NCBI RefSeq assembly: GCF_001006045.1
Contig: NZ_CP011267.1
Coordinates: forward strand, 930,001 to 994,000
Direction: 5' to 3'
DNA length: 64,000 bases
Source: Geoglobus ahangari
Lineage (GTDB): Archaea > Halobacteriota > Archaeoglobi > Archaeoglobales > Archaeoglobaceae
The notes beneath the pieces were generated by a model. That model did not search any database. It saw only the letters and a list, made by a program, of their open reading frames with translations, and was not told the origin of the DNA. The translations under genes were made by a program, and so were the position numbers. Shown here piece after piece: positions 1 to 64,000 of the stretch (positions are counted from its first letter, which is position 1; each line of letters starts with the position of its first letter).

Positions 1-1
1 G

Positions 2-379
2 GAAAAGGACATCATTCCATCAATGGATGAGGTTGCGGAGGTCCTCGGCAGGTACGGCTTTGGAGATCTCGGGCACGTGAGCGATGGCAAATTTGCCTGC
101 GGAGCCCACTACTGCGAGGTAAATCCGGATGGGAGTGTTGTTAAGTGCGGGTTCTTCGAGGAGTCTGTGGGGAATGTGGTCTCTGATGGTCTGGGGCGAT
201 GCTGGGAGGAGATGAAAAGGAGGTTCATCTGGAGGCTCGAGGAGCTTGCATGCGACTGCGAGTTTCTGGAGGAGTGCAAGGGAGGGTGCAGGTACAGGGC
301 TCTCGTTTACTCGGGCCACCTCTTCGCCTGCGACCCGGTCATGTGCTTTGCCTATGGCGTCAGGTGTTACGGGAAATGA
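2..379 (+). CDS. Radical SAM protein, C-terminal SPASM domain (5' truncated by window edge)
   Basis: The reading frame is open from base 2 and has no start inside the window that suits a whole protein, so this is the C-terminal part of a longer gene. The visible 125 residues are cysteine-rich: a CGAHYC element, VVKCGFFE, then CDCEFLEECKGGC and a final CDPVMC. This spacing is typical of SPASM auxiliary [4Fe-4S] domains that follow radical SAM cores in peptide- or protein-modifying enzymes. The radical SAM core itself lies outside the window, so the substrate cannot be inferred. The stop overlaps the 3' end of the convergent flavoprotein gene by 20 bp. Confidence 0.75.
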   Translation, partial: EKDIIPSMDEVAEVLGRYGFGDLGHVSDGKFACGAHYCEVNPDGSVVKCGFFEESVGNVVSDGLGRCWEEMKRRFIWRLEELACDCEFLEECKGGCRYRALVYSGHLFACDPVMCFAYGVRCYGK

Positions 380-1760
380 ATTTGCGGTACTCCTCGACGC
401 TCATCAGGTTCCCGAACGCCCAGCTCACAACCTCGCTCAGCGCGGGGTGGATGTGGAGTGCGTGGAGTGCCGCGTGATAGCTCGCTCCAATTGCCATGAG
501 CGTCGCAACCTCCTGAACGAGAATGGATGCCGACTTTCCGACTATGTGTGCTCCGAGAATCCTTCCGTCCCTGTGCACGATCACCTTCGCAAACCCGTCG
601 GCATTCATCGCCAGCCCCTTGCCCGTTGACCTGAGCTCCTCGTATCCAATCAGCACGTTGCCCTTCCCGAACCTCTCAACCGCTTCATCTTCTCTCAGCC
701 CGACGCTGCCAACCTCCGGCTGGGTGAAAATAGCATGGGGCATAGCTGAGTAGTCCATCTCTATTCCCGCGTTCCTGAAGGCGTTCTCGTAGGCTATAAC
801 CGCTTCTCTGTTGGCCACGTGTCTGAACATGTGCTTTCCGTTGGCATCACCTATTGCGTAAACCCCCTTCACGCTGGTCTCGAGGTGGCTGTTGACCTTG
901 ATCCACCCTCTCTCGTCCGTCTCCACCCCTCCTCTCTCCGGCCTCAGGACGTCCGAGTTCGGCTCCCTTCCGACAGCAACGAGAACGACCTCTCCCTCCA
1001 CCTCGACCTTTCCGCTCTCTCCCTGAGCCACGACCCTCCTGACCTCCCCATCTCTCCGAACCTCCACGACTCTGTGGGAGGTGTAGATCTCCGCGTGCCT
1101 TTCAAGCTCTCTCTGCACGACTTCCGACACCTCTGGCTCCTCGTTGCTGAGGATTCTGGGCATCATCTCGACTATCCTGACGTCACACCCTGCCCTTGCG
1201 AAGAAGTTTCCGTACTCGACGGCTATGTATCCTCCGCCAATTATCACCATGCTCTCCGGCATCTCCTCGAGCCTGAGGATCGTGTCGCTCGTCAGGTAGC
1301 CTGCCTCTCTGAGCCCCTTTATGCCCGGAACCAGCGGCCTCGAACCGGAGCCGATGAATATCCTGTCCGACTTAATTTCTTTGCCTCTAACCTTCAGGGT
1401 GTACCTGTCCACGAATTCTGCAACATCCTTGAAGTAGTTGATGTTCTCGCTCCTCCTGAGAGACTCCTCTATCATCCTCGACTCCCTGTCCACTTTCTCC
1501 CGCATCCTCCTCATGACCCTCCCGAAGTTCACTCCCCTTACTTTAGCGTCTATGAAGTCCCTCATCTTCTCCAGATCGTAGAGAATCTCTGCTGGAGATA
1601 TAACGAGCTTGGACGGGATACAGCCTCTCGTGAGGCATATGCCGCCGGCATCGTCCTTGTCAACAACCGCAACCCTCGCCTCGGGGTTCTCTGACAGAAT
1701 CCTGCCCGCGATGATCATCGCCGAGCCTGTGCCTATGACTATCGCATCATATTCGTTCAT
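360..1760 (-). CDS. Pyridine nucleotide-disulfide oxidoreductase, dihydrolipoamide dehydrogenase-like
   Basis: This 466-residue protein has an N-terminal FAD-binding Rossmann motif (GTGSAM near residue 10) and the redox-active disulfide CLTRGC at about residues 42-47. A central NAD(P)H-binding GGGYIAVEYG follows, and the C-terminus carries HIHPALSE, the His-Glu pair of dihydrolipoamide dehydrogenase and mercuric reductase. It therefore belongs to class I flavoprotein disulfide reductases. No lipoyl-dependent complex genes lie nearby, so the physiological disulfide is unknown. I chose the ATG at 1760 over an in-frame TTG at 1775 because the protein then begins directly at the Rossmann strand. 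Confidence 0.85.
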   Translation of the reverse strand: MNEYDAIVIGTGSAMIIAGRILSENPEARVAVVDKDDAGGICLTRGCIPSKLVISPAEILYDLEKMRDFIDAKVRGVNFGRVMRRMREKVDRESRMIEESLRRSENINYFKDVAEFVDRYTLKVRGKEIKSDRIFIGSGSRPLVPGIKGLREAGYLTSDTILRLEEMPESMVIIGGGYIAVEYGNFFARAGCDVRIVEMMPRILSNEEPEVSEVVQRELERHAEIYTSHRVVEVRRDGEVRRVVAQGESGKVEVEGEVVLVAVGREPNSDVLRPERGGVETDERGWIKVNSHLETSVKGVYAIGDANGKHMFRHVANREAVIAYENAFRNAGIEMDYSAMPHAIFTQPEVGSVGLREDEAVERFGKGNVLIGYEELRSTGKGLAMNADGFAKVIVHRDGRILGAHIVGKSASILVQEVATLMAIGASYHAALHALHIHPALSEVVSWAFGNLMSVEEYRKFISRNT

Positions 1761-1847
1761 GACTTTATTCTTCAAAATTGGGTGGCTATATCAGTTATCC
1801 CTAATCTCTGAAAAACAGAAAAAAGATGGTGAAAAAGTTTTGAAGGG

Positions 1848-3554
1848 TTACTTCCCGACCTCCTTCTCCCTCAGCACCCTCCTCAGTATCTTCCCCACAG
1901 CAGATTTGGGCAGCTCATCCACAAACTCTATCAGCCTCGGCACCTTGTAGGCAGCAAGCCTCTCCCTGCAGAACTTCTCGATCTCCTTCTCGTCCACCTT
2001 GCCTTTATACTCCTCCTTCAGCACGATGAACGCCTTGACCGTCTCCCCTCTGTACTTGTCAGGGACACCAATCACCGCGCACTCCAGCACAGCAGGATGC
2101 TCATACAGAACCTCCTCAACCTCCCTCGGATAGATGTTGTACCCACCCGCAATTATCACATCCTTCTTCCTGTCCACTATGTAGAAGTACCCATCCTCAT
2201 CCATCTTCGCCATGTCTCCTGTGAGAAGCCACCCGTTCACGAGTGTCTTCTTCGTCTCCTCCTCCATCTTGTAGTACCCCTTCATCACCTGCGGGCCGTA
2301 AATTGCAAGCTCTCCCACTTCTCCAACCGGGAGGATCTTGCCCTCCTCGTCTATGACCACAGCATACGTGTTCGGTATCGGCAGTCCGATGCTTCCCTCC
2401 CTGTTCTCCCCGTATATCGGATTGACGTGGGTGACGGGAGAGGACTCGCTCAAACCGTAGCCCTCGACGAGCTTTCCGCCCGTTATCCTCTCGAACTCCC
2501 TCTTCACCTCGAGCGGGAGAGGGGCTGAGCCTGAGATGCATGCCCTTATGCTCGTCAGATCCTTCTTAGGCGTGTCGGGGTGCGTGTTTATTGCATTAAA
2601 GAGTGTTGGGACGCCGAAGAATAGGGTTATGCGGTGCTTCTCGATAGCGTTCAGGATCCTCTTGATGTCTCTCGGGTCTGGAAGCATGACCATCTTTGCT
2701 CCCACAGCGATTGGCATGTTCATGCTCGTCGTCATGCCGTAAACGTGGAAGTATGGCAGAATTCCGCTCACAACGTCCTTCTCGCTGAATCCGGGAAGCC
2801 ACGGGATTATCTGGTAGGTGTTGGCAACGAGGTTGTAGTGGGTGAGCATCGCGGCCTTTGGCAGTCCTGTGGTTCCGCCGGTGTACTGGAACACCGCCAC
2901 ATCCTCCTTCGGGTTGACCTTCTCGGGGCTTGATATCGGCTCGGCCTTCAAAAAGTCGTTCCAGAACAGTATCCCGTCCTCCTCGGGAATCTCGACCTTC
3001 TCCTTCTTGAACTTGTACAGGAAGTTCAGGGGGAACGGGAGGTAGTCCTCAATCCTGCATACGATGATCCTGTCTACAAGCCCCTCCTTCTTGAGCTGGT
3101 ACACCTTCGGAAACGCGTTCTCTACTGCAAAGAATATCCTCGCCTCGCTGTTCTCCGCTATGTGCCTCAATTCTCTTTCAGTGTAGAGCGGGTTGGCCTG
3201 AACCACTGTTGCGCCAGTCTTGAGTATTCCGTAGTAGGCTATGACGTAGTGGGGCGTGTTTGGCATGTCTATGACTACCCTCGACCCCTTTCCGACTCCG
3301 AGGCTCTTCAGGAATCCCGCCACCCTGTCAGAGAGCTCCTTCAGCTTCCCATACTTCAACCTCTTGCCGAGAAAGTCTATGGCTATCTTGTCCGGCAGCC
3401 TTTTTGCAGTCCTGTCGAGAAGCTCGTAGAGCGGGATCTCTGGGATCTCCACGTTCTCTGGTACGCCGTCGTCGTAGTGCTTCGTCCAGAACCTGTTGAT
3501 CTCCTCTGGCTTTATTTCCGTGATAAGCTTACCCTCAACTCCAAGCATATCCAT
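1848..3554 (-). CDS. fadD: Long-chain fatty acid--CoA ligase (AMP-forming)
   Basis: The 568-residue product is a full-length adenylate-forming enzyme. It has the P-loop-like motif YTGGTTGLPKAAM near residue 225, the GYGLSESSPV acyl-adenylate motif, GWLLTGDMA, and the C-terminal lysine motif PKSAVGKILRR. Length and motif order match FadD-type ligases, which activate fatty acids to acyl-CoA for beta-oxidation; Archaeoglobales encode many such paralogues. The chain-length preference cannot be read from the sequence. The gene is preceded by an AT-rich stretch and is separated from its neighbours by 80-90 bp, which suggests its own promoter. Confidence 0.9.
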   Translation of the reverse strand: MDMLGVEGKLITEIKPEEINRFWTKHYDDGVPENVEIPEIPLYELLDRTAKRLPDKIAIDFLGKRLKYGKLKELSDRVAGFLKSLGVGKGSRVVIDMPNTPHYVIAYYGILKTGATVVQANPLYTERELRHIAENSEARIFFAVENAFPKVYQLKKEGLVDRIIVCRIEDYLPFPLNFLYKFKKEKVEIPEEDGILFWNDFLKAEPISSPEKVNPKEDVAVFQYTGGTTGLPKAAMLTHYNLVANTYQIIPWLPGFSEKDVVSGILPYFHVYGMTTSMNMPIAVGAKMVMLPDPRDIKRILNAIEKHRITLFFGVPTLFNAINTHPDTPKKDLTSIRACISGSAPLPLEVKREFERITGGKLVEGYGLSESSPVTHVNPIYGENREGSIGLPIPNTYAVVIDEEGKILPVGEVGELAIYGPQVMKGYYKMEEETKKTLVNGWLLTGDMAKMDEDGYFYIVDRKKDVIIAGGYNIYPREVEEVLYEHPAVLECAVIGVPDKYRGETVKAFIVLKEEYKGKVDEKEIEKFCRERLAAYKVPRLIEFVDELPKSAVGKILRRVLREKEVGK

Positions 3555-3646
3555 ACTTTAGCATGACGGTTAAAAATTTTTCCATGATTAATCTATAAAA
3601 ATATCATGATTTTTTTGCTGGATTGGGCAATCCTTTAAAAGCTTTT

Positions 3647-4063
3647 CTATCTGTGCTCTCTCCTCGGGTTGTACCTCACCGCCACTGTTCTGACGATTCC
3701 GAGGGCCAGTATGAGGGCCGCGAAGCCGAACAGGGTTTCCCACGTGAAGTTCTGCTTGTAGAGCGTTATTAGCAGCTCTCTTAGAACGAATATTGACGCG
3801 AGCTCCGCCATTATGTGTAGCCTGACCCTCTTGAACTCGAGGTACTCTGTAAACGCCTTGGCAAGCTCTATCAGCACGAAAAACGTCAGGATCTCGGTGA
3901 TGAGGGTGTCAAAGCTGTAGGCCGTGTAGTTGAATATCGCCTCCGGCAGCTGGATAACGATTGTGAACATCTTTATCCCAATGAGCACGATGACGACGAT
4001 GCTCATCAGGAATATGGCGACATCGTAGACCCTGTTCAGGTAGTCGAATCTGAGGCTCCACAT
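3647..4063 (-). CDS. PsiE-like four-helix membrane protein
   Basis: This 138-residue protein has four hydrophobic segments: about residues 15-36, 54-75, 88-100 (weaker) and 108-127. The short basic C-terminus ends in RREHR. Size and layout resemble the phosphate-starvation-inducible PsiE family (PF06146), whose molecular function is not established. It stands alone between an acyl-CoA ligase and YchF with no phosphate genes near it, so a phosphate role should not be assumed. Confidence 0.65.
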   Translation of the reverse strand: MWSLRFDYLNRVYDVAIFLMSIVVIVLIGIKMFTIVIQLPEAIFNYTAYSFDTLITEILTFFVLIELAKAFTEYLEFKRVRLHIMAELASIFVLRELLITLYKQNFTWETLFGFAALILALGIVRTVAVRYNPRREHR

Positions 4064-4102
4064 GGATGGATGTGGTCGAGCGCGGAATAAAAATGTCGTG
4101 TG

Positions 4103-5266
4103 CTAAGCGCTCGAAACTATCTTTATCACGTCGTTGTTTTTCAGCTCGTAATCTTCAGAGATCCTTATCTTCTTCCTCGCGTCAATCGCGTAGATGTACT
4201 TCTCACCGATCTCCGTGTGTATTTTGTATGCGAGCTCCCTCGCCGTCGTTCCCTTCTTTACGAGCATCGCGTCAGGCAGGACGTTCCCTTTGCTGTCGGT
4301 GAACTTGTTCTCGTCCTCGACAGGATAGACGACGATGTACCCGAGCTTCTCGAACACTATCCTGTTTATGGCCTCCTGAATCCCCGTTCCGCCGTTCTTC
4401 TTCATGAACTCCTTGATCATCTCCAGCGCCTTTCTCTGCTTCTCGTTCAGCTCCTTCACTATCTCGAAGTCCTCGTCTCCTGGCAAATATTTTATGAACC
4501 CGTTCTTGCTCGCGGTTCTGAGCGTTAGCTCGAAGATTGCCGAGCATGTAATCGCTCCGATCTCCTTGAGCTTCTTCAGGTTCTCTTCAGGCGCCTTGTC
4601 CGCCTTGTTTCCGGCTATCAGGATCCTGAACCTCCTCTCCATGAGCCTTTCAGCGAACTCCTTCAGCGCATCATCATCAAACTCGCTGTACTGCTTTCCA
4701 GCGTCTCTCAGAGACTCCCTCACCATCACTTCGTCAAACCCGAGGCCCGCGAGCTGCTCGGCTATGTATCTGGCCGGATCCCTCTTCTCCATCTGTATCC
4801 TTCTGACAATCTTGTCCCAGTTCTTCTTCAGGATGCCGAACAGCCACATCACAAGCTCGTTCTCGAGGAACCTGACGTCATCGAGTGGATCACGCTGTCC
4901 CACTCCGATCTCGTTCCCCTCCTCGTCTGTGGAGCCCGAGGCATCAACAACGTGGATTATCGCATCTGCCTGCCTCAAATCATCGAGGAACTCGTTTCCG
5001 AGGCCTCTGCCTTTATGAGCATCCGGAACGAGCCCAGCTATGTCTATCAGCTTGACGGGAATGAACCTCACACCGTCAACGCAGTTGCCGCATGGATAGA
5101 CGTTCAGCTCCTTGCAGACGCAGTCAACCCTCACGTGCGCCACTCCGACGTTTGGCTCGATGGTCGTGAAGGGGTAATTGGCAATCTCCGCATCAGCCAT
5201 TGTGGCGGCCTTGAAAAACGTCGACTTTCCGGCGTTGGGCTTCCCGGCCAGACCTATCTCTATCAT
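4103..5266 (-). CDS. ychF: YchF/OLA1-family P-loop NTPase with C-terminal TGS domain
   Basis: The protein has 387 residues. The N-terminal G domain shows GKPNAGKS (about residues 8-15), a DIAGLVPDAHKG switch region and the NKAD base motif near residue 217. A helical insertion follows and the C-terminus is a TGS domain ending in KNNDVIKIVSSA. Family members hydrolyse ATP or GTP and associate with ribosomes; archaeal forms are long, as here. The start codon overlaps the stop of the upstream DUF2095-like gene (ATGA), so the two are probably co-transcribed. Confidence 0.92.
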   Translation of the reverse strand: MIEIGLAGKPNAGKSTFFKAATMADAEIANYPFTTIEPNVGVAHVRVDCVCKELNVYPCGNCVDGVRFIPVKLIDIAGLVPDAHKGRGLGNEFLDDLRQADAIIHVVDASGSTDEEGNEIGVGQRDPLDDVRFLENELVMWLFGILKKNWDKIVRRIQMEKRDPARYIAEQLAGLGFDEVMVRESLRDAGKQYSEFDDDALKEFAERLMERRFRILIAGNKADKAPEENLKKLKEIGAITCSAIFELTLRTASKNGFIKYLPGDEDFEIVKELNEKQRKALEMIKEFMKKNGGTGIQEAINRIVFEKLGYIVVYPVEDENKFTDSKGNVLPDAMLVKKGTTARELAYKIHTEIGEKYIYAIDARKKIRISEDYELKNNDVIKIVSSA

Positions 5267-5526
5267 CTCAACCCCCTCTTGGTGTACTCCCCATGCCCCC
5301 TCGAGCCGATAACGCTCTCGAGCACGATTTTGCTGCTCTTGAGAAACTCGGCATGCTCCTCAGTGATCTCACCCTTCTTGAGGAAGTAGTCTATGATCTC
5401 GTGAGCTTCCTCTACGCTCCTGCACCTCTCAAGGTGGTCGAGGACTGAGGGGAGTATGTCTCCCTCAATCTCCCGGTATATGTTCGGGAACATCTTTCTG
5501 AATCTCTTCTTCTCCCACTCCATCAT
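5263..5526 (-). CDS. Small conserved archaeal protein, DUF2095-like
   Basis: This is a short, charged, helical protein of about 87 residues with the motif RKMFPNIYREIEGD near the start, which recalls the archaeal family DUF2095; the function is unknown. It overlaps ychF by 4 bp downstream and the 3' end of the beta-solenoid gene by about 60 bp upstream. I chose the tandem ATGs at 5526 and 5523 over an in-frame GTG at 5538, because the GTG lengthens an already large overlap and adds only four residues. The tight packing suggests one operon from apgM through ychF. Confidence 0.7.
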   Translation of the reverse strand: MMEWEKKRFRKMFPNIYREIEGDILPSVLDHLERCRSVEEAHEIIDYFLKKGEITEEHAEFLKSSKIVLESVIGSRGHGEYTKRGLR

Positions 5527-6337
5527 CTTCCTGCTCACCCTCGAGCTCGAACTCGACCCTGTCCCTTATCCAAACACCCTTCCTTCCGACTATGCTGCCC
5601 TCCACCACGCACCCGTTCTCCATGTGCACCTCTTCAGCGTTTATGCTCCCGAAAACGCTGCTACCGCTGACGATGTACACCCTCCTGCCCTCAACTGCAC
5701 CGTGAATCTTGCTGGAGTTTATGACCACATCCCTTCCCCTCACGCTCCCGTAGAGCTCGGTGCCCTCAACAAGCACGTCCCTCGCCCTCAGGTTGCCCAG
5801 CACTCTGCTGTTCTTTATCACCGCGTTCTTGGACGTCTGAATTCTCTCTATGGACACCTTGGAGTCGTCCGGAATCACGAGAGGGTTCTCGAACTCCTCA
5901 CTGAACAACTCCTCAAGCTCGTCGAGCCTGCCAAGCCTGAGGAGCTCCATGATGTAGATGAACAGGAACATTATCACGGGCAGGGGGTTCTGGATTGTTA
6001 TCAGGCCCGTGGCCTCAAACCCCTTATCTATCCTGACATTTCTCCCAATCTCGAGGTCTCCATGGACTGTAAGCTTCCCGCTTATGGACGCGAACTCGCC
6101 TATGTATGTGTCTCCGAAGCAGGTGACGTTCCCCTTTATCTTGGCCCAGGAGTCTATCCTCACCTCCTGGCCTATAACGTCTCCCTCAACCGTTGCCCTG
6201 TCGCCGATGATGACCTTCCTCGCCCTGATTCCGAATCCGACGGTGGAGTTGTTTCCCACGATCACGTCCCCTTCGTGGACGATCATCGTCTCGTCGAACT
6301 TCGTGCCCTCTGGTATTACGAGGCTCTCGAGCATCAT
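5465..6337 (-). CDS. Two-part beta-solenoid (bactofilin/polymer-forming-like) protein
   Basis: This 290-residue protein is built from repeating short strands. Residues 1 to about 115 and about 165-265 show the V-x-G-x-V/I turn pattern of right-handed beta-solenoids (for example VIIGDRATVEGDVIG and VEGTELYGSVRG). Between them lies a hydrophobic helix, PLPVIMFLFIYIMELL (about residues 119-134), and an acidic segment. The last 25 residues are acidic and probably disordered. Such solenoids occur in bactofilins and hexapeptide acyltransferases; no catalytic His motif of the latter is evident. The hydrophobic insert suggests membrane attachment or a dimer interface. The assignment is to a fold, not to a function. 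Confidence 0.65.
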   Translation of the reverse strand: MMLESLVIPEGTKFDETMIVHEGDVIVGNNSTVGFGIRARKVIIGDRATVEGDVIGQEVRIDSWAKIKGNVTCFGDTYIGEFASISGKLTVHGDLEIGRNVRIDKGFEATGLITIQNPLPVIMFLFIYIMELLRLGRLDELEELFSEEFENPLVIPDDSKVSIERIQTSKNAVIKNSRVLGNLRARDVLVEGTELYGSVRGRDVVINSSKIHGAVEGRRVYIVSGSSVFGSINAEEVHMENGCVVEGSIVGRKGVWIRDRVEFELEGEQEDDGVGEEEIQKDVPEHIPGD

Positions 6338-6343
6338 CTTATG

Positions 6344-7570
6344 CTACGCCCCATACTTTTTAGATTTACCTATCAGGTCGAGGATTATGTTCATCAGATC
6401 CTGCCCCCTTATCCTGCACAGGCCGCCCTTGTACGCCTGAAACTCGCTGTAACGCTCCACATCATCGCTCCTCACGCCCTCGCACACGATCGTCACCGGA
6501 ACAGGGTCTGCGGTGTGATCCTTCACCGTGACGGGGGTGGTGTGGTCCGCAAGAAGTGCGAGGCACACCTCTGAAAAGTCAAGCTCGGTCAAGGGCTTTA
6601 TGGCCGAGTCTATCTTCTCGATGAACTCCCTCTTTCTCTCAAAATCTCCGTCGTGCCCGAACTCGTCCGGGGCCTTTATGTGGAGCAGCACGAAGTCGTG
6701 GGTTTCGAGGCTGCTGATGGCCGTCTTGACCTTCAGCTCCAGATCGGTGTCCTTACTGCCCGTGAACCTCTCGTTCTCTATTACGTCTGCCTTCAGAAGC
6801 CTCCCGATTCCCTTTATCAGCGTTGTGCCAGCGATGACAGCCATTCTCATGCCGTACCTCTCCTCGAAGCTCGGAACGTGCACGGCTTTCCCGACACCCC
6901 TGAGCAGGAGGACGTTGGCCTTCAGGAGACCTTTCTTGGCCCTCTCCTCGTTGAAGGGATGTGAATCGAGAACCTCGTGACTCTTCTCTATGAACTCGTT
7001 CACCACCCTCGCAGTGAACTCTGCCTCGCTGTCCAGCGCCTTGACTCTTTTCACCTTCTCCCCAATCTTCTTCGGATCGCTGTCGGTTATCCTGTCCGAG
7101 AGGTTCTCTCCCCTGAACACGAGCGCAGCCCTGTGACCGCTTGCGTTTCCGAGAACGAACTCCACCCCCTCTATCTTGACCTCCCTGTTCACCGCATCCA
7201 CCAGAACCTGCTTGTCCTGAATCCTCCCTGCCCTCCTGTCGACCACGACCTTGTCGAACACACTTCCCGTCCCCTCAACCGTTCCGAAGTTGACCCTGAA
7301 CGCTATGTCTCCCGGCCTGACCTCTATTCCAGCCCCGCACGCCTCTATCGGCCCTCTGCCTGTGTAGTACCTGAACGGATCGTAACCGAGGATCGAGAGG
7401 TGGGCTGTGTCGCTTCCCGGTCTGATTCCGGGAGCAATTGTGTCCATTATTCCGTTTATGCCCTTCCTCGCCAGAAAATCGAGGTTTGGGGTTCTGGCAG
7501 AATCGAGGGGCGTTCTTCCGCCCACACTCCTGTCTGCCATCCCATCCACTATCAGCATGAGAACCTTCAT
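6344..7570 (-). CDS. apgM: 2,3-bisphosphoglycerate-independent phosphoglycerate mutase, archaeal type
   Basis: The 408-residue product belongs to the archaeal ApgM branch of the alkaline phosphatase superfamily. The N-terminus has the metal-binding IVDGMADR, followed by PGSDTAHLSILGYDP carrying the catalytic serine. The C-terminal metal motifs are HIKAPDEFGHDGD and LADHTTPV. It interconverts 3- and 2-phosphoglycerate with two bound divalent metals in glycolysis or gluconeogenesis. The length matches the family. It is followed after 6 bp by the beta-solenoid gene, so co-transcription is likely. Confidence 0.93.
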   Translation of the reverse strand: MKVLMLIVDGMADRSVGGRTPLDSARTPNLDFLARKGINGIMDTIAPGIRPGSDTAHLSILGYDPFRYYTGRGPIEACGAGIEVRPGDIAFRVNFGTVEGTGSVFDKVVVDRRAGRIQDKQVLVDAVNREVKIEGVEFVLGNASGHRAALVFRGENLSDRITDSDPKKIGEKVKRVKALDSEAEFTARVVNEFIEKSHEVLDSHPFNEERAKKGLLKANVLLLRGVGKAVHVPSFEERYGMRMAVIAGTTLIKGIGRLLKADVIENERFTGSKDTDLELKVKTAISSLETHDFVLLHIKAPDEFGHDGDFERKREFIEKIDSAIKPLTELDFSEVCLALLADHTTPVTVKDHTADPVPVTIVCEGVRSDDVERYSEFQAYKGGLCRIRGQDLMNIILDLIGKSKKYGA

Positions 7571-7611
7571 CGGAGAAAAGCTTGGAGAGCGTCAATAAAA
7601 AGTTTTCCGGC

Positions 7612-8091
7612 CTACCTGTACATTACCTCCTCTCCGCCACTCATCCTGTCGAATTTCTGCCTCATCTTCCAGACCACGTAGAGCTTGCACTTGTGAACTT
7701 CAGAAATCGCGTCCATGAGCACCTGTCTGGTCAGATCCTCCGGGTACAGCTTCCTCGTGAACTGGAACAGCTGCGGGTTCATGGCATCCGGCACGATCTG
7801 GAACTCTGTTGCCAGAAAGAGGAGGTCGAAGCGGATCTCCCACATCAGCTTCTCCCTCTCCTTCTCCGAGAGCCCCATGACCTTGGCGTAGTGTTCATCA
7901 CTCAGCTTTATCCCGCTCGCAACAAGAAGCAGATCCCTCCCCTTCGGAGCTATGACGTCTATAACCTGACCTGACCCGGGAGAAACCTCTATTATGAAGT
8001 GGAAGTCAGCGTTCTCGTCCTCCACCTCCTTCTTGAAGAACCCCTCATCCATCAGCCAGTTCCTGACCATTTCTTTAAAATTCACGGACAT
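7612..8091 (-). CDS. DUF2299-like archaeal protein
   Basis: The 159-residue protein has an opening WLMDEGFFKKEVEDE, then FHFIIEVSPGSGQVIDVIAPKGRD, and a helical C-terminal half. This pattern recalls the archaeal DUF2299 family, of unknown function. The ATG at 8091 is preferred to the GTG codons at 8097 and 8094 because it follows an AGGTGG ribosome-binding site and forms a TGATG junction with the upstream gene. It is the last gene of a compact unit with the DUF98 gene and the UPF0200/0201 fusion. Confidence 0.7.
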   Translation of the reverse strand: MSVNFKEMVRNWLMDEGFFKKEVEDENADFHFIIEVSPGSGQVIDVIAPKGRDLLLVASGIKLSDEHYAKVMGLSEKEREKLMWEIRFDLLFLATEFQIVPDAMNPQLFQFTRKLYPEDLTRQVLMDAISEVHKCKLYVVWKMRQKFDRMSGGEEVMYR

Positions 8092-8561
8092 CACCACCTG
8101 AACTGCTCGTAAACCTCAACCGGGAAGACCTCGGTTATGTTTATTAAAACCTCCCCCCTGTGAATTATGTTGTAGTTCCTCACCAGACATTTTCCGAGCC
8201 TTTCGCGATTCTCGATCCTGCTCCAGAGTATCTCCCTCCTCACCTCGAGCCTGTGCTTTCTGATTATCTTGCCTATGGGCATGTCCGCTCTCATAAGATC
8301 CTCTCTGAACCTCTCGTCAAGCCTTTTGAGCGGCGTCACCGACGTGGCGATCGCGAAAAGCTTTCCGCCGGACACGATCTCCACAACCCGGTAGTTGACC
8401 TCCTCACCCTCGGAAATCCCGAGGACGCTCGCTTGATGCCTATCTGCCTCAATCACCCTCTGCTCTATGGTTCTGATCTCGGCCCTCTCACCCGTGAGCG
8501 CCTCTATTATCGTGGTCACACTCCCGTCCGTCTTTTCGAGTATCCTGAGTATCGGGTTCAA
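8091..8561 (-). CDS. Chorismate pyruvate-lyase-like protein (DUF98 family)
   Basis: The 156-residue protein contains ADMPIGKIIRKHRLEVRREI, a hallmark of the DUF98/chorismate-lyase-like fold, and a C-terminal VRNYNIIHRGEVLINITEVFP. Family members convert chorismate to 4-hydroxybenzoate. In methanogens and Archaeoglobales 4-hydroxybenzoate is a precursor of tetrahydromethanopterin, the C1 carrier used by Mch and CODH/ACS in this window, so that role is a reasonable inference. The start is TTG, overlapping the previous stop as TTGA; I see no ATG near the conserved N-terminus. Confidence 0.72.
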   Translation of the reverse strand: MNPILRILEKTDGSVTTIIEALTGERAEIRTIEQRVIEADRHQASVLGISEGEEVNYRVVEIVSGGKLFAIATSVTPLKRLDERFREDLMRADMPIGKIIRKHRLEVRREILWSRIENRERLGKCLVRNYNIIHRGEVLINITEVFPVEVYEQFRW

Positions 8562-9514
8562 AGCCTATCTACCTCTTTCACGGGCCTGCCGTCCCTCGTC
8601 TCCGGTGTGAGGTAGTCGAGAAACCTCTCGAAGTCAACGTCGTACAGCCTGAACGTGACCTTGAGCGGGGAGAGGATCGCATCCTCATCGGCGAAGTTTA
8701 TCCTTGAGACGTAAGCGGTCTGCTTGTTCAGGTACACAACCACCGACTTTCCCCTTCTCCCGGAGATCATCTCGCTCCTCGCCGTGTCGAGTATCCTCTG
8801 CATCCTCAGAAGCTCCCTGAACCTTGAGAGGTTCGTGGTTCTCGCTAACAGCTTGCTCTCCTCGACCTCTATTGATGCATCAGGAAAGAGGTTCAGAACC
8901 GTTTTTTTTACCTTCTCGACGTCTTCGGTTGGATGCACATCCGTCTCGACTTCAACCTCGACCCTCGGCACGAAGTGCCTTATTATCTCCCTCACCTTCT
9001 CCCTGAACTCCTCGATGTCGCCCACGTTCTCTATGGTGATGTCGGCCAGCCGTATCGCCTCCCCCATGTTCCACGACAGCTCCCTCTCATCCCTTCTCCT
9101 GAGGTCCTCGAGTGTTTTGACGTCATCATCCCTCTTTCTCCTGAGCGCCCTCTCGAACCTCACCTCAATTGGCGCCTCAACGTTTATGAGCACGAAGTCG
9201 TCGCCGAACTCCTCCCTGAACCTCTCAACCTCTGCTATCCCCCTGATACCGTCAACGACCACTATCCCTTTCTCCCCGAGCTTCTCCCTTATCAGTGGAA
9301 CGCATCTCTTCGCAATCGCGTCCATTCCCTCCTTTTCTCTCAGCTCACTCGCAACTCTGCCAGCATTTTCGTCTGTGAGCTCGAGCCCTCTCCTCCTGAC
9401 CTCCTCCCTGACGACATCTCCCATCACTACAACAGGGATCCCCATCTCCTCCGCTATCTTAGAGGCGGTGGTCTTGCCGCTGAGCGGGAGCCCAACGAAA
9501 GCGATGATCTTCAT
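8558..9514 (-). CDS. UPF0200/UPF0201 fusion: nucleotide kinase-like domain plus DUF54 RNA-binding-like domain
   Basis: The protein has 318 residues in two parts. Residues 1 to about 180 form a P-loop kinase domain (GLPLSGKTTAS near residues 8-18, DGIRG as a Walker B-like motif) similar to the dephospho-CoA/adenylate kinase-like UPF0200 family. Residues about 185-318 match UPF0201 (DUF54), with the strand VEVEVETDVHPTEDVEKVKK and a C-terminal half containing GRRGKSVVVYLNKQTAYV. In many archaea the two domains are separate proteins; a fused form is known in Archaeoglobus fulgidus. The substrate is unknown. Fusion implies the two act together. Confidence 0.82.
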   Translation of the reverse strand: MKIIAFVGLPLSGKTTASKIAEEMGIPVVVMGDVVREEVRRRGLELTDENAGRVASELREKEGMDAIAKRCVPLIREKLGEKGIVVVDGIRGIAEVERFREEFGDDFVLINVEAPIEVRFERALRRKRDDDVKTLEDLRRRDERELSWNMGEAIRLADITIENVGDIEEFREKVREIIRHFVPRVEVEVETDVHPTEDVEKVKKTVLNLFPDASIEVEESKLLARTTNLSRFRELLRMQRILDTARSEMISGRRGKSVVVYLNKQTAYVSRINFADEDAILSPLKVTFRLYDVDFERFLDYLTPETRDGRPVKEVDRL

Positions 9515-9608
9515 ATCCGGAAGTCTTTGAGGGAGTAATTAAAACTTTAGTCATTTCAACCGGGGGAGAAAAGAGATAAATATCCGCCCGTGAATCTTCT
9601 GGGTTGCA

Positions 9609-10610
9609 ATGAAGTGTGCCTCGTGCGGCAGGGAAAGCGAGTACCCGGTGTGCGGAAGGTGTCTGTCTGCACGCATAATTCCGGTAGACGTCCCTCCGGT
9701 TGTCGAGGTTACGAGGTGCTCGAGGTGCGGGGAGTACAGGCTCGACAGGTGGAGGGCCACAAGCTTGGAGGAGGCTGTGGAGTACCACCTCTCCAAAGGC
9801 GTGAGGGTTCATGAGGAGCTGCATGTTGACGAGATCGATTTCGAGCCTGTTGGTGAGGAGATTGGCAGGTACGTTTTCAGGCTCAGCGGGATGCTGAGGG
9901 ACCATCCGTACAGCTACGAGACGTTCTTCGAGGTGAGGGTGAGGAAGATAGCGTGTGAGAGGTGCAGCAGGCAGGCTGGTGGGTACTACGAGGCGATAAT
10001 TCAGATAAGGGCCAGCAACCGCAGCCTTAAGGACGAGGAGCTCGAGACAATCTCGGAGATGATTGCCGGCAGTGTTGAGAGGGAGCATTCTAATCCAAGA
10101 GCGTTCATCTCCAAGATCGAGGAGAGGAGAGAGGGAGTGGACGTTTACATAGGCGACAAGAGGCTCGCACAGAAGATAGCGAGAAACATCGCGAGAGCGT
10201 TTGGGGCCGAGATGAAGGAGAGCAGCAAGATAGCCGGAAGGGAGGACGGGAGGGACTTTTACAGGTTCACGTACCTCGTCAGGCTGCCCGAGTACTTTGT
10301 GGGGGACATAGTCGAGGATGGGGGTGCGGACGTAATAGTGACAAGCGTTGAGAAGAGGAAGGGTTACGACGTCATGACCGGAAAGCCCGTGAACCTCAGG
10401 AACCCGCGGGTTGTTGCGAGGGGCAGCGACCTCCTTGAGAGCTACGTGCTGAGCATGGACGAGAGCACGGTGGAGATTCTCGACCCGTACAGCTACGAGC
10501 CTGTGACTGTTGCTAAGCCAGACTTCAGGTTCAGGGCAGGGGACAGGGTGTTTGTTGCTAAGGCTGGAGAGAGGTACATAGTCGTCCACGAGAGTCTGGT
10601 GAGGAGATGA
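9609..10610 (+). CDS. NMD3-family ribosome-associated protein
   Basis: The 333-residue protein begins with paired zinc-binding elements, CASCGRESEYPVCGRC (residues 3-18) and CSRCGEYRL, followed by a CERCSRQAGGYYEA segment near residue 118. This Zn-ribbon arrangement defines the NMD3 family. In eukaryotes NMD3 exports the 60S subunit; in archaea, which have no nucleus, a late large-subunit assembly role is inferred. The gene overlaps taw2 by 4 bp (ATGA), so the two are translationally coupled. An AT-rich stretch at about 9540-9590 upstream probably holds the promoter. Confidence 0.88.
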   Translation: MKCASCGRESEYPVCGRCLSARIIPVDVPPVVEVTRCSRCGEYRLDRWRATSLEEAVEYHLSKGVRVHEELHVDEIDFEPVGEEIGRYVFRLSGMLRDHPYSYETFFEVRVRKIACERCSRQAGGYYEAIIQIRASNRSLKDEELETISEMIAGSVEREHSNPRAFISKIEERREGVDVYIGDKRLAQKIARNIARAFGAEMKESSKIAGREDGRDFYRFTYLVRLPEYFVGDIVEDGGADVIVTSVEKRKGYDVMTGKPVNLRNPRVVARGSDLLESYVLSMDESTVEILDPYSYEPVTVAKPDFRFRAGDRVFVAKAGERYIVVHESLVRR

Positions 10611-11608
10611 AGGCCCTCAGGGTCAGGAAGGAGATCGCCGAGGAAGTGCGTAGGAAGGTGGAGAGGCTCGGGCTGAAGGACAGGTCGAGGAGGATAAGGT
10701 TCGAGGACGGCTACGTGATAATCCCTGTTGTTGACGGCTTCGACCTCGAGATTGAGGGTGCAGAGGTTGTTGAAGACGCAAACCCGGTTTTCAGGGAGAG
10801 GAGGAACTTTAGGGAGATTGTGGAGAGCATTGCCGGCCATTATCCGAGGTACGCCGACCTGAAGCTCTTTGGAAGGGTTGGAGTGATGAAGCTGCCCGGG
10901 GAGCTCATGGGGTACAGAGACAGGATTGCCGAGGAGGTCGTCAGGCATTACGGGCTGAAAGCCCTGTGGCTCGACCGCGGGAGGCACGGGATGCTCAGGA
11001 AGCCCGAAATGGAACCGCTTTTTGGGGACGAGAGCATGGTTGAGCACAGGGAGAACGGCTGCGTTTTCAGGTTCGACCTGACGAAGGTGATGTACAGCCA
11101 GGGGAACCAGTACGAGAAGATGAGGGTTGCGAGGCTCGTCGGGGACGGAGAGGTCGTGCTCGACATGTTCGCGGGAATCGGATACTTCACGATCCCGGTG
11201 GCCAAGCATTCGCGAGCGAGGAGGGTGTATGCGGTTGAAATAAACCCTGACTCCTACTTTTTCCTGCTCGAGAACGTGAGGCTGAATGGGGTGAGGAATG
11301 TTGTTCCGATTCTTGGAGACTCTATGCACGTGATCCCGGAGAGCTTTGCCGACAGGGTCATCATGGGCCACATTTATGCTGAGCAGTTCCTGCAGAACGC
11401 GATCTCCGCATTAAGGGATGAGGGATGGGTGCACTACCACGAGGCGGTTCCGGTTAGGGTGCTGGAGAGGCCTGTGGAGAGGGTGAGAAGAGCGGCGGAA
11501 AGGATGGGTGCGAGAGTTATCGAGATTGGAATGAGGAAGGTCAAGAACTACGCACCCAACGTCCTGCACGTGGTTGTGGATGCGAGGATTAAGAGGCTAT
11601 CCAAATAA
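10607..11608 (+). CDS. taw2: tRNA wybutosine-pathway aminocarboxypropyltransferase, TYW2-like
   Basis: The 333-residue protein has a Trm5/TYW2-type fold: an N-terminal domain, then a SAM-binding VLDMFAGIGYFTIPVAK near residue 190 and YAVEINPDSY. The next motif reads DRVIMGHIYAEQF. Trm5 methyltransferases have an NLP-type catalytic motif here, whereas TYW2/Taw2 enzymes have MG, followed by HYHE as seen here. I therefore call Taw2, which transfers the 3-amino-3-carboxypropyl group of SAM to the modified G37 of tRNA-Phe. The window also encodes Taw3 at 38400, which acts in the same pathway. Confidence 0.82.
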   Translation: MKALRVRKEIAEEVRRKVERLGLKDRSRRIRFEDGYVIIPVVDGFDLEIEGAEVVEDANPVFRERRNFREIVESIAGHYPRYADLKLFGRVGVMKLPGELMGYRDRIAEEVVRHYGLKALWLDRGRHGMLRKPEMEPLFGDESMVEHRENGCVFRFDLTKVMYSQGNQYEKMRVARLVGDGEVVLDMFAGIGYFTIPVAKHSRARRVYAVEINPDSYFFLLENVRLNGVRNVVPILGDSMHVIPESFADRVIMGHIYAEQFLQNAISALRDEGWVHYHEAVPVRVLERPVERVRRAAERMGARVIEIGMRKVKNYAPNVLHVVVDARIKRLSK

Positions 11609-12094
11609 CAGCCTGAAGTATCCTATGTAGGGTATCCTGAAGACCGCCACCCCTATTATCCAATCCTTCTTGACAGGCTTAGACAGGAACGGCTGGTCTA
11701 TCATCAGGTTGTGGTCGCCCTTGGTTATGTAGCCGTCGTTCTCCGCGACGTAGTTGCCTATCTTATCCCCTTTTTTGACATACATAATCGCCCGGTGTAT
11801 TATCGGCGTTTTTGAGCTGTCTCCGTTTGGCCTGTAGACTATCACGTCCCCGTAGTCGCCGAACATCTTGTAGTCCTTCAGCTTTCCCTCCACGTACGTT
11901 ATGATCTCCTTCTTTTCAGGGCTCACGAGGAAAACCACGTCTCCAACGTGGAGATTTGGCTCCATGCTCCCGCTCTGCACCGCGACCATAAACGGCCATG
12001 TTCCAGTTAGCGCATAACCCCCACCAGCAATAATCCCGACAATTATAAGAGTGGTGACCACATCCTTAATTAATCCCATCAGCTTAGATTGCAT
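11597..12094 (-). CDS. Signal peptidase I, archaeal/ER type
   Basis: The 165-residue protein has one N-terminal membrane helix (about residues 10-31), then the catalytic serine box QSGSMEPNLHVGD. PIIHRAIMY supplies a histidine in place of the bacterial general-base lysine, and KGDHNLMIDQP carries the conserved aspartates. These features mark the Ser-His archaeal/eukaryotic signal peptidase class, which cleaves secretory signal peptides at the membrane. Its 3' end overlaps taw2 by 12 bp in convergent orientation. Only 17 bp separate its start from the divergent polymerase gene. Confidence 0.9.
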   Translation of the reverse strand: MQSKLMGLIKDVVTTLIIVGIIAGGGYALTGTWPFMVAVQSGSMEPNLHVGDVVFLVSPEKKEIITYVEGKLKDYKMFGDYGDVIVYRPNGDSSKTPIIHRAIMYVKKGDKIGNYVAENDGYITKGDHNLMIDQPFLSKPVKKDWIIGVAVFRIPYIGYFRLLFG

Positions 12095-12111
12095 GACACG
12101 GGGGGAATTTC

Positions 12112-13584
12112 ATGGTTATTAAAAATATCGACCAGAAGACTGTTGTGGCCAAGTTCGCCCTGAACGGGTACAACGTTCATCCCGATGCCGTCAGGCTCAT
12201 CCTCTCAAGCAACCTGAACGTGGACAGGGTCGTTGAGGAGGTGTGCAGGCGGTGCAACGGCTCGTTCATAATAACTCCCGACGAGGTCTCTCAGGTCCTG
12301 AAGGAGCTCGAGAGGAGGATAAGAAGCGAAGAGGCTGAAAAGCCGTCGAAGGTTGAGCCAAGGGTGGAAACTGGTGGGAGAGCGGAGATAAGGGTTCTGA
12401 AGGATGTTACGGGGAAGTCAACATGCAGGGGGACGGTCGAGGACTTCGTCGCGTACTTCAACTCCCGCTTTGAGAAGATCGCCGGCATACTGAGGAACAG
12501 GGTCAAGGCCATACCCATCTCCTCTCTTACGAAAATAAGGGCTGAGACCGTCGAGGTTATTGGCTTTGCCGACAACGTGAGGGAGCTCAGCGAGGAGAAG
12601 GCCGTTTTTGAGGTTGAGGACAAGACAGGCAGGGTCAGGGTGTATGCCGAGGGGAAGGTGAAGGAGCAGGCAATGGAGCTCTTCGGCGATGAGGTTGTTG
12701 GAGTTGTGGGCAGGCTGAGGGGGAGGAGCATAATCGCCGACAGGATAGTCTTCCCCGAGGTTCCCATGAACGGGAAGTCGAAGGCGAAGAGGGACTTCAG
12801 CATGGTCTTCATCTCCGACATCCACTTCGGGAGCGACACCTTCCTCAAGGAGGAGTGGGAGCGGTTTGTGAGGTGGATAAACTGCGAGAGCGGGAACGAG
12901 AGGATGGATTCCCTTGCGGAGACCGTCAAGTACATCTTCGTCGCAGGAGATGTTGTGGACGGGGTCGGAATTTACCCAGATCAGGACAAAGAGCTGGAGA
13001 TTCTGGACATATACGGGCAGTATGAGTTCGCTGCGGAGCAGTTCGACAAGATAAGGAAGGACGTGAAGATCATACTATCCCCCGGAAACCACGACGCTGT
13101 CAGGCAGGCCGAGCCGCAGCCAGCACTTCCAAAGGAGTTCTCGAGCCTGTTCTCCAGCAACGTCATCCACGTTGGCAACCCGGTGTGGGTGGACGTTGAG
13201 GGTGTGAAGGTTCTAATGTACCACGGCAGGAGCCTAGACGACATAATCTCGAGAATTCCGAGGCTGAGCTACGAAGCTCCGCAGAATGCGATGCTCGAGC
13301 TGCTCAAGCGAAGGCACCTCGCCCCCCTTTACGGTGAGAGAAGCCCGATTGCGCCGGAGAAGGAGGACTACCTCGTCATAGACGACATACCCGACATAAT
13401 CCACTCGGGCCACGTTCACACCTACGGCACGGCCTTTTACAGAGGGGTTTTCGTGGTGAACTCCTCCACGTGGCAGAGCCAGACAGAGTTCCAGAAGAAG
13501 GTGAACCTGAACCCGATGCCGGGCAACGTCGCGGTTTATCAGCCCGGTGGGAACGTCTACAGGCTCAGGTTCTACAGTTCCTGA
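12112..13584 (+). CDS. polB: DNA polymerase D (Pol II) small subunit DP1
   Basis: The 490-residue subunit has an OB-fold region (about residues 145-215) and a C-terminal calcineurin-like phosphoesterase domain. The metal-binding motifs are ISDIHFGSD, VAGDVVDG, LSPGNHD, MYHGR and SGHVHTYG. In archaeal PolD the intact metal site gives 3'-5' proofreading exonuclease activity, and all five motifs are present here. A strong GGGGGGA ribosome-binding site precedes the ATG. The partner DP2 is not in the window. Confidence 0.94.
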   Translation: MVIKNIDQKTVVAKFALNGYNVHPDAVRLILSSNLNVDRVVEEVCRRCNGSFIITPDEVSQVLKELERRIRSEEAEKPSKVEPRVETGGRAEIRVLKDVTGKSTCRGTVEDFVAYFNSRFEKIAGILRNRVKAIPISSLTKIRAETVEVIGFADNVRELSEEKAVFEVEDKTGRVRVYAEGKVKEQAMELFGDEVVGVVGRLRGRSIIADRIVFPEVPMNGKSKAKRDFSMVFISDIHFGSDTFLKEEWERFVRWINCESGNERMDSLAETVKYIFVAGDVVDGVGIYPDQDKELEILDIYGQYEFAAEQFDKIRKDVKIILSPGNHDAVRQAEPQPALPKEFSSLFSSNVIHVGNPVWVDVEGVKVLMYHGRSLDDIISRIPRLSYEAPQNAMLELLKRRHLAPLYGERSPIAPEKEDYLVIDDIPDIIHSGHVHTYGTAFYRGVFVVNSSTWQSQTEFQKKVNLNPMPGNVAVYQPGGNVYRLRFYSS

Positions 13585-13618
13585 TGCTTTGGCATTTCCC
13601 TTCGAATCATTTCGTAAT

Positions 13619-13630
13619 CTATTTATAACG
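13619..13630 (+). promoter_or_regulatory. Predicted TATA box for the benzoate-CoA-ligase-like gene
   Basis: CTATTTATAACG is an archaeal TATA-like element in an AT-rich gap. Transcription would start near 13650-13655, leaving a leader of about 30 nt that contains the GGAGGT ribosome-binding site at 13671-13676. Confidence 0.45.
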
Positions 13631-13685
13631 ATAAATTAGGAAGTTGCAAATTGAGGTTAAAAAGCGTTACGGAGGTAGATGTGAA

Positions 13686-15350
13686 ATGGGAATTCTGGAC
13701 TATGTTGTACCGAAGGAGAGCTGGCCTGACATAGTTATCCCCGATGAGGTGAAGGCCTACATCGGAGACAGGAAGGAGATAAACCTTGCCGAGGAGATTC
13801 TGGACAGGAACATAAAGGAGGGAAGGGGAAGGAAGGTCGCAATCTACTTTGAAGACAGGAGGGTGACGTACAGAGACCTGTACAGACTGAGCAACAAGAT
13901 CGCCAACTTCCTGAAGAGCATCGGCATAGAGAAGTACGACAGGGTTGGCTTCAGGATGAGGAACATGCCTGAAGCTGTTGCGGTGAACTTCGGTATAATG
14001 AAGGCCGGAGCCATTCCCGTGCCCCTTAACCCAATGTGGGCCAAGAAGGAGATCGTGCACGTGGCCAACAACGCCGAGATAAAGGCCATCTTCGTAACAG
14101 GAGATGACAAGACTTTCAAGGCGGTTGAGGAGTCCGTTCCGGAGTTCAACACCGTGCAGAAAGTGATTGTGACTGAGAGGGAAGGCCTTGAGGATCCGTT
14201 CGTGTCCTTCAACGAGGTATACAAGGAGAGCGCCAAGTTCGACCCCGTGCCTCTCGAGATCGGAACCCCGGCAGCCATACTCTTCACCTCCGGAACGACC
14301 GGCCTGCCCAAGGGCTGTGTGCACTTCGTCGAGAACATCCTCTCTGCCGTCTACCTTGTAGGGAAGTATGTGTGGAAGCTCACCGAGGATGATGTTGTCG
14401 GCGGCCCGGCGCCGGTAAGCTTCGCCATGGGTTACGGAAACGGCTGTCTCATCCCGTACTTCCACGGAGCCGCGACGAGCATCTGGCCCGGCTTCAGCGT
14501 GGAGAACTTCTTCAAGTATGTCGAGGAGCACGGCATAACCGTGTTCAGCTCCCTGCCAACGGCGTACAGAATGATCCTCGCCAACCCGCAGCTTGACGAG
14601 TACATGAAGAACTACGACCTCTCGAGCCTCAGGCTCTGCACAGGCGGTGGTGAGGCACTCGGTGCTGAGACCGCGAAGAGGTGGCTCGAGAAGTTCGGCA
14701 TGCCGATCTACGAGTCTCTTGGGGCTACGGAGATGGTTCACATCTGCATAAGCAACACCGTAGCACCAGAGCCGAGGGCGGGAAGCATCGGCTGGCCTGT
14801 GCCGGGCTACGTGGCGAGAATAATCGACCCCGAGACCGGAGAGGAGTGCAAGCCGGGAGAGGTCGGAAACCTCTACATAAAGGGGCCGACCGGCATAAGG
14901 TACTGGAACCACCCCACCAGACCGCTGGCCGAGAAGCAGAAGGAGAGCGTGAAGAACGGCTGGAACGTGCTCGGCGACTTCGTCAGAAAGGACGAGGAGG
15001 GCTACATCTACTTCGTCTCGAGAGACGACGACCTGATCAAGTCCTCCGGCTACAGAATCGGTCCTGATGAGATCGAGCAGCCGCTCAGCCAGCACCCGGC
15101 TGTTAAGGAGTGCGCGGTCATCGGAGTGCCCGATCCAGAGGGAATCAGGGGACAGATCGTCAAGGCGGTCGTTGTGCTCAAAGAAGGTTATGAGCCGAGT
15201 GAGGAGCTCAAGAAGGACATGCTGAAGTTCCTGGAGCAGCACATCGCCAAGTACAAGCTTCCGAGGATCATCGAGTTCAGGGATGAGCCTCTGCCGAGAA
15301 CCGCCACAGGAAAGCTCCTGAGGAGGTTCCTGAAGGAGGAGAACAAGTAA
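13686..15350 (+). CDS. Acyl-CoA synthetase of the benzoate-CoA ligase type
   Basis: The 554-residue AMP-forming ligase has FTSGTTGLPKGC near residue 200, a SLGATEMVHICISN motif, GWNVLGDFVRKDEEGY and the terminal catalytic lysine segment RTATGKLLRR. The ATEM-H-x-x-x-SN pattern is characteristic of benzoate-CoA and 2-aminobenzoate-CoA ligases rather than fatty acyl ligases, so an aromatic or short organic acid is the likely substrate. The ATG at 13686 is chosen over an upstream in-frame TTG at 13644 because GGAGGT sits 9 nt before it. A sodium:solute symporter operon follows 211 bp downstream, which suggests import and activation of the same acid. Confidence 0.83.
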   Translation: MGILDYVVPKESWPDIVIPDEVKAYIGDRKEINLAEEILDRNIKEGRGRKVAIYFEDRRVTYRDLYRLSNKIANFLKSIGIEKYDRVGFRMRNMPEAVAVNFGIMKAGAIPVPLNPMWAKKEIVHVANNAEIKAIFVTGDDKTFKAVEESVPEFNTVQKVIVTEREGLEDPFVSFNEVYKESAKFDPVPLEIGTPAAILFTSGTTGLPKGCVHFVENILSAVYLVGKYVWKLTEDDVVGGPAPVSFAMGYGNGCLIPYFHGAATSIWPGFSVENFFKYVEEHGITVFSSLPTAYRMILANPQLDEYMKNYDLSSLRLCTGGGEALGAETAKRWLEKFGMPIYESLGATEMVHICISNTVAPEPRAGSIGWPVPGYVARIIDPETGEECKPGEVGNLYIKGPTGIRYWNHPTRPLAEKQKESVKNGWNVLGDFVRKDEEGYIYFVSRDDDLIKSSGYRIGPDEIEQPLSQHPAVKECAVIGVPDPEGIRGQIVKAVVVLKEGYEPSEELKKDMLKFLEQHIAKYKLPRIIEFRDEPLPRTATGKLLRRFLKEENK

Positions 15351-15375
15351 CCCCAAATTTTTTCTTTTCTTGTTG
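15348..15375 (+). terminator. Predicted T-rich transcription terminator
   Basis: The stop codon is followed directly by TAACCCCAAATTTTTT and then CTTTTC. Oligo-T runs terminate archaeal transcription. The same 16-nt string, including the stop codon, recurs at 17601-17616 after the symporter gene. Confidence 0.5.
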
Positions 15376-15493
15376 GCAAATTTTCTTTTCAAGTTTATGG
15401 CGTTTTTCGTCAATTGCCGTTTCCATGTTGCACAGTTGCGCAACAAACCAAATTCTAATTAACGTTAAATTTTTTTATGATTAATGGTGACAG

Positions 15494-15534
15494 ATTGCGA
15501 AATATTTAAATAATACATGATTTTTGATTATCAA
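15494..15534 (+). promoter_or_regulatory. Promoter and possible operator upstream of the symporter operon
   Basis: ATTGCGAAATATTTAAAT reads as a BRE (GCGAAA) followed by a TATA box. About 25 nt downstream is the near-palindrome TTGATTATCAA (15524-15534), at the expected start of transcription, which is where an archaeal repressor would bind. A perfect 10-bp palindrome, GTTGCGCAAC, lies further upstream at 15435-15444. The binding protein is unknown. Confidence 0.45.
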
Positions 15535-15561
15535 TCGAGAAGGTTTTGGCAGGTGAGATAC

Positions 15562-15831
15562 ATGGTAGAGGGAAGCGGAGTTAGTGAAGAGAAGTTCCAG
15601 GAGTACTGGAGCAAAATGAAGGGACTGACCATAGTGATGCTGCTGCTATGGACAATACCAGCGTTCTGGATGCACGTGCCGGTTTCGACCACACAGCACA
15701 TAAGAATACTCGGAGGAATACCACTCCACTGGTTCTTGGCAGGCTTCGTTGCAGTGGTTTTCGGAATTGCACTGATCTTCATCTACGCCATAATAATGGA
15801 CAAGTGGGATAGGGAGATTCTCGGGAAGTGA
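15562..15831 (+). CDS. Small subunit of two-component sodium:solute symporter (DUF4212)
   Basis: The 89-residue protein has a short cytoplasmic N-terminus and two membrane helices (about residues 21-39 and 56-78), the layout of the DUF4212 small subunit. In bacteria this subunit is always next to an SSS-family transporter of the VC_2705 type, as here (gap 11 bp). The ATG at 15562 follows AGGTGAG with good spacing; an upstream in-frame start at 15517 would add 15 atypical residues. Confidence 0.85.
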   Translation: MVEGSGVSEEKFQEYWSKMKGLTIVMLLLWTIPAFWMHVPVSTTQHIRILGGIPLHWFLAGFVAVVFGIALIFIYAIIMDKWDREILGK

Positions 15832-15842
15832 GGTGGTAGAGG

Positions 15843-17603
15843 ATGGGAGTTTTTGATGAGCCAAAAATAGCGATTCCGGCCATATTCCTGATATACTTCA
15901 TAGTGGTTGGCGCTCTGGCAGCAGCGGGCAACACCGGGGCAGCTTCGGCAGTTGCTGTCTTTGGATCGGTCATAATCTACGTGGTCGTCGCCCTTGTGAT
16001 GAGGGCAGCGACAACTGAGGCGTTCTACGTTGCCGGCAGAGATATAGGAGCGCTGCCAATAGGTTCTTCGATTGCATCGAACTGGATGAGTGGTGCGTCT
16101 TTCGTTTCGATGGCAGGTGCTATTGCTATATTGGGATATGATGGTCTGCCATATATCATCGGTTGGACTCTTGGTTATGTTATCGCAGCCGTTCTCATAG
16201 CGCCGTTCGTCAGGAGGTCGGGAACGTTCACAGTTCCAGAGTTCATTGAGACAAGAGCCGCAAACTGGCCGGTCGCGAGACTCATAGCCGTGCTGATGCT
16301 TTTCGTCGTTTCGTTCACGTACCTCGTCGCACAGCTCGTCGCTACAGGAGTCATCATCGGAAGGTTCCTTGGAATACACGCGGTCGTTGGAGCGATGCTC
16401 GGTTCGCTGCTGGTCATACTGTTCGCGGGAACCGGCGGATGGAGAAGCGTCGTCTGGGTTCAGGTCACCCAGTACTGGGTGCTGATCACGGCCTACTGGA
16501 TTGGCTTCCTGCTCGCAGCGGCCAAGGCGGGGATATTCAAGCCGTGGCCACACATCGGCTATGGTGGACTCCTTGCGAGCCTTGAGGCGAGAGAGACAGC
16601 GTTCGGCCTTCCGCACTTCACGATGCCGTTCAAGACGGCGTTTGCCGGAGGTACGAACCTGCTCAACTGGCTCTTAGGTGCTTTAGCGTTGATGCTCGGA
16701 ACTGTCGGACTTCCGCACGTGCTGTCCCAGTTCTACCTCGTCAAGGACGTTAGGACGGCAAGATACGGAGTTGGCTGGGGACTGACCTTCATCGGTCTGC
16801 TCTACCTCACCGCTCCTGTGTATGCTATCCTCGCAAGATACGCGTTCTCGCAGGCATGGGGCATGCCGATTGAGCAGGCCAAGCAGATAGGGTGGATCCA
16901 GAAGTGGCTGCCCACCGGCCTCGTGAAGGTGAACGACCTCAACGGCAACGGCATCCTTGATCCCAAGGAGCTGGCGTTCCACAAGGACATCGTCGTTATC
17001 GGAATGCCCGACATGTGGGGCCTGGCATGGTGGGTCGCTGTCGTCGTTGCTGTCGGAGGTCTCGCAGCCGCTCTCAGTACAGCAAACGGTCTGATGATGG
17101 TCATGACCGTCGGAGCAACGAGGGACATCTACAAGAGGTTCATAAACCCCAACGTCTCTGAGGAGAGGGAGGTCTGGATCGGAAGAGCGATGCTCGTCAT
17201 ACTCGCAGTGATCTCGGCTCTTGCTGGAGCGAGGGCAATTCAGGATCCGACCTTCAGCAAGTACGTCGCACTGCTCGTCGGATGGGCGTTCGTCTTCGCA
17301 TCGAGCCTCTTCACACCATCGATCATACTCGGTATCTTCTGGAAAGGGCTGAACAGGTACGGAATTGTGGCAGGAATGGTCGCGGGACTGCTGGTCTCGT
17401 TCCCGTACATCGCCGGAGTCGGACTCATGGGCATGTCGCCGATCGTCATAGCCGGCAGCAAGATCGGAACGATCGCATGGGGAGTCGTTGGATTCCTCGT
17501 GCACCTGATCGTCGCTGTCGTGGTCTCCCTTGCGACTGGAGCTGAGAAGGCCAACCCGCCAGAGACGATCGAGTTCGTGGACAGGATGAAGATCCCAGAG
17601 TAA
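15843..17603 (+). CDS. Sodium:solute symporter, large subunit, VC_2705 subfamily
   Basis: The 586-residue integral membrane protein has about 12-13 hydrophobic segments. SSS-family features include AGRDIGALPIGSSIASNWMSGASF and RSGTFTVPEFIETRAAN near the N-terminal third. With the DUF4212 subunit it probably imports acetate or another carboxylate with sodium. An extra soluble loop around residues 350-390 contains DLNGNGILDPKE (365-376), a textbook EF-hand calcium-binding loop. The neighbouring CBS/DUF294 and exonuclease genes are typical companions of this subfamily in bacteria. The substrate remains an inference. Confidence 0.86.
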   Translation: MGVFDEPKIAIPAIFLIYFIVVGALAAAGNTGAASAVAVFGSVIIYVVVALVMRAATTEAFYVAGRDIGALPIGSSIASNWMSGASFVSMAGAIAILGYDGLPYIIGWTLGYVIAAVLIAPFVRRSGTFTVPEFIETRAANWPVARLIAVLMLFVVSFTYLVAQLVATGVIIGRFLGIHAVVGAMLGSLLVILFAGTGGWRSVVWVQVTQYWVLITAYWIGFLLAAAKAGIFKPWPHIGYGGLLASLEARETAFGLPHFTMPFKTAFAGGTNLLNWLLGALALMLGTVGLPHVLSQFYLVKDVRTARYGVGWGLTFIGLLYLTAPVYAILARYAFSQAWGMPIEQAKQIGWIQKWLPTGLVKVNDLNGNGILDPKELAFHKDIVVIGMPDMWGLAWWVAVVVAVGGLAAALSTANGLMMVMTVGATRDIYKRFINPNVSEEREVWIGRAMLVILAVISALAGARAIQDPTFSKYVALLVGWAFVFASSLFTPSIILGIFWKGLNRYGIVAGMVAGLLVSFPYIAGVGLMGMSPIVIAGSKIGTIAWGVVGFLVHLIVAVVVSLATGAEKANPPETIEFVDRMKIPE

Positions 17604-17640
17604 CCCCAAATTTTTTGACCAAACTTTTTTATTTTTGTCT
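17601..17640 (+). terminator. Predicted T-rich terminator after the symporter
   Basis: TAACCCCAAATTTTTT follows the last codons and is succeeded by further T-runs (CTTTTTTATTTTTG). The second run could also serve as the TATA region of the next gene, so partial read-through into the CBS/DUF294 gene is possible. Confidence 0.4.
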
Positions 17641-17657
17641 TGCAGAATTTTACAACA

Positions 17658-18980
17658 ATGTCAAATTTCAAGCGAGTTGGCGACTTTGTGAAGAGATCTC
17701 CCGTGACCGTGGACTCTTCTCTCAGCATAAGGGAGACCGCGAAGATAATGGATGAGGAGAAGATCTCAAGCGTCGTTGTAATGAGGAACGGAGCCCCCTA
17801 TGCTTTCTTCACAGAATCCGACCTGAGAAGGGTTGTTGGAGAGGAGATTGACCTCGGGAAGCCCGTTGGGGAGTTTGCAGGAACAAGGCTGATAGCCGTG
17901 AGCTCAGAGTCGTCGATCTTCGACGCCCTCTCCCTCATGGTTCAGCACGGGATAAAGCACCTCGGTGTGTTCGAGGACGGGGAGCTCATAGGCGTGATCA
18001 CCCTCAGGGATGTGGCGTTCGAGCTGGGGCCCAAGTACATAAAGTACACGGCCAGAATTCACGGGGCGAAGAGGCTCGAGGACATAGCACTCGCGATGGA
18101 CAGCTTCAAGCTCGACCTTGAGAGAGAGGCTATGAGCTACGTGGATCACCCGGAGATTGTTGATCCATACGTCTTCTTCTCCGAGATCTCCCACGTTGTT
18201 GACGCGATGATTGTAACCGCAGCGAAGCTCATCGGCATGCCAGCAGATGGGTACGCCTACGCCATCACAGGAAGTGGAGGGAGGAGCGAACAGTTCCTTC
18301 TGACTGACAGGGACACACTCGCAGTCTACAGCGACGATGACGTTCTCGCGTGGTTTTCAAGGCTTGAAAGAACGCTCGACAGCCTCGGGTTCCCGGGATG
18401 CGACCACGGATACACGTCTGACAAGTACAACTTCCACGTCAGTCAGGTGGGCGAGACCTGCAGGGAGTGGTCAACAAACGTGGAGAAGAACATAGTTAAC
18501 CTCTCGCTCATCTCCGACTCGCGGTTTCTCCTTGGGGAGAGATCCCTGCTCGAGGAGATGAAGGAGTGCCTCGCCTCAAAGCTTGAGAAGAACAGGTTTG
18601 TCATCATCGCGTCGCTAAGATACAAGCCAGCACTGACGATTTTCGGCAGTCTGAAGGAGATCTTCAACTACAAGGCCGGCGCCATAGCACCGGTGGAGTA
18701 TCCGGTCAGAGCGCTCGCGATAACCAACGGAATCATGCACGTGACAAACACGCTCGAGAGGATAAGGACTCTCGTGGAGGAGAGAATCATTCCCGAGGAC
18801 ATGGGAGACGATCTGGAGCATGCCTACACCATCCTGATGAGGAGGAAAATATGGCTTCAGGCCCAGAACAGGAAGGAGTTCCAGTCTTCCGAGGTCAACC
18901 CGATGGAGAGGACGCTGATAAGGGACGCGCTGAAGACCGTCAAGAGGTTTCAGGGGTACGTGGAGAGGAACTTCATATGA
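17658..18980 (+). CDS. CBS-domain protein with DUF294 nucleotidyltransferase-like domain
   Basis: The 440-residue protein has a CBS pair (about residues 5-120) that probably binds adenine nucleotides. A GlnD-like nucleotidyltransferase domain follows, with ITGSGGRSEQFLLTDRD near residue 200, and then a helical DUF294 C-terminal domain. The G-S-x-G-R-x-E-x-x-x-x-T-D-x-D signature is complete, so the catalytic core looks intact. By position it should regulate or modify the symporter or a partner in response to energy state; this is inference from the conserved neighbourhood. I chose the ATG at 17658 over an in-frame TTG at 17640. Confidence 0.82.
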   Translation: MSNFKRVGDFVKRSPVTVDSSLSIRETAKIMDEEKISSVVVMRNGAPYAFFTESDLRRVVGEEIDLGKPVGEFAGTRLIAVSSESSIFDALSLMVQHGIKHLGVFEDGELIGVITLRDVAFELGPKYIKYTARIHGAKRLEDIALAMDSFKLDLEREAMSYVDHPEIVDPYVFFSEISHVVDAMIVTAAKLIGMPADGYAYAITGSGGRSEQFLLTDRDTLAVYSDDDVLAWFSRLERTLDSLGFPGCDHGYTSDKYNFHVSQVGETCREWSTNVEKNIVNLSLISDSRFLLGERSLLEEMKECLASKLEKNRFVIIASLRYKPALTIFGSLKEIFNYKAGAIAPVEYPVRALAITNGIMHVTNTLERIRTLVEERIIPEDMGDDLEHAYTILMRRKIWLQAQNRKEFQSSEVNPMERTLIRDALKTVKRFQGYVERNFI

Positions 18981-18981
18981 C

Positions 18982-19581
18982 TCAGAACAGCATCCTCCTC
19001 CCGATCCTCACGAGGTCGATGACGTTCACGCTATAGTCTTCAAGCTGCGAAAGCTGCTTGAGGAACACGTAGGCTGTTGAGAACGCATCACCAAGGGCCG
19101 TGTGCCTCTGAAAGCCCTCCACGCGGTAAATTTTCATCAGGCTCTCGAAATCGAGCCTGAAGGTCACAGCCGAGCCCCTCTTCTTTATCAGCCACGCCTC
19201 GACCTCTGCCACATCCACGTACCTCTCCACCCTGAGCTTCTTCTTCAGCTTCTTCTTGAACGCGTTCTTGAGGAACTCCACGTCCACCCACACGGCATAG
19301 CCGACTATGACTCTATCATCGATCACCTCCTCTATCCTGTCCGCCACCTCCGCGAATGTGGGTGCGTCACGCAGGTCGCTCTCGGTAATCCCGTGGTACT
19401 TTATCGAGTCCACTCTGAACTTCTCGGGCCTTATCAGGGTGTAGAACGCCTCGTCGAGGTGTATTGTCATGTCCCTTACCGGAATCGAGGCAAAGGATAT
19501 GATTTCGTCCTTCTTGGTGTTCAGCCCCGTGGTTTCGAGGTCTATGACGCAGAACTCAACGTCCCTGAGCCCCTCTACCAT
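18982..19581 (-). CDS. DnaQ-like 3'-5' exonuclease
   Basis: This 199-residue DEDDh exonuclease has the Exo I motif DLETTGLNT (residues 14-22), the Exo II region VGYAVWVDVEFL near residue 95, and Exo III HTALGDAF near residue 162. All acidic ligands and the histidine are present. It resembles the small exonucleases encoded beside CBS/DUF294 and VC_2705 symporter genes in bacteria rather than a polymerase proofreading subunit. It converges with the preceding gene (1-bp gap) and overlaps the upstream cNMP/CBS gene by 7 bp, so it is co-transcribed with that gene. Confidence 0.83.
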   Translation of the reverse strand: MVEGLRDVEFCVIDLETTGLNTKKDEIISFASIPVRDMTIHLDEAFYTLIRPEKFRVDSIKYHGITESDLRDAPTFAEVADRIEEVIDDRVIVGYAVWVDVEFLKNAFKKKLKKKLRVERYVDVAEVEAWLIKKRGSAVTFRLDFESLMKIYRVEGFQRHTALGDAFSTAYVFLKQLSQLEDYSVNVIDLVRIGRRMLF

Positions 19582-21152
19582 GATTTCATCCTTCTCGACA
19601 GCTCTTCCTGAAACTGCCTGAATATGCCCACCGACTTCTTGAGGATGACTTCATCCACTTTATCGCTTTTCTCGAACAGCTCCCTCCTCAGCCTTATCAT
19701 CCTCACGGCCGAGTACGCCTCAACCGCGCTCTCGATAACATCCTCGCTCAGATCCATCTCACCTATCCTCTCCACGGTGCTCTTGGACGTGAAGTCGCCC
19801 TGCAGGATGGCGTAGAGCCTCGCCGCCCTGCACACAACCTCGTCGCAGTTCTCGATTGTGATGCGCTGCGAGAGCAGGCTCTTCAGCAGCTTTGCGACAT
19901 CCCCCTTTAGCCTCTCAAGTCTCTCCTCGAGTTCCTCCCTGAAGCTCACATACCTCGCCCCGTCTCCGTGTATGTACCTTGAGTCCGCAAGGGCGGTGAG
20001 ACCCTCAACGCTTTCCGCGAGGTCAGTGTACCTCCTGATCGATACGAAGTCGTAAGCGAGCCCGGAGGCATCACCCTCGATGACAGCGAGGTCGTACCTT
20101 ATCGGCACCCTCACCTCTCTCCTTCCAAAGCTTCCTATGATCGCGACCGTTGCATCGAGATCTGCGCCCTCAACGAGCTTCCTGAGGATCTGGTCGAGAA
20201 TGGGGACGTATATGGAGGATATCACCTCGTAGCTCAGCCCCGAGCGCGCCATGTTCTTCATTGAGCTCACGACCTCCTGCAGCAGCTCTCTAACTCTCTC
20301 CGGGTTTTCGGCCTTCTTGACGAGCTTGGGGTAGTTCAGGAGGGACGTCTGGGGCTCGAACTTCCTTATGAGGTCCTTGATCGTGACAACGCCCACCAGT
20401 TTCCCGTCTTCTGCAACCGCGAGGTGGTTCACGGCATTTTCAATGAACTTTATGTACGCATCCAGCAGGGATGCGGAGACGTCAACGGCCTTGACCGGGT
20501 GGCTCATGATACTCTCCGCCTTCGTGGAGAGGTCAAGCCCCCTAGCGAGGGATCTGACAACGTCTGTGTGGGTTATTATCCCGATCGGGTTTCCTCTTGG
20601 ATTGGTTACAACAACACTTCCGACGTTCTCGTCAGACATCAGCCTGACGACCTCCTCCATGGTGGAGTCCGGGGAGCATGTGACTGGCCTCTTGCTGAGA
20701 ATCTCTGAAACCTTCTTGGAGAACACGTTTATGAGCTCGTCCTCCTCACCCCTGAACAGCTCGCTGAACCTCATTGTGAGCAGCTTGTTGACAAACTCCG
20801 CAAACTCCTCGTTCCTCTCCATGAAGTCCTGAACGTCCTTTGCCTTGAACTCGAAGCATATTGTGTCTGTGATGGCCCTCGCCTCGAACTCTGTCTTCTC
20901 CTTTTTGATCGCGGAGATCAGCCCTGTGAACTCATTCTTCCCCACCACCTCGACCAGATCGTCTCCGTCGAACAGGCCTATCTCCCCGTCCCTGACCAGA
21001 TAGATCCTGTCGAGAACCTTGTTCCTCTTGAACACCGTCTTCCCCGTCTTGTAGAGGGAGACGTGCATCTTGCTGACGAGCTCCTCCACCTCCTCGTCTG
21101 TGAGGAGGCTGAACGGCTTTATTCTGGCTATGTACTCGACCGGCGGTAACAT
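19575..21152 (-). CDS. Cyclic-nucleotide-binding-like, CBS and DUF294 regulatory protein
   Basis: The 525-residue protein has three modules: a cNMP-binding-like beta-roll (about residues 10-120, IYLVRDGEIGLFDGD), a CBS pair (about 145-270) and a DUF294 nucleotidyltransferase-like half. In the last, the motif reads GSFGRREVRVPIRYD. The T-D-x-D of active nucleotidyltransferases is lost, so it may be a non-catalytic sensor. It is paralogous to the protein at 17658 and faces it. The ATG at 21152 lies about 27 nt from TTATAATG (21176-21183, minus strand), consistent with a leaderless transcript; a TTG at 21164 is less likely. Confidence 0.8.
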   Translation of the reverse strand: MLPPVEYIARIKPFSLLTDEEVEELVSKMHVSLYKTGKTVFKRNKVLDRIYLVRDGEIGLFDGDDLVEVVGKNEFTGLISAIKKEKTEFEARAITDTICFEFKAKDVQDFMERNEEFAEFVNKLLTMRFSELFRGEEDELINVFSKKVSEILSKRPVTCSPDSTMEEVVRLMSDENVGSVVVTNPRGNPIGIITHTDVVRSLARGLDLSTKAESIMSHPVKAVDVSASLLDAYIKFIENAVNHLAVAEDGKLVGVVTIKDLIRKFEPQTSLLNYPKLVKKAENPERVRELLQEVVSSMKNMARSGLSYEVISSIYVPILDQILRKLVEGADLDATVAIIGSFGRREVRVPIRYDLAVIEGDASGLAYDFVSIRRYTDLAESVEGLTALADSRYIHGDGARYVSFREELEERLERLKGDVAKLLKSLLSQRITIENCDEVVCRAARLYAILQGDFTSKSTVERIGEMDLSEDVIESAVEAYSAVRMIRLRRELFEKSDKVDEVILKKSVGIFRQFQEELSRRMKSW

Positions 21153-21237
21153 CAGATAAATCAATTATTTAACATTATAAAAGCGTGTCCATTTCTTCCG
21201 AAACCTTAAAAATTCAGGGAACTTTACTGAACATCAA

Positions 21238-22197
21238 ATGGTTCATACCTCGCAGGGAAGGATGGCGAAGGTGCTGCTGGTACTGGTGATCCTGCTGGCC
21301 CTCTCTTTTCTCCTGAGCATCGGCTATGGATCTTCCGGGTTTCTGCTCTCGTTTCACGACATACAGAGCAAGATTCTCGACTACAGGCTCAGGAGAACGA
21401 TCCTTGCAGCACTCGTCGGTGCCTCACTCTCATCAGCTGGATGTGCGATGCAGTCCCTCTTCAGGAATCCTCTCGCAGACCCCTACATCATAGGCGTCTC
21501 GAGCGGTGCAAGTGCCGGGGCGAGCATCGCAATAGTGCTGGGTCTCGCCTCCTCGTCACTCAGCCTGATGCTTTTCGCGTTCGCCAGCTCGATCCTGACG
21601 GTCTACGTGGTTTACAGGATTGGTGGGAGCACGACGAGCTCTCTCCTGCTTGCCGGAATTGCGGTCGCCACGTTCCTGACCGGGCTGACCTCTCTGCTCA
21701 TCTACATGGCTGGAGAGAGCATGCACAAGGTCATATTCTGGATAATGGGTGGCTTCTGGACGGCCAACTGGGTCAAGGTGGGGCTCATGCTCTTCACGGC
21801 ATTTCTGGGCATAGCCCTGCTCTACGTCTTCGCATGGAGGCTCAACGCCCTGCTCCTCGGAGAGGAGCATGCGGAGAGCGTTGGAATTGATGTCTCGAAG
21901 TTCCGGGCGGTGATAGTTGCAATCTCCGCACTTCTGACAGCCTCTGCAGTCTCCGTCAGCGGAGTCATAGGCTTCGTGGGTCTGATAATCCCCCACACCA
22001 TGAGGATGCTTCTCGGCTTCGACAACAGGGTTCTGATACCGTTCTCAGTCCTCTTCGCCATGGGGTTCATGCCTCTCGTGGATCTCGTGGCGAGAGTAGC
22101 TGTTCCGGGTGAGCTGCCGGTGGGGATAATAACCTCGATGCTCGGAGCACCGTTCTTCATATACCTGCTCAGGAGGGGGACGGGCTTTGGCGCTTGA
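21238..22197 (+). CDS. btuC: ABC transporter permease, BtuC/FecCD family
   Basis: The 319-residue polytopic protein has about nine or ten membrane helices. It carries the family motifs RRTILAALVGASLSSAGCAMQ and FRNPLADPYIIGVSSGA, the coupling region and GFVGLIIPHTMR. This family imports cobamides, siderophores and heme. A substrate-binding lipoprotein and an ATPase follow. The first ATG at 21238 is used; a second at 21262 (MAKVLL) is also plausible and begins closer to the first helix. Confidence 0.9.
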   Translation: MVHTSQGRMAKVLLVLVILLALSFLLSIGYGSSGFLLSFHDIQSKILDYRLRRTILAALVGASLSSAGCAMQSLFRNPLADPYIIGVSSGASAGASIAIVLGLASSSLSLMLFAFASSILTVYVVYRIGGSTTSSLLLAGIAVATFLTGLTSLLIYMAGESMHKVIFWIMGGFWTANWVKVGLMLFTAFLGIALLYVFAWRLNALLLGEEHAESVGIDVSKFRAVIVAISALLTASAVSVSGVIGFVGLIIPHTMRMLLGFDNRVLIPFSVLFAMGFMPLVDLVARVAVPGELPVGIITSMLGAPFFIYLLRRGTGFGA

Positions 22198-22945
22198 GGT
22201 CAGGGATGTCGGGGTTGTGCTCGGCAGCAGGAGGGTGCTCGAGAGCGTGGCTCTATCGCTCAGAAAGAGGGAGCTCGTGGTTCTGCTCGGCCCCAACGGG
22301 AGCGGGAAGAGCACGCTGATGAAGGCGATTTACGGAATACTCAGGCCTGTCAGGGGCGCAATATACGTTGACGGAAGGGCCGTGCACTCGATGGACAGGA
22401 AGGAGGTTGCGAGGCACCTCGGATACCTTCCTCAGGAGAGCGAGTCCGCAAGCCTCAGGGTCATAGATGTTGTCCTTTTCGGCAGGATTCCCCACGTCCA
22501 GTTCTCTCCTTCAAGCAAAGACTACGAGAAGGCCATCCATGCCCTCAGGATGGTTGGGATGGAGGGCTACGCCCAGAGAAACTTCTCCGAGCTGAGCGGC
22601 GGGGAGAAGCAGAAGGTGCTTCTTGCAAGGATATTCTGTCAGGAGACCGACTACCTCCTCCTCGACGAGCCCACGTCCCATCTGGACATAAGGAGTCAGG
22701 TTGAGGTCATGAGGGTGGTGAGGAAGCTCGTGGACTCCGGTAAGGGGGCGCTTGTTGCGATGCATGATGTTAACTTAGCTGCCATGTTCGCGGATAGAGT
22801 CGTGATGGTCAAAAACGGGAGGATTGTGGTGCAGGGTGGTGTTAGGGAGGTTATAACTCCGGAGAACATCATGGAGGTCTACGGAATAGACGTGGAGGTC
22901 GTGAGGTACAATGGAAGTGTGGTGGTTGTTCCCAAGGTGCAGTGA
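22187..22945 (+). CDS. btuD: ABC transporter ATP-binding protein, BtuD/FecE family
   Basis: The 252-residue ATPase has Walker A GPNGSGKST (about residues 36-44), a Q-loop LPQES, the signature ELSGGEKQKV, Walker B YLLLDEPTSHLD and the H-loop AMHD. It powers the permease encoded just upstream, with which it overlaps by 11 bp. The start is TTG at 22187; the frame has no earlier start and the conserved VRDVGVVLG strand begins five residues in. The C-terminal 50 residues match the regulatory tail of FecE-type ATPases. Confidence 0.92.
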   Translation: MALEVRDVGVVLGSRRVLESVALSLRKRELVVLLGPNGSGKSTLMKAIYGILRPVRGAIYVDGRAVHSMDRKEVARHLGYLPQESESASLRVIDVVLFGRIPHVQFSPSSKDYEKAIHALRMVGMEGYAQRNFSELSGGEKQKVLLARIFCQETDYLLLDEPTSHLDIRSQVEVMRVVRKLVDSGKGALVAMHDVNLAAMFADRVVMVKNGRIVVQGGVREVITPENIMEVYGIDVEVVRYNGSVVVVPKVQ

Positions 22946-23059
22946 TCAGACGTACTGCTCGTAGACGTGCTCGAAGTACTCGCACCCTCCCTCCTTCAGG
23001 CATCCCCACTCAACGCACCACGAGTAGTTCTTGCACTCCCTGCAGTCCTTCATGGCCAT
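22946..23059 (-). CDS. Mini-protein of 37 residues, cysteine-rich
   Basis: A minus-strand frame starts at tandem ATGs (23059, 23053) preceded by GGAAGAGAGGG and ends at 22946, abutting the stop of btuD. The product has five cysteines in 37 residues: CRECKNYSWC, then WGCLKEGGC, with an aromatic acidic tail. This spacing suggests a zinc or Fe-S site or a redox peptide. It is unlike the out-of-frame translations of neighbouring genes because it lies in the gap between btuD and btuF. I do not recognise the family. An AT-rich promoter-like region (23080-23120) is shared with btuF. Confidence 0.6.
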   Translation of the reverse strand: MAMKDCRECKNYSWCVEWGCLKEGGCEYFEHVYEQYV

Positions 23060-23156
23060 CCCTCTCTTCCGCAACTTAAAGTTCTTTTGATTTGTTATAA
23101 GATAAAATGAATAACTTAATATAGCCGTGCCGTGCTGATGTTGGTGGGTGGTTGCG

Positions 23157-24161
23157 ATGAAGAAGCTGATCATCATGCTGGTTCTTCTTGCAGCGATCGC
23201 GCTCTCGGGATGTGCTACAGAGAAGGAGCAGGCAGCAGCGCCAACGCCCACGCTCACCCCAACTCCAGAAAAAACCCCGACCGCAACACCCACACCAACG
23301 CCCACGCCAGCCGTGGAGAGGGTGGTGGTGACCGACGACTTCGGGCATGAGGTGGTCATAAACGGAACCCCTGAGAGGATAGTCTCGCTGGCTCCGAGCA
23401 ACACGGAGATCCTGTTCGCGATAGGTGCCGGGGACAGGGTTGTTGGCGTCACCGACTACTGCAACTACCCTCCGGAGGTTGTTGAGCTGAAGAATCAGGG
23501 CAAGCTCACGAGCGTCGGAGGGTTCTCGACCGTTGACGTGGAGAAGGTCATCTCCCTCGATCCGGACTTAGTTGTGGCAAGCTTTGGAAACGGGGAGGAG
23601 GTCATCGAGGTTCTCAGGAGCTACGGCATACCCGTGATTGCCACGAATCCCAAGGATCTGGATGATGTTATGAAGGACATACTGATGATAGGCAGGGCCG
23701 TTGGTGAGGAGCAGAACGCTACAAAGCTCGTGGAGTGGATGGAGGAGAAGATCGGCGAGGTGAAGAAAAAAGCTGAGGGGTATGAGGAGCGACCGACGGT
23801 GGCACACATCCTGTGGAACGACCCCATATACGTCAGCGGCAATTCCACGTTTACCGACAACCTCATCGAGATTGCGGGAGGCGTAAACGCGTTCGACGAC
23901 ATCGATGGCTGGGGAATAGTCAGCTACGAGGATCTGGTCGCGAGGAACCCGGACATAATCATAGTCAACAGCGGAACCGGAATGGGTGGGGAGGGCGACA
24001 TGCTCTACAAGTGGATAACGAGCGAGTTCCCAGATCTGAGCGCGGTCAAAAACGGGAGCGTGTACATGATCGACTCCGACATAATCTCGAGGCCATCCTA
24101 CAGGCTCGTTTACGCGCTCGAGAACATCTCGGCATGGATTGAGGACTGGGAGAACCGCTGA
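23157..24161 (+). CDS. btuF: ABC transporter substrate-binding lipoprotein, BtuF/FecB-like
   Basis: The 334-residue protein has a signal peptide with lipobox ALSGC (Cys near residue 19), then a Pro/Thr-rich tether of about 30 residues. The binding fold follows: VTDDFGHEVVINGTPERIVSLAPSNTEIL and later RNPDIIIVNSG. It is exported and lipid-anchored and delivers ligand to the BtuC-like permease. Cobamide is likely because CODH/ACS uses a corrinoid protein, but ferric siderophores fit equally well. The ATG at 23157 is chosen because GGTGGGTGG precedes it and the lysine-rich signal start follows; an in-frame GTG lies at 23148. Confidence 0.88.
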   Translation: MKKLIIMLVLLAAIALSGCATEKEQAAAPTPTLTPTPEKTPTATPTPTPTPAVERVVVTDDFGHEVVINGTPERIVSLAPSNTEILFAIGAGDRVVGVTDYCNYPPEVVELKNQGKLTSVGGFSTVDVEKVISLDPDLVVASFGNGEEVIEVLRSYGIPVIATNPKDLDDVMKDILMIGRAVGEEQNATKLVEWMEEKIGEVKKKAEGYEERPTVAHILWNDPIYVSGNSTFTDNLIEIAGGVNAFDDIDGWGIVSYEDLVARNPDIIIVNSGTGMGGEGDMLYKWITSEFPDLSAVKNGSVYMIDSDIISRPSYRLVYALENISAWIEDWENR

Positions 24162-24203
24162 GGAAAAGCAAACTTTATTAAATTTTTTATCATGTTACTG
24201 GGC

Positions 24204-25109
24204 ATGGTAAAGCACCTGATCTCGATATCTGACCTCACGAGGGACGAGATTCTCGATATCATTGAGCTGGCCGAGAGGCTGAAGGATGAGAGGAGCAGGG
24301 GGGTGTTCAGGGACTACCTCAAGAACAGGAGCCTCGCCATGGTCTTCGAGCTTCCATCCACGAGGACGAGGGTCAGCTTCGAGGTGGCAATGACCGAGAT
24401 GGGGGGGCACGCTCTTTACCTCGGCTGGAACGACCTCCCGCTCGGGAGGGGGGAGACAATAGCGGACACGGCCAGAGTCCTTTCCAGATACGTTTCTGCA
24501 ATAATGGCGAGGGTCAGGAGCCATGAAACTGTTGCCGAGCTTGCCAGGCACAGCGACGTTCCGGTTATAAACGGCCTCAGCAATCTGGAGCACCCATGCC
24601 AGACCCTTGCAGACCTGCTGACGATAAAGGAGAAAAAGGGAGGATTCGACATAAAGCTCGCGTGGGTTGGGGATGGCAACAACGTCTGCAACTCGATGAT
24701 TCTCGCCTCGGCAATCCTCGGGTTTGAGATGTTGGTGGCGACACCAAAAGGTTTTGAACCGAGTGAGAGTATACTGAAGTGGGCGCTGGAAAGGGGTGCT
24801 AGGGTTGAGCTGACGAACGACCCTCTGGCTGCCGTGAGCGGGGCGGACGTGATATACACGGACGTCTGGACGTCCATGGGTCAGGAGGCCGAAAGGGAGG
24901 AGAGGCTCAAGGCCTTCAGGCCGTTTCAGGTTAACGCGAGGCTGGTTGAGGGTGCGAAGGACGATGTGATAGTCATGCACTGCCTTCCAGCGCACAGGGG
25001 CGAGGAGATAACGGACGACGTCATAGACGGCAGCCACTCCGTGGTGTTCGATCAGGCAGAGAACAGGCTCCACGCCCAGAAAGCCGTGCTGCTGAGGCTG
25101 ATATCATGA
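24204..25109 (+). CDS. argF: Ornithine carbamoyltransferase
   Basis: The 301-residue enzyme has the carbamoyl-phosphate motif STRTRVSFE (about residues 49-57), HPCQTLADL near residue 133, and the ornithine-binding HCLPAHRG near residue 260, with the terminal region HAQKA. It makes citrulline in arginine synthesis; ArgG and ArgB are elsewhere in the window. The ATG at 24204 is about 27 nt after an AT-rich TTTATTAAATTTT box, fitting a leaderless start; the alternative ATG at 24192 adds four residues. It overlaps nadE by 4 bp. Confidence 0.94.
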
Positions 25110-25882
25110 TGTGGGAGAGGGTTGCCGACAGGATTTGCGACTTCATAAGGAAGAAGGTCGAGCTTGCGAACGCGGACGGTGTGGTTGTTGGTGTGAGCGG
25201 AGGTGTTGACAGCGCCACCGTAGCTTTCCTCAGCGTGAGAGCCCTCGGCAGCGACAGGGTTTTCGCGACAATCATGCCAGAGATCGGGGTGACGACCGAG
25301 GAGGATGTTGAGGATGCAAAGCTCGTCTGCGAGACTCTCGGCATCGAGTACAGGTACGTGGAGATAAACCCCCTTCTGGAGAGCTTCTCCAGAACATTCG
25401 GTGAAAGCGATTCCCTCGCGTTCGCCAACGTGAAGCCGAGGGTCAGGATGATAATCAACTACTACTACGCCAACAGGCTCAACAGGCTTGTGGCAGGGAC
25501 AGGGAACAAGAGCGAGCTCAAGGTGGGCTACTTCACAAAGTACGGGGATGGGGGCGTGGACTTCCTGCCCATAGGCGACCTCTACAAGACCGAGGTCTTC
25601 GAGCTCGCCAAGTACCTCGGAGTGCCGGAGAGGATAATCTCGAAGAAGCCCTCGGCGAGGCTCTGGAAGGGACAGACCGACGAGGACGAGATGGGAATCA
25701 GCTACCAGAAGCTGGACGCCATACTGAAGGGCATCGAGGCCGGCATGGAGAAGGAGGAGATGGTTGAGAGGCTGGGAGTTAGCGCTGAAGAGGTGGAGAA
25801 GGTAATCTCAATGGTGGAAAAAAGCAGGCACAAGAGGGAGCTACCGCCCATAGCTCCCGTCAGGGGTTTAATCGACGTCTAA
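25106..25882 (+). CDS. nadE: NAD synthetase, ammonia-dependent
   Basis: The 258-residue enzyme has the PP-loop SGGVDSATV (about residues 31-39), [20 protein letters not shown], and [15 protein letters not shown] in the C-terminal third, all NadE hallmarks. There is no N-terminal glutaminase domain, so ammonia or an unlinked amidotransferase supplies nitrogen. It amidates deamido-NAD to NAD. The start overlaps argF as ATGA. Its 3' end overlaps the convergent pgiA by 15 bp. Confidence 0.94.
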
Positions 25883-26584
25883 GGCTTTCTCAAACACCTC
25901 CCTATGCTTTTCCGGGTTTGTTAGCACCCCGAGGAGTTCGGGTTTTTCGAGCAGGTGGTACATCTCCCCATCGACATCGAACAGCTCGCTGGCCGCGCTC
26001 CCCCCCTCTCTAACCTCCGGCAGCTTCCTGTAGTTCCTGTTCTCAACCCATCCACCTGCCGTGAGGTAGTATCCAGCACCCCTCAGCCTTGCGTATGGCT
26101 CGTACAGTGACTGGAAGCTCCTGCACACCCAGTTGGACGTCACGAGCCTTTCATCGCTTGGGTTCACCATCACGTGGCCGTAGTCCGGGGGGACGAGCAG
26201 CATCTCCCCCTCCTTGACCTCGACGGCTATGAAGTCCAGAAGCTCATCCTCCCTCTCGCCCCTCTTCTGAAGGAGGAAGACCGCCCTGCCCTCTATCACC
26301 TGATAGAGCTCGGGGTAGCTGATCTCCCTGTGGATGGGGTGATAGTGACCGTATGTCTTGATGAACTCCTCTCCAATTCTCGCGGGAGGTATGACGGTGT
26401 AGTCGTACCTCAGTCCGAGCTCGGCGATTCTCCTTGCATCTTCCTCGCTGAGCGAGCAGTCCCTGTACATGTAGTAGGCCGGAAAGTTCTCCCTTAGCTG
26501 GTCAGGCTGGTAGAGCACGGGCTTCAAATCTTCGGCAAATCTGATGGCTGGCGTGAGCTCTTCAAAATTGACGAGCGGTTTCAT
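25868..26584 (-). CDS. pgiA: Glucose-6-phosphate isomerase, archaeal cupin type
   Basis: The 238-residue cupin has the metal-binding motif GHYHP followed by YPELYQVIEGRA and a second cupin motif PPDYGHVMVNP, as in the euryarchaeal cPGI family. The enzyme interconverts glucose-6-phosphate and fructose-6-phosphate with a bound metal and is unrelated to bacterial PGI. The length is slightly above the roughly 190 residues of Pyrococcus cPGI because of a C-terminal extension of about 50 residues ending in KALDVD. Confidence 0.88.
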   Translation of the reverse strand: MKPLVNFEELTPAIRFAEDLKPVLYQPDQLRENFPAYYMYRDCSLSEEDARRIAELGLRYDYTVIPPARIGEEFIKTYGHYHPIHREISYPELYQVIEGRAVFLLQKRGEREDELLDFIAVEVKEGEMLLVPPDYGHVMVNPSDERLVTSNWVCRSFQSLYEPYARLRGAGYYLTAGGWVENRNYRKLPEVREGGSAASELFDVDGEMYHLLEKPELLGVLTNPEKHREVFEKALDVD

Positions 26585-26695
26585 GGGGTATTTTATGGCG
26601 TTTCAACCATTAAAATCTTTTCCCGGAAAAACAGCTTTTGGACTCGAACTCACAATTGCGAAATCTTAAACTATAAATTAGTTCAATCTTTAACA

Positions 26696-27166
26696 ATGCC
26701 AATCACGCCAATGGAGATTTACAAGCTATTGCCGAAAACCAACTGCAAGAAGTGCGGAGAGCAGACGTGCATGGCCTTTGCCTTCAAGGTCGTCAACAGG
26801 GAGAGGCAGATCGAGGAGTGCACGCCGCTTTTTGAGGAGGCGAAGTACGAGAAGCAGAAGGAGGAGCTGCTCAAGCTCCTCGAGCCCCTGAAGGAGGCAA
26901 CCGAAACGGGGCTGATAGTGGACGAGTCGAAGTGCTCCGGCTGTGCGAACTGCATCGTCGTCTGTCCGGTGCACGCTGCGGAGGATCCCTATGGTTCTGG
27001 GAGCGGCTACGGGCCGAAAATTGAGGATCCGATTTACAGGCTTGAGAATGGAGTGCTGAAGGTAATTAACATGCAGAAGTGCAGAAGGTACGGGAAGAAC
27101 AGGGTTCTCTGCGTCGCCTGCAGGGAGAACTGTCCAAGCGATGCTATAAGCTTTCTGGAGGGATGA
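26696..27166 (+). CDS. Ferredoxin with CdhE-type N-terminal Fe-S module, in the fwdBD cluster
   Basis: The 156-residue protein opens with MEIYKLLPKTNCKKCGEQTC, an Fe-S module (PF04060-like) almost superimposable on the N-terminus of CdhE at 35819, which reads LEVYKFLPQTNCGECGYDTC. A dicluster ferredoxin domain follows: CSGCANCIVVCP and CVACRENCP. It is followed at once by fwdB and fwdD paralogues and lies upstream of the cdh operon. I infer an electron carrier between formylmethanofuran dehydrogenase-like and CODH/ACS complexes. The promoter region carries ATTGCGAAAT (26655-26664), as does the symporter promoter. Confidence 0.78.
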   Translation: MPITPMEIYKLLPKTNCKKCGEQTCMAFAFKVVNRERQIEECTPLFEEAKYEKQKEELLKLLEPLKEATETGLIVDESKCSGCANCIVVCPVHAAEDPYGSGSGYGPKIEDPIYRLENGVLKVINMQKCRRYGKNRVLCVACRENCPSDAISFLEG

Positions 27167-27168
27167 TC

Positions 27169-28389
27169 ATGCCGGTGACCTGTGCTGGATGTTCGTGTCT
27201 TTGTGACGACATAGAGGTTAAGGTTGAGGGGGACAGGATAACCCACGTACTGCATGCATGCAGGAGGGGGGCCGGGATATTCCTGAACCACCAGTCCTCG
27301 AGGGCCAAGCCCAAGGTCGATGGCAGGGAGGTGGACTTTGACTCGGCAATCGAGAGGGCTCAGGAGCTGATAAAGGAGTCGGAGAACCTCGCGATCTACG
27401 GCCTCGACACGACAACCCTCGAGGCCCAGAAGCTCGCCATAGAGCTCGCTGAGAAGAAGGGAGCTTACATTGACGACAACTCGACGTTCTGCCTCGGAGA
27501 CTTCGTGGAGATGGTTCTCAGGGGTGAGCTGCCCAGCACGACCCTTGAGGAGGTGAAGAACAACGCCTACGTGATCGTCTACTGGGGCGTTGATCCCTAC
27601 CACAGCCTCTCGAGGCACATGTCCCGCTACACCTACTACCCGAGGGGGGGGAAGAGGCAGCGCGGATACGAGGAGGACAGGTTCCTGGTGGTGATAGACG
27701 TCAGGAAGACCCACACAGCGAAGCTCGCCAAGAAGAACGCCAGGTTCTTCGAGGTCAAGGACGACCTTGAGATAATCGAAGCTTTCAGTCAGGCGCTCGA
27801 GGGGAAGGCTCCGAAGATCTACGCAAACGACATCCCGAGAGTCCTGAAGGAGATGGAGAAGGCCGACTTCAACGTAATATTCGGGGGGCTCGGGCTGAAG
27901 TACGGGCTGAAGGGAAACTACGAGCCGTTCAAGGAGCTTGTGAGGAAGATGAACGAGAAGACGAGCGTGTACTTCATTCCGGCCGGCTGCCACCCGAACA
28001 TGAGGGGCTTCAACGAGCTAATGTTCGAGAAGACGGGGAGCATAAACAAGTACAGCTTCAGGGAGCAGAAGTCCTCCGAGGACTATGCGTTCTACAGGCT
28101 CCTTGAGAGCGAGTCGATAGACACTGCCATAGTGATCGGCACAGACCCCCTGAACTCGCTGCCGTTTGAGTATGCGAAGAAGCTCGCTAAGATCAACACC
28201 ATCGTCATCGACCCGCGCGTCACCTTCACGGGAGAGGTGGCCAAGGTCGTGATTCCATCGGCGATAGCCGGCGTTGAGGCTGGTGGTACAATGGTTAGAA
28301 GCGACGGGGTCAGGGTGGAGCTGAAGCCTGTGTTTGAAAGCGAGGTCAATGACGAGACGATCCTCAGGAAGCTTCTGGAGGTGGTGTGA
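27169..28389 (+). CDS. fwdB: Formylmethanofuran dehydrogenase subunit B paralogue (molybdopterin/tungstopterin)
   Basis: The 406-residue protein has the N-terminal [4Fe-4S] motif CAGCSCLC (residues 5-12) and HACRRGAG, and the molybdopterin-binding body with YWGVDPYHSLSRH and IGTDPLNSLP. The predicted metal-ligand cysteine is C108 in STFCLGD. The residue after it is Leu, whereas the second FwdB here (49196) has Cys-His as in formate dehydrogenases. Either its chemistry is altered or it serves another complex. The ATG at 27169 is chosen with CTGGAGGG 6 nt upstream; ATG 27163 overlaps the previous stop but is too close to that site. Confidence 0.85.
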   Translation: MPVTCAGCSCLCDDIEVKVEGDRITHVLHACRRGAGIFLNHQSSRAKPKVDGREVDFDSAIERAQELIKESENLAIYGLDTTTLEAQKLAIELAEKKGAYIDDNSTFCLGDFVEMVLRGELPSTTLEEVKNNAYVIVYWGVDPYHSLSRHMSRYTYYPRGGKRQRGYEEDRFLVVIDVRKTHTAKLAKKNARFFEVKDDLEIIEAFSQALEGKAPKIYANDIPRVLKEMEKADFNVIFGGLGLKYGLKGNYEPFKELVRKMNEKTSVYFIPAGCHPNMRGFNELMFEKTGSINKYSFREQKSSEDYAFYRLLESESIDTAIVIGTDPLNSLPFEYAKKLAKINTIVIDPRVTFTGEVAKVVIPSAIAGVEAGGTMVRSDGVRVELKPVFESEVNDETILRKLLEVV

Positions 28390-28788
28390 ATGCCGTTGCA
28401 GTTTTCCAAGTTTCTGAAGAAGATCACCGTCGAAGTCGTCGTTGCGAGGTCGAGCTTTCAGGTTGAGGCGATGGACAAGGGCAAGTTCACGGACGAGTAC
28501 GTGGAGAAGTCTGCGGTCATCTACTTCACCGAGGAGTTCGCCAAGAGCAACGGGCTGAAAGAGGGCGATGTTGTGAGGGTGACGAGGGCCGGGAGGAGCG
28601 TGAACGTGAAGGTGGCGATCTCAGATGTCGCCCCCAGCAGCGGAGCGTTTATGCCCAACAGCATCTACACCTCCTACCTGACAGACTTCGACAGCTTCAA
28701 GCGGTTCGAGGCATCGATCGAGCCCGTCAGTGGAGGTAGTGTTACCAAACCGGAAGAAATTATGCAGATAGTGTTAAACGATTCTTAA
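28390..28788 (+). CDS. fwdD: Formylmethanofuran dehydrogenase subunit D paralogue
   Basis: The 132-residue molybdopterin-dinucleotide-binding domain resembles FwdD, with YFTEEFAKSNGLKEGDVVRV and APSSGAFMPNSIY, the latter aligning with the FIPMGPYAN region of the second FwdD at 50453. It starts directly after the fwdB stop (TGAATG). The two would form the catalytic BD pair. The genes for subunits A and C are missing from this locus, so this pair either shares the A and C of the second cluster or works in a different complex. Confidence 0.83.
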   Translation: MPLQFSKFLKKITVEVVVARSSFQVEAMDKGKFTDEYVEKSAVIYFTEEFAKSNGLKEGDVVRVTRAGRSVNVKVAISDVAPSSGAFMPNSIYTSYLTDFDSFKRFEASIEPVSGGSVTKPEEIMQIVLNDS

Positions 28789-28871
28789 TTTATTATTAAT
28801 GCTGCGAAAAATAGGTAATGTTTTATAGTTGTATAGAGCGGAGTTTAATTCAAATGGAGGGTCGAGAAACG

Positions 28872-28890
28872 CCCGAAACGAATATATACT
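28872..28890 (+). promoter_or_regulatory. Predicted BRE/TATA promoter of the cdh operon
   Basis: CCCGAAACGAATATATACT combines a BRE-like GAAA stretch with a clear TATA element (ATATATAC). Transcription would begin near 28912-28916, giving a leader of about 30 nt with the AGGTGG ribosome-binding site at 28931-28936 before cdhA. Confidence 0.55.
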
Positions 28891-28942
28891 TTGGAGTTAA
28901 AAATAACGGAAATATGGTTTTCGGTTTAAGAGGTGGTATGGT

Positions 28943-31354
28943 ATGGCATTCGAACTGAAAAAAGGTTTGTTCGCAATCGACGAGATGCGGAACGTTAGCA
29001 TAAAAATAGGGAAGGTAATTGACGAGGCAGAGGAATGGGACGAGCCGATGGGGCCAACGCCAAAGCCCGGAATACTTGAGCTGAGGAAGTGGGACCACAA
29101 GCTGCTCGACAGGTTTGAGCCGTTCTACGCCCCGATGTCTGACTACTGCAACCTCTGTACGATGGGGCCGTGCGATCTTTCAATGAACAAGAGGGGCGCG
29201 TGTGGTATTGACCTGAAGACCGCGAAGGCCAGACTCGTCACAATTGCGTGCTGTATTGGTGCTTCCGCGCACACGGCTCATGCGAGGCACCTCCTCGATC
29301 ACCTGATTGAGGAGTACGGTGAGGATACCCCGATTGATCTTGGCCCGGACGTGAATGTTGAGGCGCCCAACATAAGGACGGTAATTGGAATAAGGCCCAG
29401 AACCCTCGGAGACCTCAGAGAGGCCCTCGACTGGGCTGAGAAGGAGATCGTAAAGGTTCTCCACTCCGTGCACATCGGAAACGAGGAGAGCTACATCGAC
29501 TACGAGAGCAAGGCCCTGCACGTCAGCATGGCGGACCACATCGGAATGGAGGTCGCGGACATCGCCCAGATTGTCGCGTTCAACCTGCCCAAGGCTGAGC
29601 CGGACACGCCTCTTGTGGACACGGGCTTTGGAATAATAGACAAGAACAAGCCCGTCATCGTTGTTGTTGGCCACAACGTGATGTACTCCAGGCCGATAAT
29701 GGAGTATCTGGAGGAGCAGGGCAGGATTGACGACTTTGAGATCGCCGGCCTCTGCTGCACCGCGCATGACATGACGAGGGTGAACGCTAAAACCAAGATC
29801 TTCGGACCGCTCAGCTACGAGCTCAGGGTTATAAGATCAGGTCTGCCTGATGTGATGGTCAGCGATGAGCAGTGCATCAGGGCGGACCTGCTCGAGGCGT
29901 GCAAGGCTGTCGGCATTCCACTCATAGCCACGAGCGATGCTGCGGTAAGGGGACTGCCGGACGTCAGCGACTGGCCGGTTGACAAGATTGTTGATGCCCT
30001 TGTCAGCGGGAAGCTTCCGGGTGTGTTCCTGCCCGATCCTGAGAAGGTCGGACAGGTCGCGCCGCTTGTTGCAGAGGCGATGTTCAAGAAGCACGGTGGA
30101 GACAGGAAGTACAGGTTCTTCGCCACCGAGGAGGACATGTGGAACGAGATCAACAAGTGTACGCAGTGCATGAACTGTGTGTTCACCTGCCCGCACAACC
30201 TGAGGATCGACCAGGGAATGGCGCACGCCCAGAAGACCAAGGACCTCAGCAAGCTCGCCGACCTCCAGGAGAGGTGCATCTCGTGCGGCAAGTGTGAGCA
30301 GGCGTGTCCGAAGAACATCAAGATCATAAACGTGATAATGTCCGCCGGATTCGATCAGCTCTACAACAGGACCGGCAAGACGAGGGTCGGAAGGGGCCCA
30401 GTGCAGGACACCGAAATCAGGAACGTCGGTCAGCCGATCGTCATGGGTCAGATTCCGGGTGTGATTGCGGCAGTTGGATGCCCCAACTACCCGGACTACG
30501 CGAGCGACCTGAAGGTAATCCTCGAGGAGTTCCTCAGGAGGAAGTACATCGTCGTCACCTCCGGATGTCACGCGATGGAAATCGGCATGACCAAGGACGA
30601 GGACGGTCAGACCCTCTACGAGAAGTACTCGGGAAGCTTCGATGCAGGCGGCCTCGTCAACGTGGGTAGCTGTGTCTCCAACAGCCACATAAGCGGTGCG
30701 GCGATAAAGATCGCCAGCATATTCGCCATGAGGCCGCTGAGGGGCAACTACGCCGAGATCGCCGACTACGTCTTCAACAGAGTTGGTGCGGTCGGATTCA
30801 GCTGGGGACCGTACAGCCACAAGGCTGCGAGCATCGCAACGGGGTTCAACAGGCTCGGAGTGCCTGTGGTTGTTGGACCGCACGGCACCAAGTACAGGAG
30901 GGCGTACATCGGCAGGTACTACAAGCCGGAGGAGTGGTGGGTGTACGACATCAAGACCAAGAGCAAAGTGAACATCGAGCCCGCTCCGGACTCACTGCTG
31001 GTTGCCGTCGAGACCAAGGAGGAGGCCATAGTCCAGCTGGCGAGGCTCGCCATAAGGCCGAACGACACGAGCCTCGGAAGGCAGATCAAGCTGACCCACT
31101 ATCTGGAGCTCAGCCAGAAGTACCTTGGTGCGCTGCCTGACGACTGGTACCTCTACGTCAGGAGCGAGGCCGATCTGCCGCTGAAGATGAAGGACGAGCT
31201 GCTCCACATACTCGAGAGCGAGTACGGCTGGAAGATCGACTGGAGCAAGAAGAAGATCCTTGAGGGACCGATCAGGGGCTTTGATGCTGGATTCAACCCG
31301 ACGCTCGTTGAGGAGGTTTACGAGAAGTATGCGGGCGAAAAGCCCCCACAGTAA
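28943..31354 (+). CDS. cdhA: CO dehydrogenase/acetyl-CoA synthase, alpha subunit
   Basis: The 803-residue Ni-Fe CO dehydrogenase has the N-terminal B/D-cluster ligands CNLCTMGPC (residues 69-77) and two ferredoxin-type motifs at about 406 and 444 (CTQCMNCVFTC, CISCGKCEQAC). C-cluster cysteines follow in AVGCPNY, VVTSGCHAME and NVGSCVSNSH. It oxidises CO or reduces CO2 in the acetyl-CoA decarbonylase/synthase complex. It opens a tightly packed operon. The ATG at 28943 follows AGGTGG at a 6-nt spacing; an ATG 5 nt earlier is out of frame. Confidence 0.96.
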   Translation: MAFELKKGLFAIDEMRNVSIKIGKVIDEAEEWDEPMGPTPKPGILELRKWDHKLLDRFEPFYAPMSDYCNLCTMGPCDLSMNKRGACGIDLKTAKARLVTIACCIGASAHTAHARHLLDHLIEEYGEDTPIDLGPDVNVEAPNIRTVIGIRPRTLGDLREALDWAEKEIVKVLHSVHIGNEESYIDYESKALHVSMADHIGMEVADIAQIVAFNLPKAEPDTPLVDTGFGIIDKNKPVIVVVGHNVMYSRPIMEYLEEQGRIDDFEIAGLCCTAHDMTRVNAKTKIFGPLSYELRVIRSGLPDVMVSDEQCIRADLLEACKAVGIPLIATSDAAVRGLPDVSDWPVDKIVDALVSGKLPGVFLPDPEKVGQVAPLVAEAMFKKHGGDRKYRFFATEEDMWNEINKCTQCMNCVFTCPHNLRIDQGMAHAQKTKDLSKLADLQERCISCGKCEQACPKNIKIINVIMSAGFDQLYNRTGKTRVGRGPVQDTEIRNVGQPIVMGQIPGVIAAVGCPNYPDYASDLKVILEEFLRRKYIVVTSGCHAMEIGMTKDEDGQTLYEKYSGSFDAGGLVNVGSCVSNSHISGAAIKIASIFAMRPLRGNYAEIADYVFNRVGAVGFSWGPYSHKAASIATGFNRLGVPVVVGPHGTKYRRAYIGRYYKPEEWWVYDIKTKSKVNIEPAPDSLLVAVETKEEAIVQLARLAIRPNDTSLGRQIKLTHYLELSQKYLGALPDDWYLYVRSEADLPLKMKDELLHILESEYGWKIDWSKKKILEGPIRGFDAGFNPTLVEEVYEKYAGEKPPQ

Positions 31355-31375
31355 ATTTTTTCGGAGGTGTAACTG

Positions 31376-31921
31376 ATGGCGGTTAAGAAGGAGGAGAAGT
31401 ATCCCGTGGCAAGAAGGTATCAGGTTGCAGACATTCAGGTAAGCAGGGACGCCACGCCCGTAAAGCCGAGCGTGGTTGTAAATCTGGTCAAGAAGGCCAA
31501 GCACCCCGTGCTCGTCACGGGTGGAAAGCTGCTCAAGGAGGAGAAGCTTGTAGAGTACGCGGTGAAGTTCTACGAGAAGGGCATTCCAATAATCGCCACT
31601 GGCGGATCGAGCAAGCCCCTCATTGAGAGGGGTGTGAAGCCCCAGTCCATAGTGTTCCCGCTGCACTACGTGACCCAGTTCATGCTCGACGAGGAGTGGC
31701 AGGGCTTTGATGGCAAGGGCAACTACGACGTCGTGCTCTACCTCGGCTTCCTGCCCTACTACCTCTCCAGAATGCTCTCTGCCCTGAAGCACTTCTCGAA
31801 GATAACGACGATAAGCCTCGACGAGTTCTATCAGCCTCATGCGAAGTTCAGCTTCACGAACCTTACCGCAAATAAGGAGATGCACTATCAGATGCTTGAG
31901 GAGGTTTTGAACGGTCTTTAG
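31376..31921 (+). CDS. cdhB: CO dehydrogenase/acetyl-CoA synthase, epsilon subunit
   Basis: The 181-residue protein has a Rossmann-like (DHS-type) fold: KKAKHPVLVTGGKLLKEEKLVEYA and IIATGGSSKPLIERG. This is the epsilon subunit that binds the alpha subunit in the CODH component; it has no known catalysis. A GGAGGTGT ribosome-binding site lies at 31363-31370. It ends 14 nt before cdhC, with the cdhC ribosome-binding site directly after its stop codon. Confidence 0.94.
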   Translation: MAVKKEEKYPVARRYQVADIQVSRDATPVKPSVVVNLVKKAKHPVLVTGGKLLKEEKLVEYAVKFYEKGIPIIATGGSSKPLIERGVKPQSIVFPLHYVTQFMLDEEWQGFDGKGNYDVVLYLGFLPYYLSRMLSALKHFSKITTISLDEFYQPHAKFSFTNLTANKEMHYQMLEEVLNGL

Positions 31922-31935
31922 AGGAGGTGATTATG

Positions 31936-33519
31936 ATGGTTGAGAGGAAGAGGATTGAGATTCCGGAAGGTGCTAAGATTAAGGAGAGCGTTGGTGAGGA
32001 GGCAGAGTTTCCGTTTGACATCTCCCCGATGTACGAGGGAGAGAGGGTCAGGAAGGGCGACATGTACGTAGAGCTTGGCGGCACGTCCCAGCCGGGCTTC
32101 GAGCTCGTTCTTGCCCTGCCGGAGGATCAGGTAGAGGACATGAAGGTCACGCTCGTCGGCCCGGACCTCGACGAGATGGAGGAGGGCAAGGCCTATCCGT
32201 ACGCGATGATCTACTACATCGCCGGCAGCCAGGTGGAGCAGGACCTCGAGCCTGTGATTGAGAGGAGGAACCACGACTTCCAGAACTACATCGAGGGCTA
32301 CATGCACCTGAACCAGAGATACGACATCTGGATCAGGATCAGCAAGGGTGCCGTGAAGAAGGGCCTCAAGAGTCTCATTCAGATCGCCAAGGCCACGATG
32401 ATGCTCTTCAAGAACGAGCTTCCGTTCATCGAGAAGATCGAGGCCGTTTACATAACCGACAAGGATCTCGTCGAAAAGGTGCTCAACGAGGTCGCGATGC
32501 CGATCTACGATGAGAGAGACGCGAGGGTTGAGAGCCTGCACGACGAGGATGTGGACGAGTTCTACTCATGCACGCTCTGCCAAAGCTTCGCTCCAACGAA
32601 CGTCTGCGTCGTCAGCCCTGACAGGCCATCTCTCTGCGGTGCCATAAGCTGGTTCGACGGCAGGGCTGCGGCGAGGGTTGACCCGGAGGGACCGAACAAG
32701 GCCATTCCGAAGGGCGACGTCATTGATCCGATTGGCGGAGAGTACTCCGGAGTTAACGAGTTCGCCAAGGAGGAGAGCGGTGGAGAGTACGACAGGATAA
32801 AGCTCCACAGCTTCTTCGAGTACCCGCACACCTCGTGCGGATGCTTCGAGGTCATCGGCTTCTACATGCCAGAGGTTGACGGAATTGGCTGGGTCCACAG
32901 AGGATATCCCGAGCCGGCACCTAACGGGCTCACCTTCTCGACGATGGCCGGGCAGACCGGTGGAGGAAAGCAGGTCATCGGTTTCTTGGGCATCGGTATA
33001 AGCTACTTCAGGAGCAAGAAGTTCATACAGGCCGACGGTGGCTGGTACAGGACCGTCTGGATGCCAAAGGATCTCAAGCAGAGGGTCGAGAAGTACATAC
33101 CCGAGGACGTCAGGGACAAGATCGCAACCGAGGAGGAGGCGAGGACGATCGAAGAACTCAAGGAGTTCCTGAAGAAGGTCAACCACCCCGTCGTTACTGG
33201 TGTTGTGAGGCCGGTTGACGGCAAGAAGATCACCGAGGGATGGGTTGAGGAAGAGGAGGAGGCCGAGGAAGAGGCCGTCGCTGAGGAGGCTGCGGTCGAG
33301 GAGGCACCAGCTGCTGCAGAGCAGCCAGCAGTCCAGCAGGTGCAGCCAGCCCAGATGGCAATGCCGATGCAGATGCCACAGCTTCCAGCGTTCCAGATGC
33401 CGCAGATTCAGGTTCCGGCCCAGCCAGCCACTGCTGGAATAAAGCTGATAATCAAGGACGCCAAGATCTACATCGACAAGGTCATAGTGAAGAGCGAGGA
33501 GAAGAAGGGTGGAAAGTAA
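31936..33519 (+). CDS. cdhC: Acetyl-CoA decarbonylase/synthase, beta subunit
   Basis: The 527-residue acetyl-CoA synthase carries A-cluster ligands CTLCQSFAPTNVC (from about residue 213) and the proximal nickel motif SCGCFE (CGC near residue 302). It joins methyl, CO and CoA. After residue 435 comes a long acidic then Ala/Pro/Gln/Met-rich linker, and the chain ends in a separate strand-like tail, IKLIIKDAKIYIDKVIV. The downstream 33-aa ORF repeats this tail. ATG 31936 is preferred to ATG 31933 and GTG 31927 by spacing from GGAGGTG. Confidence 0.95.
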   Translation: MVERKRIEIPEGAKIKESVGEEAEFPFDISPMYEGERVRKGDMYVELGGTSQPGFELVLALPEDQVEDMKVTLVGPDLDEMEEGKAYPYAMIYYIAGSQVEQDLEPVIERRNHDFQNYIEGYMHLNQRYDIWIRISKGAVKKGLKSLIQIAKATMMLFKNELPFIEKIEAVYITDKDLVEKVLNEVAMPIYDERDARVESLHDEDVDEFYSCTLCQSFAPTNVCVVSPDRPSLCGAISWFDGRAAARVDPEGPNKAIPKGDVIDPIGGEYSGVNEFAKEESGGEYDRIKLHSFFEYPHTSCGCFEVIGFYMPEVDGIGWVHRGYPEPAPNGLTFSTMAGQTGGGKQVIGFLGIGISYFRSKKFIQADGGWYRTVWMPKDLKQRVEKYIPEDVRDKIATEEEARTIEELKEFLKKVNHPVVTGVVRPVDGKKITEGWVEEEEEAEEEAVAEEAAVEEAPAAAEQPAVQQVQPAQMAMPMQMPQLPAFQMPQIQVPAQPATAGIKLIIKDAKIYIDKVIVKSEEKKGGK

Positions 33520-33620
33520 TGGCGGAGAAGGAGAAGAAGAAGCAGGAGGAGCCAAAATTTATTAAAATCACCCTTAAGGGCGCGGAAATCAGAATAAGCG
33601 AGATGATAATTGAGGAGTAG
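33519..33620 (+). CDS. 33-residue ORF resembling the CdhC C-terminal tail
   Basis: The ATG overlaps the last base of the cdhC stop (TAATG) and the frame ends with TAG at 33618, 2 bp before cooC. The product has a Lys/Glu-rich start and the core FIKITLKGAEIRISEMIIEE. This aligns without gaps to the CdhC tail GIKLIIKDAKIYIDKVIVKS: Ile-Lys, then Lys, Ala, Ile and Ile at matching positions, with conservative changes elsewhere. Operon position, tight junctions and similarity to the adjacent gene argue that it is translated. A role as a docking or assembly peptide for the ACS complex is inference. Confidence 0.7.
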   Translation: MAEKEKKKQEEPKFIKITLKGAEIRISEMIIEE

Positions 33621-33622
33621 CC

Positions 33623-34405
33623 ATGACAGTAGTTGCAGTGACTGGCAAGGGAGGAACGGGCAAGACCATACTTTCCGCCCTTTTAATCCATTTTATTTCT
33701 CAGAGAACTACCAGCGTGCTTGCCGTTGATGCAGACCCTGACAGCAATCTTCCAGATGCGCTTGGAGTTGCCGAGCTGGTGGAGAAGACGCTCGGCGACA
33801 TCAGAGAGGTTTTTCAGGTAAGCAGGGACGAGATGGGGTCAACCAACAAGGAGCAGTGGCTCGAGGGGAAGATCTACGGAGAGGCGATATGCGAGTGCGA
33901 CACCTTCGACCTGATAGTCATGGGAAGGCCTGAGGGCGAGGGTTGCTACTGTTATGCTAACAACCTTCTGAGGGGCGTGCTCAGGAGGTTGATGAGGCAC
34001 TACGACTACATAATCATCGACAGCGAGGCCGGACTGGAGCACTTCAGCAGGAAGACCATAGACAGCGCGGACTACATAATCGTGGTTACTGACATGTCCA
34101 AGAAGGGGCTTGCAACTGCAAAGAGGATAAAGGAGCTGAGTGAGGAGCTGGATCTTGGCTTCAAGGACATTTTCCTCGTGGGGAACAGGATAGCCAACAA
34201 GGAGGCTGAAGACGTGATACGGAGGTTTGCAGACGAGATAGGGATGAAGGTCCTCGACTTCCTGCCCTACGACGAAACGATTGCTGAGCTCGACCTCAGG
34301 GGTGAGCCGGTGATAAACCTACCCGAGACCTCTGAGTACTACCAGAAGGCCAAGAAAATTGCCGATATGATTGTTGAGCTTCATGCTGAGTCCGTTACTA
34401 AATAA
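33623..34405 (+). CDS. cooC: CooC-type nickel-insertion ATPase for CODH/ACS
   Basis: The 260-residue MinD/ParA-like ATPase has the deviant P-loop GKGGTGKT (residues 7-14), AVDADPDSNLPDAL, and GEGCYCY with Cys108 and Cys110. The C-x-C pair binds metal at the dimer interface in CooC proteins. It matures the nickel centres of CODH and possibly of ACS. It sits inside the cdh operon, directly after the 33-aa ORF. Confidence 0.93.
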   Translation: MTVVAVTGKGGTGKTILSALLIHFISQRTTSVLAVDADPDSNLPDALGVAELVEKTLGDIREVFQVSRDEMGSTNKEQWLEGKIYGEAICECDTFDLIVMGRPEGEGCYCYANNLLRGVLRRLMRHYDYIIIDSEAGLEHFSRKTIDSADYIIVVTDMSKKGLATAKRIKELSEELDLGFKDIFLVGNRIANKEAEDVIRRFADEIGMKVLDFLPYDETIAELDLRGEPVINLPETSEYYQKAKKIADMIVELHAESVTK

Positions 34406-34422
34406 TTTTTGGAGGTGTGGAG

Positions 34423-35814
34423 ATGGCAAAGAAGTTCACGCTTGAGGAATTTTTTGAGACGCTGAAGAAGTACAATGTGGAGGAGCTTGAAGGGGTAAGA
34501 ATCGAAGGAGACCTCGAAATTGAGGTTGAACCCGGTAGCGGTGTTGACGCGAACCTGATTCAGGCCCTTGCGGCTCTGGCAGGATACACGCAGCTCATTC
34601 AGGAGTTTGGAAACTTCATATACCACACGAACATGGCTCTGACGTATCTGCAGAGACTATCTGCCGCTCTCGGAATCCAGATGCCGCTTGGAGCACCAGC
34701 GATTCAGCAGCCCGCTGCAGTTCAGCCAGCGGTTCCTGAGGCAAAGCCGCTTGAAGTGCCCAAGTTCAAGATCCCCGAGAAGCTGATAGAGGCGAAGTTC
34801 GAGCCGTACAAGGCCGAGTACCCGGGCGTCATAGAGGAGGTCACCCTCGGTGCCACGAAGGCTGACGGGGGCACGAGAGAGACGACCGTGACCATCGGCG
34901 GAGAGAGGAGCCTTGCGTTCTACCTCTTCGACGCCGAGAATCCGAACATGCCCGTGGTCGCCATTGACATCTTCGACAGGAGGCCAATGCTCGCGAAAGC
35001 GGTCAGAGAGCACTACGAGGACGTGCTTGACGACCCGGCAGAGTGGGCGAGGAAGGCGGTGAAGGACTTTGGCGCAGATCTCGTGACGCTGCACCTCATC
35101 AGCACCGACCCGCTGCTCGAAGACACTCCCGCGAGTGAGGCGGTGAAGGTTGTTGAGGAGGTTCTGCAGGCTGTCAAGGTTCCGCTCATCATCGGAGGTT
35201 CAGGAAACAAGGAGAAGGATCCGGAGGTTCTTGAGAAGGCTGCCGAGGTTGCTGAGGGCGAGAGGGTCATGCTCGCCAGCGCAACCCTCGACATGGACTG
35301 GGAGAGGATCGGCAACGCTGCGAAGAAGTATGGCCACGTCATTCTGAGCTGGACCCAGATGGACATCAACAACCAGAAGACCCTCAACAGGTATCTGCTC
35401 AAGAGGGTTGGGATAGACAGGAACAGCCTCGTCATGGATCCGACAACCGCAGCTCTTGGCTACGGCCTTGACTACGCGTTCACCAACATGGAGAGAATCA
35501 GGATCTCTGGCTTGAGGGGCGATCAGGACCTCAACTTCCCGATATCGAGCGGTACGACCAATGCCTGGGGTGCGAGAGAGGCATGGATGATCGACTCGCC
35601 GATAGAGGGAGACACACCGTGGGGTCCGAGGGAGCTGAGAGGTCCGATCTGGGAGATTGTGACAGGAATGACCCTTGCTCTTGCCGGAGTGGACCTCTTC
35701 ATGATGATGCACCCCGGAGCTGTTGCCGTGCTCAAGGAGTGGATGGGCATGCTCTACGGCACGATAAAGGACAGCATAGACAACGTTGATGACTGGATAA
35801 CGATGGAGGTGTGA
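34423..35814 (+). CDS. cdhD: Acetyl-CoA decarbonylase/synthase, delta subunit (corrinoid protein)
   Basis: The 463-residue small subunit of the corrinoid/iron-sulfur protein has an N-terminal helical region with VEELEGVRIEGDLEIEVE, a Pro/Gln-rich hinge (about residues 88-115) and a TIM-barrel C-terminal domain (DPTTAALGYGLDYAFTNMERIR). With CdhE it carries the methyl group between tetrahydrosarcinapterin-type carrier and ACS. The ATG at 34423 lies 5 nt after GGAGGTG; the GTG at 34417 overlaps that site and is rejected. Confidence 0.94.
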   Translation: MAKKFTLEEFFETLKKYNVEELEGVRIEGDLEIEVEPGSGVDANLIQALAALAGYTQLIQEFGNFIYHTNMALTYLQRLSAALGIQMPLGAPAIQQPAAVQPAVPEAKPLEVPKFKIPEKLIEAKFEPYKAEYPGVIEEVTLGATKADGGTRETTVTIGGERSLAFYLFDAENPNMPVVAIDIFDRRPMLAKAVREHYEDVLDDPAEWARKAVKDFGADLVTLHLISTDPLLEDTPASEAVKVVEEVLQAVKVPLIIGGSGNKEKDPEVLEKAAEVAEGERVMLASATLDMDWERIGNAAKKYGHVILSWTQMDINNQKTLNRYLLKRVGIDRNSLVMDPTTAALGYGLDYAFTNMERIRISGLRGDQDLNFPISSGTTNAWGAREAWMIDSPIEGDTPWGPRELRGPIWEIVTGMTLALAGVDLFMMMHPGAVAVLKEWMGMLYGTIKDSIDNVDDWITMEV

Positions 35815-35818
35815 TGAG

Positions 35819-37237
35819 ATGAAGGTAAAGAGCCCGCTTGAGGTTTACAAGTTCCTTCCGCAGACGAACTGCGGTGAGTGTGGCTACGACACGTGCATGA
35901 GCTTTGCAGCCCAGATCATTGACAGGAACGTGAAGCCAACGGATTGCCCGCCGCTCGTCGAGAACGCCAAGAAGGACAAGAAGTTCGAGAAGAAGCTCAA
36001 AGAGCTGATCGCCCTCACCTCACCGGAGATCGCCGAGGTAATCATAGGTGTTGGCGACAACGCGGTCAAGATCGGTGGAGAGGACGTCCTCCACAGGCAC
36101 GAGCTCACTTACTTCAACCCGACCGCCTTCTTCTTCGACGTCTGGGACACGATGGATGAGGCCCAGATTGACGAGAGGTGCAGCAGGGTCGTCGAGTACA
36201 GGAAGTTCTACGTCGGTGACTTCATAACCCTCGAGGGAATTGCGGTAAGATGCACATCCAACGACCCGGAGAAGTTCAGGAAGGCCGTGAAGAAGGTTGC
36301 AGAGTATGGAAAGCCCATGATCCTCGTGGCCCTCAATCCCGAGTGCATGAGGGCTGCGCTCGAGGAGGTTGCCGATCAGAGGCCGCTGATATACGCTGCA
36401 ACAAAGGACAACTGGAGGGAGTTCCTTGAACTTGCGCTCGAGTTCAAGGTTCCCGTAACACTGAGGAGCAAGGATCTCAACACGCTGAAGAGCATGGCCA
36501 AGACATTCAAGGAGAGCGGGGTGAGCGACATAGTCCTCGACCCTGTCACAGAGCCTGTTGGTGAAGGGCTGAAAGCGACGTTTGAGAGGGTCGTGCAGCT
36601 CAGGAGGACTGCAATCCTCGGCGAAGATAAGGATGTGGCCTATCCGATAATGATCACGCCCATAGCCGCGTGGCTGATTGACGGAGATGAGGTGACGAAG
36701 GGATACTGGGAGACGGTCATAGCAGCAACGTTCATAGTCAAGTATGCCGACGTTATGATCTTCAGGAACCTCGAGCAGTACACTGTCATGCCCTCCGTTA
36801 TCCTGAGGTACAACATCTACACCGACCCCAGAACCCCGGTTCAGGTCGAGCCCGGCCTCAGGGAGATCAACAACCCCGGCCCGGACGATCCGGTGTTCAT
36901 CACCACAAACTTCGCCCTCACCTACTATACAGTTGAGAGCGATCTGACGAGCAACAACATCAAGGGATGGCTGCTCGTCCTCGACACAGAGGGTCTGGGA
37001 GTTGAGGTCAGCGTTGCTGGTGGACAGTTCACCGCAGCGAAGGTCAAGGACCTGATCAAGGAGACTGGCGTGGAGGAGAAGGTCAACCACAGGTACCTGA
37101 TAATCCCCGGACTTGCTGCGAGGCTTCAGGGTGCGATAGAGGACGAGACGGGCTGGACCGTGCTGGTTGGCCCGATGGACTCCGGAAGGATCAAGGGCTG
37201 GCTGGAGAAGCAGTGGCCGCCCAAGTCAAAGGAGTAG
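35819..37237 (+). CDS. cdhE: Acetyl-CoA decarbonylase/synthase, gamma subunit (corrinoid protein)
   Basis: The 472-residue large CFeSP subunit has an N-terminal [4Fe-4S] module, TNCGECGYDTCMSFA (residues 16-30) with CPP near residue 43. A TIM barrel and a C-terminal cobalamin-binding domain with GLGVEVSVAGGQFTA follow. It is the electron entry and corrinoid site for methyl transfer. Its N-terminal module is homologous to that of the ferredoxin at 26696. GGAGGTGTGA, spanning the cdhD stop, is its ribosome-binding site. Confidence 0.95.
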   Translation: MKVKSPLEVYKFLPQTNCGECGYDTCMSFAAQIIDRNVKPTDCPPLVENAKKDKKFEKKLKELIALTSPEIAEVIIGVGDNAVKIGGEDVLHRHELTYFNPTAFFFDVWDTMDEAQIDERCSRVVEYRKFYVGDFITLEGIAVRCTSNDPEKFRKAVKKVAEYGKPMILVALNPECMRAALEEVADQRPLIYAATKDNWREFLELALEFKVPVTLRSKDLNTLKSMAKTFKESGVSDIVLDPVTEPVGEGLKATFERVVQLRRTAILGEDKDVAYPIMITPIAAWLIDGDEVTKGYWETVIAATFIVKYADVMIFRNLEQYTVMPSVILRYNIYTDPRTPVQVEPGLREINNPGPDDPVFITTNFALTYYTVESDLTSNNIKGWLLVLDTEGLGVEVSVAGGQFTAAKVKDLIKETGVEEKVNHRYLIIPGLAARLQGAIEDETGWTVLVGPMDSGRIKGWLEKQWPPKSKE

Positions 37238-37248
37238 CTTTATAAAGT
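37238..37248 (+). promoter_or_regulatory. Predicted TATA box for thrC
   Basis: CTTTATAAAG lies about 25 nt upstream of the thrC ATG and directly after the cdhE stop, with no ribosome-binding site in between. This spacing predicts a leaderless thrC transcript. The T-runs at 37251-37266 may also end cdh transcription. Confidence 0.5.
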
Positions 37249-37267
37249 TCTCTTTTTTCCACTTTTT

Positions 37268-38425
37268 ATGTATCTTCTTCGGTGCATCGAGTGTGGGGAG
37301 AATTTTGAGAACGAGCTGATCTACACCTGTCCCAAATGTGGTGGGCTCCTTGAGGTCGTTTTTGATGTCAGCAACGCGGACTTCAGGCTCGACGGAAACA
37401 ACGTCACGCTCTGGAAGTATCGAAGCCTGCTGCCCGTCAGGATAGAACCCGTAACCCTGTTTGAGGGTGGAACACCTCTGTATCCCGTTGATGTTGATGT
37501 CGATGCAAGAGTTTTTGTCAAGCACGAGGGTCTGAATCCCTCGGGGTCGTTCAAGGACAGGGGGATGACCGTTGGCGTGACTAAGGCGCTGGAGCTTGGG
37601 ATGAAGAGCGTTGCCTGCGCGTCGACAGGGAACACCTCCGCGTCCATGGCAATGTACTCTGCGAGAGCCGGGCTAAGGGCGTATGTCCTGCTCCCCTCCG
37701 GCAAGGTTGCTCTCGGAAAGCTCGCGCAGGCGATGATGCACGGGGCAAGGGTTATAGCGATCAGGGGAAATTTTGATGTGGCTCTGAAGCTCGTGAGAGA
37801 GATCAGTGAGAGGAAGGGTCTTTATCTGCTGAACTCAGTCAACCCTTTCAGGCTCGAGGGGCAGAAGACGATTGCGTTCGAGATAGTCGATCAGCTCGGT
37901 CATGCCCCTGATGCGGTCTTCGTGCCCGTTGGGAATGCAGGGAACATCTCCGCGATCTACAAGGGGTTCTTGGAGCTGAGGGAGGCGGGATACATTGATG
38001 AGATCCCGAAAATGATCGGGGTGCAGGCGGAGGGTGCTAACCCCATATACAGGGCATTTGTTGAGGGAAAGGACAGCATCGAGCCGGTCGAGAACCCCGA
38101 GACAATCGCCACGGCCATAAGGATTGGTGCACCCGTAAACGCGAGAAAAGCTCTCAGAGCCGTTTACTCCTCAAAGGGGAAGGTGCTTCAGGTGAGCGAT
38201 GAGGAGATCGTCAGTGCTCAGAAGATGCTCGCAAAGCAGGGCATAGGCGTGGAGCCTGCAAGCGCGTCGAGCCTCGCGGGCCTTCTCAAGGAGGACTCCG
38301 ACTTCGATACGGTCGTCTGCATAGCAACAGGAAACCTGCTGAAGGATCCCGAGGAGGTCATGAGGGTTTCAGGAACGCCGGTGGAGGTTGACGCGAACAT
38401 CAGCGAGATAGAAAGGCTGATCTGA
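37268..38425 (+). CDS. thrC: Threonine synthase
   Basis: The 385-residue PLP enzyme begins with a zinc-ribbon-like CIECGENFENELIYTCPKCGG, then the PLP-lysine motif NPSGSFKDRG near residue 95 and the phosphate-binding GNAGNISA near residue 225. This is the archaeal/plant-type enzyme that converts O-phosphohomoserine to threonine. The C-terminus overlaps the convergent taw3 by 26 bp. Confidence 0.92.
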   Translation: MYLLRCIECGENFENELIYTCPKCGGLLEVVFDVSNADFRLDGNNVTLWKYRSLLPVRIEPVTLFEGGTPLYPVDVDVDARVFVKHEGLNPSGSFKDRGMTVGVTKALELGMKSVACASTGNTSASMAMYSARAGLRAYVLLPSGKVALGKLAQAMMHGARVIAIRGNFDVALKLVREISERKGLYLLNSVNPFRLEGQKTIAFEIVDQLGHAPDAVFVPVGNAGNISAIYKGFLELREAGYIDEIPKMIGVQAEGANPIYRAFVEGKDSIEPVENPETIATAIRIGAPVNARKALRAVYSSKGKVLQVSDEEIVSAQKMLAKQGIGVEPASASSLAGLLKEDSDFDTVVCIATGNLLKDPEEVMRVSGTPVEVDANISEIERLI

Positions 38426-38963
38426 ACTCATCTTCGAACCTCCTAAACCTTTCCCTGCTCTTCTTCAGCTTGTCCACGCTCTCCCTGAAATTCTCCACCA
38501 GAACCCTCTCATCGGCGATGATCTCCCCGTTTCTCGCGACCAGAAACTCCACCCTCTCCTGACCCGCTATCTCCACAACGTTTTTCTTGCCAGAGATCAC
38601 TCCTGCCCTCCTGAATCCTGCTCGTTTGCAGACGTCAAGAAGCCTGAAGGCAATCTCGGGATCTCTGCAGGCCACATGGATTATGGGAGGGTTCATCATG
38701 AACCACACCTCCCCCCTCCCGGCGCTGATTGCCCTCACAACCTCCTGAAATGGCGGAGGGCTGTGCCACTTTCCGAGGAAAACTGAGCCCTTTTTGTCTC
38801 CAAACTCTGGCATGTCCATAACTGCAATCCTCCCAGCGCAGCTTGATAGCGTGACGAAGTCCTCGCTGGAGTTTATGGTGTCGGTTATCTGCCTGATCCA
38901 CTGGTCAATCTCCGCGCTCGCGTACTCCTGAAGTCTCCTCCTCCTGAACTCCTCCCACCTCAT
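38400..38963 (-). CDS. taw3: tRNA wybutosine-pathway methyltransferase, TYW3-like
   Basis: The 187-residue protein contains the TYW3 signature TLSSCAGRIAVMD (about residues 37-49), KWHSPPPFQEV, and FMMNPPIIHVACRD. The family methylates N4 of the wyosine intermediate at tRNA-Phe position 37. Together with Taw2 at 10607 it shows that this organism makes a wyosine derivative. It overlaps the MBL hydrolase upstream by 4 bp and thrC at its 3' end. Confidence 0.92.
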   Translation of the reverse strand: MRWEEFRRRRLQEYASAEIDQWIRQITDTINSSEDFVTLSSCAGRIAVMDMPEFGDKKGSVFLGKWHSPPPFQEVVRAISAGRGEVWFMMNPPIIHVACRDPEIAFRLLDVCKRAGFRRAGVISGKKNVVEIAGQERVEFLVARNGEIIADERVLVENFRESVDKLKKSRERFRRFEDEFRSAFLSR

Positions 38964-39595
38964 CTCTCGAGTCTCTTGATGATCTCGTTGATGAGACTCC
39001 TGTCGATCCTCACGCTCTCTCCGTGGCCGGGGTGTATGACCTCGACATCGAGCTGGGCAAACCTCTTCAAACTCTCGATGTACTTCTCCTGATTCCAGTT
39101 GAAGTTTCGGGACGACGGCTTAACAACGGTCTCGCCTGCCATAATGTACTTCCTGCCAACCCTCAGCAGATCGCCGCACAGCATCTCCTTGCCAACGACG
39201 ATCCCTATGCTCCCCGGGGTGTGGCCGGGGAGGTGCACGATGTTCAGGTTGAGGGACTCCACGTCATGTGCCCTGAAGTGCTCCATCGGCCTCAGCCTCT
39301 CAAGCCTCTTTATGAAGTTCCCCACGAACCCCTCGAATTTGAAATCCGCTTTCCCCTCAAGGTACGGGTGCTCGTCCCTGTGGGCGTATATTTTACAGGA
39401 GAAATGGTCGGCTATCTCCACAGCGCTCCCGCAGTGGTCGTAGTGACCGTGGGTTATGATTATTCCGTCTATGCTGTCTATCTGCTCCCTCGCCCTCTTC
39501 AGGTTTCCGGGAGTGCCCGTGTCGACGAGGTACCTCTTCCCCTCACTCTCGATCAGGTAGCAGTTGCAGCCCCTGAAGCTGAGCCTGGATATCAT
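38960..39595 (-). CDS. Metallo-beta-lactamase-fold hydrolase
   Basis: The 211-residue protein has the metal motif THGHYDHCG (about residues 48-56), HLPGHTPGS, a conserved CGDLL and a late HPGHGE. All zinc ligands of the MBL superfamily are present, as in glyoxalase II-like thioesterases. The specific substrate is unknown. The ATG at 39595 follows GGTGGTGAA; an earlier in-frame start at 39649 would overlap the divergent promoter region. Confidence 0.85.
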   Translation of the reverse strand: MISRLSFRGCNCYLIESEGKRYLVDTGTPGNLKRAREQIDSIDGIIITHGHYDHCGSAVEIADHFSCKIYAHRDEHPYLEGKADFKFEGFVGNFIKRLERLRPMEHFRAHDVESLNLNIVHLPGHTPGSIGIVVGKEMLCGDLLRVGRKYIMAGETVVKPSSRNFNWNQEKYIESLKRFAQLDVEVIHPGHGESVRIDRSLINEIIKRLER

Positions 39596-39657
39596 TTCAC
39601 CACCGAAGATCAGTGAACCTCCCAACATTTTTAATTTCCTGCCGTCCACCCATTGAC

Positions 39658-40068
39658 ATGTACAGGTTTCTCGATCACACCGCAGACATAGCCTTCGAGG
39701 TTAAGGCCAGCAGCCTGTCCGAGCTTTTGAGGGATGCATCTCTCGCATTCTACGAGGCGTTCACGTTTCAGGAGCTTCTCTCTGAGGAGGTTGAAAGGGA
39801 GCTTGTGGTTGAGGAGGACAGCCCTGACTACCTGCTCTTCGCGTGGCTCAACGAGCTGCTCTACCTGTTCGACACAGAGCACTTTGCAGGCAGGTCTGTG
39901 GAGGTGGAGGTTGAGGAGGGAGAGAGGCTGGTGGCAAGGGGCAGGATTCTGGGAGACAGACTCTCTCCAGAAAAGGTGAAGCTCGAGCCCAAGGCGATAA
40001 CCCTTCACAACTTCCGGGTTGAGAAAAGAGATGGGGAGTGGTACGCGTTCGTCGTTGTAGACATCTAA
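39658..40068 (+). CDS. Archease
   Basis: The 136-residue protein has the archease opening [14 protein letters not shown], the loop [16 protein letters not shown] and a terminal [12 protein letters not shown]. The acidic metal-binding residues (Asp in DHTAD, C-terminal Asp in VVDI) are present. Archease activates the tRNA ligase RtcB, which is not in the window. The ATG at 39658 is supported by an AT-rich TTTTTAATTT box about 28 nt upstream and by conservation of the N-terminus. Its stop overlaps argG by 4 bp. Confidence 0.92.
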
Positions 40069-41240
40069 TCCCTTTTCCTGACGATTCTCCTGTATATTCT
40101 TCCCTGAAGCCCGTGGAACAGCGAGAATCCCTCAGCCATTGACTGGTCTATTGCGAGGGAGTCGAAAGATGTGAGCTCCTCGCTGTAGAGTGCGTACTCT
40201 GAATACCTCGCGACTGGCATGACATGGCCGTCGCCGAGCTTCAGCTTCACCCAGCCCGTGACCCTCTCCTGAGTCTTGTCGATGAACGCGTTGAGCGCGT
40301 CGAATAGGGGGTCGTTCGTCAGGCCGTAGTAGACGAGCTCGGCCCACTCCTCCTCCACAAACCTCTTGAACTTCAGCTCCCTCCTGCTGAGGACGAGCTT
40401 CTCAAGGTCTCTGTGAGCGGTCAGGAGTATCGTGGCGGCAGGATGCTCGTAGTTCTCCCTCGCCTTCAGGCCGAGAACCCTGTCCTCCATCATGTCCGTC
40501 CTGCCTATCTTGTGCAAACCGCCTATCCTGTTCAGCTCCCTTATGAGCTCGAAGCCGTCCATCCTCTCGTCATTTATCGCAACGGGAATCCCCCTTTCGA
40601 AGTCAATCTTTATTATCTCCTCTCCCTCAGCCCCACCCTTCGTCCACTCGTATATATCCTCCGGAGGGATGTAGGACGGATCCTCGAGCTTCCCTCCCTC
40701 CACGCTCCTGCTCCATATGTTCTCGTCAATGCTCCACGGCTTGTCCTTGGTCACAGGGATGTCTATCCCGTTCTTGAGCGCGTACTCTATCTCCCACTCT
40801 CTCGTGAGGTTGAGCTCCCTCATCGGGGCGATGACCTTGAGGTCGTATTCGTAAAAGACGTTGTCGAACCTTAGCTGGTCGTTACCCTTTCCAGTCGCTC
40901 CATGAGCCACGGCCTCGGCATTCTCCTTTATCGCTATCTCGGCAACCTTCCTCGCGATTATCGGCCTTGCCAGCGCGGTTCCGAGCACATATCCTTCATA
41001 ATCTCCATTTGCCTTTATGAGCTGGAAAAGAGCCTGAACGAACTCATCTCTCGCATCGACTGTGTAGTGCTTGTCCGCGTACTTCTTACCCCTCTCCTCG
41101 GCCTTCCTCACTTCCTCCTCGGGCTGGCCTATATCCACCGTGACAGTGATGACCTCCTCGAATCCGTACCTCTCCTTGAGCAGGGGAATACAGACGGTCG
41201 TGTCGAGACCTCCGGAGTAGCAGAGGACAACCTTGCTCAT
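40065..41240 (-). CDS. argG: Argininosuccinate synthase
   Basis: The 391-residue enzyme has the PP-loop [12 protein letters not shown] (residues 8-19), [13 protein letters not shown] near residue 116, and [14 protein letters not shown]. It condenses citrulline with aspartate in arginine synthesis. A CTTTATATAC element on the minus strand (41261-41270) is centred about 25 nt upstream of the ATG, so the transcript is probably leaderless. Confidence 0.95.
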
Positions 41241-41315
41241 GAGCTGAAGGAACGATAGAAGTATATAAAGGGTTTTTGGAAACGCTCGGGGATATGTGTG
41301 CGGTTGAGAGAAGCA

Positions 41316-41664
41316 CTACAAGAATTGAACCTCCACATCTCTCACCTTTTCGAAGTCTCTGTCCATTGTTACTATTTTCAATCCGTAATGTTTTGCCACG
41401 CTGTACTGGTAGGCATCATCAAAATCCAGATTCAGACTTTTTCTTGCATTGATGACATCCTCGTACAACTCGAGTGGCAGTGAAATAAGCTTGGTGTTGA
41501 GCATAATGTCCTCAACGAACTTCTTTACCATATCTGAAAAGGATTACACCAATGGAGTGCAGGGAAAAGTCCGTTATGTTGAGATCTCCAGTATTTTCAT
41601 CCAAAAACCTCTTGCAGTCTTCCTTCTTATTTTGGCTCAGGAGAATTTCCAAGAAAAATTTTAT
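41316..41664 (-). pseudogene. Degraded PIN-domain (VapC-like) gene
   Basis: Two adjoining minus-strand frames together encode a PIN domain. The upstream frame (41664 to about 41525) reads KKEDCKRFLDEN and then LNITDFSLHSIGVILFRYGK, and ends in a stop. The downstream frame (from 41531) continues with KKFVEDIMLNTKLISLP, LNLDFDDAYQYSVAKHYGLK and TMDRDFEKV. A frameshift near 41520-41535 separates them. The extreme N-terminus, which should hold the catalytic DTN-type Asp motif, appears deleted: IKFFL runs straight into EILLSQ. The gene therefore looks inactive. No antitoxin gene adjoins it. Confidence 0.75.
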
Positions 41665-41816
41665 GTGTATTTGATAAAGTTCCAGAACAAACCCTGAACA
41701 AGAGCCAGTAGCAACAAGACAGCTCCAATTTCAGTCGGCCACCCTCCAAAAATTGCTATAATTAACAAGATGATTGTTGTAGGTAAACTAATTGAAAGAT
41801 ATTTCTTTAAAGACAT
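41661..41816 (-). CDS. Small membrane protein of 51 residues
   Basis: The frame starts with ATG at 41816 and stops with TAA at 41661, at the very start of the PIN remnant. The product has a basic start, MSLKKY, then two hydrophobic stretches (about residues 8-23 and 30-45) broken by GGWPTE. A TTTATAAAG box on the minus strand (41838-41846) is centred about 26 nt upstream, as expected for a leaderless archaeal gene. I do not recognise the family. The gene may be a surviving or decaying part of the same locus as the PIN remnant. Confidence 0.5.
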   Translation of the reverse strand: MSLKKYLSISLPTTIILLIIAIFGGWPTEIGAVLLLLALVQGLFWNFIKYT

Positions 41817-42090
41817 GGTAAAAATCTAGTTTGCTACTTTATAAATGTAGCGGAACAGAACAGGTATCATTTAGCTAATATATTATTTTGAGTAAAAGTC
41901 ACAAAAATATAATTCTGAATAATAAATACCTTTACATTATAGCAGGTGGTACAGTTTCTGATTATGGTTAACAAAAAGGGCTAAGAAATATTCTATTGAC
42001 AAATTGACATCACCGTTGATTCTATGAAATGGTTCTAAAGTCTGGAAAACCAAAACAACCTTTATATTCTTCTGAAGAATACTGTTCCAT
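41817..42090 (+). other. AT-rich intergenic region
   Basis: This gap is markedly more AT-rich than the rest of the window and holds no convincing ORF. It contains the minus-strand TATA-like box of the small membrane ORF and, at 42056-42066, a plus-strand ACCTTTATATT box about 28 nt before the HTH gene. I see no repeats or att-like sites. Confidence 0.5.
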
Positions 42091-42297
42091 ATGGCGGAGG
42101 ACATGAACAGGGCAATTCTCAAGGCGCTTGCGGAGCTTGGAAGGCCCGCGAAGTCGAAGGAGATTGCCGAGAAGATTGGAGTTCCCACGTCGAAGGTGTC
42201 CTGCAGGCTCGCGCCGCTCAGGAAGAAGGGGCTGATCGACTCTCCGGAGAAAGGGATGTACGTGATAACTGAGGAGGGCAAGAAGCTGGTTGAATGA
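42091..42297 (+). CDS. Winged-helix DNA-binding protein (small)
   Basis: The 68-residue protein is a single winged helix: AILKALAELGRPAKSKEIAEKIGV, then the recognition helix SKVSCRLAPLRKKGLID and a wing GMYVITEEGKKLVE. It lacks any ligand-binding extension. It overlaps btpA by 4 bp, so the two are co-expressed, and it may regulate its own operon. Confidence 0.82.
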   Translation: MAEDMNRAILKALAELGRPAKSKEIAEKIGVPTSKVSCRLAPLRKKGLIDSPEKGMYVITEEGKKLVE

Positions 42298-43022
42298 TAA
42301 TCGGCGTTCTGCACCTCAAACCCCTTCCCGGAAGCCCGCTGTATTCGAGCTTTGACGAGGTTATCGAGCACGCAGTCAGGAATGCGGTCAGGCTTGAGGA
42401 GGGAGGAGTTTCCGCCATACTGGTCGAGAACTTTGGGGATGCGCCTTTTCTGATGGAGGCAGGCAAGGAGACGGTCGCGTGCATGACCGCCGTGATTAAG
42501 GAGGTAATGAGGGAAGTCTCGTTACCAATCGGCGTGAATGTTCTCAGAAACGACGCCATTGCCGCCGCAGCTATAGCCAAGGCCGTAAGGGCGGACTTCA
42601 TCAGGGTGAATCAGGCCATATTCCCGTCCCTCATGCCAGAGGGCGTATCGAGGCCGGTTGCTGGAGAACTGGCGAGATTCATGCGGGCCATAGACCTCAG
42701 GGCCATGGTCTTCGTGGACGTGGGTGTTAAGCACGCTGTCCATCTGGCGAGCTTGGAGGACTATGCGGAGAACATTGAGCGAAGCTTCGCAGATGCCGTG
42801 ATCGTGACAGGTGCATCGACCGGAAGCCCGCCGAGCCTTGACGACGTGAGGCTTTTCAGAGAGCTCTTTTCCATGCCTGTGCTCATTGGGAGCGGTGTTA
42901 ACGACAGAAACATCCTCGAGTTCTCCAAATATGCCGACGCCTTCATAGTGGGCAGCTACTTCAAGAAGCGAGGGGAGGTGGATGTTGAGAGGGTCAGAAG
43001 GCTGTGCAGACTACTGGCCTAA
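42294..43022 (+). CDS. BtpA/SgcQ-family TIM-barrel protein
   Basis: The 242-residue protein opens IIGVLHLKPLPGSP and has LVENFGDAPF, GVNVLRNDA, and VIVTGASTGSPPSLDDV, all typical of the BtpA family. BtpA was named for photosystem I accumulation in cyanobacteria, but archaea have no photosystems. The fold is that of a phosphate-binding barrel and the reaction is unknown. The 3' end overlaps the convergent tgt by 12 bp. Confidence 0.87.
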   Translation: MIIGVLHLKPLPGSPLYSSFDEVIEHAVRNAVRLEEGGVSAILVENFGDAPFLMEAGKETVACMTAVIKEVMREVSLPIGVNVLRNDAIAAAAIAKAVRADFIRVNQAIFPSLMPEGVSRPVAGELARFMRAIDLRAMVFVDVGVKHAVHLASLEDYAENIERSFADAVIVTGASTGSPPSLDDVRLFRELFSMPVLIGSGVNDRNILEFSKYADAFIVGSYFKKRGEVDVERVRRLCRLLA

Positions 43023-44201
43023 CCACTTCCTCTTCAGCTCCTGAAAGGCTCCGCTCTCAATGCTCTCTCTTATCCGCTCCATCAGCCGCATCATGAAGGG
43101 GACGTTGTGGTAGGATGCGAGTCTGAAGAACGTCAGCTCGTTGGCCTTGAATAGGTGCCTCAGGTAGGCCTTTGAGTACGTCTGGCAGACGAAGCAGTCG
43201 CAGCTCTGGTCTATCGGCCCGTGATCCAGCCTGAACTCGCTCCTCTTGATGTGGATCCTGAACTTGTTTCTCCTGCTCCCACCGCTCTCGGGGGATATGA
43301 ACACAACACCTCTCCTCGCCCACCTCGTTGGAGTCACGCAGTCGAATGTGTCCATTCCCCTCTCAACCGACTCGAATATGTCGTCTATCCCGCCTATTCC
43401 GAGGAGGTGCCTCGGCCTTTCAGGGTCGAGCTCGGGAATGACCCACTCGAGGATGTTCAGCATGTCCCTCTTGCTCTTCCCCAGCGATCCTCCTATCCCG
43501 AAGCCATCAAATGGCAGGGAGGAGATGAATCTGGCCGATGCCACTCTGAGATCCTTGTACTCCCCGCCCTGTACTATTCCGAAGATCTTCTGCCTTCTGT
43601 CGTAGCTCTCCAGGCACCTCAGCGCCCACCTGTGGGTTCTCTCCATTGCCTTCTTCGTGTATTCATAGTCTGAGAGCGGAGAGGTACACTCGTCGAAGGC
43701 GAAGATTATGTCGCTTCCGAGGTTTGACTGAATCTCCATGCTCCTTTCCGGCGTGAGCCGAACCTTCCGGCTGTAGAGCGGGTCTCTGAACGTAACGCCA
43801 TCATCATCAACGTAGGCCCATCTCTCCCCCCTGAACTCCACCTCTCTGAGCCCCTCGAGGAATATGTTGTTGGCGATCTTTCCCACGCCATGCTCCTTTC
43901 CGAAGCCGAGAGAGAAGGCCTGAAATCCTCCTGAATCGCTCATCACTATTCCGTCAAAGCTCATGAACCTGTGTATTCCCCCGTACTCCCTTATCAGCTC
44001 GTCTCCCGGCTTCATGTGGAGGTGGTAGGTGTTGGCGATCACGGCCTGAACTCCCATCTCCTTAAGATCCCTTCCGTCCAGTCCCCTCACACTTGCCAGC
44101 GTTGCCACAGGTATGAAAGCGGGAGTATCGAGCCTCTTCCCGTTTACCTTCAGGACTCCTCTTCTCGCCATGCCATCCTCGGCCGTGATGGAGAATTTCA
44201 C
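43011..44201 (-). CDS. tgt: tRNA-guanine transglycosylase of bacterial (queuine-type) architecture
   Basis: The 396-residue TIM-barrel enzyme has IVMSDSGGFQAFSLG carrying the general-base Asp near residue 91, FGIVQGGEYKDLR, and FDCVTPTRWARRG carrying the nucleophilic Asp. The zinc site CDCFVCQTYSKAYLRHL lies near residue 335. There is no PUA domain or long C-terminal extension, so it resembles bacterial Tgt (tRNA position 34) rather than archaeosine TgtA (position 15). The specificity loop reads IGGSLGKSK where bacteria have GGLAVGE, so the base exchanged is uncertain. The start is GTG. Confidence 0.82.
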   Translation of the reverse strand: MKFSITAEDGMARRGVLKVNGKRLDTPAFIPVATLASVRGLDGRDLKEMGVQAVIANTYHLHMKPGDELIREYGGIHRFMSFDGIVMSDSGGFQAFSLGFGKEHGVGKIANNIFLEGLREVEFRGERWAYVDDDGVTFRDPLYSRKVRLTPERSMEIQSNLGSDIIFAFDECTSPLSDYEYTKKAMERTHRWALRCLESYDRRQKIFGIVQGGEYKDLRVASARFISSLPFDGFGIGGSLGKSKRDMLNILEWVIPELDPERPRHLLGIGGIDDIFESVERGMDTFDCVTPTRWARRGVVFISPESGGSRRNKFRIHIKRSEFRLDHGPIDQSCDCFVCQTYSKAYLRHLFKANELTFFRLASYHNVPFMMRLMERIRESIESGAFQELKRKWLGQ

Positions 44202-44421
44202 AGGATTTCTGTTTTTGGACTGGTTATTAAATTACTTTTGTTGGTGCCTGAATAATGGTTATCTTAAGATTTTACGCTAATGTAGGAGCTTAACTCCTTT
44301 TAGATCCCGTTTATGGAGGAGATGGGACTTTGGCAGCTCTATTACTGAACAAACCCTATAAGCTGAACCTGTAAAGTTTTTCGGGGCTATCTTTATATTT
44401 GTGCCACCGGTAAATCAGACC

Positions 44422-45084
44422 ATGAAAATTCTCGCGATAAAGAACCACAGGGCTGAGGGGCTCGGGTACATCGAGGAACTCTTCGCTCAGAAGGGCGTTG
44501 AGTACGAGTACGTTGAGGCGTGGAACGGTGAGAGAAAGGAGGATGGAGACGCGTACATTATCCTCGGCGGCCCAATGGGTGTTTACGAGGCGGAGAAGTA
44601 TCCGTTTCTGAAGTGGGAGATGGAGCTCATCAGGAGGGAGGCCGAGAGAAAGCCGATTCTCGGAATATGCCTCGGGGCCCAGCTAATAGCAGGAGCTTTC
44701 GGGAAAAGGGTCTACCCGTTCAAGAAGGAGATCGGCTGGTTTTACGTAAACAGGGTCGATGATGACCCGCTTTTCGATGGATTTCCGGAGAGGATAGAGG
44801 TGTTCCAGTGGCACGGTGACACCTTCGACCTGCCGGACGGTGCCAGGCTGATATTCACCGGAGATGAGGTGAGAAATCAGGGGTTCAGGGCTGGAGAGGC
44901 GGTTGGCATTCAGTTCCACCTCGAGATGACCCTCGAGCTCATAGAGAAGTGGGTAAAGACCACTGAAGGCGTTCCGGAGAGCATAATCGACGAGAGCGCT
45001 GACAAGATAGAGGAGCACAACAGGCTGTGCGAGATCATGGTGGACAACTTCATAAGGGAGGTCGAACAAAAACACAACCTTTAA
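44422..45084 (+). CDS. Class I glutamine amidotransferase-like protein
   Basis: The 220-residue protein has the nucleophile elbow [14 protein letters not shown] with Cys near residue 82, ILGGPMG upstream, and the catalytic pair in GIQFHLEMT near residue 170. It resembles the GMP synthase-type stand-alone glutamine amidotransferases. The true acceptor is unknown because no synthetase partner is adjacent. The ATG at 44422 lies about 28 nt after CTTTATATTTG, suggesting a leaderless transcript; an in-frame GTG at 44401 falls within the promoter. Confidence 0.85.
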
Positions 45085-45121
45085 ACCCTTCACTTTCCAA
45101 AAATTCTCGGAGGTGGTTAAT

Positions 45122-46069
45122 TTGGTAAGCATAAACGAGATGGCCTTGGACATTGTTGAGGACATGCTCGATTTTGAGGAGGAGCTGAGAATTGAGTCCA
45201 AGAAGCTTGAGAACGGAGCTACGGTAATTGACTGCGGTGTAAACGTTCCCGGAAGCTACAACGCGGGAATAATGTATACCGAGATCTGCATGGGTGGTCT
45301 CGCGAGCGTCGACATCGTCGTGGACCACGTCAACGACATTCCGTTCGCGTTCATAACCGAGTACACGGATCACCCGGCAATAGCCTGCCTCGGCAGCCAG
45401 AAGGCTGGGTGGGCAATAAGCGTGGACAAGTACTTCGCAATGGGCAGCGGGCCAGCGAGGGCACTCGCGCTGAAGCCCAAGAAGACGTACGAGCAGATCG
45501 AGTACGAGGACGATGCCGACTATGCTGTCATAGCCCTCGAGGCGAGCAAGCTGCCCGACGAGAAGGTGATCGAGTACATCGCCAAGGAGTGTGACGTTGA
45601 GCCGTCCAACGTTTACGCCGTCGTCGCTCCAACTGCCAGCATAGTTGGAAGCGTGCAGATCTCGGGCAGAATAGTCGAGACGGGCATTTACAAGATGGCC
45701 GAGATTGGCTACGACCCCAAGAAGATTCTGTATGGCGCGGGCAAGTGCCCCATCGCTCCGATCCTTGAGGACGACCTGAAGGCGATGGGTGCGACGAACG
45801 ACAGCATGATGTACTACGGAAGCGTTTACCTCACGGTCACAGAGTACGACGAGATCCTGAAGAACGTGCCGAGCAACACCAGCAGGGACTACGGAAAGCC
45901 GTTCTACGAGATATTCAAGGCAGCCAACTACGACTTCTACAAGATAGACCCGCACCTCTTCGCTCCCGCCCAGATAGTCATAAACGACAAGTCGACCGGA
46001 AAGACCTACGTTCACGGAAAGCTGAACGCTGAGGTGTTGCTGAAGAGCTATCAGATTGTAACGGAGTGA
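45122..46069 (+). CDS. mch: Methenyltetrahydromethanopterin cyclohydrolase
   Basis: The 315-residue enzyme matches Mch: [14 protein letters not shown] at the start, then [31 protein letters not shown] and [10 protein letters not shown]. It interconverts methenyl- and formyl-H4MPT in the C1 branch that links formylmethanofuran to CODH/ACS. The start is TTG at 45122, placed 5 nt after GGAGGTGG (45109-45116); an in-frame GTG at 45113 lies inside that site. The product is placed just before the converging fwd cluster. Confidence 0.95.
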
Positions 46070-46107
46070 AACACAACCTTTTTCTTTTTCGTTTTCCACT
46101 TTCTTTC

Positions 46108-46815
46108 ATGGAGGTTATCAGAAGGGTTTTTGAGAGTAAAGACGGTCTGGAGGTTCCGGCCTTCCACGTTTCTGCTGGGAAAGAAAGGGCTGTGCTCGTT
46201 GTCCACGGATATTCTTCCTCAAAATCCGAGTGGCTCGGCTTTTCTTACGAACTTGCGGAAAAGGGGGCTGATGTCTTCGCCATCGACCTTAGAGGCCACG
46301 GCGACAACCCGAACCCTCTGGACGAGAACGTCCTCGCCGACGTTGAAGGAGCTATTGAGGTGCTTAGGGAAGAGTACGGGAAGGTTTATGCGGTCGGACA
46401 CTCCCTCGGAGCATTGCTCAGTCTCAGCAGCTCCGCTGACTTTGTGTATGCGATCTCCCCACCTCTGTCAGCCAAGCTCCCTCCCGAGCCTGTGTTCATG
46501 CTCAGGCTGAACTCCTGCAGGGTGAGGGAGAAGGATGATGGTGTGCTGTTCAGGATCCTCGAGAAGTACACGCCTCCAGAGAGGAATGGGAATGCCGTGG
46601 TTTTCTATGGCAAGGGAGAGTCCAAGGGGATTCAGATGGGCATAAAAGCATGGGCTGAGGGCAGAAACGTAAGAGTTGTGGAGGTGGGCGAGAATCAGGC
46701 CACACTGCCAGAAATCGAGGTGGACGCGGAAAAGCTGAAGAACTACCTGCCCAACTTCACAAGCCACCTGTCTGTAGTTGCGGCAAGAAAAATAGTGGAG
46801 GAAATCAGATTTTGA
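46108..46815 (+). CDS. Alpha/beta-hydrolase
   Basis: The 235-residue hydrolase has LVVHGYSSSKSEW (oxyanion region), DLRGHGDNPNP and the nucleophile elbow GHSLGALL with the catalytic Ser near residue 100. Substrate prediction is not possible. The C-terminal third is short and the catalytic acid and His are not obvious; HLSVVA near the end may supply His. The 3' end overlaps fwdC by 11 bp in convergent orientation. T-rich sequence at 46079-46105 may end mch transcription. Confidence 0.82.
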   Translation: MEVIRRVFESKDGLEVPAFHVSAGKERAVLVVHGYSSSKSEWLGFSYELAEKGADVFAIDLRGHGDNPNPLDENVLADVEGAIEVLREEYGKVYAVGHSLGALLSLSSSADFVYAISPPLSAKLPPEPVFMLRLNSCRVREKDDGVLFRILEKYTPPERNGNAVVFYGKGESKGIQMGIKAWAEGRNVRVVEVGENQATLPEIEVDAEKLKNYLPNFTSHLSVVAARKIVEEIRF

Positions 46816-47509
46816 CTATCTTCCCCTCTCCGTTGACGAGAACGTCTCCAACCCAGCCGTCCTCGGCCTTTCTGAAGGTCGGCAGAAGGTCGAAGTTGCC
46901 CCCTATCTTTATTATGCCTCCTTTCATATCTCCGCCAACGAATCCGCAGTCTCCGTGGATCACGATCTCTCCGCCCTTCATCTCTGTACCGATGAAGTCT
47001 CCTGCGGAGCCCTTTATCTCTATCACTCCTCCGGCCATCTTCTCTCCAATGTAGTTGCCCGCATTTCCTTCAATTGTTATCCCTCCACCCTGCATTCCCG
47101 TGACGTCTCCGTAGTACGCGCAGCCTATCAGGTTCTTCGCGTTCCCCTTCACCACTATCTCTCCATCCTTCATCTCAGCTCCGAGCCAGTCGTCAGCGTT
47201 CCCCTCGATCACGATCCTTCCGCCCTTCATGTACGCACCGCAGTTTGCTCCGACGTTGCCCTTCACGACTATCTCTCCCTCGCTCATTCCTGCACCTATC
47301 CACTTGACCTTTGAGAAGTCTCCGTCGAGCACGAGCTTCTTCTCGTCTCCCTGCATCTCTATCTCGAAAAGCTCCTCGAGGCTCTTCTCGAGCTTCCCGT
47401 ACCAGACCTTAAAGCTCCTGATCTCCTCGAGGCCCTTCTCGGCAAGATCTGGCGTAAGCTCTGCCTCGACGCTAACCTCAAACTCGAACTTCGGCTTCAG
47501 GATGAGCAT
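46805..47509 (-). CDS. fwdC: Formylmethanofuran dehydrogenase subunit C
   Basis: The 234-residue protein is dominated by a right-handed beta-helix of G-x-I-V-x-G repeats (for example GEIVVKGNVGANCGAYMKGG and repeats at 13-20 residue periodicity), as in FwdC and the C-terminal domain of glutamate synthase. It is a structural subunit of the complex. It lies 1 bp downstream of fwdA and ends the D-B-A-C operon. Confidence 0.93.
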   Translation of the reverse strand: MLILKPKFEFEVSVEAELTPDLAEKGLEEIRSFKVWYGKLEKSLEELFEIEMQGDEKKLVLDGDFSKVKWIGAGMSEGEIVVKGNVGANCGAYMKGGRIVIEGNADDWLGAEMKDGEIVVKGNAKNLIGCAYYGDVTGMQGGGITIEGNAGNYIGEKMAGGVIEIKGSAGDFIGTEMKGGEIVIHGDCGFVGGDMKGGIIKIGGNFDLLPTFRKAEDGWVGDVLVNGEGKIVKI

Positions 47510-47510
47510 T

Positions 47511-49196
47511 TCAGTTCACCTCCAGCCTCTCGGGACTCCTCATCCAGTAGTCATCAACACCGTAGTTCCTCCTCTCTACGCTGTAATACTCGAAGAAGCT
47601 GTTCAGATCCTCGTCTATTGCCTGCATGTCCACCTTCTTCCTTGCGTCAACCCAGTATGTCCTGCCCCACGTCTCTGCCACAATCGCACCGTCTCTGACA
47701 ACTACCTCTCCGCCCTTGATTGTGTAAACGGGCCTTCTGAACTCCGCGTTTATCACATCGTACTGGGCAGACGGGTCAACCTCTGCCGGGTTGATGTTGT
47801 AGATCGCTATGTCGGCATCAGCCCCAACACCGAGGTGGCCCTTGTTCTCGAGCCCGAGGACTCTCGCGGGCAGACTTCTGGTCATCTGCACGACCTCGTA
47901 CAATGTCTTCTCCACGTCAATTGCTGCGAGGCTCGTCGCCTTCTGCACGTACGGGCTGACCCTCTCAAGCTCCTTCTCCCTCATCCTCTTGCTCATCAGC
48001 ATCGCCATTATGTAGGGATATTCGGTGTAGGGCCCTCCGTTTGGATAATCTGTGGAGAGCACGACCTTGTCGCTGTCTACGAGCAGGCCAAGCTCGAGGC
48101 CGATTGCCCACTGTAAAGCGTGCACAGGGTTCTTTGGCAGGTAAACTATCGGCACTATGCCAGCTCCACCCTCAATCTCGCTGTCCTTGTTGCTCCACCT
48201 CGCTCCCGTGAGCTTGTGAAGCGTGAACTGGAACGGAGCGTCTCCTGTCATTGCCGTTGCGTGGCCGAAGATCGGCTGTCCCATGTCTATGGTGACGTTG
48301 TCCATCGAGTTCACGACCTTAGCAATTTCTTCAGCTCCGCTCGCCACATCCCTCCACGAGCTTCCCGCATATGCGTTGAACTGGACGTGCGTTACGTGAA
48401 GAACCTGCCTGTCGTCGTTCTTCATCCCGGAGACGAGTTTCATAGTCTCTATGGTCGTCTGGTAGTTGCCCGGAACTCCCAGGTTGTTGCAGTGGAGGTG
48501 GACCGAGTGGGGGAGGTTCAGCTCCTCGTTCGCCTTCACAAGCTCGGTGATGATCTCCCTCGGCGTAACGCCAAAGTTGGGCACCTCGTCATCCAAGCTC
48601 CTCACGTTTCCGCCGTACATCCAGGCCTCAACCCCACCCGGGTTCACGACCTTGACTCCGAATCCCTTCGTCCTCTCGAGGGCCCATGCTATGAACGCCT
48701 TCAGCTTCTCCCTGTCCTTCTCGGCGGTGAACTTGAAGACCGGGTGCCAGTTCCCGAAGACAGGAAGGGCCGCCTTGTCAACAACCGGGATGGCGTCAAG
48801 CTCCTCGTGGGTGTGGGGGCTGCCTATCGGCGGGCTTGCAGCCTCAACGGCTGTCGTGTAACCGATCTTCGCGTACTCATAACCGATTGCTGGGGATGTG
48901 AGCAGAACCCTGCCCATCGAGGCCCTGAGCTTGCCTGCAGTCTGTCTGACAATCCTCATCTCCTCGGGCCTCATGGTTCTGCCAGTGTTGATCTTGCTTC
49001 CAGCTATGTGAGCGTGCATGTCAACTCCGCCGGCAAGAACGAGCTTGTTGTTAGCGTCAATTACCTGACACTCGTTCTTGTTAACCTCGCTCTCCTCAAC
49101 GATCTTTCCATCTTTGACGAAGATGTCCATCTTCTCTCCGTCAATCCCGTTCTTGGGATCGATAACAATTCCGTTCTTAATCCAGAGCATTTTCAT
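47511..49196 (-). CDS. fwdA: Formylmethanofuran dehydrogenase subunit A (amidohydrolase)
   Basis: The 561-residue metal-dependent amidohydrolase has the dinuclear zinc motif GGVDMHAHIAG (HxH near residue 60), VHLHCNNLGVPG around residue 240 and DYPNGGPYTEYPYIM near residue 400. In the structurally known enzyme FwdA condenses formate made by FwdBD with methanofuran. The ATG at 49196 overlaps the fwdB stop (TGATG); a GTG at 49199 and an ATG at 49190 are alternatives. Confidence 0.95.
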   Translation of the reverse strand: MKMLWIKNGIVIDPKNGIDGEKMDIFVKDGKIVEESEVNKNECQVIDANNKLVLAGGVDMHAHIAGSKINTGRTMRPEEMRIVRQTAGKLRASMGRVLLTSPAIGYEYAKIGYTTAVEAASPPIGSPHTHEELDAIPVVDKAALPVFGNWHPVFKFTAEKDREKLKAFIAWALERTKGFGVKVVNPGGVEAWMYGGNVRSLDDEVPNFGVTPREIITELVKANEELNLPHSVHLHCNNLGVPGNYQTTIETMKLVSGMKNDDRQVLHVTHVQFNAYAGSSWRDVASGAEEIAKVVNSMDNVTIDMGQPIFGHATAMTGDAPFQFTLHKLTGARWSNKDSEIEGGAGIVPIVYLPKNPVHALQWAIGLELGLLVDSDKVVLSTDYPNGGPYTEYPYIMAMLMSKRMREKELERVSPYVQKATSLAAIDVEKTLYEVVQMTRSLPARVLGLENKGHLGVGADADIAIYNINPAEVDPSAQYDVINAEFRRPVYTIKGGEVVVRDGAIVAETWGRTYWVDARKKVDMQAIDEDLNSFFEYYSVERRNYGVDDYWMRSPERLEVN

Positions 49197-50452
49197 CACC
49201 CTTCGAGCTTCTCTTCTACAATTTTCAGCATCTCGTGCAGGATCTTCTCGTCGCTCCAGTATTGCGAGTCAACAAGCTTCTTAACTCTCAGCACAATCCC
49301 GTCCATCCTGTAGACGTTGCCCTCGGCCTCTATGCCTGCAACTGCCGAAGGAATCACAACGTTGGACAGTAAGGTTGTCATGTTGGGGAACGGGTCGATC
49401 TGTATCACGGGGATCTTCTTCATGTGCTCAACAGCCTTTCTCGGGAAGTGGGCTGCGGGATCGCTTGAAACCACCAGCATCGCATCACAGTCCCTTCTGA
49501 GGAGCATCTCGACCGCTGAGAACTCTGCAGGGGAGAACCTCGGATACCCGCGGCTGAAGTCGATCCCGTACTGGTATCCAACCTCCCACGCCGGCACCTC
49601 TCCTGCCCCGACGACGTTGTAGTGTCCTCTCATCGGCCAGATTATCCACCTCGTGTACCTGTTCAGGAGCTGGATGAGCTTGACAGCGTTCTCAACGTTC
49701 CTGTCCCTCCCCCTCGACTGGGTGACTCCGAGACCGTAGAATATCACTCCGTACTTCGCACTCTTCATCTCCTCGGCAAGCTCCGCAAGCTCCTCCTTCG
49801 GAACACCTCCGACCTCGTCAGCCTCGATGTCCTCTCCCTTGGCAAGCGCTCTAAGGGCTGAGATTATCGCGTAGTCGTAGCCGGGCCTTATCTGGATGAA
49901 CTTGTCCGCCATGCTCGCCGACTTGGTCTTCCTGACATCAACAACAACCACTTTCCTGTCCTTCCTGTTCTTTATCAGGAATCCCTTGGCCATCACGCTG
50001 TACCTCGTCGGATGTCTTGGGTGAGCTTCAAGCGGGTTGCTGCCCCAGAATATCACCATGTCCGCCCTGTTCTTGACGGCTCCGAGAGATCCGCCGGGGA
50101 TTCCCTCCTCTATCACCGCGAGCGTTCCCGGAGCGTGGCAGACGCTCGCGCACTGGTCGTAAACGCCCCTGACCTTCTCGGTCAGCAGCACCCCGTACCT
50201 TATCGCCTCGTTCACAGTCGAGGCCCACCCGTAGAGCAGAGGCTTTTTCGCAGAAACGAGAATTTCCACGGCCTTTTCGATCGCCTCCTCGTAGCTCACT
50301 TCCTTTCCATCTACCATCGGGCTCTTGATCCTCTCCTTCTCCCTGAACTTAGCAAGCCCGAGGGCGCAGAGCTTCTTCCCCTTCTGCGTGTTCACGTCAA
50401 ACTCCACGTCATCGCAAACGTTTCCACAAAACGTGCAGATTGCGTACGCCAT
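49196..50452 (-). CDS. fwdB: Formylmethanofuran dehydrogenase subunit B
   Basis: The 418-residue catalytic subunit has the N-terminal cluster motif CTFCGNVC (residues 6-13) with a further Cys in KKLCALG. The active-site Cys105-His106 lies in ASVCHAPG, and IWPMRGHYNVVGA carries the conserved Arg. The Cys-His pair matches formate-dehydrogenase-type active sites, so this copy looks fully competent for CO2 reduction or formate oxidation on W or Mo. It follows fwdD without a gap (TGAATG). Confidence 0.95.
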   Translation of the reverse strand: MAYAICTFCGNVCDDVEFDVNTQKGKKLCALGLAKFREKERIKSPMVDGKEVSYEEAIEKAVEILVSAKKPLLYGWASTVNEAIRYGVLLTEKVRGVYDQCASVCHAPGTLAVIEEGIPGGSLGAVKNRADMVIFWGSNPLEAHPRHPTRYSVMAKGFLIKNRKDRKVVVVDVRKTKSASMADKFIQIRPGYDYAIISALRALAKGEDIEADEVGGVPKEELAELAEEMKSAKYGVIFYGLGVTQSRGRDRNVENAVKLIQLLNRYTRWIIWPMRGHYNVVGAGEVPAWEVGYQYGIDFSRGYPRFSPAEFSAVEMLLRRDCDAMLVVSSDPAAHFPRKAVEHMKKIPVIQIDPFPNMTTLLSNVVIPSAVAGIEAEGNVYRMDGIVLRVKKLVDSQYWSDEKILHEMLKIVEEKLEG

Positions 50453-50821
50453 TCACTCCACCCCTAAAAGCTCCTTTACCGACTTTACACTCTCGTCCGT
50501 TTTCTCTACAGTCCCCCTTACTCCCTTGAACCTCGGCATTCCAGTGCCGTCAGTGTCGTCTGCGATGACCTGATTCGCATACGGACCCATCGGGATGAAA
50601 ACAACCCCCTTCGGCACTTCTCCAACTCTCGCGAAGACCACAACCTCTCCGAACTCGGTCTTCACCTTCACCCTGTCTCCATCCTTGAGACCGAGCTTTC
50701 TGAAGTCCTCCTCGTTGATCTCGCAGTAGCTGACGGCCTTGAAATACGCGTCGGAAAGCTTTTCCTCGACCGTTTTGCCCTGATCAATGGTTCTGCCAGA
50801 AATAATCTCAACTTCTATCAT
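50453..50821 (-). CDS. fwdD: Formylmethanofuran dehydrogenase subunit D
   Basis: The 122-residue molybdopterin-dinucleotide-binding domain has LGLKDGDRVKVKTEFGEVVV and GVVFIPMGPYANQVI. It caps the pterin cofactor of FwdB. It is the first gene of the D-B-A-C operon and is divergently arranged with the DIPP synthase gene. The ATG at 50821 is preferred to a GTG at 50830. Confidence 0.93.
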   Translation of the reverse strand: MIEVEIISGRTIDQGKTVEEKLSDAYFKAVSYCEINEEDFRKLGLKDGDRVKVKTEFGEVVVFARVGEVPKGVVFIPMGPYANQVIADDTDGTGMPRFKGVRGTVEKTDESVKSVKELLGVE

Positions 50822-50932
50822 CTCAGACACCGTTATTTTTTAAGAGCAGTCTGCTTAGATGATATTTAACGATTGCTATTTTTCCCGAAAGGACGATTAA
50901 CTATTTCTGCCGCAAGCTGAAAATTTTCAAAC

Positions 50933-52192
50933 ATGAGGGCGGTCCTGCTCTGTTCGGGACTCGCCACGAGAATGAGGGGCAGGATAAAGCCCCTCGTCAA
51001 GGTGGGCGGGAGGGAGATCCTCTACAGGACGATCACACTCCTCAGAACTCATGGAATTGACGAATTCGTGATCGTCGTTAATCGTAAAAACAAAGAGGCT
51101 ATAGAGGAGTTTTTGCAAAGGATCGGGGTTAATTACAGGCTGGTGGTCAACGATTCTCCTGAGAGGGGAAACGGCTACTCCCTGTATCTCGCCAGAAATC
51201 ACGTGTCCGGAAGGTTTGTCCTCGCGATGGGTGACCACGTTTTCGGCGAGGACTTCGTGAGGGAGGCTCTGAAGGGGGAAGGTCTGGTCTGCGATGGGGA
51301 GCCGAGGTACGTGAGCCTTGATGAGGCGACGAAGGTTGTGGTTGAGGATGGCAGGGTGAGGGACATAGGGAAGCACCTGAAAGATTTCTGCTGCGTTGAT
51401 ACTGGCTTTTTCGTTCTGGACGACTCCATCTTCGATCACGCGGAAGAGCTCGTGAGAGAGCGGGAAGCTGTCGAGCTGTCCGAGATCGTGAAGAGGGCAG
51501 GACTGAAGATCCATCGCGTGGATGGAAGGCTCTGGATGGATGTGGACACTCCCGATGACGTGAGAAGGGCAGAAAAGGCTCTGTTCAGCCTCGCCGTAAA
51601 GGGTGAGGACGGCTTCATTTCAAAGCACATCAACAGGAAGATCTCCACGAGGATCTCGAGGATGCTGGTAAACAGGATCTCCCCAAACCACGCCACGCTC
51701 CTCTCATTCCTCGTGGGAGTTATCTCGTCCCTTTCCGTGCTTGTCAGCATCCCCCTTGCCGGACTGATATACCAGCTAAGCTCAATCCTCGACGGGGTGG
51801 ATGGTGAGATCGCGAGGGTGGCGATGAAGACGTTGAAAATCGGAGGGTGGGTGGACTCCATCCTCGACAGGGTGGTGGACTTCCTCTTTCTCTCCATTCT
51901 GGCCTATGCCACGCTGAGAACTCCTCAGGAGTTCTTTGTGGCCATGCTCGCAATCTTTGGCTCGTTCATGGTGAGCTACGTGGCTGAGAAATACAGGGCG
52001 GATTTTGGAGAGAGCATCTACAGGAAGATCAGGGTGAGAGTTCCGGGGAAGAGAGATGAGAGGGTGTTTCTCGTGATGGTTTTCTGTCTGCTCTACCCAT
52101 ATCTGCCTACAGTCTACCTTTTTGCTCTGCTCGCTCTAATCACGTTTGGCAGGGTGGGGGAGATGGTTGTGAAAGCAGCTCGGAAGAATTGA
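50933..52192 (+). CDS. Bifunctional inositol-1-phosphate cytidylyltransferase / di-myo-inositol-phosphate phosphate synthase
   Basis: The 419-residue fusion has an N-terminal nucleotidyltransferase domain (LLCSGLATRMRGRIKPLVKV, residues 5-24; WMDVDTPDD near 200). A C-terminal CDP-alcohol phosphotransferase domain follows, with DGVDGEIAR and, further on, GGWVDSILDR, the complete D-G-x-x-x-x-A-R and G-x-x-x-D-x-x-x-D pattern. Three or four membrane helices follow. This architecture makes di-myo-inositol phosphate, a heat-protective solute of hyperthermophiles, at the membrane. The last phosphatase of the pathway is not seen here. Confidence 0.92.
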   Translation: MRAVLLCSGLATRMRGRIKPLVKVGGREILYRTITLLRTHGIDEFVIVVNRKNKEAIEEFLQRIGVNYRLVVNDSPERGNGYSLYLARNHVSGRFVLAMGDHVFGEDFVREALKGEGLVCDGEPRYVSLDEATKVVVEDGRVRDIGKHLKDFCCVDTGFFVLDDSIFDHAEELVREREAVELSEIVKRAGLKIHRVDGRLWMDVDTPDDVRRAEKALFSLAVKGEDGFISKHINRKISTRISRMLVNRISPNHATLLSFLVGVISSLSVLVSIPLAGLIYQLSSILDGVDGEIARVAMKTLKIGGWVDSILDRVVDFLFLSILAYATLRTPQEFFVAMLAIFGSFMVSYVAEKYRADFGESIYRKIRVRVPGKRDERVFLVMVFCLLYPYLPTVYLFALLALITFGRVGEMVVKAARKN

Positions 52193-52251
52193 GGATTTTG
52201 GATATGTTTTTGTAAACATTTAAGTAATTTTATCATGGACATTTAGGTGGT

Positions 52252-52992
52252 ATGATCAACAACATCTTACAAGTGCTTGGCAGGCCTGATGTTGCTGGCA
52301 TGGTCGGGTTTTATTTTGGCGTCGTAATACTTGTGCTGGCTTTATTCGTAAGAGATCTGGACATGTCGAGGCCCGTTAAAATTGCCAGCATAATTCTTCT
52401 CGTCTCCCTCTCTCTTTTGGCCGGGGATGTTACCGTTTATCTGGCAGTGATCTTTATAGTTGCAACGGGTGTGACCAAGTCTGACTTTCTTCTGAAGCTT
52501 GCAGCAATATTGCGTGGTGGAGAAGGGGCAAAGAGTTACTTTGACTACCTGAAAGAACTGCCCTTTAGCAAGAATCTGTTGAAACCTGGAGTAGCGGCGC
52601 TCAGAAATGGAAGAGCAAGTCTTGAGACGATCGGGATGGAAGAAGTGGTGCTGAGATACTTGGAGCGAAAATACGGGACCATCATAAAGAGAATGGTGAA
52701 TGTGGGCAAAACTGTTCTTGATGGTGTAATGGCCACTGAACGCGGTGTTGTGCTAATTGAGGTTCTCTTCGACACCACGGAGGAAGCTGTGAGAGATGCA
52801 CTTGACAAGCTTGTAAAGGCTGCGTCGGTTTACAGAGCAAAGTCTGAAGGAGATGTGGAGCTTCTGCTCGTCTTTGGAACTGAAAAGAAGCCTTCTATTG
52901 ATGTTAAGAGGCTTGCACGTAACGTGGAGGAGGAGTACGGGGTCAAAGTAAGTGTTGAGTTTGCTGAGGTTAGTAAATTGATTGGTGGCTGA
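52252..52992 (+). CDS. Membrane-anchored protein with possible PD-(D/E)xK-like domain
   Basis: The 246-residue protein has three hydrophobic segments (about residues 14-33, 42-58 and 62-74) followed by a soluble domain. Within it, TVLDGVMATERGVVLIEVLFD resembles the D-G...(I)EVK core of restriction-endonuclease-fold proteins, with Leu where the catalytic Lys would be. A Rossmann-like ELLLVFGTEKK follows. I do not recognise a named family. AGGTGGT precedes the ATG. The coding sequence is more AT-rich than its neighbours, and it sits next to a toxin-antitoxin pair, so lateral gain is possible. Confidence 0.6.
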   Translation: MINNILQVLGRPDVAGMVGFYFGVVILVLALFVRDLDMSRPVKIASIILLVSLSLLAGDVTVYLAVIFIVATGVTKSDFLLKLAAILRGGEGAKSYFDYLKELPFSKNLLKPGVAALRNGRASLETIGMEEVVLRYLERKYGTIIKRMVNVGKTVLDGVMATERGVVLIEVLFDTTEEAVRDALDKLVKAASVYRAKSEGDVELLLVFGTEKKPSIDVKRLARNVEEEYGVKVSVEFAEVSKLIGG

Positions 52993-53031
52993 GTTTTTGG
53001 TGCATAGTGCAAAAATCTTTTAATGATCGGC

Positions 53032-53066
53032 AGGCTTTTAAATTTTCATACATACATTCATACATG
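53032..53066 (+). promoter_or_regulatory. Promoter with repeated CATACAT elements upstream of vapB
   Basis: CTTTTAAATTTT is a TATA-like box centred about 27 nt before the vapB ATG. Between it and the start is CATACATACATTCATACATG, three or four near-repeats of CATACAT/CATTCAT that run into the start codon. Such repeats at the transcription start suit binding of the VapB dimer for autorepression. Confidence 0.45.
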
Positions 53067-53285
53067 AAAAACATCATGGTGAGGGATGAGGTTTACGAGA
53101 AGCTTCAGAGGTTGAAGAGGGGTAAGGAGTCGTTTTCTGATGTTATACTCAGGCTCATCGAGGAGAGAAGAAAGAATGGACTGGAGATTCTCGAAAGATA
53201 TGCTGGAGTCCTTGAGGATGATGAGCTTGAAAGGATTGTGATGGAAGAGAGGAAAAGGTTCAGGGTGAGGGACATTGATACTTGA
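53064..53285 (+). CDS. VapB-type antitoxin (DUF217-like)
   Basis: The 73-residue protein has KNIMVRDEVYEKLQRLKRGKE followed by SFSDVILRLIEERR, the ribbon-helix-helix-like N-terminus of archaeal VapB/DUF217 antitoxins, and an acidic C-terminal tail with ELERIVMEERKRF that should bind the toxin. The ATG at 53064 is chosen because an earlier start (53007) would translate the promoter. It overlaps vapC by 11 bp. Confidence 0.85.
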   Translation: MKNIMVRDEVYEKLQRLKRGKESFSDVILRLIEERRKNGLEILERYAGVLEDDELERIVMEERKRFRVRDIDT

Positions 53286-53679
53286 CACTTCTGCACTCAT
53301 CAGGATCCTCAGGGACAGAGACTTCTTCGAGGAGTTGAGCGCCAGAATAAGTGAGAGCATCAGAATTACATCCATCACGGCATACGAGCTGCAGAGAGGT
53401 GCGCTTTATCTCATGCTCAAAAAAGGCAGAGATTACGAGTGGAATCAGATAGCTGCTCTTCTCAGCGAAATTGAAATTCTGCCCTTCACTCAAAGGGACT
53501 CGGAAATATCTGCCAGAATCTGGGCTAAGCTGAGGGAGAACGGGCTTGAGATTAATGATGCCGACATCATGATTTCGGCAATTGCGATAAGAGAGAACGA
53601 GAAGCTACTAACTCTGGACAGAGACTTTGAGATTATAGGGCGCTTTTTGGAGCTTGAGGTTGAAATTTTGGGAGGTTGA
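53275..53679 (+). CDS. VapC-type PIN-domain ribonuclease toxin
   Basis: The 134-residue PIN protein has all acidic positions: ILDTSALI (residues 2-9), TAYELQRGA with Glu near 41, and INDADIMISAIAI plus TLDRDFEII in the C-terminal half. It is expected to cleave tRNA or other RNA and be neutralised by VapB. The start is TTG at 53275, overlapping vapB. Unlike the PIN remnant at 41316, this copy is intact. Confidence 0.87.
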   Translation: MILDTSALIRILRDRDFFEELSARISESIRITSITAYELQRGALYLMLKKGRDYEWNQIAALLSEIEILPFTQRDSEISARIWAKLRENGLEINDADIMISAIAIRENEKLLTLDRDFEIIGRFLELEVEILGG

Positions 53680-53687
53680 TGGTAAAG

Positions 53688-53711
53688 CATCCTGCTCTGC
53701 AGGGATTTTTA
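53688..53711 (+). terminator. Possible hairpin plus T-run after vapC
   Basis: ATCCTGC and GCAGGGAT form an imperfect inverted repeat followed by TTTTTA. It could end vapBC transcription before the convergent tRNA gene. Confidence 0.35.
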
Positions 53712-53783
53712 TGTTGCTTTTTGATAGCCGCCAAGGGCCTTTCAGGGATTCGCAGATTGAGAATTGTACAAAAATCAGAAATA

Positions 53784-53858
53784 TGGGCCCGCGGGGGTTT
53801 GAACCCCGGACCTTGCGCTTATCAGGCGCACGCTCTAACCAGGCTGAGCCACGGGCCC
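53784..53858 (-). tRNA. tRNA-Ile (anticodon GAU)
   Basis: The minus strand folds as a full tRNA: acceptor GGGCCCG pairs with CGGGCCC, the D-loop is GCTCAGCCTGGTTAGAGC, the anticodon arm is GCGCCTGATAAGCGC, and the T arm carries GGTTCAAACC. The anticodon GAT reads Ile codons AUC/AUU. No intron is present and CCA is not encoded. The discriminator base is A. It is flanked by AT-rich sequence; TGTTTATGAA (53891-53900) may be its promoter in reverse. Confidence 0.95.
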
Positions 53859-53928
53859 TCGAAGAAAGACGATCTGAACACCGACAGGAGTGTTTATGAA
53901 TTTTTTGGTAGCCACTCGACAAGTCGTT

Positions 53929-54432
53929 TCAGAGAAACTTCCCGAGCAACACGACGTTGATGAGCTTTCCCCTGTGGTTGAACTTTTTCTTCCTCACGCC
54001 CTCCTCATGGTAGCCCATTTTTCGGAAGAGTGAGAGGGATGGAATGTTCTCCTCAACAACCTCCACCTCTATCTTTTTGATGCCCTCTGACCTCGTCACT
54101 TCCTCAGCCTTCTCGAGCAGAGCCCTGCCGATGCCCATCCTCTGGTATTCTCTGGCCACGGCTATGCCAACATTGGCCACGTGGGACAGCTTGGGGGAGT
54201 TGAGCCTTATCAGCGAGCACTGTCCTACAACCCTCCCATCTCCAGCCACGGCGACGATAACCCTGCCCGACCTCAAAAGCTCCAGAAATCTTGCCCTGTC
54301 CTCATCCATCCTGTCCTCGCTTGGGGCGAAGTACAGGAACTCGGAGACATCCGAGAGCCATCTGTACACGAACTCGTACTTCTCTCCCTCATAGTCCTCT
54401 GGGCTCGCTTCCCGTATCTCTACTTCCTTCAT
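53929..54432 (-). CDS. GNAT-family N-acetyltransferase
   Basis: The 167-residue protein has the acetyl-CoA pyrophosphate-binding motif REYQRMGIGRALLEKAEE near residue 105, VGIAVA before it, and FRKMGYHEEGVRKKKF in the C-terminal part. This is the GNAT fold with a conserved Gln/Arg-x-x-Gly-x-Gly/Ala; the acyl acceptor is unknown. It lies immediately downstream of the isomerase-like gene. An overlapping GTG start at 54444 is an alternative. Confidence 0.87.
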   Translation of the reverse strand: MKEVEIREASPEDYEGEKYEFVYRWLSDVSEFLYFAPSEDRMDEDRARFLELLRSGRVIVAVAGDGRVVGQCSLIRLNSPKLSHVANVGIAVAREYQRMGIGRALLEKAEEVTRSEGIKKIEVEVVEENIPSLSLFRKMGYHEEGVRKKKFNHRGKLINVVLLGKFL

Positions 54433-54440
54433 CACCTTCT

Positions 54441-55205
54441 TCACATCCAGAGCCCGGACTTCAGAACGAACTCCTTCGAGTCGAGAATCGCGTCCTCATC
54501 CCTCAGCTCGAGGGTCAGGTAGTTCCTGTAGCTCTTTGGGATTATGGAGAAGTCAGTGTTCCCGGCGCCGAGCTTCAGATGCTCGTCGTACTCTCCCCTG
54601 TTGTCGTGCAGGTGCACGTTCACGACTCTGTCGAAGTTGTTCAGGAACAGGTCGTGCCCTTCCTTCACCCTGTAGTGGCCTATGTCGAAGGTTAGCCTAA
54701 CATCTGTCTCGTTCAGAATCCTCTCCAGCCCCCTCCTTATCCCGCCCGTGATCCCTATAGTATTCTCTATCGCGAGGGTTTCGTATTTTTCCGCGAACGG
54801 CAGAAACTCCTCCACCAGAACGCTCTCGTTGTGCCTGTCGTACCACTCCTCCCTGAACACGAAACCTCTCGCGGTTATGAACCCCGGGTTCCAGCCTATG
54901 TGCACGGTCACTACCTTTGCGTCGCACTTCTCGGCGAATATCATCGTGTTCTCAAGCTCCCTGTAACTTGCCTCTCTCATCTCGCTGCTTATGGCGAGGA
55001 AGTTCGTGTTTATTGCAGACGCGTGAATCAGGACTTCGAGGTCGTAGCTCAGGGAGAGCTCCATGACCTCCTTGGCGTCGAGCCTCTCGTAGTGGAAGTT
55101 GGGGTGGTCCATCAGGAGCTCGAGATGGGTGAAGCCGTTCTCACTGCCGAACTCAAACGCCTCCTCGAGAGAGTGGTCAATGTCGGGCTGGAAGCCGAGC
55201 TTCAT
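54441..55205 (-). CDS. Sugar-phosphate isomerase/epimerase-like TIM-barrel protein (AP endonuclease 2 fold)
   Basis: The 254-residue protein has xylose-isomerase-like metal-site elements: IHASAIN, VVTVHIGW, LAIENTIG with a Glu ligand near 146, LTFDIGHYRV and NVHLHDNRGEYDEH. The order matches the AP_endonuc_2 superfamily. The substrate could be a sugar or inositol derivative; given the inositol-phosphate solute gene nearby, inositol metabolism is possible but unproven. It is 4 bp downstream of argB and probably in its operon. Confidence 0.82.
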   Translation of the reverse strand: MKLGFQPDIDHSLEEAFEFGSENGFTHLELLMDHPNFHYERLDAKEVMELSLSYDLEVLIHASAINTNFLAISSEMREASYRELENTMIFAEKCDAKVVTVHIGWNPGFITARGFVFREEWYDRHNESVLVEEFLPFAEKYETLAIENTIGITGGIRRGLERILNETDVRLTFDIGHYRVKEGHDLFLNNFDRVVNVHLHDNRGEYDEHLKLGAGNTDFSIIPKSYRNYLTLELRDEDAILDSKEFVLKSGLWM

Positions 55206-55209
55206 TCTG

Positions 55210-56082
55210 TCACCTGTAGACCATCGTCCCGATTCCTTCCTTCGTGAACAGCTCTATCAGAATTGAGTGCTCCTTCGAGCCGTTGATTATGTGGGCCTTC
55301 TCAACGCCGTTGTTCAGGGCGTTTATTATCGCTTCAGCTTTGGGAATCATGCCCCCGTCCAGCCTTCCTTCCCTCAGCATTCTCTCGAGCTCATCCTTGC
55401 TCATCTTCGAGATCAGGCTGCTCCTGTCGTCCTTGTCCCTGTAGATCCCATCCACATCGGTCAGCATGATGAGCTTCTTCGCCTTCAGGGCTCCGGCTAT
55501 GTCACCTGCCACAATGTCGGCGTTCATGTTGTACACGTTGCCGTTCAGGTCTATCGCCACAGGGGAGATCACGGGTATGTAGCCGTTGTCAATTATTATC
55601 TCGAGAATTCCCGGGTTCACGTACTCCGTCTCACCGACAAACCCGAGGTCAACCTCGACCTCGCTCTCGCCAACCTTCTTCTTCACCTTCTTCTTCCTCG
55701 CAACGACAAGAAGCCCGTCCTTCCCAGACATTCCGACCGCTTTTCCCCCATTCTTGATGAAGTATGAGACGATCTTGGAGTTCACCTTCCCGTCGAGAAC
55801 CATTTCGACTATCTCTATGGTCTCCTTGTCGGTTATCCTGAGCCCATCAACGAACTTCGGCTGTATGCCGAACTTCTTCATCTTCTCGCTTATCTCCGGC
55901 CCGCCACCGTGGACGACAACGGGCTTTATCCCGACGAAGTAGAGGAGGAGTATGTCCTTGACCGTCTTCTCCAGAACATCCTCGCTCACCATCGCATGCC
56001 CGCCTATCTTTATCACCATCGTCTGCCCGTGAAACTCCCTGATGTACGGCAGCGCTTCAACGAGAACGCTGACCTTTTCCAT
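55210..56082 (-). CDS. argB: Acetylglutamate kinase
   Basis: The 290-residue amino-acid kinase has TMVIKIGGHAM (residues 19-29), VVHGGGPEIS near residue 57, VNPGILEIIIDNGYIPVISP and a terminal GGMIPKAEAIINAL. It phosphorylates N-acetylglutamate, the second step of arginine synthesis; ArgF and ArgG are also in the window. It leads the transcript that continues into the isomerase-like and GNAT genes. Confidence 0.95.
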   Translation of the reverse strand: MEKVSVLVEALPYIREFHGQTMVIKIGGHAMVSEDVLEKTVKDILLLYFVGIKPVVVHGGGPEISEKMKKFGIQPKFVDGLRITDKETIEIVEMVLDGKVNSKIVSYFIKNGGKAVGMSGKDGLLVVARKKKVKKKVGESEVEVDLGFVGETEYVNPGILEIIIDNGYIPVISPVAIDLNGNVYNMNADIVAGDIAGALKAKKLIMLTDVDGIYRDKDDRSSLISKMSKDELERMLREGRLDGGMIPKAEAIINALNNGVEKAHIINGSKEHSILIELFTKEGIGTMVYR

Positions 56083-56117
56083 GGTTCAAACTGGGTTCCG
56101 CAATTTTAAAAAGTTAA

Positions 56118-56774
56118 TTATTCGAGAGCCTTCCGCAGCATAGCCCTAACGTGCTCCTTCGCCGAATCTATAAGTCCCATCTTCACGTCTCCTTCCTTCA
56201 CTGCCAGAGGAAGCTCGGTGCAGCCGAGTATGACTGCATCAGCATCATAGCCGTTGATTATCTCGACAAGCCTCTCTTTCCTGTCAAACCTCCCGAATAC
56301 AAGGTCCTGAAATATTATCTCGTGGATATCGTCCACCTCGTCCGGGATAATGACTTCAAACCCCCTCTCCTCCAGCTCCCTCCTGTAGAAGTCCTCAGTC
56401 ATGGTTGTCTTTGTCCCGGTCAGGAGGAGCTTTCTGTATCCCTCCTCTTTAGCCTTCTCAGCCACCGCGTCTATTATGCTCACGAACTCCAGATCCGTGA
56501 TCTTCTTCAGCTCCGGAAGCACCTTGTGGGGCGTATTGGATGCTATGGCGAGAATCTCCGCCCCAGCCCTCTCCAGTGACCTGACAGCGTTGCTCAGAAT
56601 TCTCCACCTTCCTTCCCAGTCTGACGAGAGGAATTCCCCGAAATTTATGCTGTAAACTATCATCTCCGGGTACCTGTTATCTCCCAGCACCTCTCTCGAC
56701 TGCCTTATGTATTCCGAGTAGTAGTAGAGCGTTGACTCAGGGCTCAGCCCGCCGATGAGTCCGATCCTCTTCAT
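56118..56774 (-). CDS. Aspartate/glutamate racemase-family protein
   Basis: The 218-residue protein has the family start IGLIGGLSPESTLYYY, IASNTPHKV and VILGCTELPL. In two-cysteine racemases the first motif has Cys where this protein has Ser; the second Cys is present. The E. coli amino acid racemase YgeA likewise lacks the first Cys (it has Thr), so a related one-Cys mechanism or altered specificity is likely. It stands alone and has no ligase partner. Confidence 0.85.
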   Translation of the reverse strand: MKRIGLIGGLSPESTLYYYSEYIRQSREVLGDNRYPEMIVYSINFGEFLSSDWEGRWRILSNAVRSLERAGAEILAIASNTPHKVLPELKKITDLEFVSIIDAVAEKAKEEGYRKLLLTGTKTTMTEDFYRRELEERGFEVIIPDEVDDIHEIIFQDLVFGRFDRKERLVEIINGYDADAVILGCTELPLAVKEGDVKMGLIDSAKEHVRAMLRKALE

Positions 56775-56846
56775 GACTGAACATGCGAGAGTGCGGTGAA
56801 AAACCTTTGGGGAAAGGGTTTAAAACATCAAAATCGAGCACGTGAC

Positions 56847-57390
56847 ATGCTACCTCCCGGTCAGAAGGAAATCCCCGATCTGCCGGTGCTCAACGTATCC
56901 AGCATTCCTGACGTGGACATTTCCTCTTACTCCCTCAAGGTCACGGGCAGGGTTGAGAACAGCCTCACCCTAACCTATGACTCTCTCATGGAAATGGAGC
57001 GTGTGGAGGTTGAGGTGCCAGCACACTGCGTCGAGGGGTGGAGCGTCCTCGGAATAAGGTGGGAGGGGGGTTCCGGCTCGGACAGTGATGGAGATGGCGA
57101 AGCCCACAAACGCCAGCTACGTGCTGGTGAGGTCTCTTGACGATTACACGACAGTCATACCGGTTGAGTATTTCGAGAGGCCACTTCTCGCCTTAAAGAT
57201 GAACGGCGATGTACTGCCAGCAGAGCACGGCTTTCCCGTGAGGCTCGTGGTTCCGGATTTGTACTTCTGGAAGAGCGCGAAGTGGGTCTGCGAGCTTGTG
57301 TTCACCGACAGCCCTGAGGGCGGGTACTGGGAGGAGAGAGGCTACCACATTGTTGGCAACGTCTGGGAGGGGCAGAGGAGGGATGGGTGA
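56847..57390 (+). pseudogene. Sulfite-oxidase-like molybdopterin-domain protein, split by a frameshift
   Basis: The first frame (from ATG 56847) encodes PPGQKEIPDLPVLN, KVTGRVENSLTLTYDSL and VPAHCVEGWSVLGIRWEG, a SUOX/YedY-fold start with the Moco-ligating Cys near residue 61. The second frame continues it from about 57072: MEMAKPTNASYVLVRSLDDY, then AEHGFPVRLVVPD and a terminal GYWEERGYHIVGN. The switch is at a run of six Gs (57065-57070); removing one G restores a single frame of about 180 residues. This is a real frameshift, a sequencing error, or slippage. TTTAAAA (56819-56825) is a leaderless-type promoter. Confidence 0.8.
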
Positions 57391-58222
57391 CAGGCTGAAG
57401 TGGGTCGTGCTCTTCTTCACGATCCTTTTCTGGGGGCTTGCCTTCACGGCAATAAAGTACGCTGTTCAGAGCCTCACACCCTACGAGCTCGCCTTCCTGA
57501 GGTTCCTCGTGGCCGATACACTGTTCATCGCGACAATAGTCCACAGCAGGTATAGGATCGAGAGGAGCGATCTCCTGAAGGTCACATTTATAGGTGTGTT
57601 CGGGGTTGCGATCTACCACGTCTCGCTAAATGCTGGGGAGATGTTCATCCCATCGGGCGTGGCGAGCCTCATAATTGCCATGTCCCCCGTCTTTGTCCTG
57701 ATATTCTCCGCGATGTTCCTTGACGAGAGGATAACGCTCGCCAAGGTTGCTGGAATAGTGATAGCCCTGCTTGGCGTTTACGTTCTCTCACACCCCGAGA
57801 GTGGGGGTGATTTGACGGGAATCCTCCTCGTCCTCATCGCCACGCTTTCTGCAGGAATATACACGGTTGGCGGGAAGGTTCTGATGAGGAAGTACGACCC
57901 TCTGGTTCTAACGTCATATGTGATGGTTCTCGGCTCTGTGCCGCTCATTCCCTTCGCGATCACGTCCTTTCACAGCGTTCTCAGGGCAGATCTGCTGACT
58001 GTTCTGTCTGTGGTCTTCCCGACCTACTTCTCGTATCAGGGCTGGTACTACTTCCTGAACAGGGAGGAGGCTTCCAAAGCGTCCGTGTTCCTGCAGGCCA
58101 TACCCGTGGTCTCGATTCTCGCCGGATACTTCCTGCTCGGGGAGGAGATAACATATCTAACGGTCATCGGCGGTGCGATGGTGATGGCCGGAATCATCAT
58201 CGTGGTCAGGAGCAAGAGTTAA
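57383..58222 (+). CDS. EamA/DMT-family membrane transporter
   Basis: The 279-residue protein has ten hydrophobic helices in two EamA repeats. The first repeat has FWGLAFTAIKYAV and the second starts near residue 145 (LVLIATLSAGIYTVGGKVL). Family members export amino acids, nucleosides or other metabolites, and the substrate is not deducible. The ATG at 57383 follows GGAGGG and overlaps the end of the frameshifted gene by 8 bp, so it was probably co-transcribed with it. Confidence 0.88.
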   Translation: MGDRLKWVVLFFTILFWGLAFTAIKYAVQSLTPYELAFLRFLVADTLFIATIVHSRYRIERSDLLKVTFIGVFGVAIYHVSLNAGEMFIPSGVASLIIAMSPVFVLIFSAMFLDERITLAKVAGIVIALLGVYVLSHPESGGDLTGILLVLIATLSAGIYTVGGKVLMRKYDPLVLTSYVMVLGSVPLIPFAITSFHSVLRADLLTVLSVVFPTYFSYQGWYYFLNREEASKASVFLQAIPVVSILAGYFLLGEEITYLTVIGGAMVMAGIIIVVRSKS

Positions 58223-58245
58223 ATCAGCTCACCCTTAGAATTGCT

Positions 58246-59310
58246 GTGGACACGATCACCAAGTCGTTCCTCCGCCAGAAGTTCTCGGAGTACTACGCGA
58301 GGGCAGAAATTCCCCTTCCAAGGGGTTTCGCCGAGAGGGAGTGGGCATTCGTGAGCGTTGACTCCCTTCCGGATTTCGTCATGAACAGGCACATGGCGTT
58401 TGAGAGCGACATAGAGTTTAGAGGCTATGTGATCAAAAACCCTCCCCTGCACGCCTACTACTCCTCCGCCTACTACGAGAACCCCGGGGCGGAGAGGATG
58501 GACGACAAGGGGTGGAAGGGGGCAGATTTAATCTTCGACATTGACGCAGACCACCTCCCAAAGGGAGGTCTGGAGGGAGCAAAGAGGCAGATCATCAGGC
58601 TCTACGACCTGCTCGAGGAGGACTTTGGCGTTGAGGACATGACGATCGTCTTTTCGGGAGGCAGGGGATATCACATACACGTTCACGACGAGGAGTTCCG
58701 GCAGATGGGCAGCGGTGAGAGGAGGGAGATCGTCGACTACCTGATGCTCGAGGGCGTTGAGTTCAGCGAGACTCTCCCCCAGACTTCCCAGCACCTGAGG
58801 GTTGGAAGGTGCATGGCGAGGATAATCGAGAGGGCGATAGAGAAAGGAAAGGTGATGGAGGTTCTGGGAGTGAGAAAGAGCACAGCAGAGAGACTTGAAA
58901 CGGTTTTCCCAGCAAACAGGGAGAAAATCTACGGCGGGGACTTCAGACAGCTGCCCAAGCCCGTGAGGGGAAAGCTTCCAGCCCTCTTCAGGAGGTGCGT
59001 GGAACACCTCAGGATACACGTTGATCCACCTGTCACGGCGGATGTGAAGAGGCTGATAAGGCTTCCCGGATCCCTGCACGGGAAGACGTCCCTCAGGGTC
59101 ACGCCCCTAAGCAGGGACGAGGTTGAGGGCTTTGATCCATTTGAAGATGCGGTGGCGTTTGGGGATGAGGGGGTGAGGGTAAGGGTTAAAACCGGAGTGA
59201 GGTTCAGGTTAATGGGGGAGGAGTTCAGGCTGAGCAGAGGGAAGCACACCCTGCCGGAGTTTGCGGCCCTCTACCTGATATGCAGGAACGTCGCTCTGTA
59301 CGGGTGGTGA
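58246..59310 (+). CDS. priS: DNA primase small catalytic subunit
   Basis: The 354-residue protein is PriS: IFDIDADHLP carries two catalytic aspartates near residue 90, SGGRGYHIHVHD supplies the His/Arg site near 137, and a late VDPPVTADVKRLIRLPGSLHGKT binds nucleotide. It makes primers with PriL, absent here. The start is GTG at 58246; the conserved body begins within ten residues. It overlaps the GINS gene by one base (TGATG), a pairing found widely in archaea. Confidence 0.93.
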   Translation: MDTITKSFLRQKFSEYYARAEIPLPRGFAEREWAFVSVDSLPDFVMNRHMAFESDIEFRGYVIKNPPLHAYYSSAYYENPGAERMDDKGWKGADLIFDIDADHLPKGGLEGAKRQIIRLYDLLEEDFGVEDMTIVFSGGRGYHIHVHDEEFRQMGSGERREIVDYLMLEGVEFSETLPQTSQHLRVGRCMARIIERAIEKGKVMEVLGVRKSTAERLETVFPANREKIYGGDFRQLPKPVRGKLPALFRRCVEHLRIHVDPPVTADVKRLIRLPGSLHGKTSLRVTPLSRDEVEGFDPFEDAVAFGDEGVRVRVKTGVRFRLMGEEFRLSRGKHTLPEFAALYLICRNVALYGW

Positions 59311-59864
59311 TGGTGAACATTGATGATCTGCTGATACTGCTGGAGAAGAGCAGGGAGGGGATTCAGAAGATAGACGAGGATCTCTACATCCAGATAAAGC
59401 GCAGGATAGACGAGCTGAGCGAGCTCAGAAAGTCGGCAAGCGACGAGGAGTTTGCAAGGGTTGATGAGGAGCTCAGAACGATGAAGAGGCTGCAGAAGAG
59501 GATATTCGAGATGAGGACGATAAAGATAATCAATCTTGCATGGGCGGAGGTCTGCGGAACCGAGAGCGGAATCGAGGGCAGGGAGAACATGATCGGGGTT
59601 GAGAGAGAGTTTTACGAGAGGCTGGTTGAGCTTTTGATGGACTACAAAAAGCAGGTGGTCGAGGGGGAGGGAATTGAGGAGGCAAGGCCAGCGGAGGAGT
59701 CTGACAGGGTTCTCCTGAGAATCAAGCAGGACATTCCGGAGTTTGAGGGTGTTGACGGAAAAACATATAAATTGAGAAAGGAGGATGTGGTATTAATTCC
59801 GTCCCTTAATGCTAACGCCCTGATAAATAGTGGTGTTGCTGAAAAAATAGAGGTGAAAAGATGA
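59310..59864 (+). CDS. GINS complex subunit (Gins51-type)
   Basis: The 184-residue protein has an alpha-helical N-terminal domain rich in Leu/Lys/Glu (about residues 1-120) and a small C-terminal beta domain, LLRIKQDIPEFEGVDGKTY and VLIPSLNANALINSGVAEKI. This A-then-B order is that of archaeal Gins51 (Sld5/Psf1-like). With MCM and GAN it forms the replicative helicase. Its position after priS and before L44e is conserved in Euryarchaeota. The stop overlaps the L44e start. Confidence 0.82.
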   Translation: MVNIDDLLILLEKSREGIQKIDEDLYIQIKRRIDELSELRKSASDEEFARVDEELRTMKRLQKRIFEMRTIKIINLAWAEVCGTESGIEGRENMIGVEREFYERLVELLMDYKKQVVEGEGIEEARPAEESDRVLLRIKQDIPEFEGVDGKTYKLRKEDVVLIPSLNANALINSGVAEKIEVKR

Positions 59865-60139
59865 AGTACCCAAAAAAGGTCAGGACGTATTGCAAGTACT
59901 GTAACAGGCATACCGTTCACGAGGTGGAGAAGGTAAGCAAGGGTAAGCAGAGCTCTCTCAGGTGGATCAACAGGCAGAAGAAGAGGAGGGGCAAGGTCGG
60001 CAACCTCGGCAAGTTCAGCAAGGTTCCCGGAGGGGATAAGCCCACAAAGAGGGTGAACATAAGGTGGAGGTGCACCGAGTGCGGTAAGGCCGAGCACCGC
60101 CCCACTTGGAGGGCCAAGAGGTTCGACCTTGTGGGGTGA
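59861..60139 (+). CDS. rpl44e: Ribosomal protein L44e
   Basis: The 92-residue basic protein has the zinc-ribbon cysteines CKYCNRH (from residue 11) and CTECGKAE (from residue 71), with an [12 protein letters not shown] stretch between. It is the large-subunit protein L44e, near the E-site. It overlaps the GINS gene by 4 bp and is followed 4 bp later by S27e. Confidence 0.96.
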
Positions 60140-60143
60140 TGGT

Positions 60144-60308
60144 ATGAGCAGGTTCCTGAAGGTTAAGTGTCCGGACTGCGAGAACGAGCAGGTGGTTTTT
60201 GACCACGCCTCCACCCACGTGAAGTGTCTCGTCTGCGGGAGAACCCTTGTTGAGCCGACAGGCGGAAAAGCCCGGCTGAAGGCCGAGGTGCTTCAGGCGC
60301 TTGAGTGA
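60144..60308 (+). CDS. rps27e: Ribosomal protein S27e
   Basis: The 54-residue protein has a four-cysteine zinc site, CPDCENEQ (from residue 9) and CLVCGRTL (from residue 28), and ends [15 protein letters not shown]. It matches archaeal S27e, which is always short. GGTATGAGC gives the start, and the L44e-S27e pair is conserved in archaea. Its last 8 bp overlap the glycosylase gene. Confidence 0.95.
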
Positions 60309-60942
60309 TTCAATTTTTTCTCTCATTTCCAGAATCAGATCCCTTGAGGGGGAAATAGGGGAGATTGTAGACCGAAGGGTTTCGGAGTTTCTCGAGTTCA
60401 ACAGCAAGAGCGACAAGGAGTGGTTCAGCGAGCTCTGCTTCTGCATTTTAACGGCCAACAGCTCAGCCGAGCTTGGAATAAAGATTCAGAGCTCTGTTGG
60501 CGAGGGATTCCTGACCCTGCCGAGGAACAGGCTTGAGGAGGAGCTGAGAAAGGCCGGACACAGGTTCTGGAGGAAGAGGGCCGAGTTCATAATTAATGCA
60601 AGGAAGTACGCGAACATAAAGGAGATCGTGCTTGAGAGGATTGAGGTTGGCGGAGTCTTCGGGGCGAGGGAGTGGCTCGTCAGGGACGTGAAGGGGCTGG
60701 GATACAAGGAGGCAAGCCACTTCCTCAGGAACGTCGGGTATCTGGACGTTGCGATACTGGACAGGCACATACTCGCGCTCATGGCCCAGCACGGGATGAT
60801 CGAGGTTCCCAGAACCATGACGAGGAGGAGGTACCTCGAGATCGAGCAGAAGTTCCTCGAGCTCTCGGAAATGGCAGGCATGAAGCCGGGCGTTCTCGAT
60901 CTTTACATGTGGTACATGAAGACCGGCAGGGTGCTGAAGTGA
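60301..60942 (+). CDS. 8-oxoguanine DNA glycosylase/AP lyase, Ogg2 type
   Basis: The 213-residue helix-hairpin-helix glycosylase has [14 protein letters not shown] with catalytic Lys136 and the catalytic Asp154 in [10 protein letters not shown]. The length and these two residues match the archaeal Ogg2 family, which excises 8-oxoG and nicks the AP site. The start is TTG at 60301, since no ATG or GTG exists near the conserved N-terminus; it overlaps S27e. Confidence 0.87.
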
Positions 60943-60984
60943 AGAATGTCAATAATTAAATATCCTCGTGCACCTCAGCACTCG

Positions 60985-62484
60985 ATGATCGTTGGCATCG
61001 ACGTCGGCGGCACCAACACTGACGTGGCCTACATAGACGAGGACGGCAACCTCCAGACGTTCAAGTACCCCAACGAGTATGGAATAACCCGCATACTGAG
61101 CGATGTTGAGGAGAGGGTTGACCTCAGGAGATCGAGGCTTGTTATAAGCACCTCCCTACCCCTCAACATCCTCACGAGTCAGTTTGACAGGGTGAAGGTT
61201 CTGTCCCTCGTTTTCCCCGGCCCGGGGCTCAACTACGAGAATTACGGGGTGGTTTTGAAGGGCTACGTGAACCACAGGGGCGATGTTGTCGAGGACATAG
61301 ACCCTGCAGAGGTTGAGATGGCTTTGAAGAGCGGGGAGTTTGATGCTGTTGCAATCTCTGGCAAGTTCTCGGTCAGGAATCCGGAGCTCGAGCACAGGGC
61401 GCTTGAGGTTGTGAGGAGGTATGTTGGCGAGGAGAGCGTGGCTCTGAGCCACCACGTCGGGCACATAAACTTTCCCCTCAGGATAAACACGACGATAATC
61501 AACGCCAAGATCTCAAGGGAGGTCTGGGAGCTGACAAACAGCATCAGGAGGTTCACCGAGGACTTCTTCTACTACAAGGGGGACGGTGGCATAATCCCGT
61601 GGAGGGTTGCCATGAGGAATCCCTCCGAGCTGTACAACTCAAGTCCAGCGTCGGTCGCATACGGGGCGAGGTACCTGACGGGAGAGGAGAACGCCATCAT
61701 CGTGGACATAGGCGGAACCACGACCGACATCCTACTTCTCAGGAACGGAGCACCAGAGGTTGAGGAGAAGGTCAGGATACAGGGCATGAAGACCCACGTG
61801 AGGTGTGTGAGGAGCGTTTCGATCCCTTTTGGCGGGGACAGCCTCTACAGCGGGGAGCTGAAGCCCTACAGGCTCGACAAGCCACTGGCGTTTGGTGGGA
61901 AATACGCGACGCTCACAGACCTGCTGAACGTTGTGGGTGAGGAGATCGGAGATCACAGGAGGTCGAGAGATGCTCTGAACGAGAGTGCTGCGGAGAGGGA
62001 GGTTGAGGCATACACTGACAGGGTCGCTGAGGTCGTGTCGGGTGTTGATTCGGATCTCATAATAGGCACAGGTTATCTCGCGAGGTACCTGATTCCCAAG
62101 ATTGCTGAGAAGTCCGGAAAGAGGTATGTTATTCCAATGCACCACGAGTCAGCGAACGCTGTGGGGGTTGCGGTGTCGAGGGTCAGCCTCACGCTCTACG
62201 CGAGGTTTGACACCGAGAGGAGGGTGGCCATATTCAACGGAGAGCTCGATTCTGAGCAGATCGAGAGAATCTCCGGCCATCCAGATGACGAGGAGCTGAT
62301 ATCGATGGCGGTTGAAAGGGCGAGGGAGCTTGCTGTTGAGTATGGCGCCCACGAGAGGGATGTGAGGGATGTTGACGTGGTCTACTTCAACTCCTTCTCA
62401 ATAGTGAGGGGGGGCATAAAGAGGGGCAAGATCGCCGATGTTGTGGTGCAGATAAGGCCGGGGCTGTGTTGTGATGCGGTATGA
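60985..62484 (+). CDS. Hydantoinase/oxoprolinase-family protein
   Basis: The 499-residue protein has the ASKHA-type start MIVGIDVGGTNTDVAY, SHHVGHINFPLRINTTIINA, the second phosphate motif IIVDIGGTTTDILLL near residue 245, and PFGGDSLYSGEL. It belongs to the HyuA/OplaH superfamily, whose members cleave amides with ATP; a cyclic amide or a cofactor is possible, but no HyuB partner adjoins. ATG 60985 is preferred to ATG 60946 because the protein then begins at the conserved strand and a TTAAATAT box lies about 30 nt upstream. Confidence 0.8.
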   Translation: MIVGIDVGGTNTDVAYIDEDGNLQTFKYPNEYGITRILSDVEERVDLRRSRLVISTSLPLNILTSQFDRVKVLSLVFPGPGLNYENYGVVLKGYVNHRGDVVEDIDPAEVEMALKSGEFDAVAISGKFSVRNPELEHRALEVVRRYVGEESVALSHHVGHINFPLRINTTIINAKISREVWELTNSIRRFTEDFFYYKGDGGIIPWRVAMRNPSELYNSSPASVAYGARYLTGEENAIIVDIGGTTTDILLLRNGAPEVEEKVRIQGMKTHVRCVRSVSIPFGGDSLYSGELKPYRLDKPLAFGGKYATLTDLLNVVGEEIGDHRRSRDALNESAAEREVEAYTDRVAEVVSGVDSDLIIGTGYLARYLIPKIAEKSGKRYVIPMHHESANAVGVAVSRVSLTLYARFDTERRVAIFNGELDSEQIERISGHPDDEELISMAVERARELAVEYGAHERDVRDVDVVYFNSFSIVRGGIKRGKIADVVVQIRPGLCCDAV

Positions 62485-63569
62485 GGACAGGTATAGTCTA
62501 TCACCGAAAGTATCTGGAGCATGAGCAGAGCCCAACTCATCCTGAGAGGAGGGAGAGGCTCGCCTACACCCTCGACCAGCTAATGGAGGAGGGAATTTTC
62601 GACATGGACAACATTGTGATGCTCGAGCCATTCGAGGCGAGCCTTGAGGACGTGCTCGAGGTTCACACTCCTGAATATGTTGAGTTTTTGAGAAGGGAAA
62701 GCGAGAAGGGAGGGTTCATAGACTTCGACACAAACATCCCCATCGGGCTGTTTGACGTGGCTATGCTTGCGGCCGGTGGGGCAATAAGGGCGGCCAAGGC
62801 GGTTGCTGATGGCGAGGTGGACAACGCTTTTGCGATGATCAGGCCTCCGGGACACCACGCGAAGCCCTATACTGGAGCGGGCTTCTGCTACCTGAACAAT
62901 ATGGCGATAATGGTCAGGTGGCTCCAGAAAAACGGATTTGAGAGGGTGGCGATCCTCGACTGGGACGCCCACCACGGCGACGGAACTCAGGAGATATTCT
63001 ACGAGGACGACTCGGCGCTCTTCATCTCAACACACCAGATGCCCCTCTACCCCGGGACGGGCTACCCCTACGAGGTCGGGAGGGGGAAGGGGGAAGGATA
63101 TACGATCAACATCCCCCTGCCGCCGGGAACTTCGGATGAGGGCTACATGTACGTGCTGGACAATGTGATTGAGCCCGTGGTGAGAGAATTCGAGCCCGAC
63201 TTCATCGCCATCTCTGCAGGTCAGGACAACCACTTCACCGACCCGATAACCGGGCTTGCCCTGACTGCGAGGGGATATGGAGAGATAATGAAGAGGGCTG
63301 TTGGCCTGGCCGAGGAGCTGTGTGATGGCAGGCTGGTGGCGGTTCTGGAGGGAGGGTACAGCGTTGAGCAGGCCCTGCCTTACACGAACCTCGCCATAAT
63401 CTCCGCGATGGCAGGACTTGACATCTCTCACATCAGGGAGCCCGAGGAGTATCTGGCCGAGCTGAAGTGGAGGAAGAAGAGCTACGCGATGCAGAAGGTC
63501 AGGGACAATGTGATGGAGGTCAGAAAGATACACTCCAAGTACTGGGACTCCCTCAGGCTCGACCTCTGA
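62481..63569 (+). CDS. Histone deacetylase-family protein (AcuC/arginase fold)
   Basis: The 362-residue protein has the HDAC active site: RPPGHHAKP (His-His near residue 130), DWDAHHGDGTQEIFY with zinc ligands, FISTHQ, and ISAGQDNHFTDP with the final zinc Asp; GGY gives the conserved Tyr region. Archaeal members act on acetylated proteins such as Alba or acetyl-CoA synthetase, or on acetylpolyamines. The overlap with the preceding gene (ATGA) makes an operon. Confidence 0.9.
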   Translation: MRTGIVYHRKYLEHEQSPTHPERRERLAYTLDQLMEEGIFDMDNIVMLEPFEASLEDVLEVHTPEYVEFLRRESEKGGFIDFDTNIPIGLFDVAMLAAGGAIRAAKAVADGEVDNAFAMIRPPGHHAKPYTGAGFCYLNNMAIMVRWLQKNGFERVAILDWDAHHGDGTQEIFYEDDSALFISTHQMPLYPGTGYPYEVGRGKGEGYTINIPLPPGTSDEGYMYVLDNVIEPVVREFEPDFIAISAGQDNHFTDPITGLALTARGYGEIMKRAVGLAEELCDGRLVAVLEGGYSVEQALPYTNLAIISAMAGLDISHIREPEEYLAELKWRKKSYAMQKVRDNVMEVRKIHSKYWDSLRLDL

Positions 63570-63701
63570 ACTTCTGACGATTTTTCTTTCTGCAATTGAC
63601 GATTTTAATTATAAATTATTATGCGGCTAATTTGTATTTATTTGTTTGCAATTTTATGCAATACCGCAACTATTAAATAACATAGATCTCCCTGAAGAAT
63701 C

Positions 63702-64000
63702 ATGACAGTCTCGTTTAGGGCCGAGAACTGCGTCGGATGCGGATTATGTGAGATAACGTGCCCCAAATCGGCAATTAACGTTTACAAAATCGAGTCAGGC
63801 TATCATGCGGAGATAGAAGGGTGTATTGACTGTGGAGTTTGCACCGTTTACTGCCAGTATGGTGCCCTCCACCTCGACTCCTCCCCCTACCAGAAGATAC
63901 TCGACAGGATGCACTACTCGAAGGTCGAGGTCGAGGGGTGCGTTTACTGCGGCATATGTGCGGAAAACTGTCCGAGGGATGCCATAGACGTTGAGAAGAG
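63702..64000 (+). CDS. Polyferredoxin (3' truncated by window edge)
   Basis: The frame is open from ATG 63702 to the end of the window. Ferredoxin motifs repeat: CVGCGLCEITCPKSA (from residue 10), CIDCGVCTVYC (near 42) and CVYCGICAENCPRDA (near 86). Three clusters in under 100 residues indicate an 8Fe or larger polyferredoxin such as FwdF or a similar electron carrier. The rest lies beyond position 64000. The start is about 28 nt after ACTATTAAATAAC. Confidence 0.85.
   Translation, partial: MTVSFRAENCVGCGLCEITCPKSAINVYKIESGYHAEIEGCIDCGVCTVYCQYGALHLDSSPYQKILDRMHYSKVEVEGCVYCGICAENCPRDAIDVEK

Follow-up and report, generated by a model that had tools for sequence, protein, structure and literature searches.

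Between cdhC and cooC in the ACDS operon of Geoglobus ahangari there is a short gene (33519..33620, + strand, in the window, by which we mean the whole 64,000-nucleotide stretch of DNA that was analyzed) whose place, start and reading frame are kept among relatives under strong purifying selection, and whose product is homologous to the C-terminal tail of CdhC. From comparison of sequences, we lean toward the view that this product is a small sixth subunit of ACDS, adding one untethered docking strand, and such a free strand would probably help to hold the giant ACDS complex together. The first-pass annotation was right in kind when it took the open reading frame for a free copy of the CdhC tail, a reading for which homology, synteny and purifying selection give good support; the docking role it gave the copy is plausible, so that its interpretation as a whole is partly supported.

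A small, probably coupled gene in the ACDS operon

The G. ahangari ACDS operon has six large genes, all on the + strand: cdhA (28943-31354), the first; cdhB (31376-31921); cdhC (31927..33519), which encodes the ACDS beta subunit, or acetyl-CoA synthase, and matches TIGR00316, PF03598 and PF19436; a gene for a cooC-like P-loop ATPase (33623..34405), with matches to PF01656 and related entries; cdhD (34417-35814); and cdhE (35819-37237), the last of the genes we consider here. Judging from its family, the cooC-like ATPase is presumably of the nickel-insertion type. The small ORF (smORF) between cdhC and cooC has 33 codons and a TAG stop (MAEKEKKKQEEPKFIKITLKGAEIRISEMIIEE). The cdhC stop codon and the smORF ATG overlap by one base in a TAATG junction, and two bases separate the smORF stop from the ATG of cooC; the ORF and both junctions are thus exactly as they were first described. 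According to the genome paper, the complex is encoded by six locus tags, GAH_01139-01144 (PMC4600277). As six tags account for the six large genes, we infer that smORF is apparently missing from the published G. ahangari annotation, and for that annotation the earlier suggestion that gene callers had missed it is supported.

A Shine-Dalgarno-like site for smORF, GGGTGG (33507..33512, +), lies in the last codons of cdhC, and most versions of smORF have a purine-rich GGTG, GGAG or GGAGG within the final cdhC codons. At the other end, the last two glutamate codons of smORF, GAGGAG (33612..33617, +), probably serve as the Shine-Dalgarno site of cooC as well, and in other genera the sequence at this site is GAGGAAGAAGAA. 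The smORF is best read as a translationally coupled gene, and because its end overlaps the cooC Shine-Dalgarno site, that acidic end may be kept partly for the sake of cooC. A search for structured RNA gave no Rfam match in 28000-38500, and a scan built for bacterial promoters found no internal promoter or terminator near smORF on the + strand.

Searching 60 relatives with the 33-residue query gave matches in 24 genomes, the strong ones sitting between cdhC and cooC, and a profile search of 55 genomes of the family, joined with the locus tables, placed smORF in nine genera (g1, g4, part of g6, g7-g11 and g13). We considered 32 distinct versions, which come from most genera of the Archaeoglobaceae and all lie at the same site, and start, stop and position are conserved among them. 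All 32 begin with ATG, at a distance from the cdhC stop that ranges from a 4-base overlap to a 9-base gap (-4 to +9), while length varies across lineages from 22 to 43 residues. Wherever cdhC is on the same contig, smORF is flanked by cdhC and cooC and so lies inside the cdh operon. One Geoglobus-like metagenome assembly contains two different cdhC-smORF-cooC sets (G004:C68 and G004:C24; L002 and L025), which represent either a second operon or a mixed bin.

Selection was assessed on 17 core codons in 15 non-overlapping, independent pairs of smORFs. In these codons pS is 0.59 and pN 0.09, for a pooled pN/pS of 0.15 (Fisher p 4e-40), whereas the other two frames of the same DNA give pN/pS of 1.15 and 1.76. 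After correction dN/dS is about 0.08, and a value below 1 was among the signs that the first-pass annotation had named as support; the ATG and the place are kept in all 32 versions. Purifying selection together with synteny rules out a chance ORF. The relative frame of cdhC and smORF takes all three values (22, 7 and 3 of the 32 versions), so that smORF is a separate cistron and no frameshift extension of cdhC.

The product itself is unlike any family in the libraries we searched, since no entry of Pfam, NCBIfam or the PDB matches it; BBIP10, considered as a possible family, was matched by a single member only (E 0.11) and was rejected as spurious. The A2 and A3 catalytic domains with the A-cluster ligands, the hallmark of CdhC, are absent from the 33 residues, and AlphaFold2, given smORF alone, assigns it no secondary structure (pLDDT 72, pTM 0.17).

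The CdhC tail and other ACDS termini

The conserved core of smORF (FIKITLKGAEIRISEMIIEE, residues 14-33; 33558..33617, +) is homologous to the C-terminal tail of CdhC, whose motif (AGIKLIIKDAKIYIDKVIVK..., 33433..33507, +), located by a CdhC-tail profile in a search of the whole genome, is the presumed parent of the copy. As the first-pass annotation had claimed, the match is gapless: IKITLKGAEIRISEMIIE aligns with IKLIIKDAKIYIDKVIVK of the CdhC tail over 18 columns at 39% identity. When a profile of 26 small ORFs was compared with one of 105 CdhC ends (hhalign), the probability was 96% with E 2.5e-9, by far the top result among the 66 pairs of ACDS termini compared, and none of 300 column shuffles was as good (score 35.8, against a shuffle maximum of 17.4).

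Searches of the genome point the same way. A profile built only from CdhC tails, and containing no smORF, was run in six frames against the whole 1,770,093-bp genome of G. ahangari and recovered the CdhC tail (E 3e-11) and smORF (E 0.002), with nothing further up to E 0.5, and the smORF profile, run against the whole genome, recovered smORF, followed by the CdhC tail (E 0.0024) and no other match. In a set of 46,114 ORFs, drawn from the window and 122 cdh loci, all matches to the smORF profile with E < 1 are either small ORFs or tails of CdhC. The window smORF taken alone matches the CdhC-tail model weakly in this set (E 3.4, not significant); it is through orthologues such as those of genus g8 (KFKIILKDAKIYIEKVRFEEE), for which E is 2.9e-6, that the link is made.

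The tail motif, [IV]K[IL]x[LI]K[NDG]AxIxI, is present in smORF. Compared with the archaeal CdhC C-terminal extension (TIGR00316; residues 398-472 in M. thermophila), smORF has the same ungapped, homologous 18-residue motif and is encoded in the same operon, adjacent to cdhC, but it is free-standing, without the catalytic body and without the flexible linker, being a separate cistron in varying frames; it also has a glycine in the turn and, in most lineages, an end that is acidic where that of the tail is basic.

The tail motif occurs in nearly all archaeal CdhC proteins examined, and bacterial ACS is without the tail. In the window CdhC, the tail is carried by a flexible linker rich in Glu, Ala, Pro and Gln (33250..33441, +), with AlphaFold2 pLDDT < 50 at residues 442-449 and 454-505. 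This model, based on an alignment of 50 sequences, has a confident core and is disordered at residues 454-505; the tail is predicted with somewhat higher confidence than the linker and is not packed as a strand on its own core. The last 75 residues (398-472) of M. thermophila CdhC are not visible in cryo-EM and their function has been called unknown (PMC11474084); in the earlier work as it is cited in that paper, limited proteolysis or detergent treatment frees a truncated beta subunit. The sole convincing match of the CdhC-tail profile in the PDB, chain 9c0s residues 447-471, falls inside this structurally invisible part of CdhC. At two loci, L046 (oriented 2927-3172) and L049 (oriented 2862-3053), the tail is encoded separately as a small protein, which suggests that the CdhC tail can work in trans. 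In place of the tail, the CdhC proteins of L046 and L049 have a short terminal extension that is helical and may resemble a winged helix.

A motif resembling the CdhC tail is also found at the N-terminus of CdhA (IDEMRNVSIKIGKVI; 28976..29020, +). The comparison of the CdhC tail (IKIILKNAKISIDKIII) with the CdhA N-terminus (for example FSIEELENVQINIGKIV) ranked second of the 66 pairs (hhalign E 2.4e-4), with none of 300 column shuffles as good, over a similarity that is short, about 12-17 columns. The CdhA model, used to search the ORFs, gave five matches other than CdhA, of which the first and the third were CdhC tails (E 1.1 and 1.9). The CdhA N-termini of the window and of L056-L135 have the CdhC-tail-like motif L-[EK]-N-V-x-I-x-I-G-K-[IV]-[IV]. 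In the structure from an ethanotroph, CdhA residues 1-30 are not visible, and the authors propose that they stabilize other ACDS subunits (PMC11493965). The smORF is like this N-terminal extension in having a similar L-[EK]-[NG]-[VA]-x-I-x-I motif followed by acidic charge, and the CdhA end is flexible in structures; it is unlike it in that the CdhA end is covalently part of CODH and in that its sequence link to CdhA runs only through the CdhC tail. A direct link between smORF and CdhA was considered and is not significant, 9 of 300 shuffles being as good. The mean charge after the motif is -2.6 in most smORFs, -2.8 at the CdhA end and +2.2 in the CdhC tail, although the smORF end in genus g6 is basic where most are acidic.

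The archaeal-specific N-terminal extension of CdhD, with which the bacterial CFeSP small subunit is not equipped, contains a motif (LEGVRIEGDLEIEVE; 34486..34530, +) with weak similarity to the CdhA motif only; this similarity is marginal (hhalign E 1.3e-3, 2 of 300 shuffles as good), and a control pair scores about equally. The CdhD N-terminus was rejected both as a direct relative of smORF (123 of 300 shuffles as good) and as a direct relative of the CdhC tail (29 of 300). Free-standing ORFs for the CdhD N-terminal domain occur at nine loci, eight of 71-108 residues (L130:4214, L121:10235, L123:10240, L098:6895, L126:10181, L015:1258, L017:2389 and L046:4054) and one of 39 residues (L049:3078). 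They are found in several archaea that are not related to one another, the hosts including some Methanosarcinales, ethane-oxidising archaea and Archaeoglobaceae, and lie either near cooC or just upstream of a full-length cdhD. Like smORF, they are stand-alone copies of an archaeal-specific ACDS terminal extension adjoining the parent gene; the CdhD module differs in being larger and having helices, and homology between it and smORF was not detected. Because the CdhD N-terminal domain is also found free-standing, the occurrence of ACDS terminal modules as free copies is a recurring pattern.

Probable origin and losses in the Archaeoglobaceae

The smORF most likely arose once, near the base of the Archaeoglobaceae, when part of cdhC, its 3' end, was duplicated in tandem. 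On a tree of the CdhC core, in which support values are moderate, the presence of smORF takes 5 changes, against 21.7 when the labels are shuffled. The most economical reading is that the family gained smORF once, at its base, and lost it about four times, in g3 (which we take to be the A. fulgidus clade), g5, g12 and part of g6; the sister family in the order, f2, is without smORF. About four losses imply that smORF is not essential to every ACDS.

Possible roles of the product

We propose that the complex is assembled by the flexible ends of ACDS subunits, acting as docking strands, and that smORF would supply this docking structure with an extra strand that is untethered. As smORF is on the same mRNA as cdhC and has an overlapping start, its product would be made beside fresh CdhC. 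It is acidic like the CdhA end while the CdhC tail is basic, suggesting that the smORF strand may pair with the tail of CdhC in the way expected of the CdhA N-terminus. Of the docking strand described in the first-pass annotation, the copying is well supported and the docking is plausible, given a tail that is flexible in cryo-EM, undocked in AlphaFold2 and split off in two lineages, and a motif that recurs at the CdhA N-terminus. Large redox complexes, such as the respiratory complexes, have small supernumerary accessory subunits, and these are likewise tiny, non-catalytic proteins presumed to stabilize assembly; there is no homology between them and smORF, and the likeness is one of presumed role only.

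A free copy of the tail might instead sit where the CdhC tail docks, with no ACS subunit attached to it, and so limit the number of tethered CdhC subunits or end the growth of the complex. The smORF is, after all, a tail that lacks the catalytic body, its sequence is close to that of the CdhC tail, and the nearest orthologues, those of g8, are almost identical to a CdhC tail. We nevertheless consider this unlikely, because most smORFs have diverged from the tail in a consistent manner, with G for D/N in the turn, SEM or PEL for DKV, and the acidic end, and consistent divergence speaks for a site of its own and against mimicry. It is also possible to picture smORF as a tail-like adaptor by which the CooC ATPase is recruited to CdhC or CdhA to insert nickel, as smORF is always directly upstream of cooC and its stop often overlaps the cooC start. 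Such an adaptor is doubtful indeed, since g3, g5 and the order-level outgroups have CooC without smORF in the same gene order, and since smORF, a homologue of the CdhC tail, was seen to have no feature related to CooC.

We give very little credence to the idea that smORF is a translational device whose main job is to hand ribosomes on from cdhC to cooC and to determine the cooC level, with a product that does nothing: the coupling is indeed tight on both sides, and the final codons contain the cooC Shine-Dalgarno site, but the amino acids are conserved while synonymous sites are free, genomes without smORF couple cdhC straight to cooC, and the homology to the tail would be left unexplained. 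A programmed frameshift or readthrough that adds a second tail motif to CdhC, with no separate protein, is the least credible reading, for although smORF is adjacent to cdhC and homologous to its tail, and at L032 (about 3000-3078) lies in the same frame with a single TGA between, so that readthrough would give a double tail, all three relative frames occur across the genera and smORF always has its own ATG.

The proposal of a docking strand in a sixth subunit can be extended to a broader one, which we offer tentatively and would not ourselves favor over its negation. The N-terminus of CdhA, the C-terminus of CdhC and the N-terminus of CdhD may all carry one ancestral strand motif and together form an intermolecular beta hub that holds archaeal ACDS; by duplicating the end of CdhC, the Archaeoglobaceae would then have evolved a free strand of 22-43 residues as a sixth subunit, and other archaea would have done likewise with the end of CdhD, or by splitting off the CdhC tail.

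Since nature provides a free copy of the tail, and some lineages have the tail split off from CdhC, what the CdhC end does can be put to a direct test with a short synthetic peptide. ACDS is among the oldest CO2-fixing enzymes, and smORF would add to it a small subunit that is new to the Pfam and NCBIfam libraries searched.
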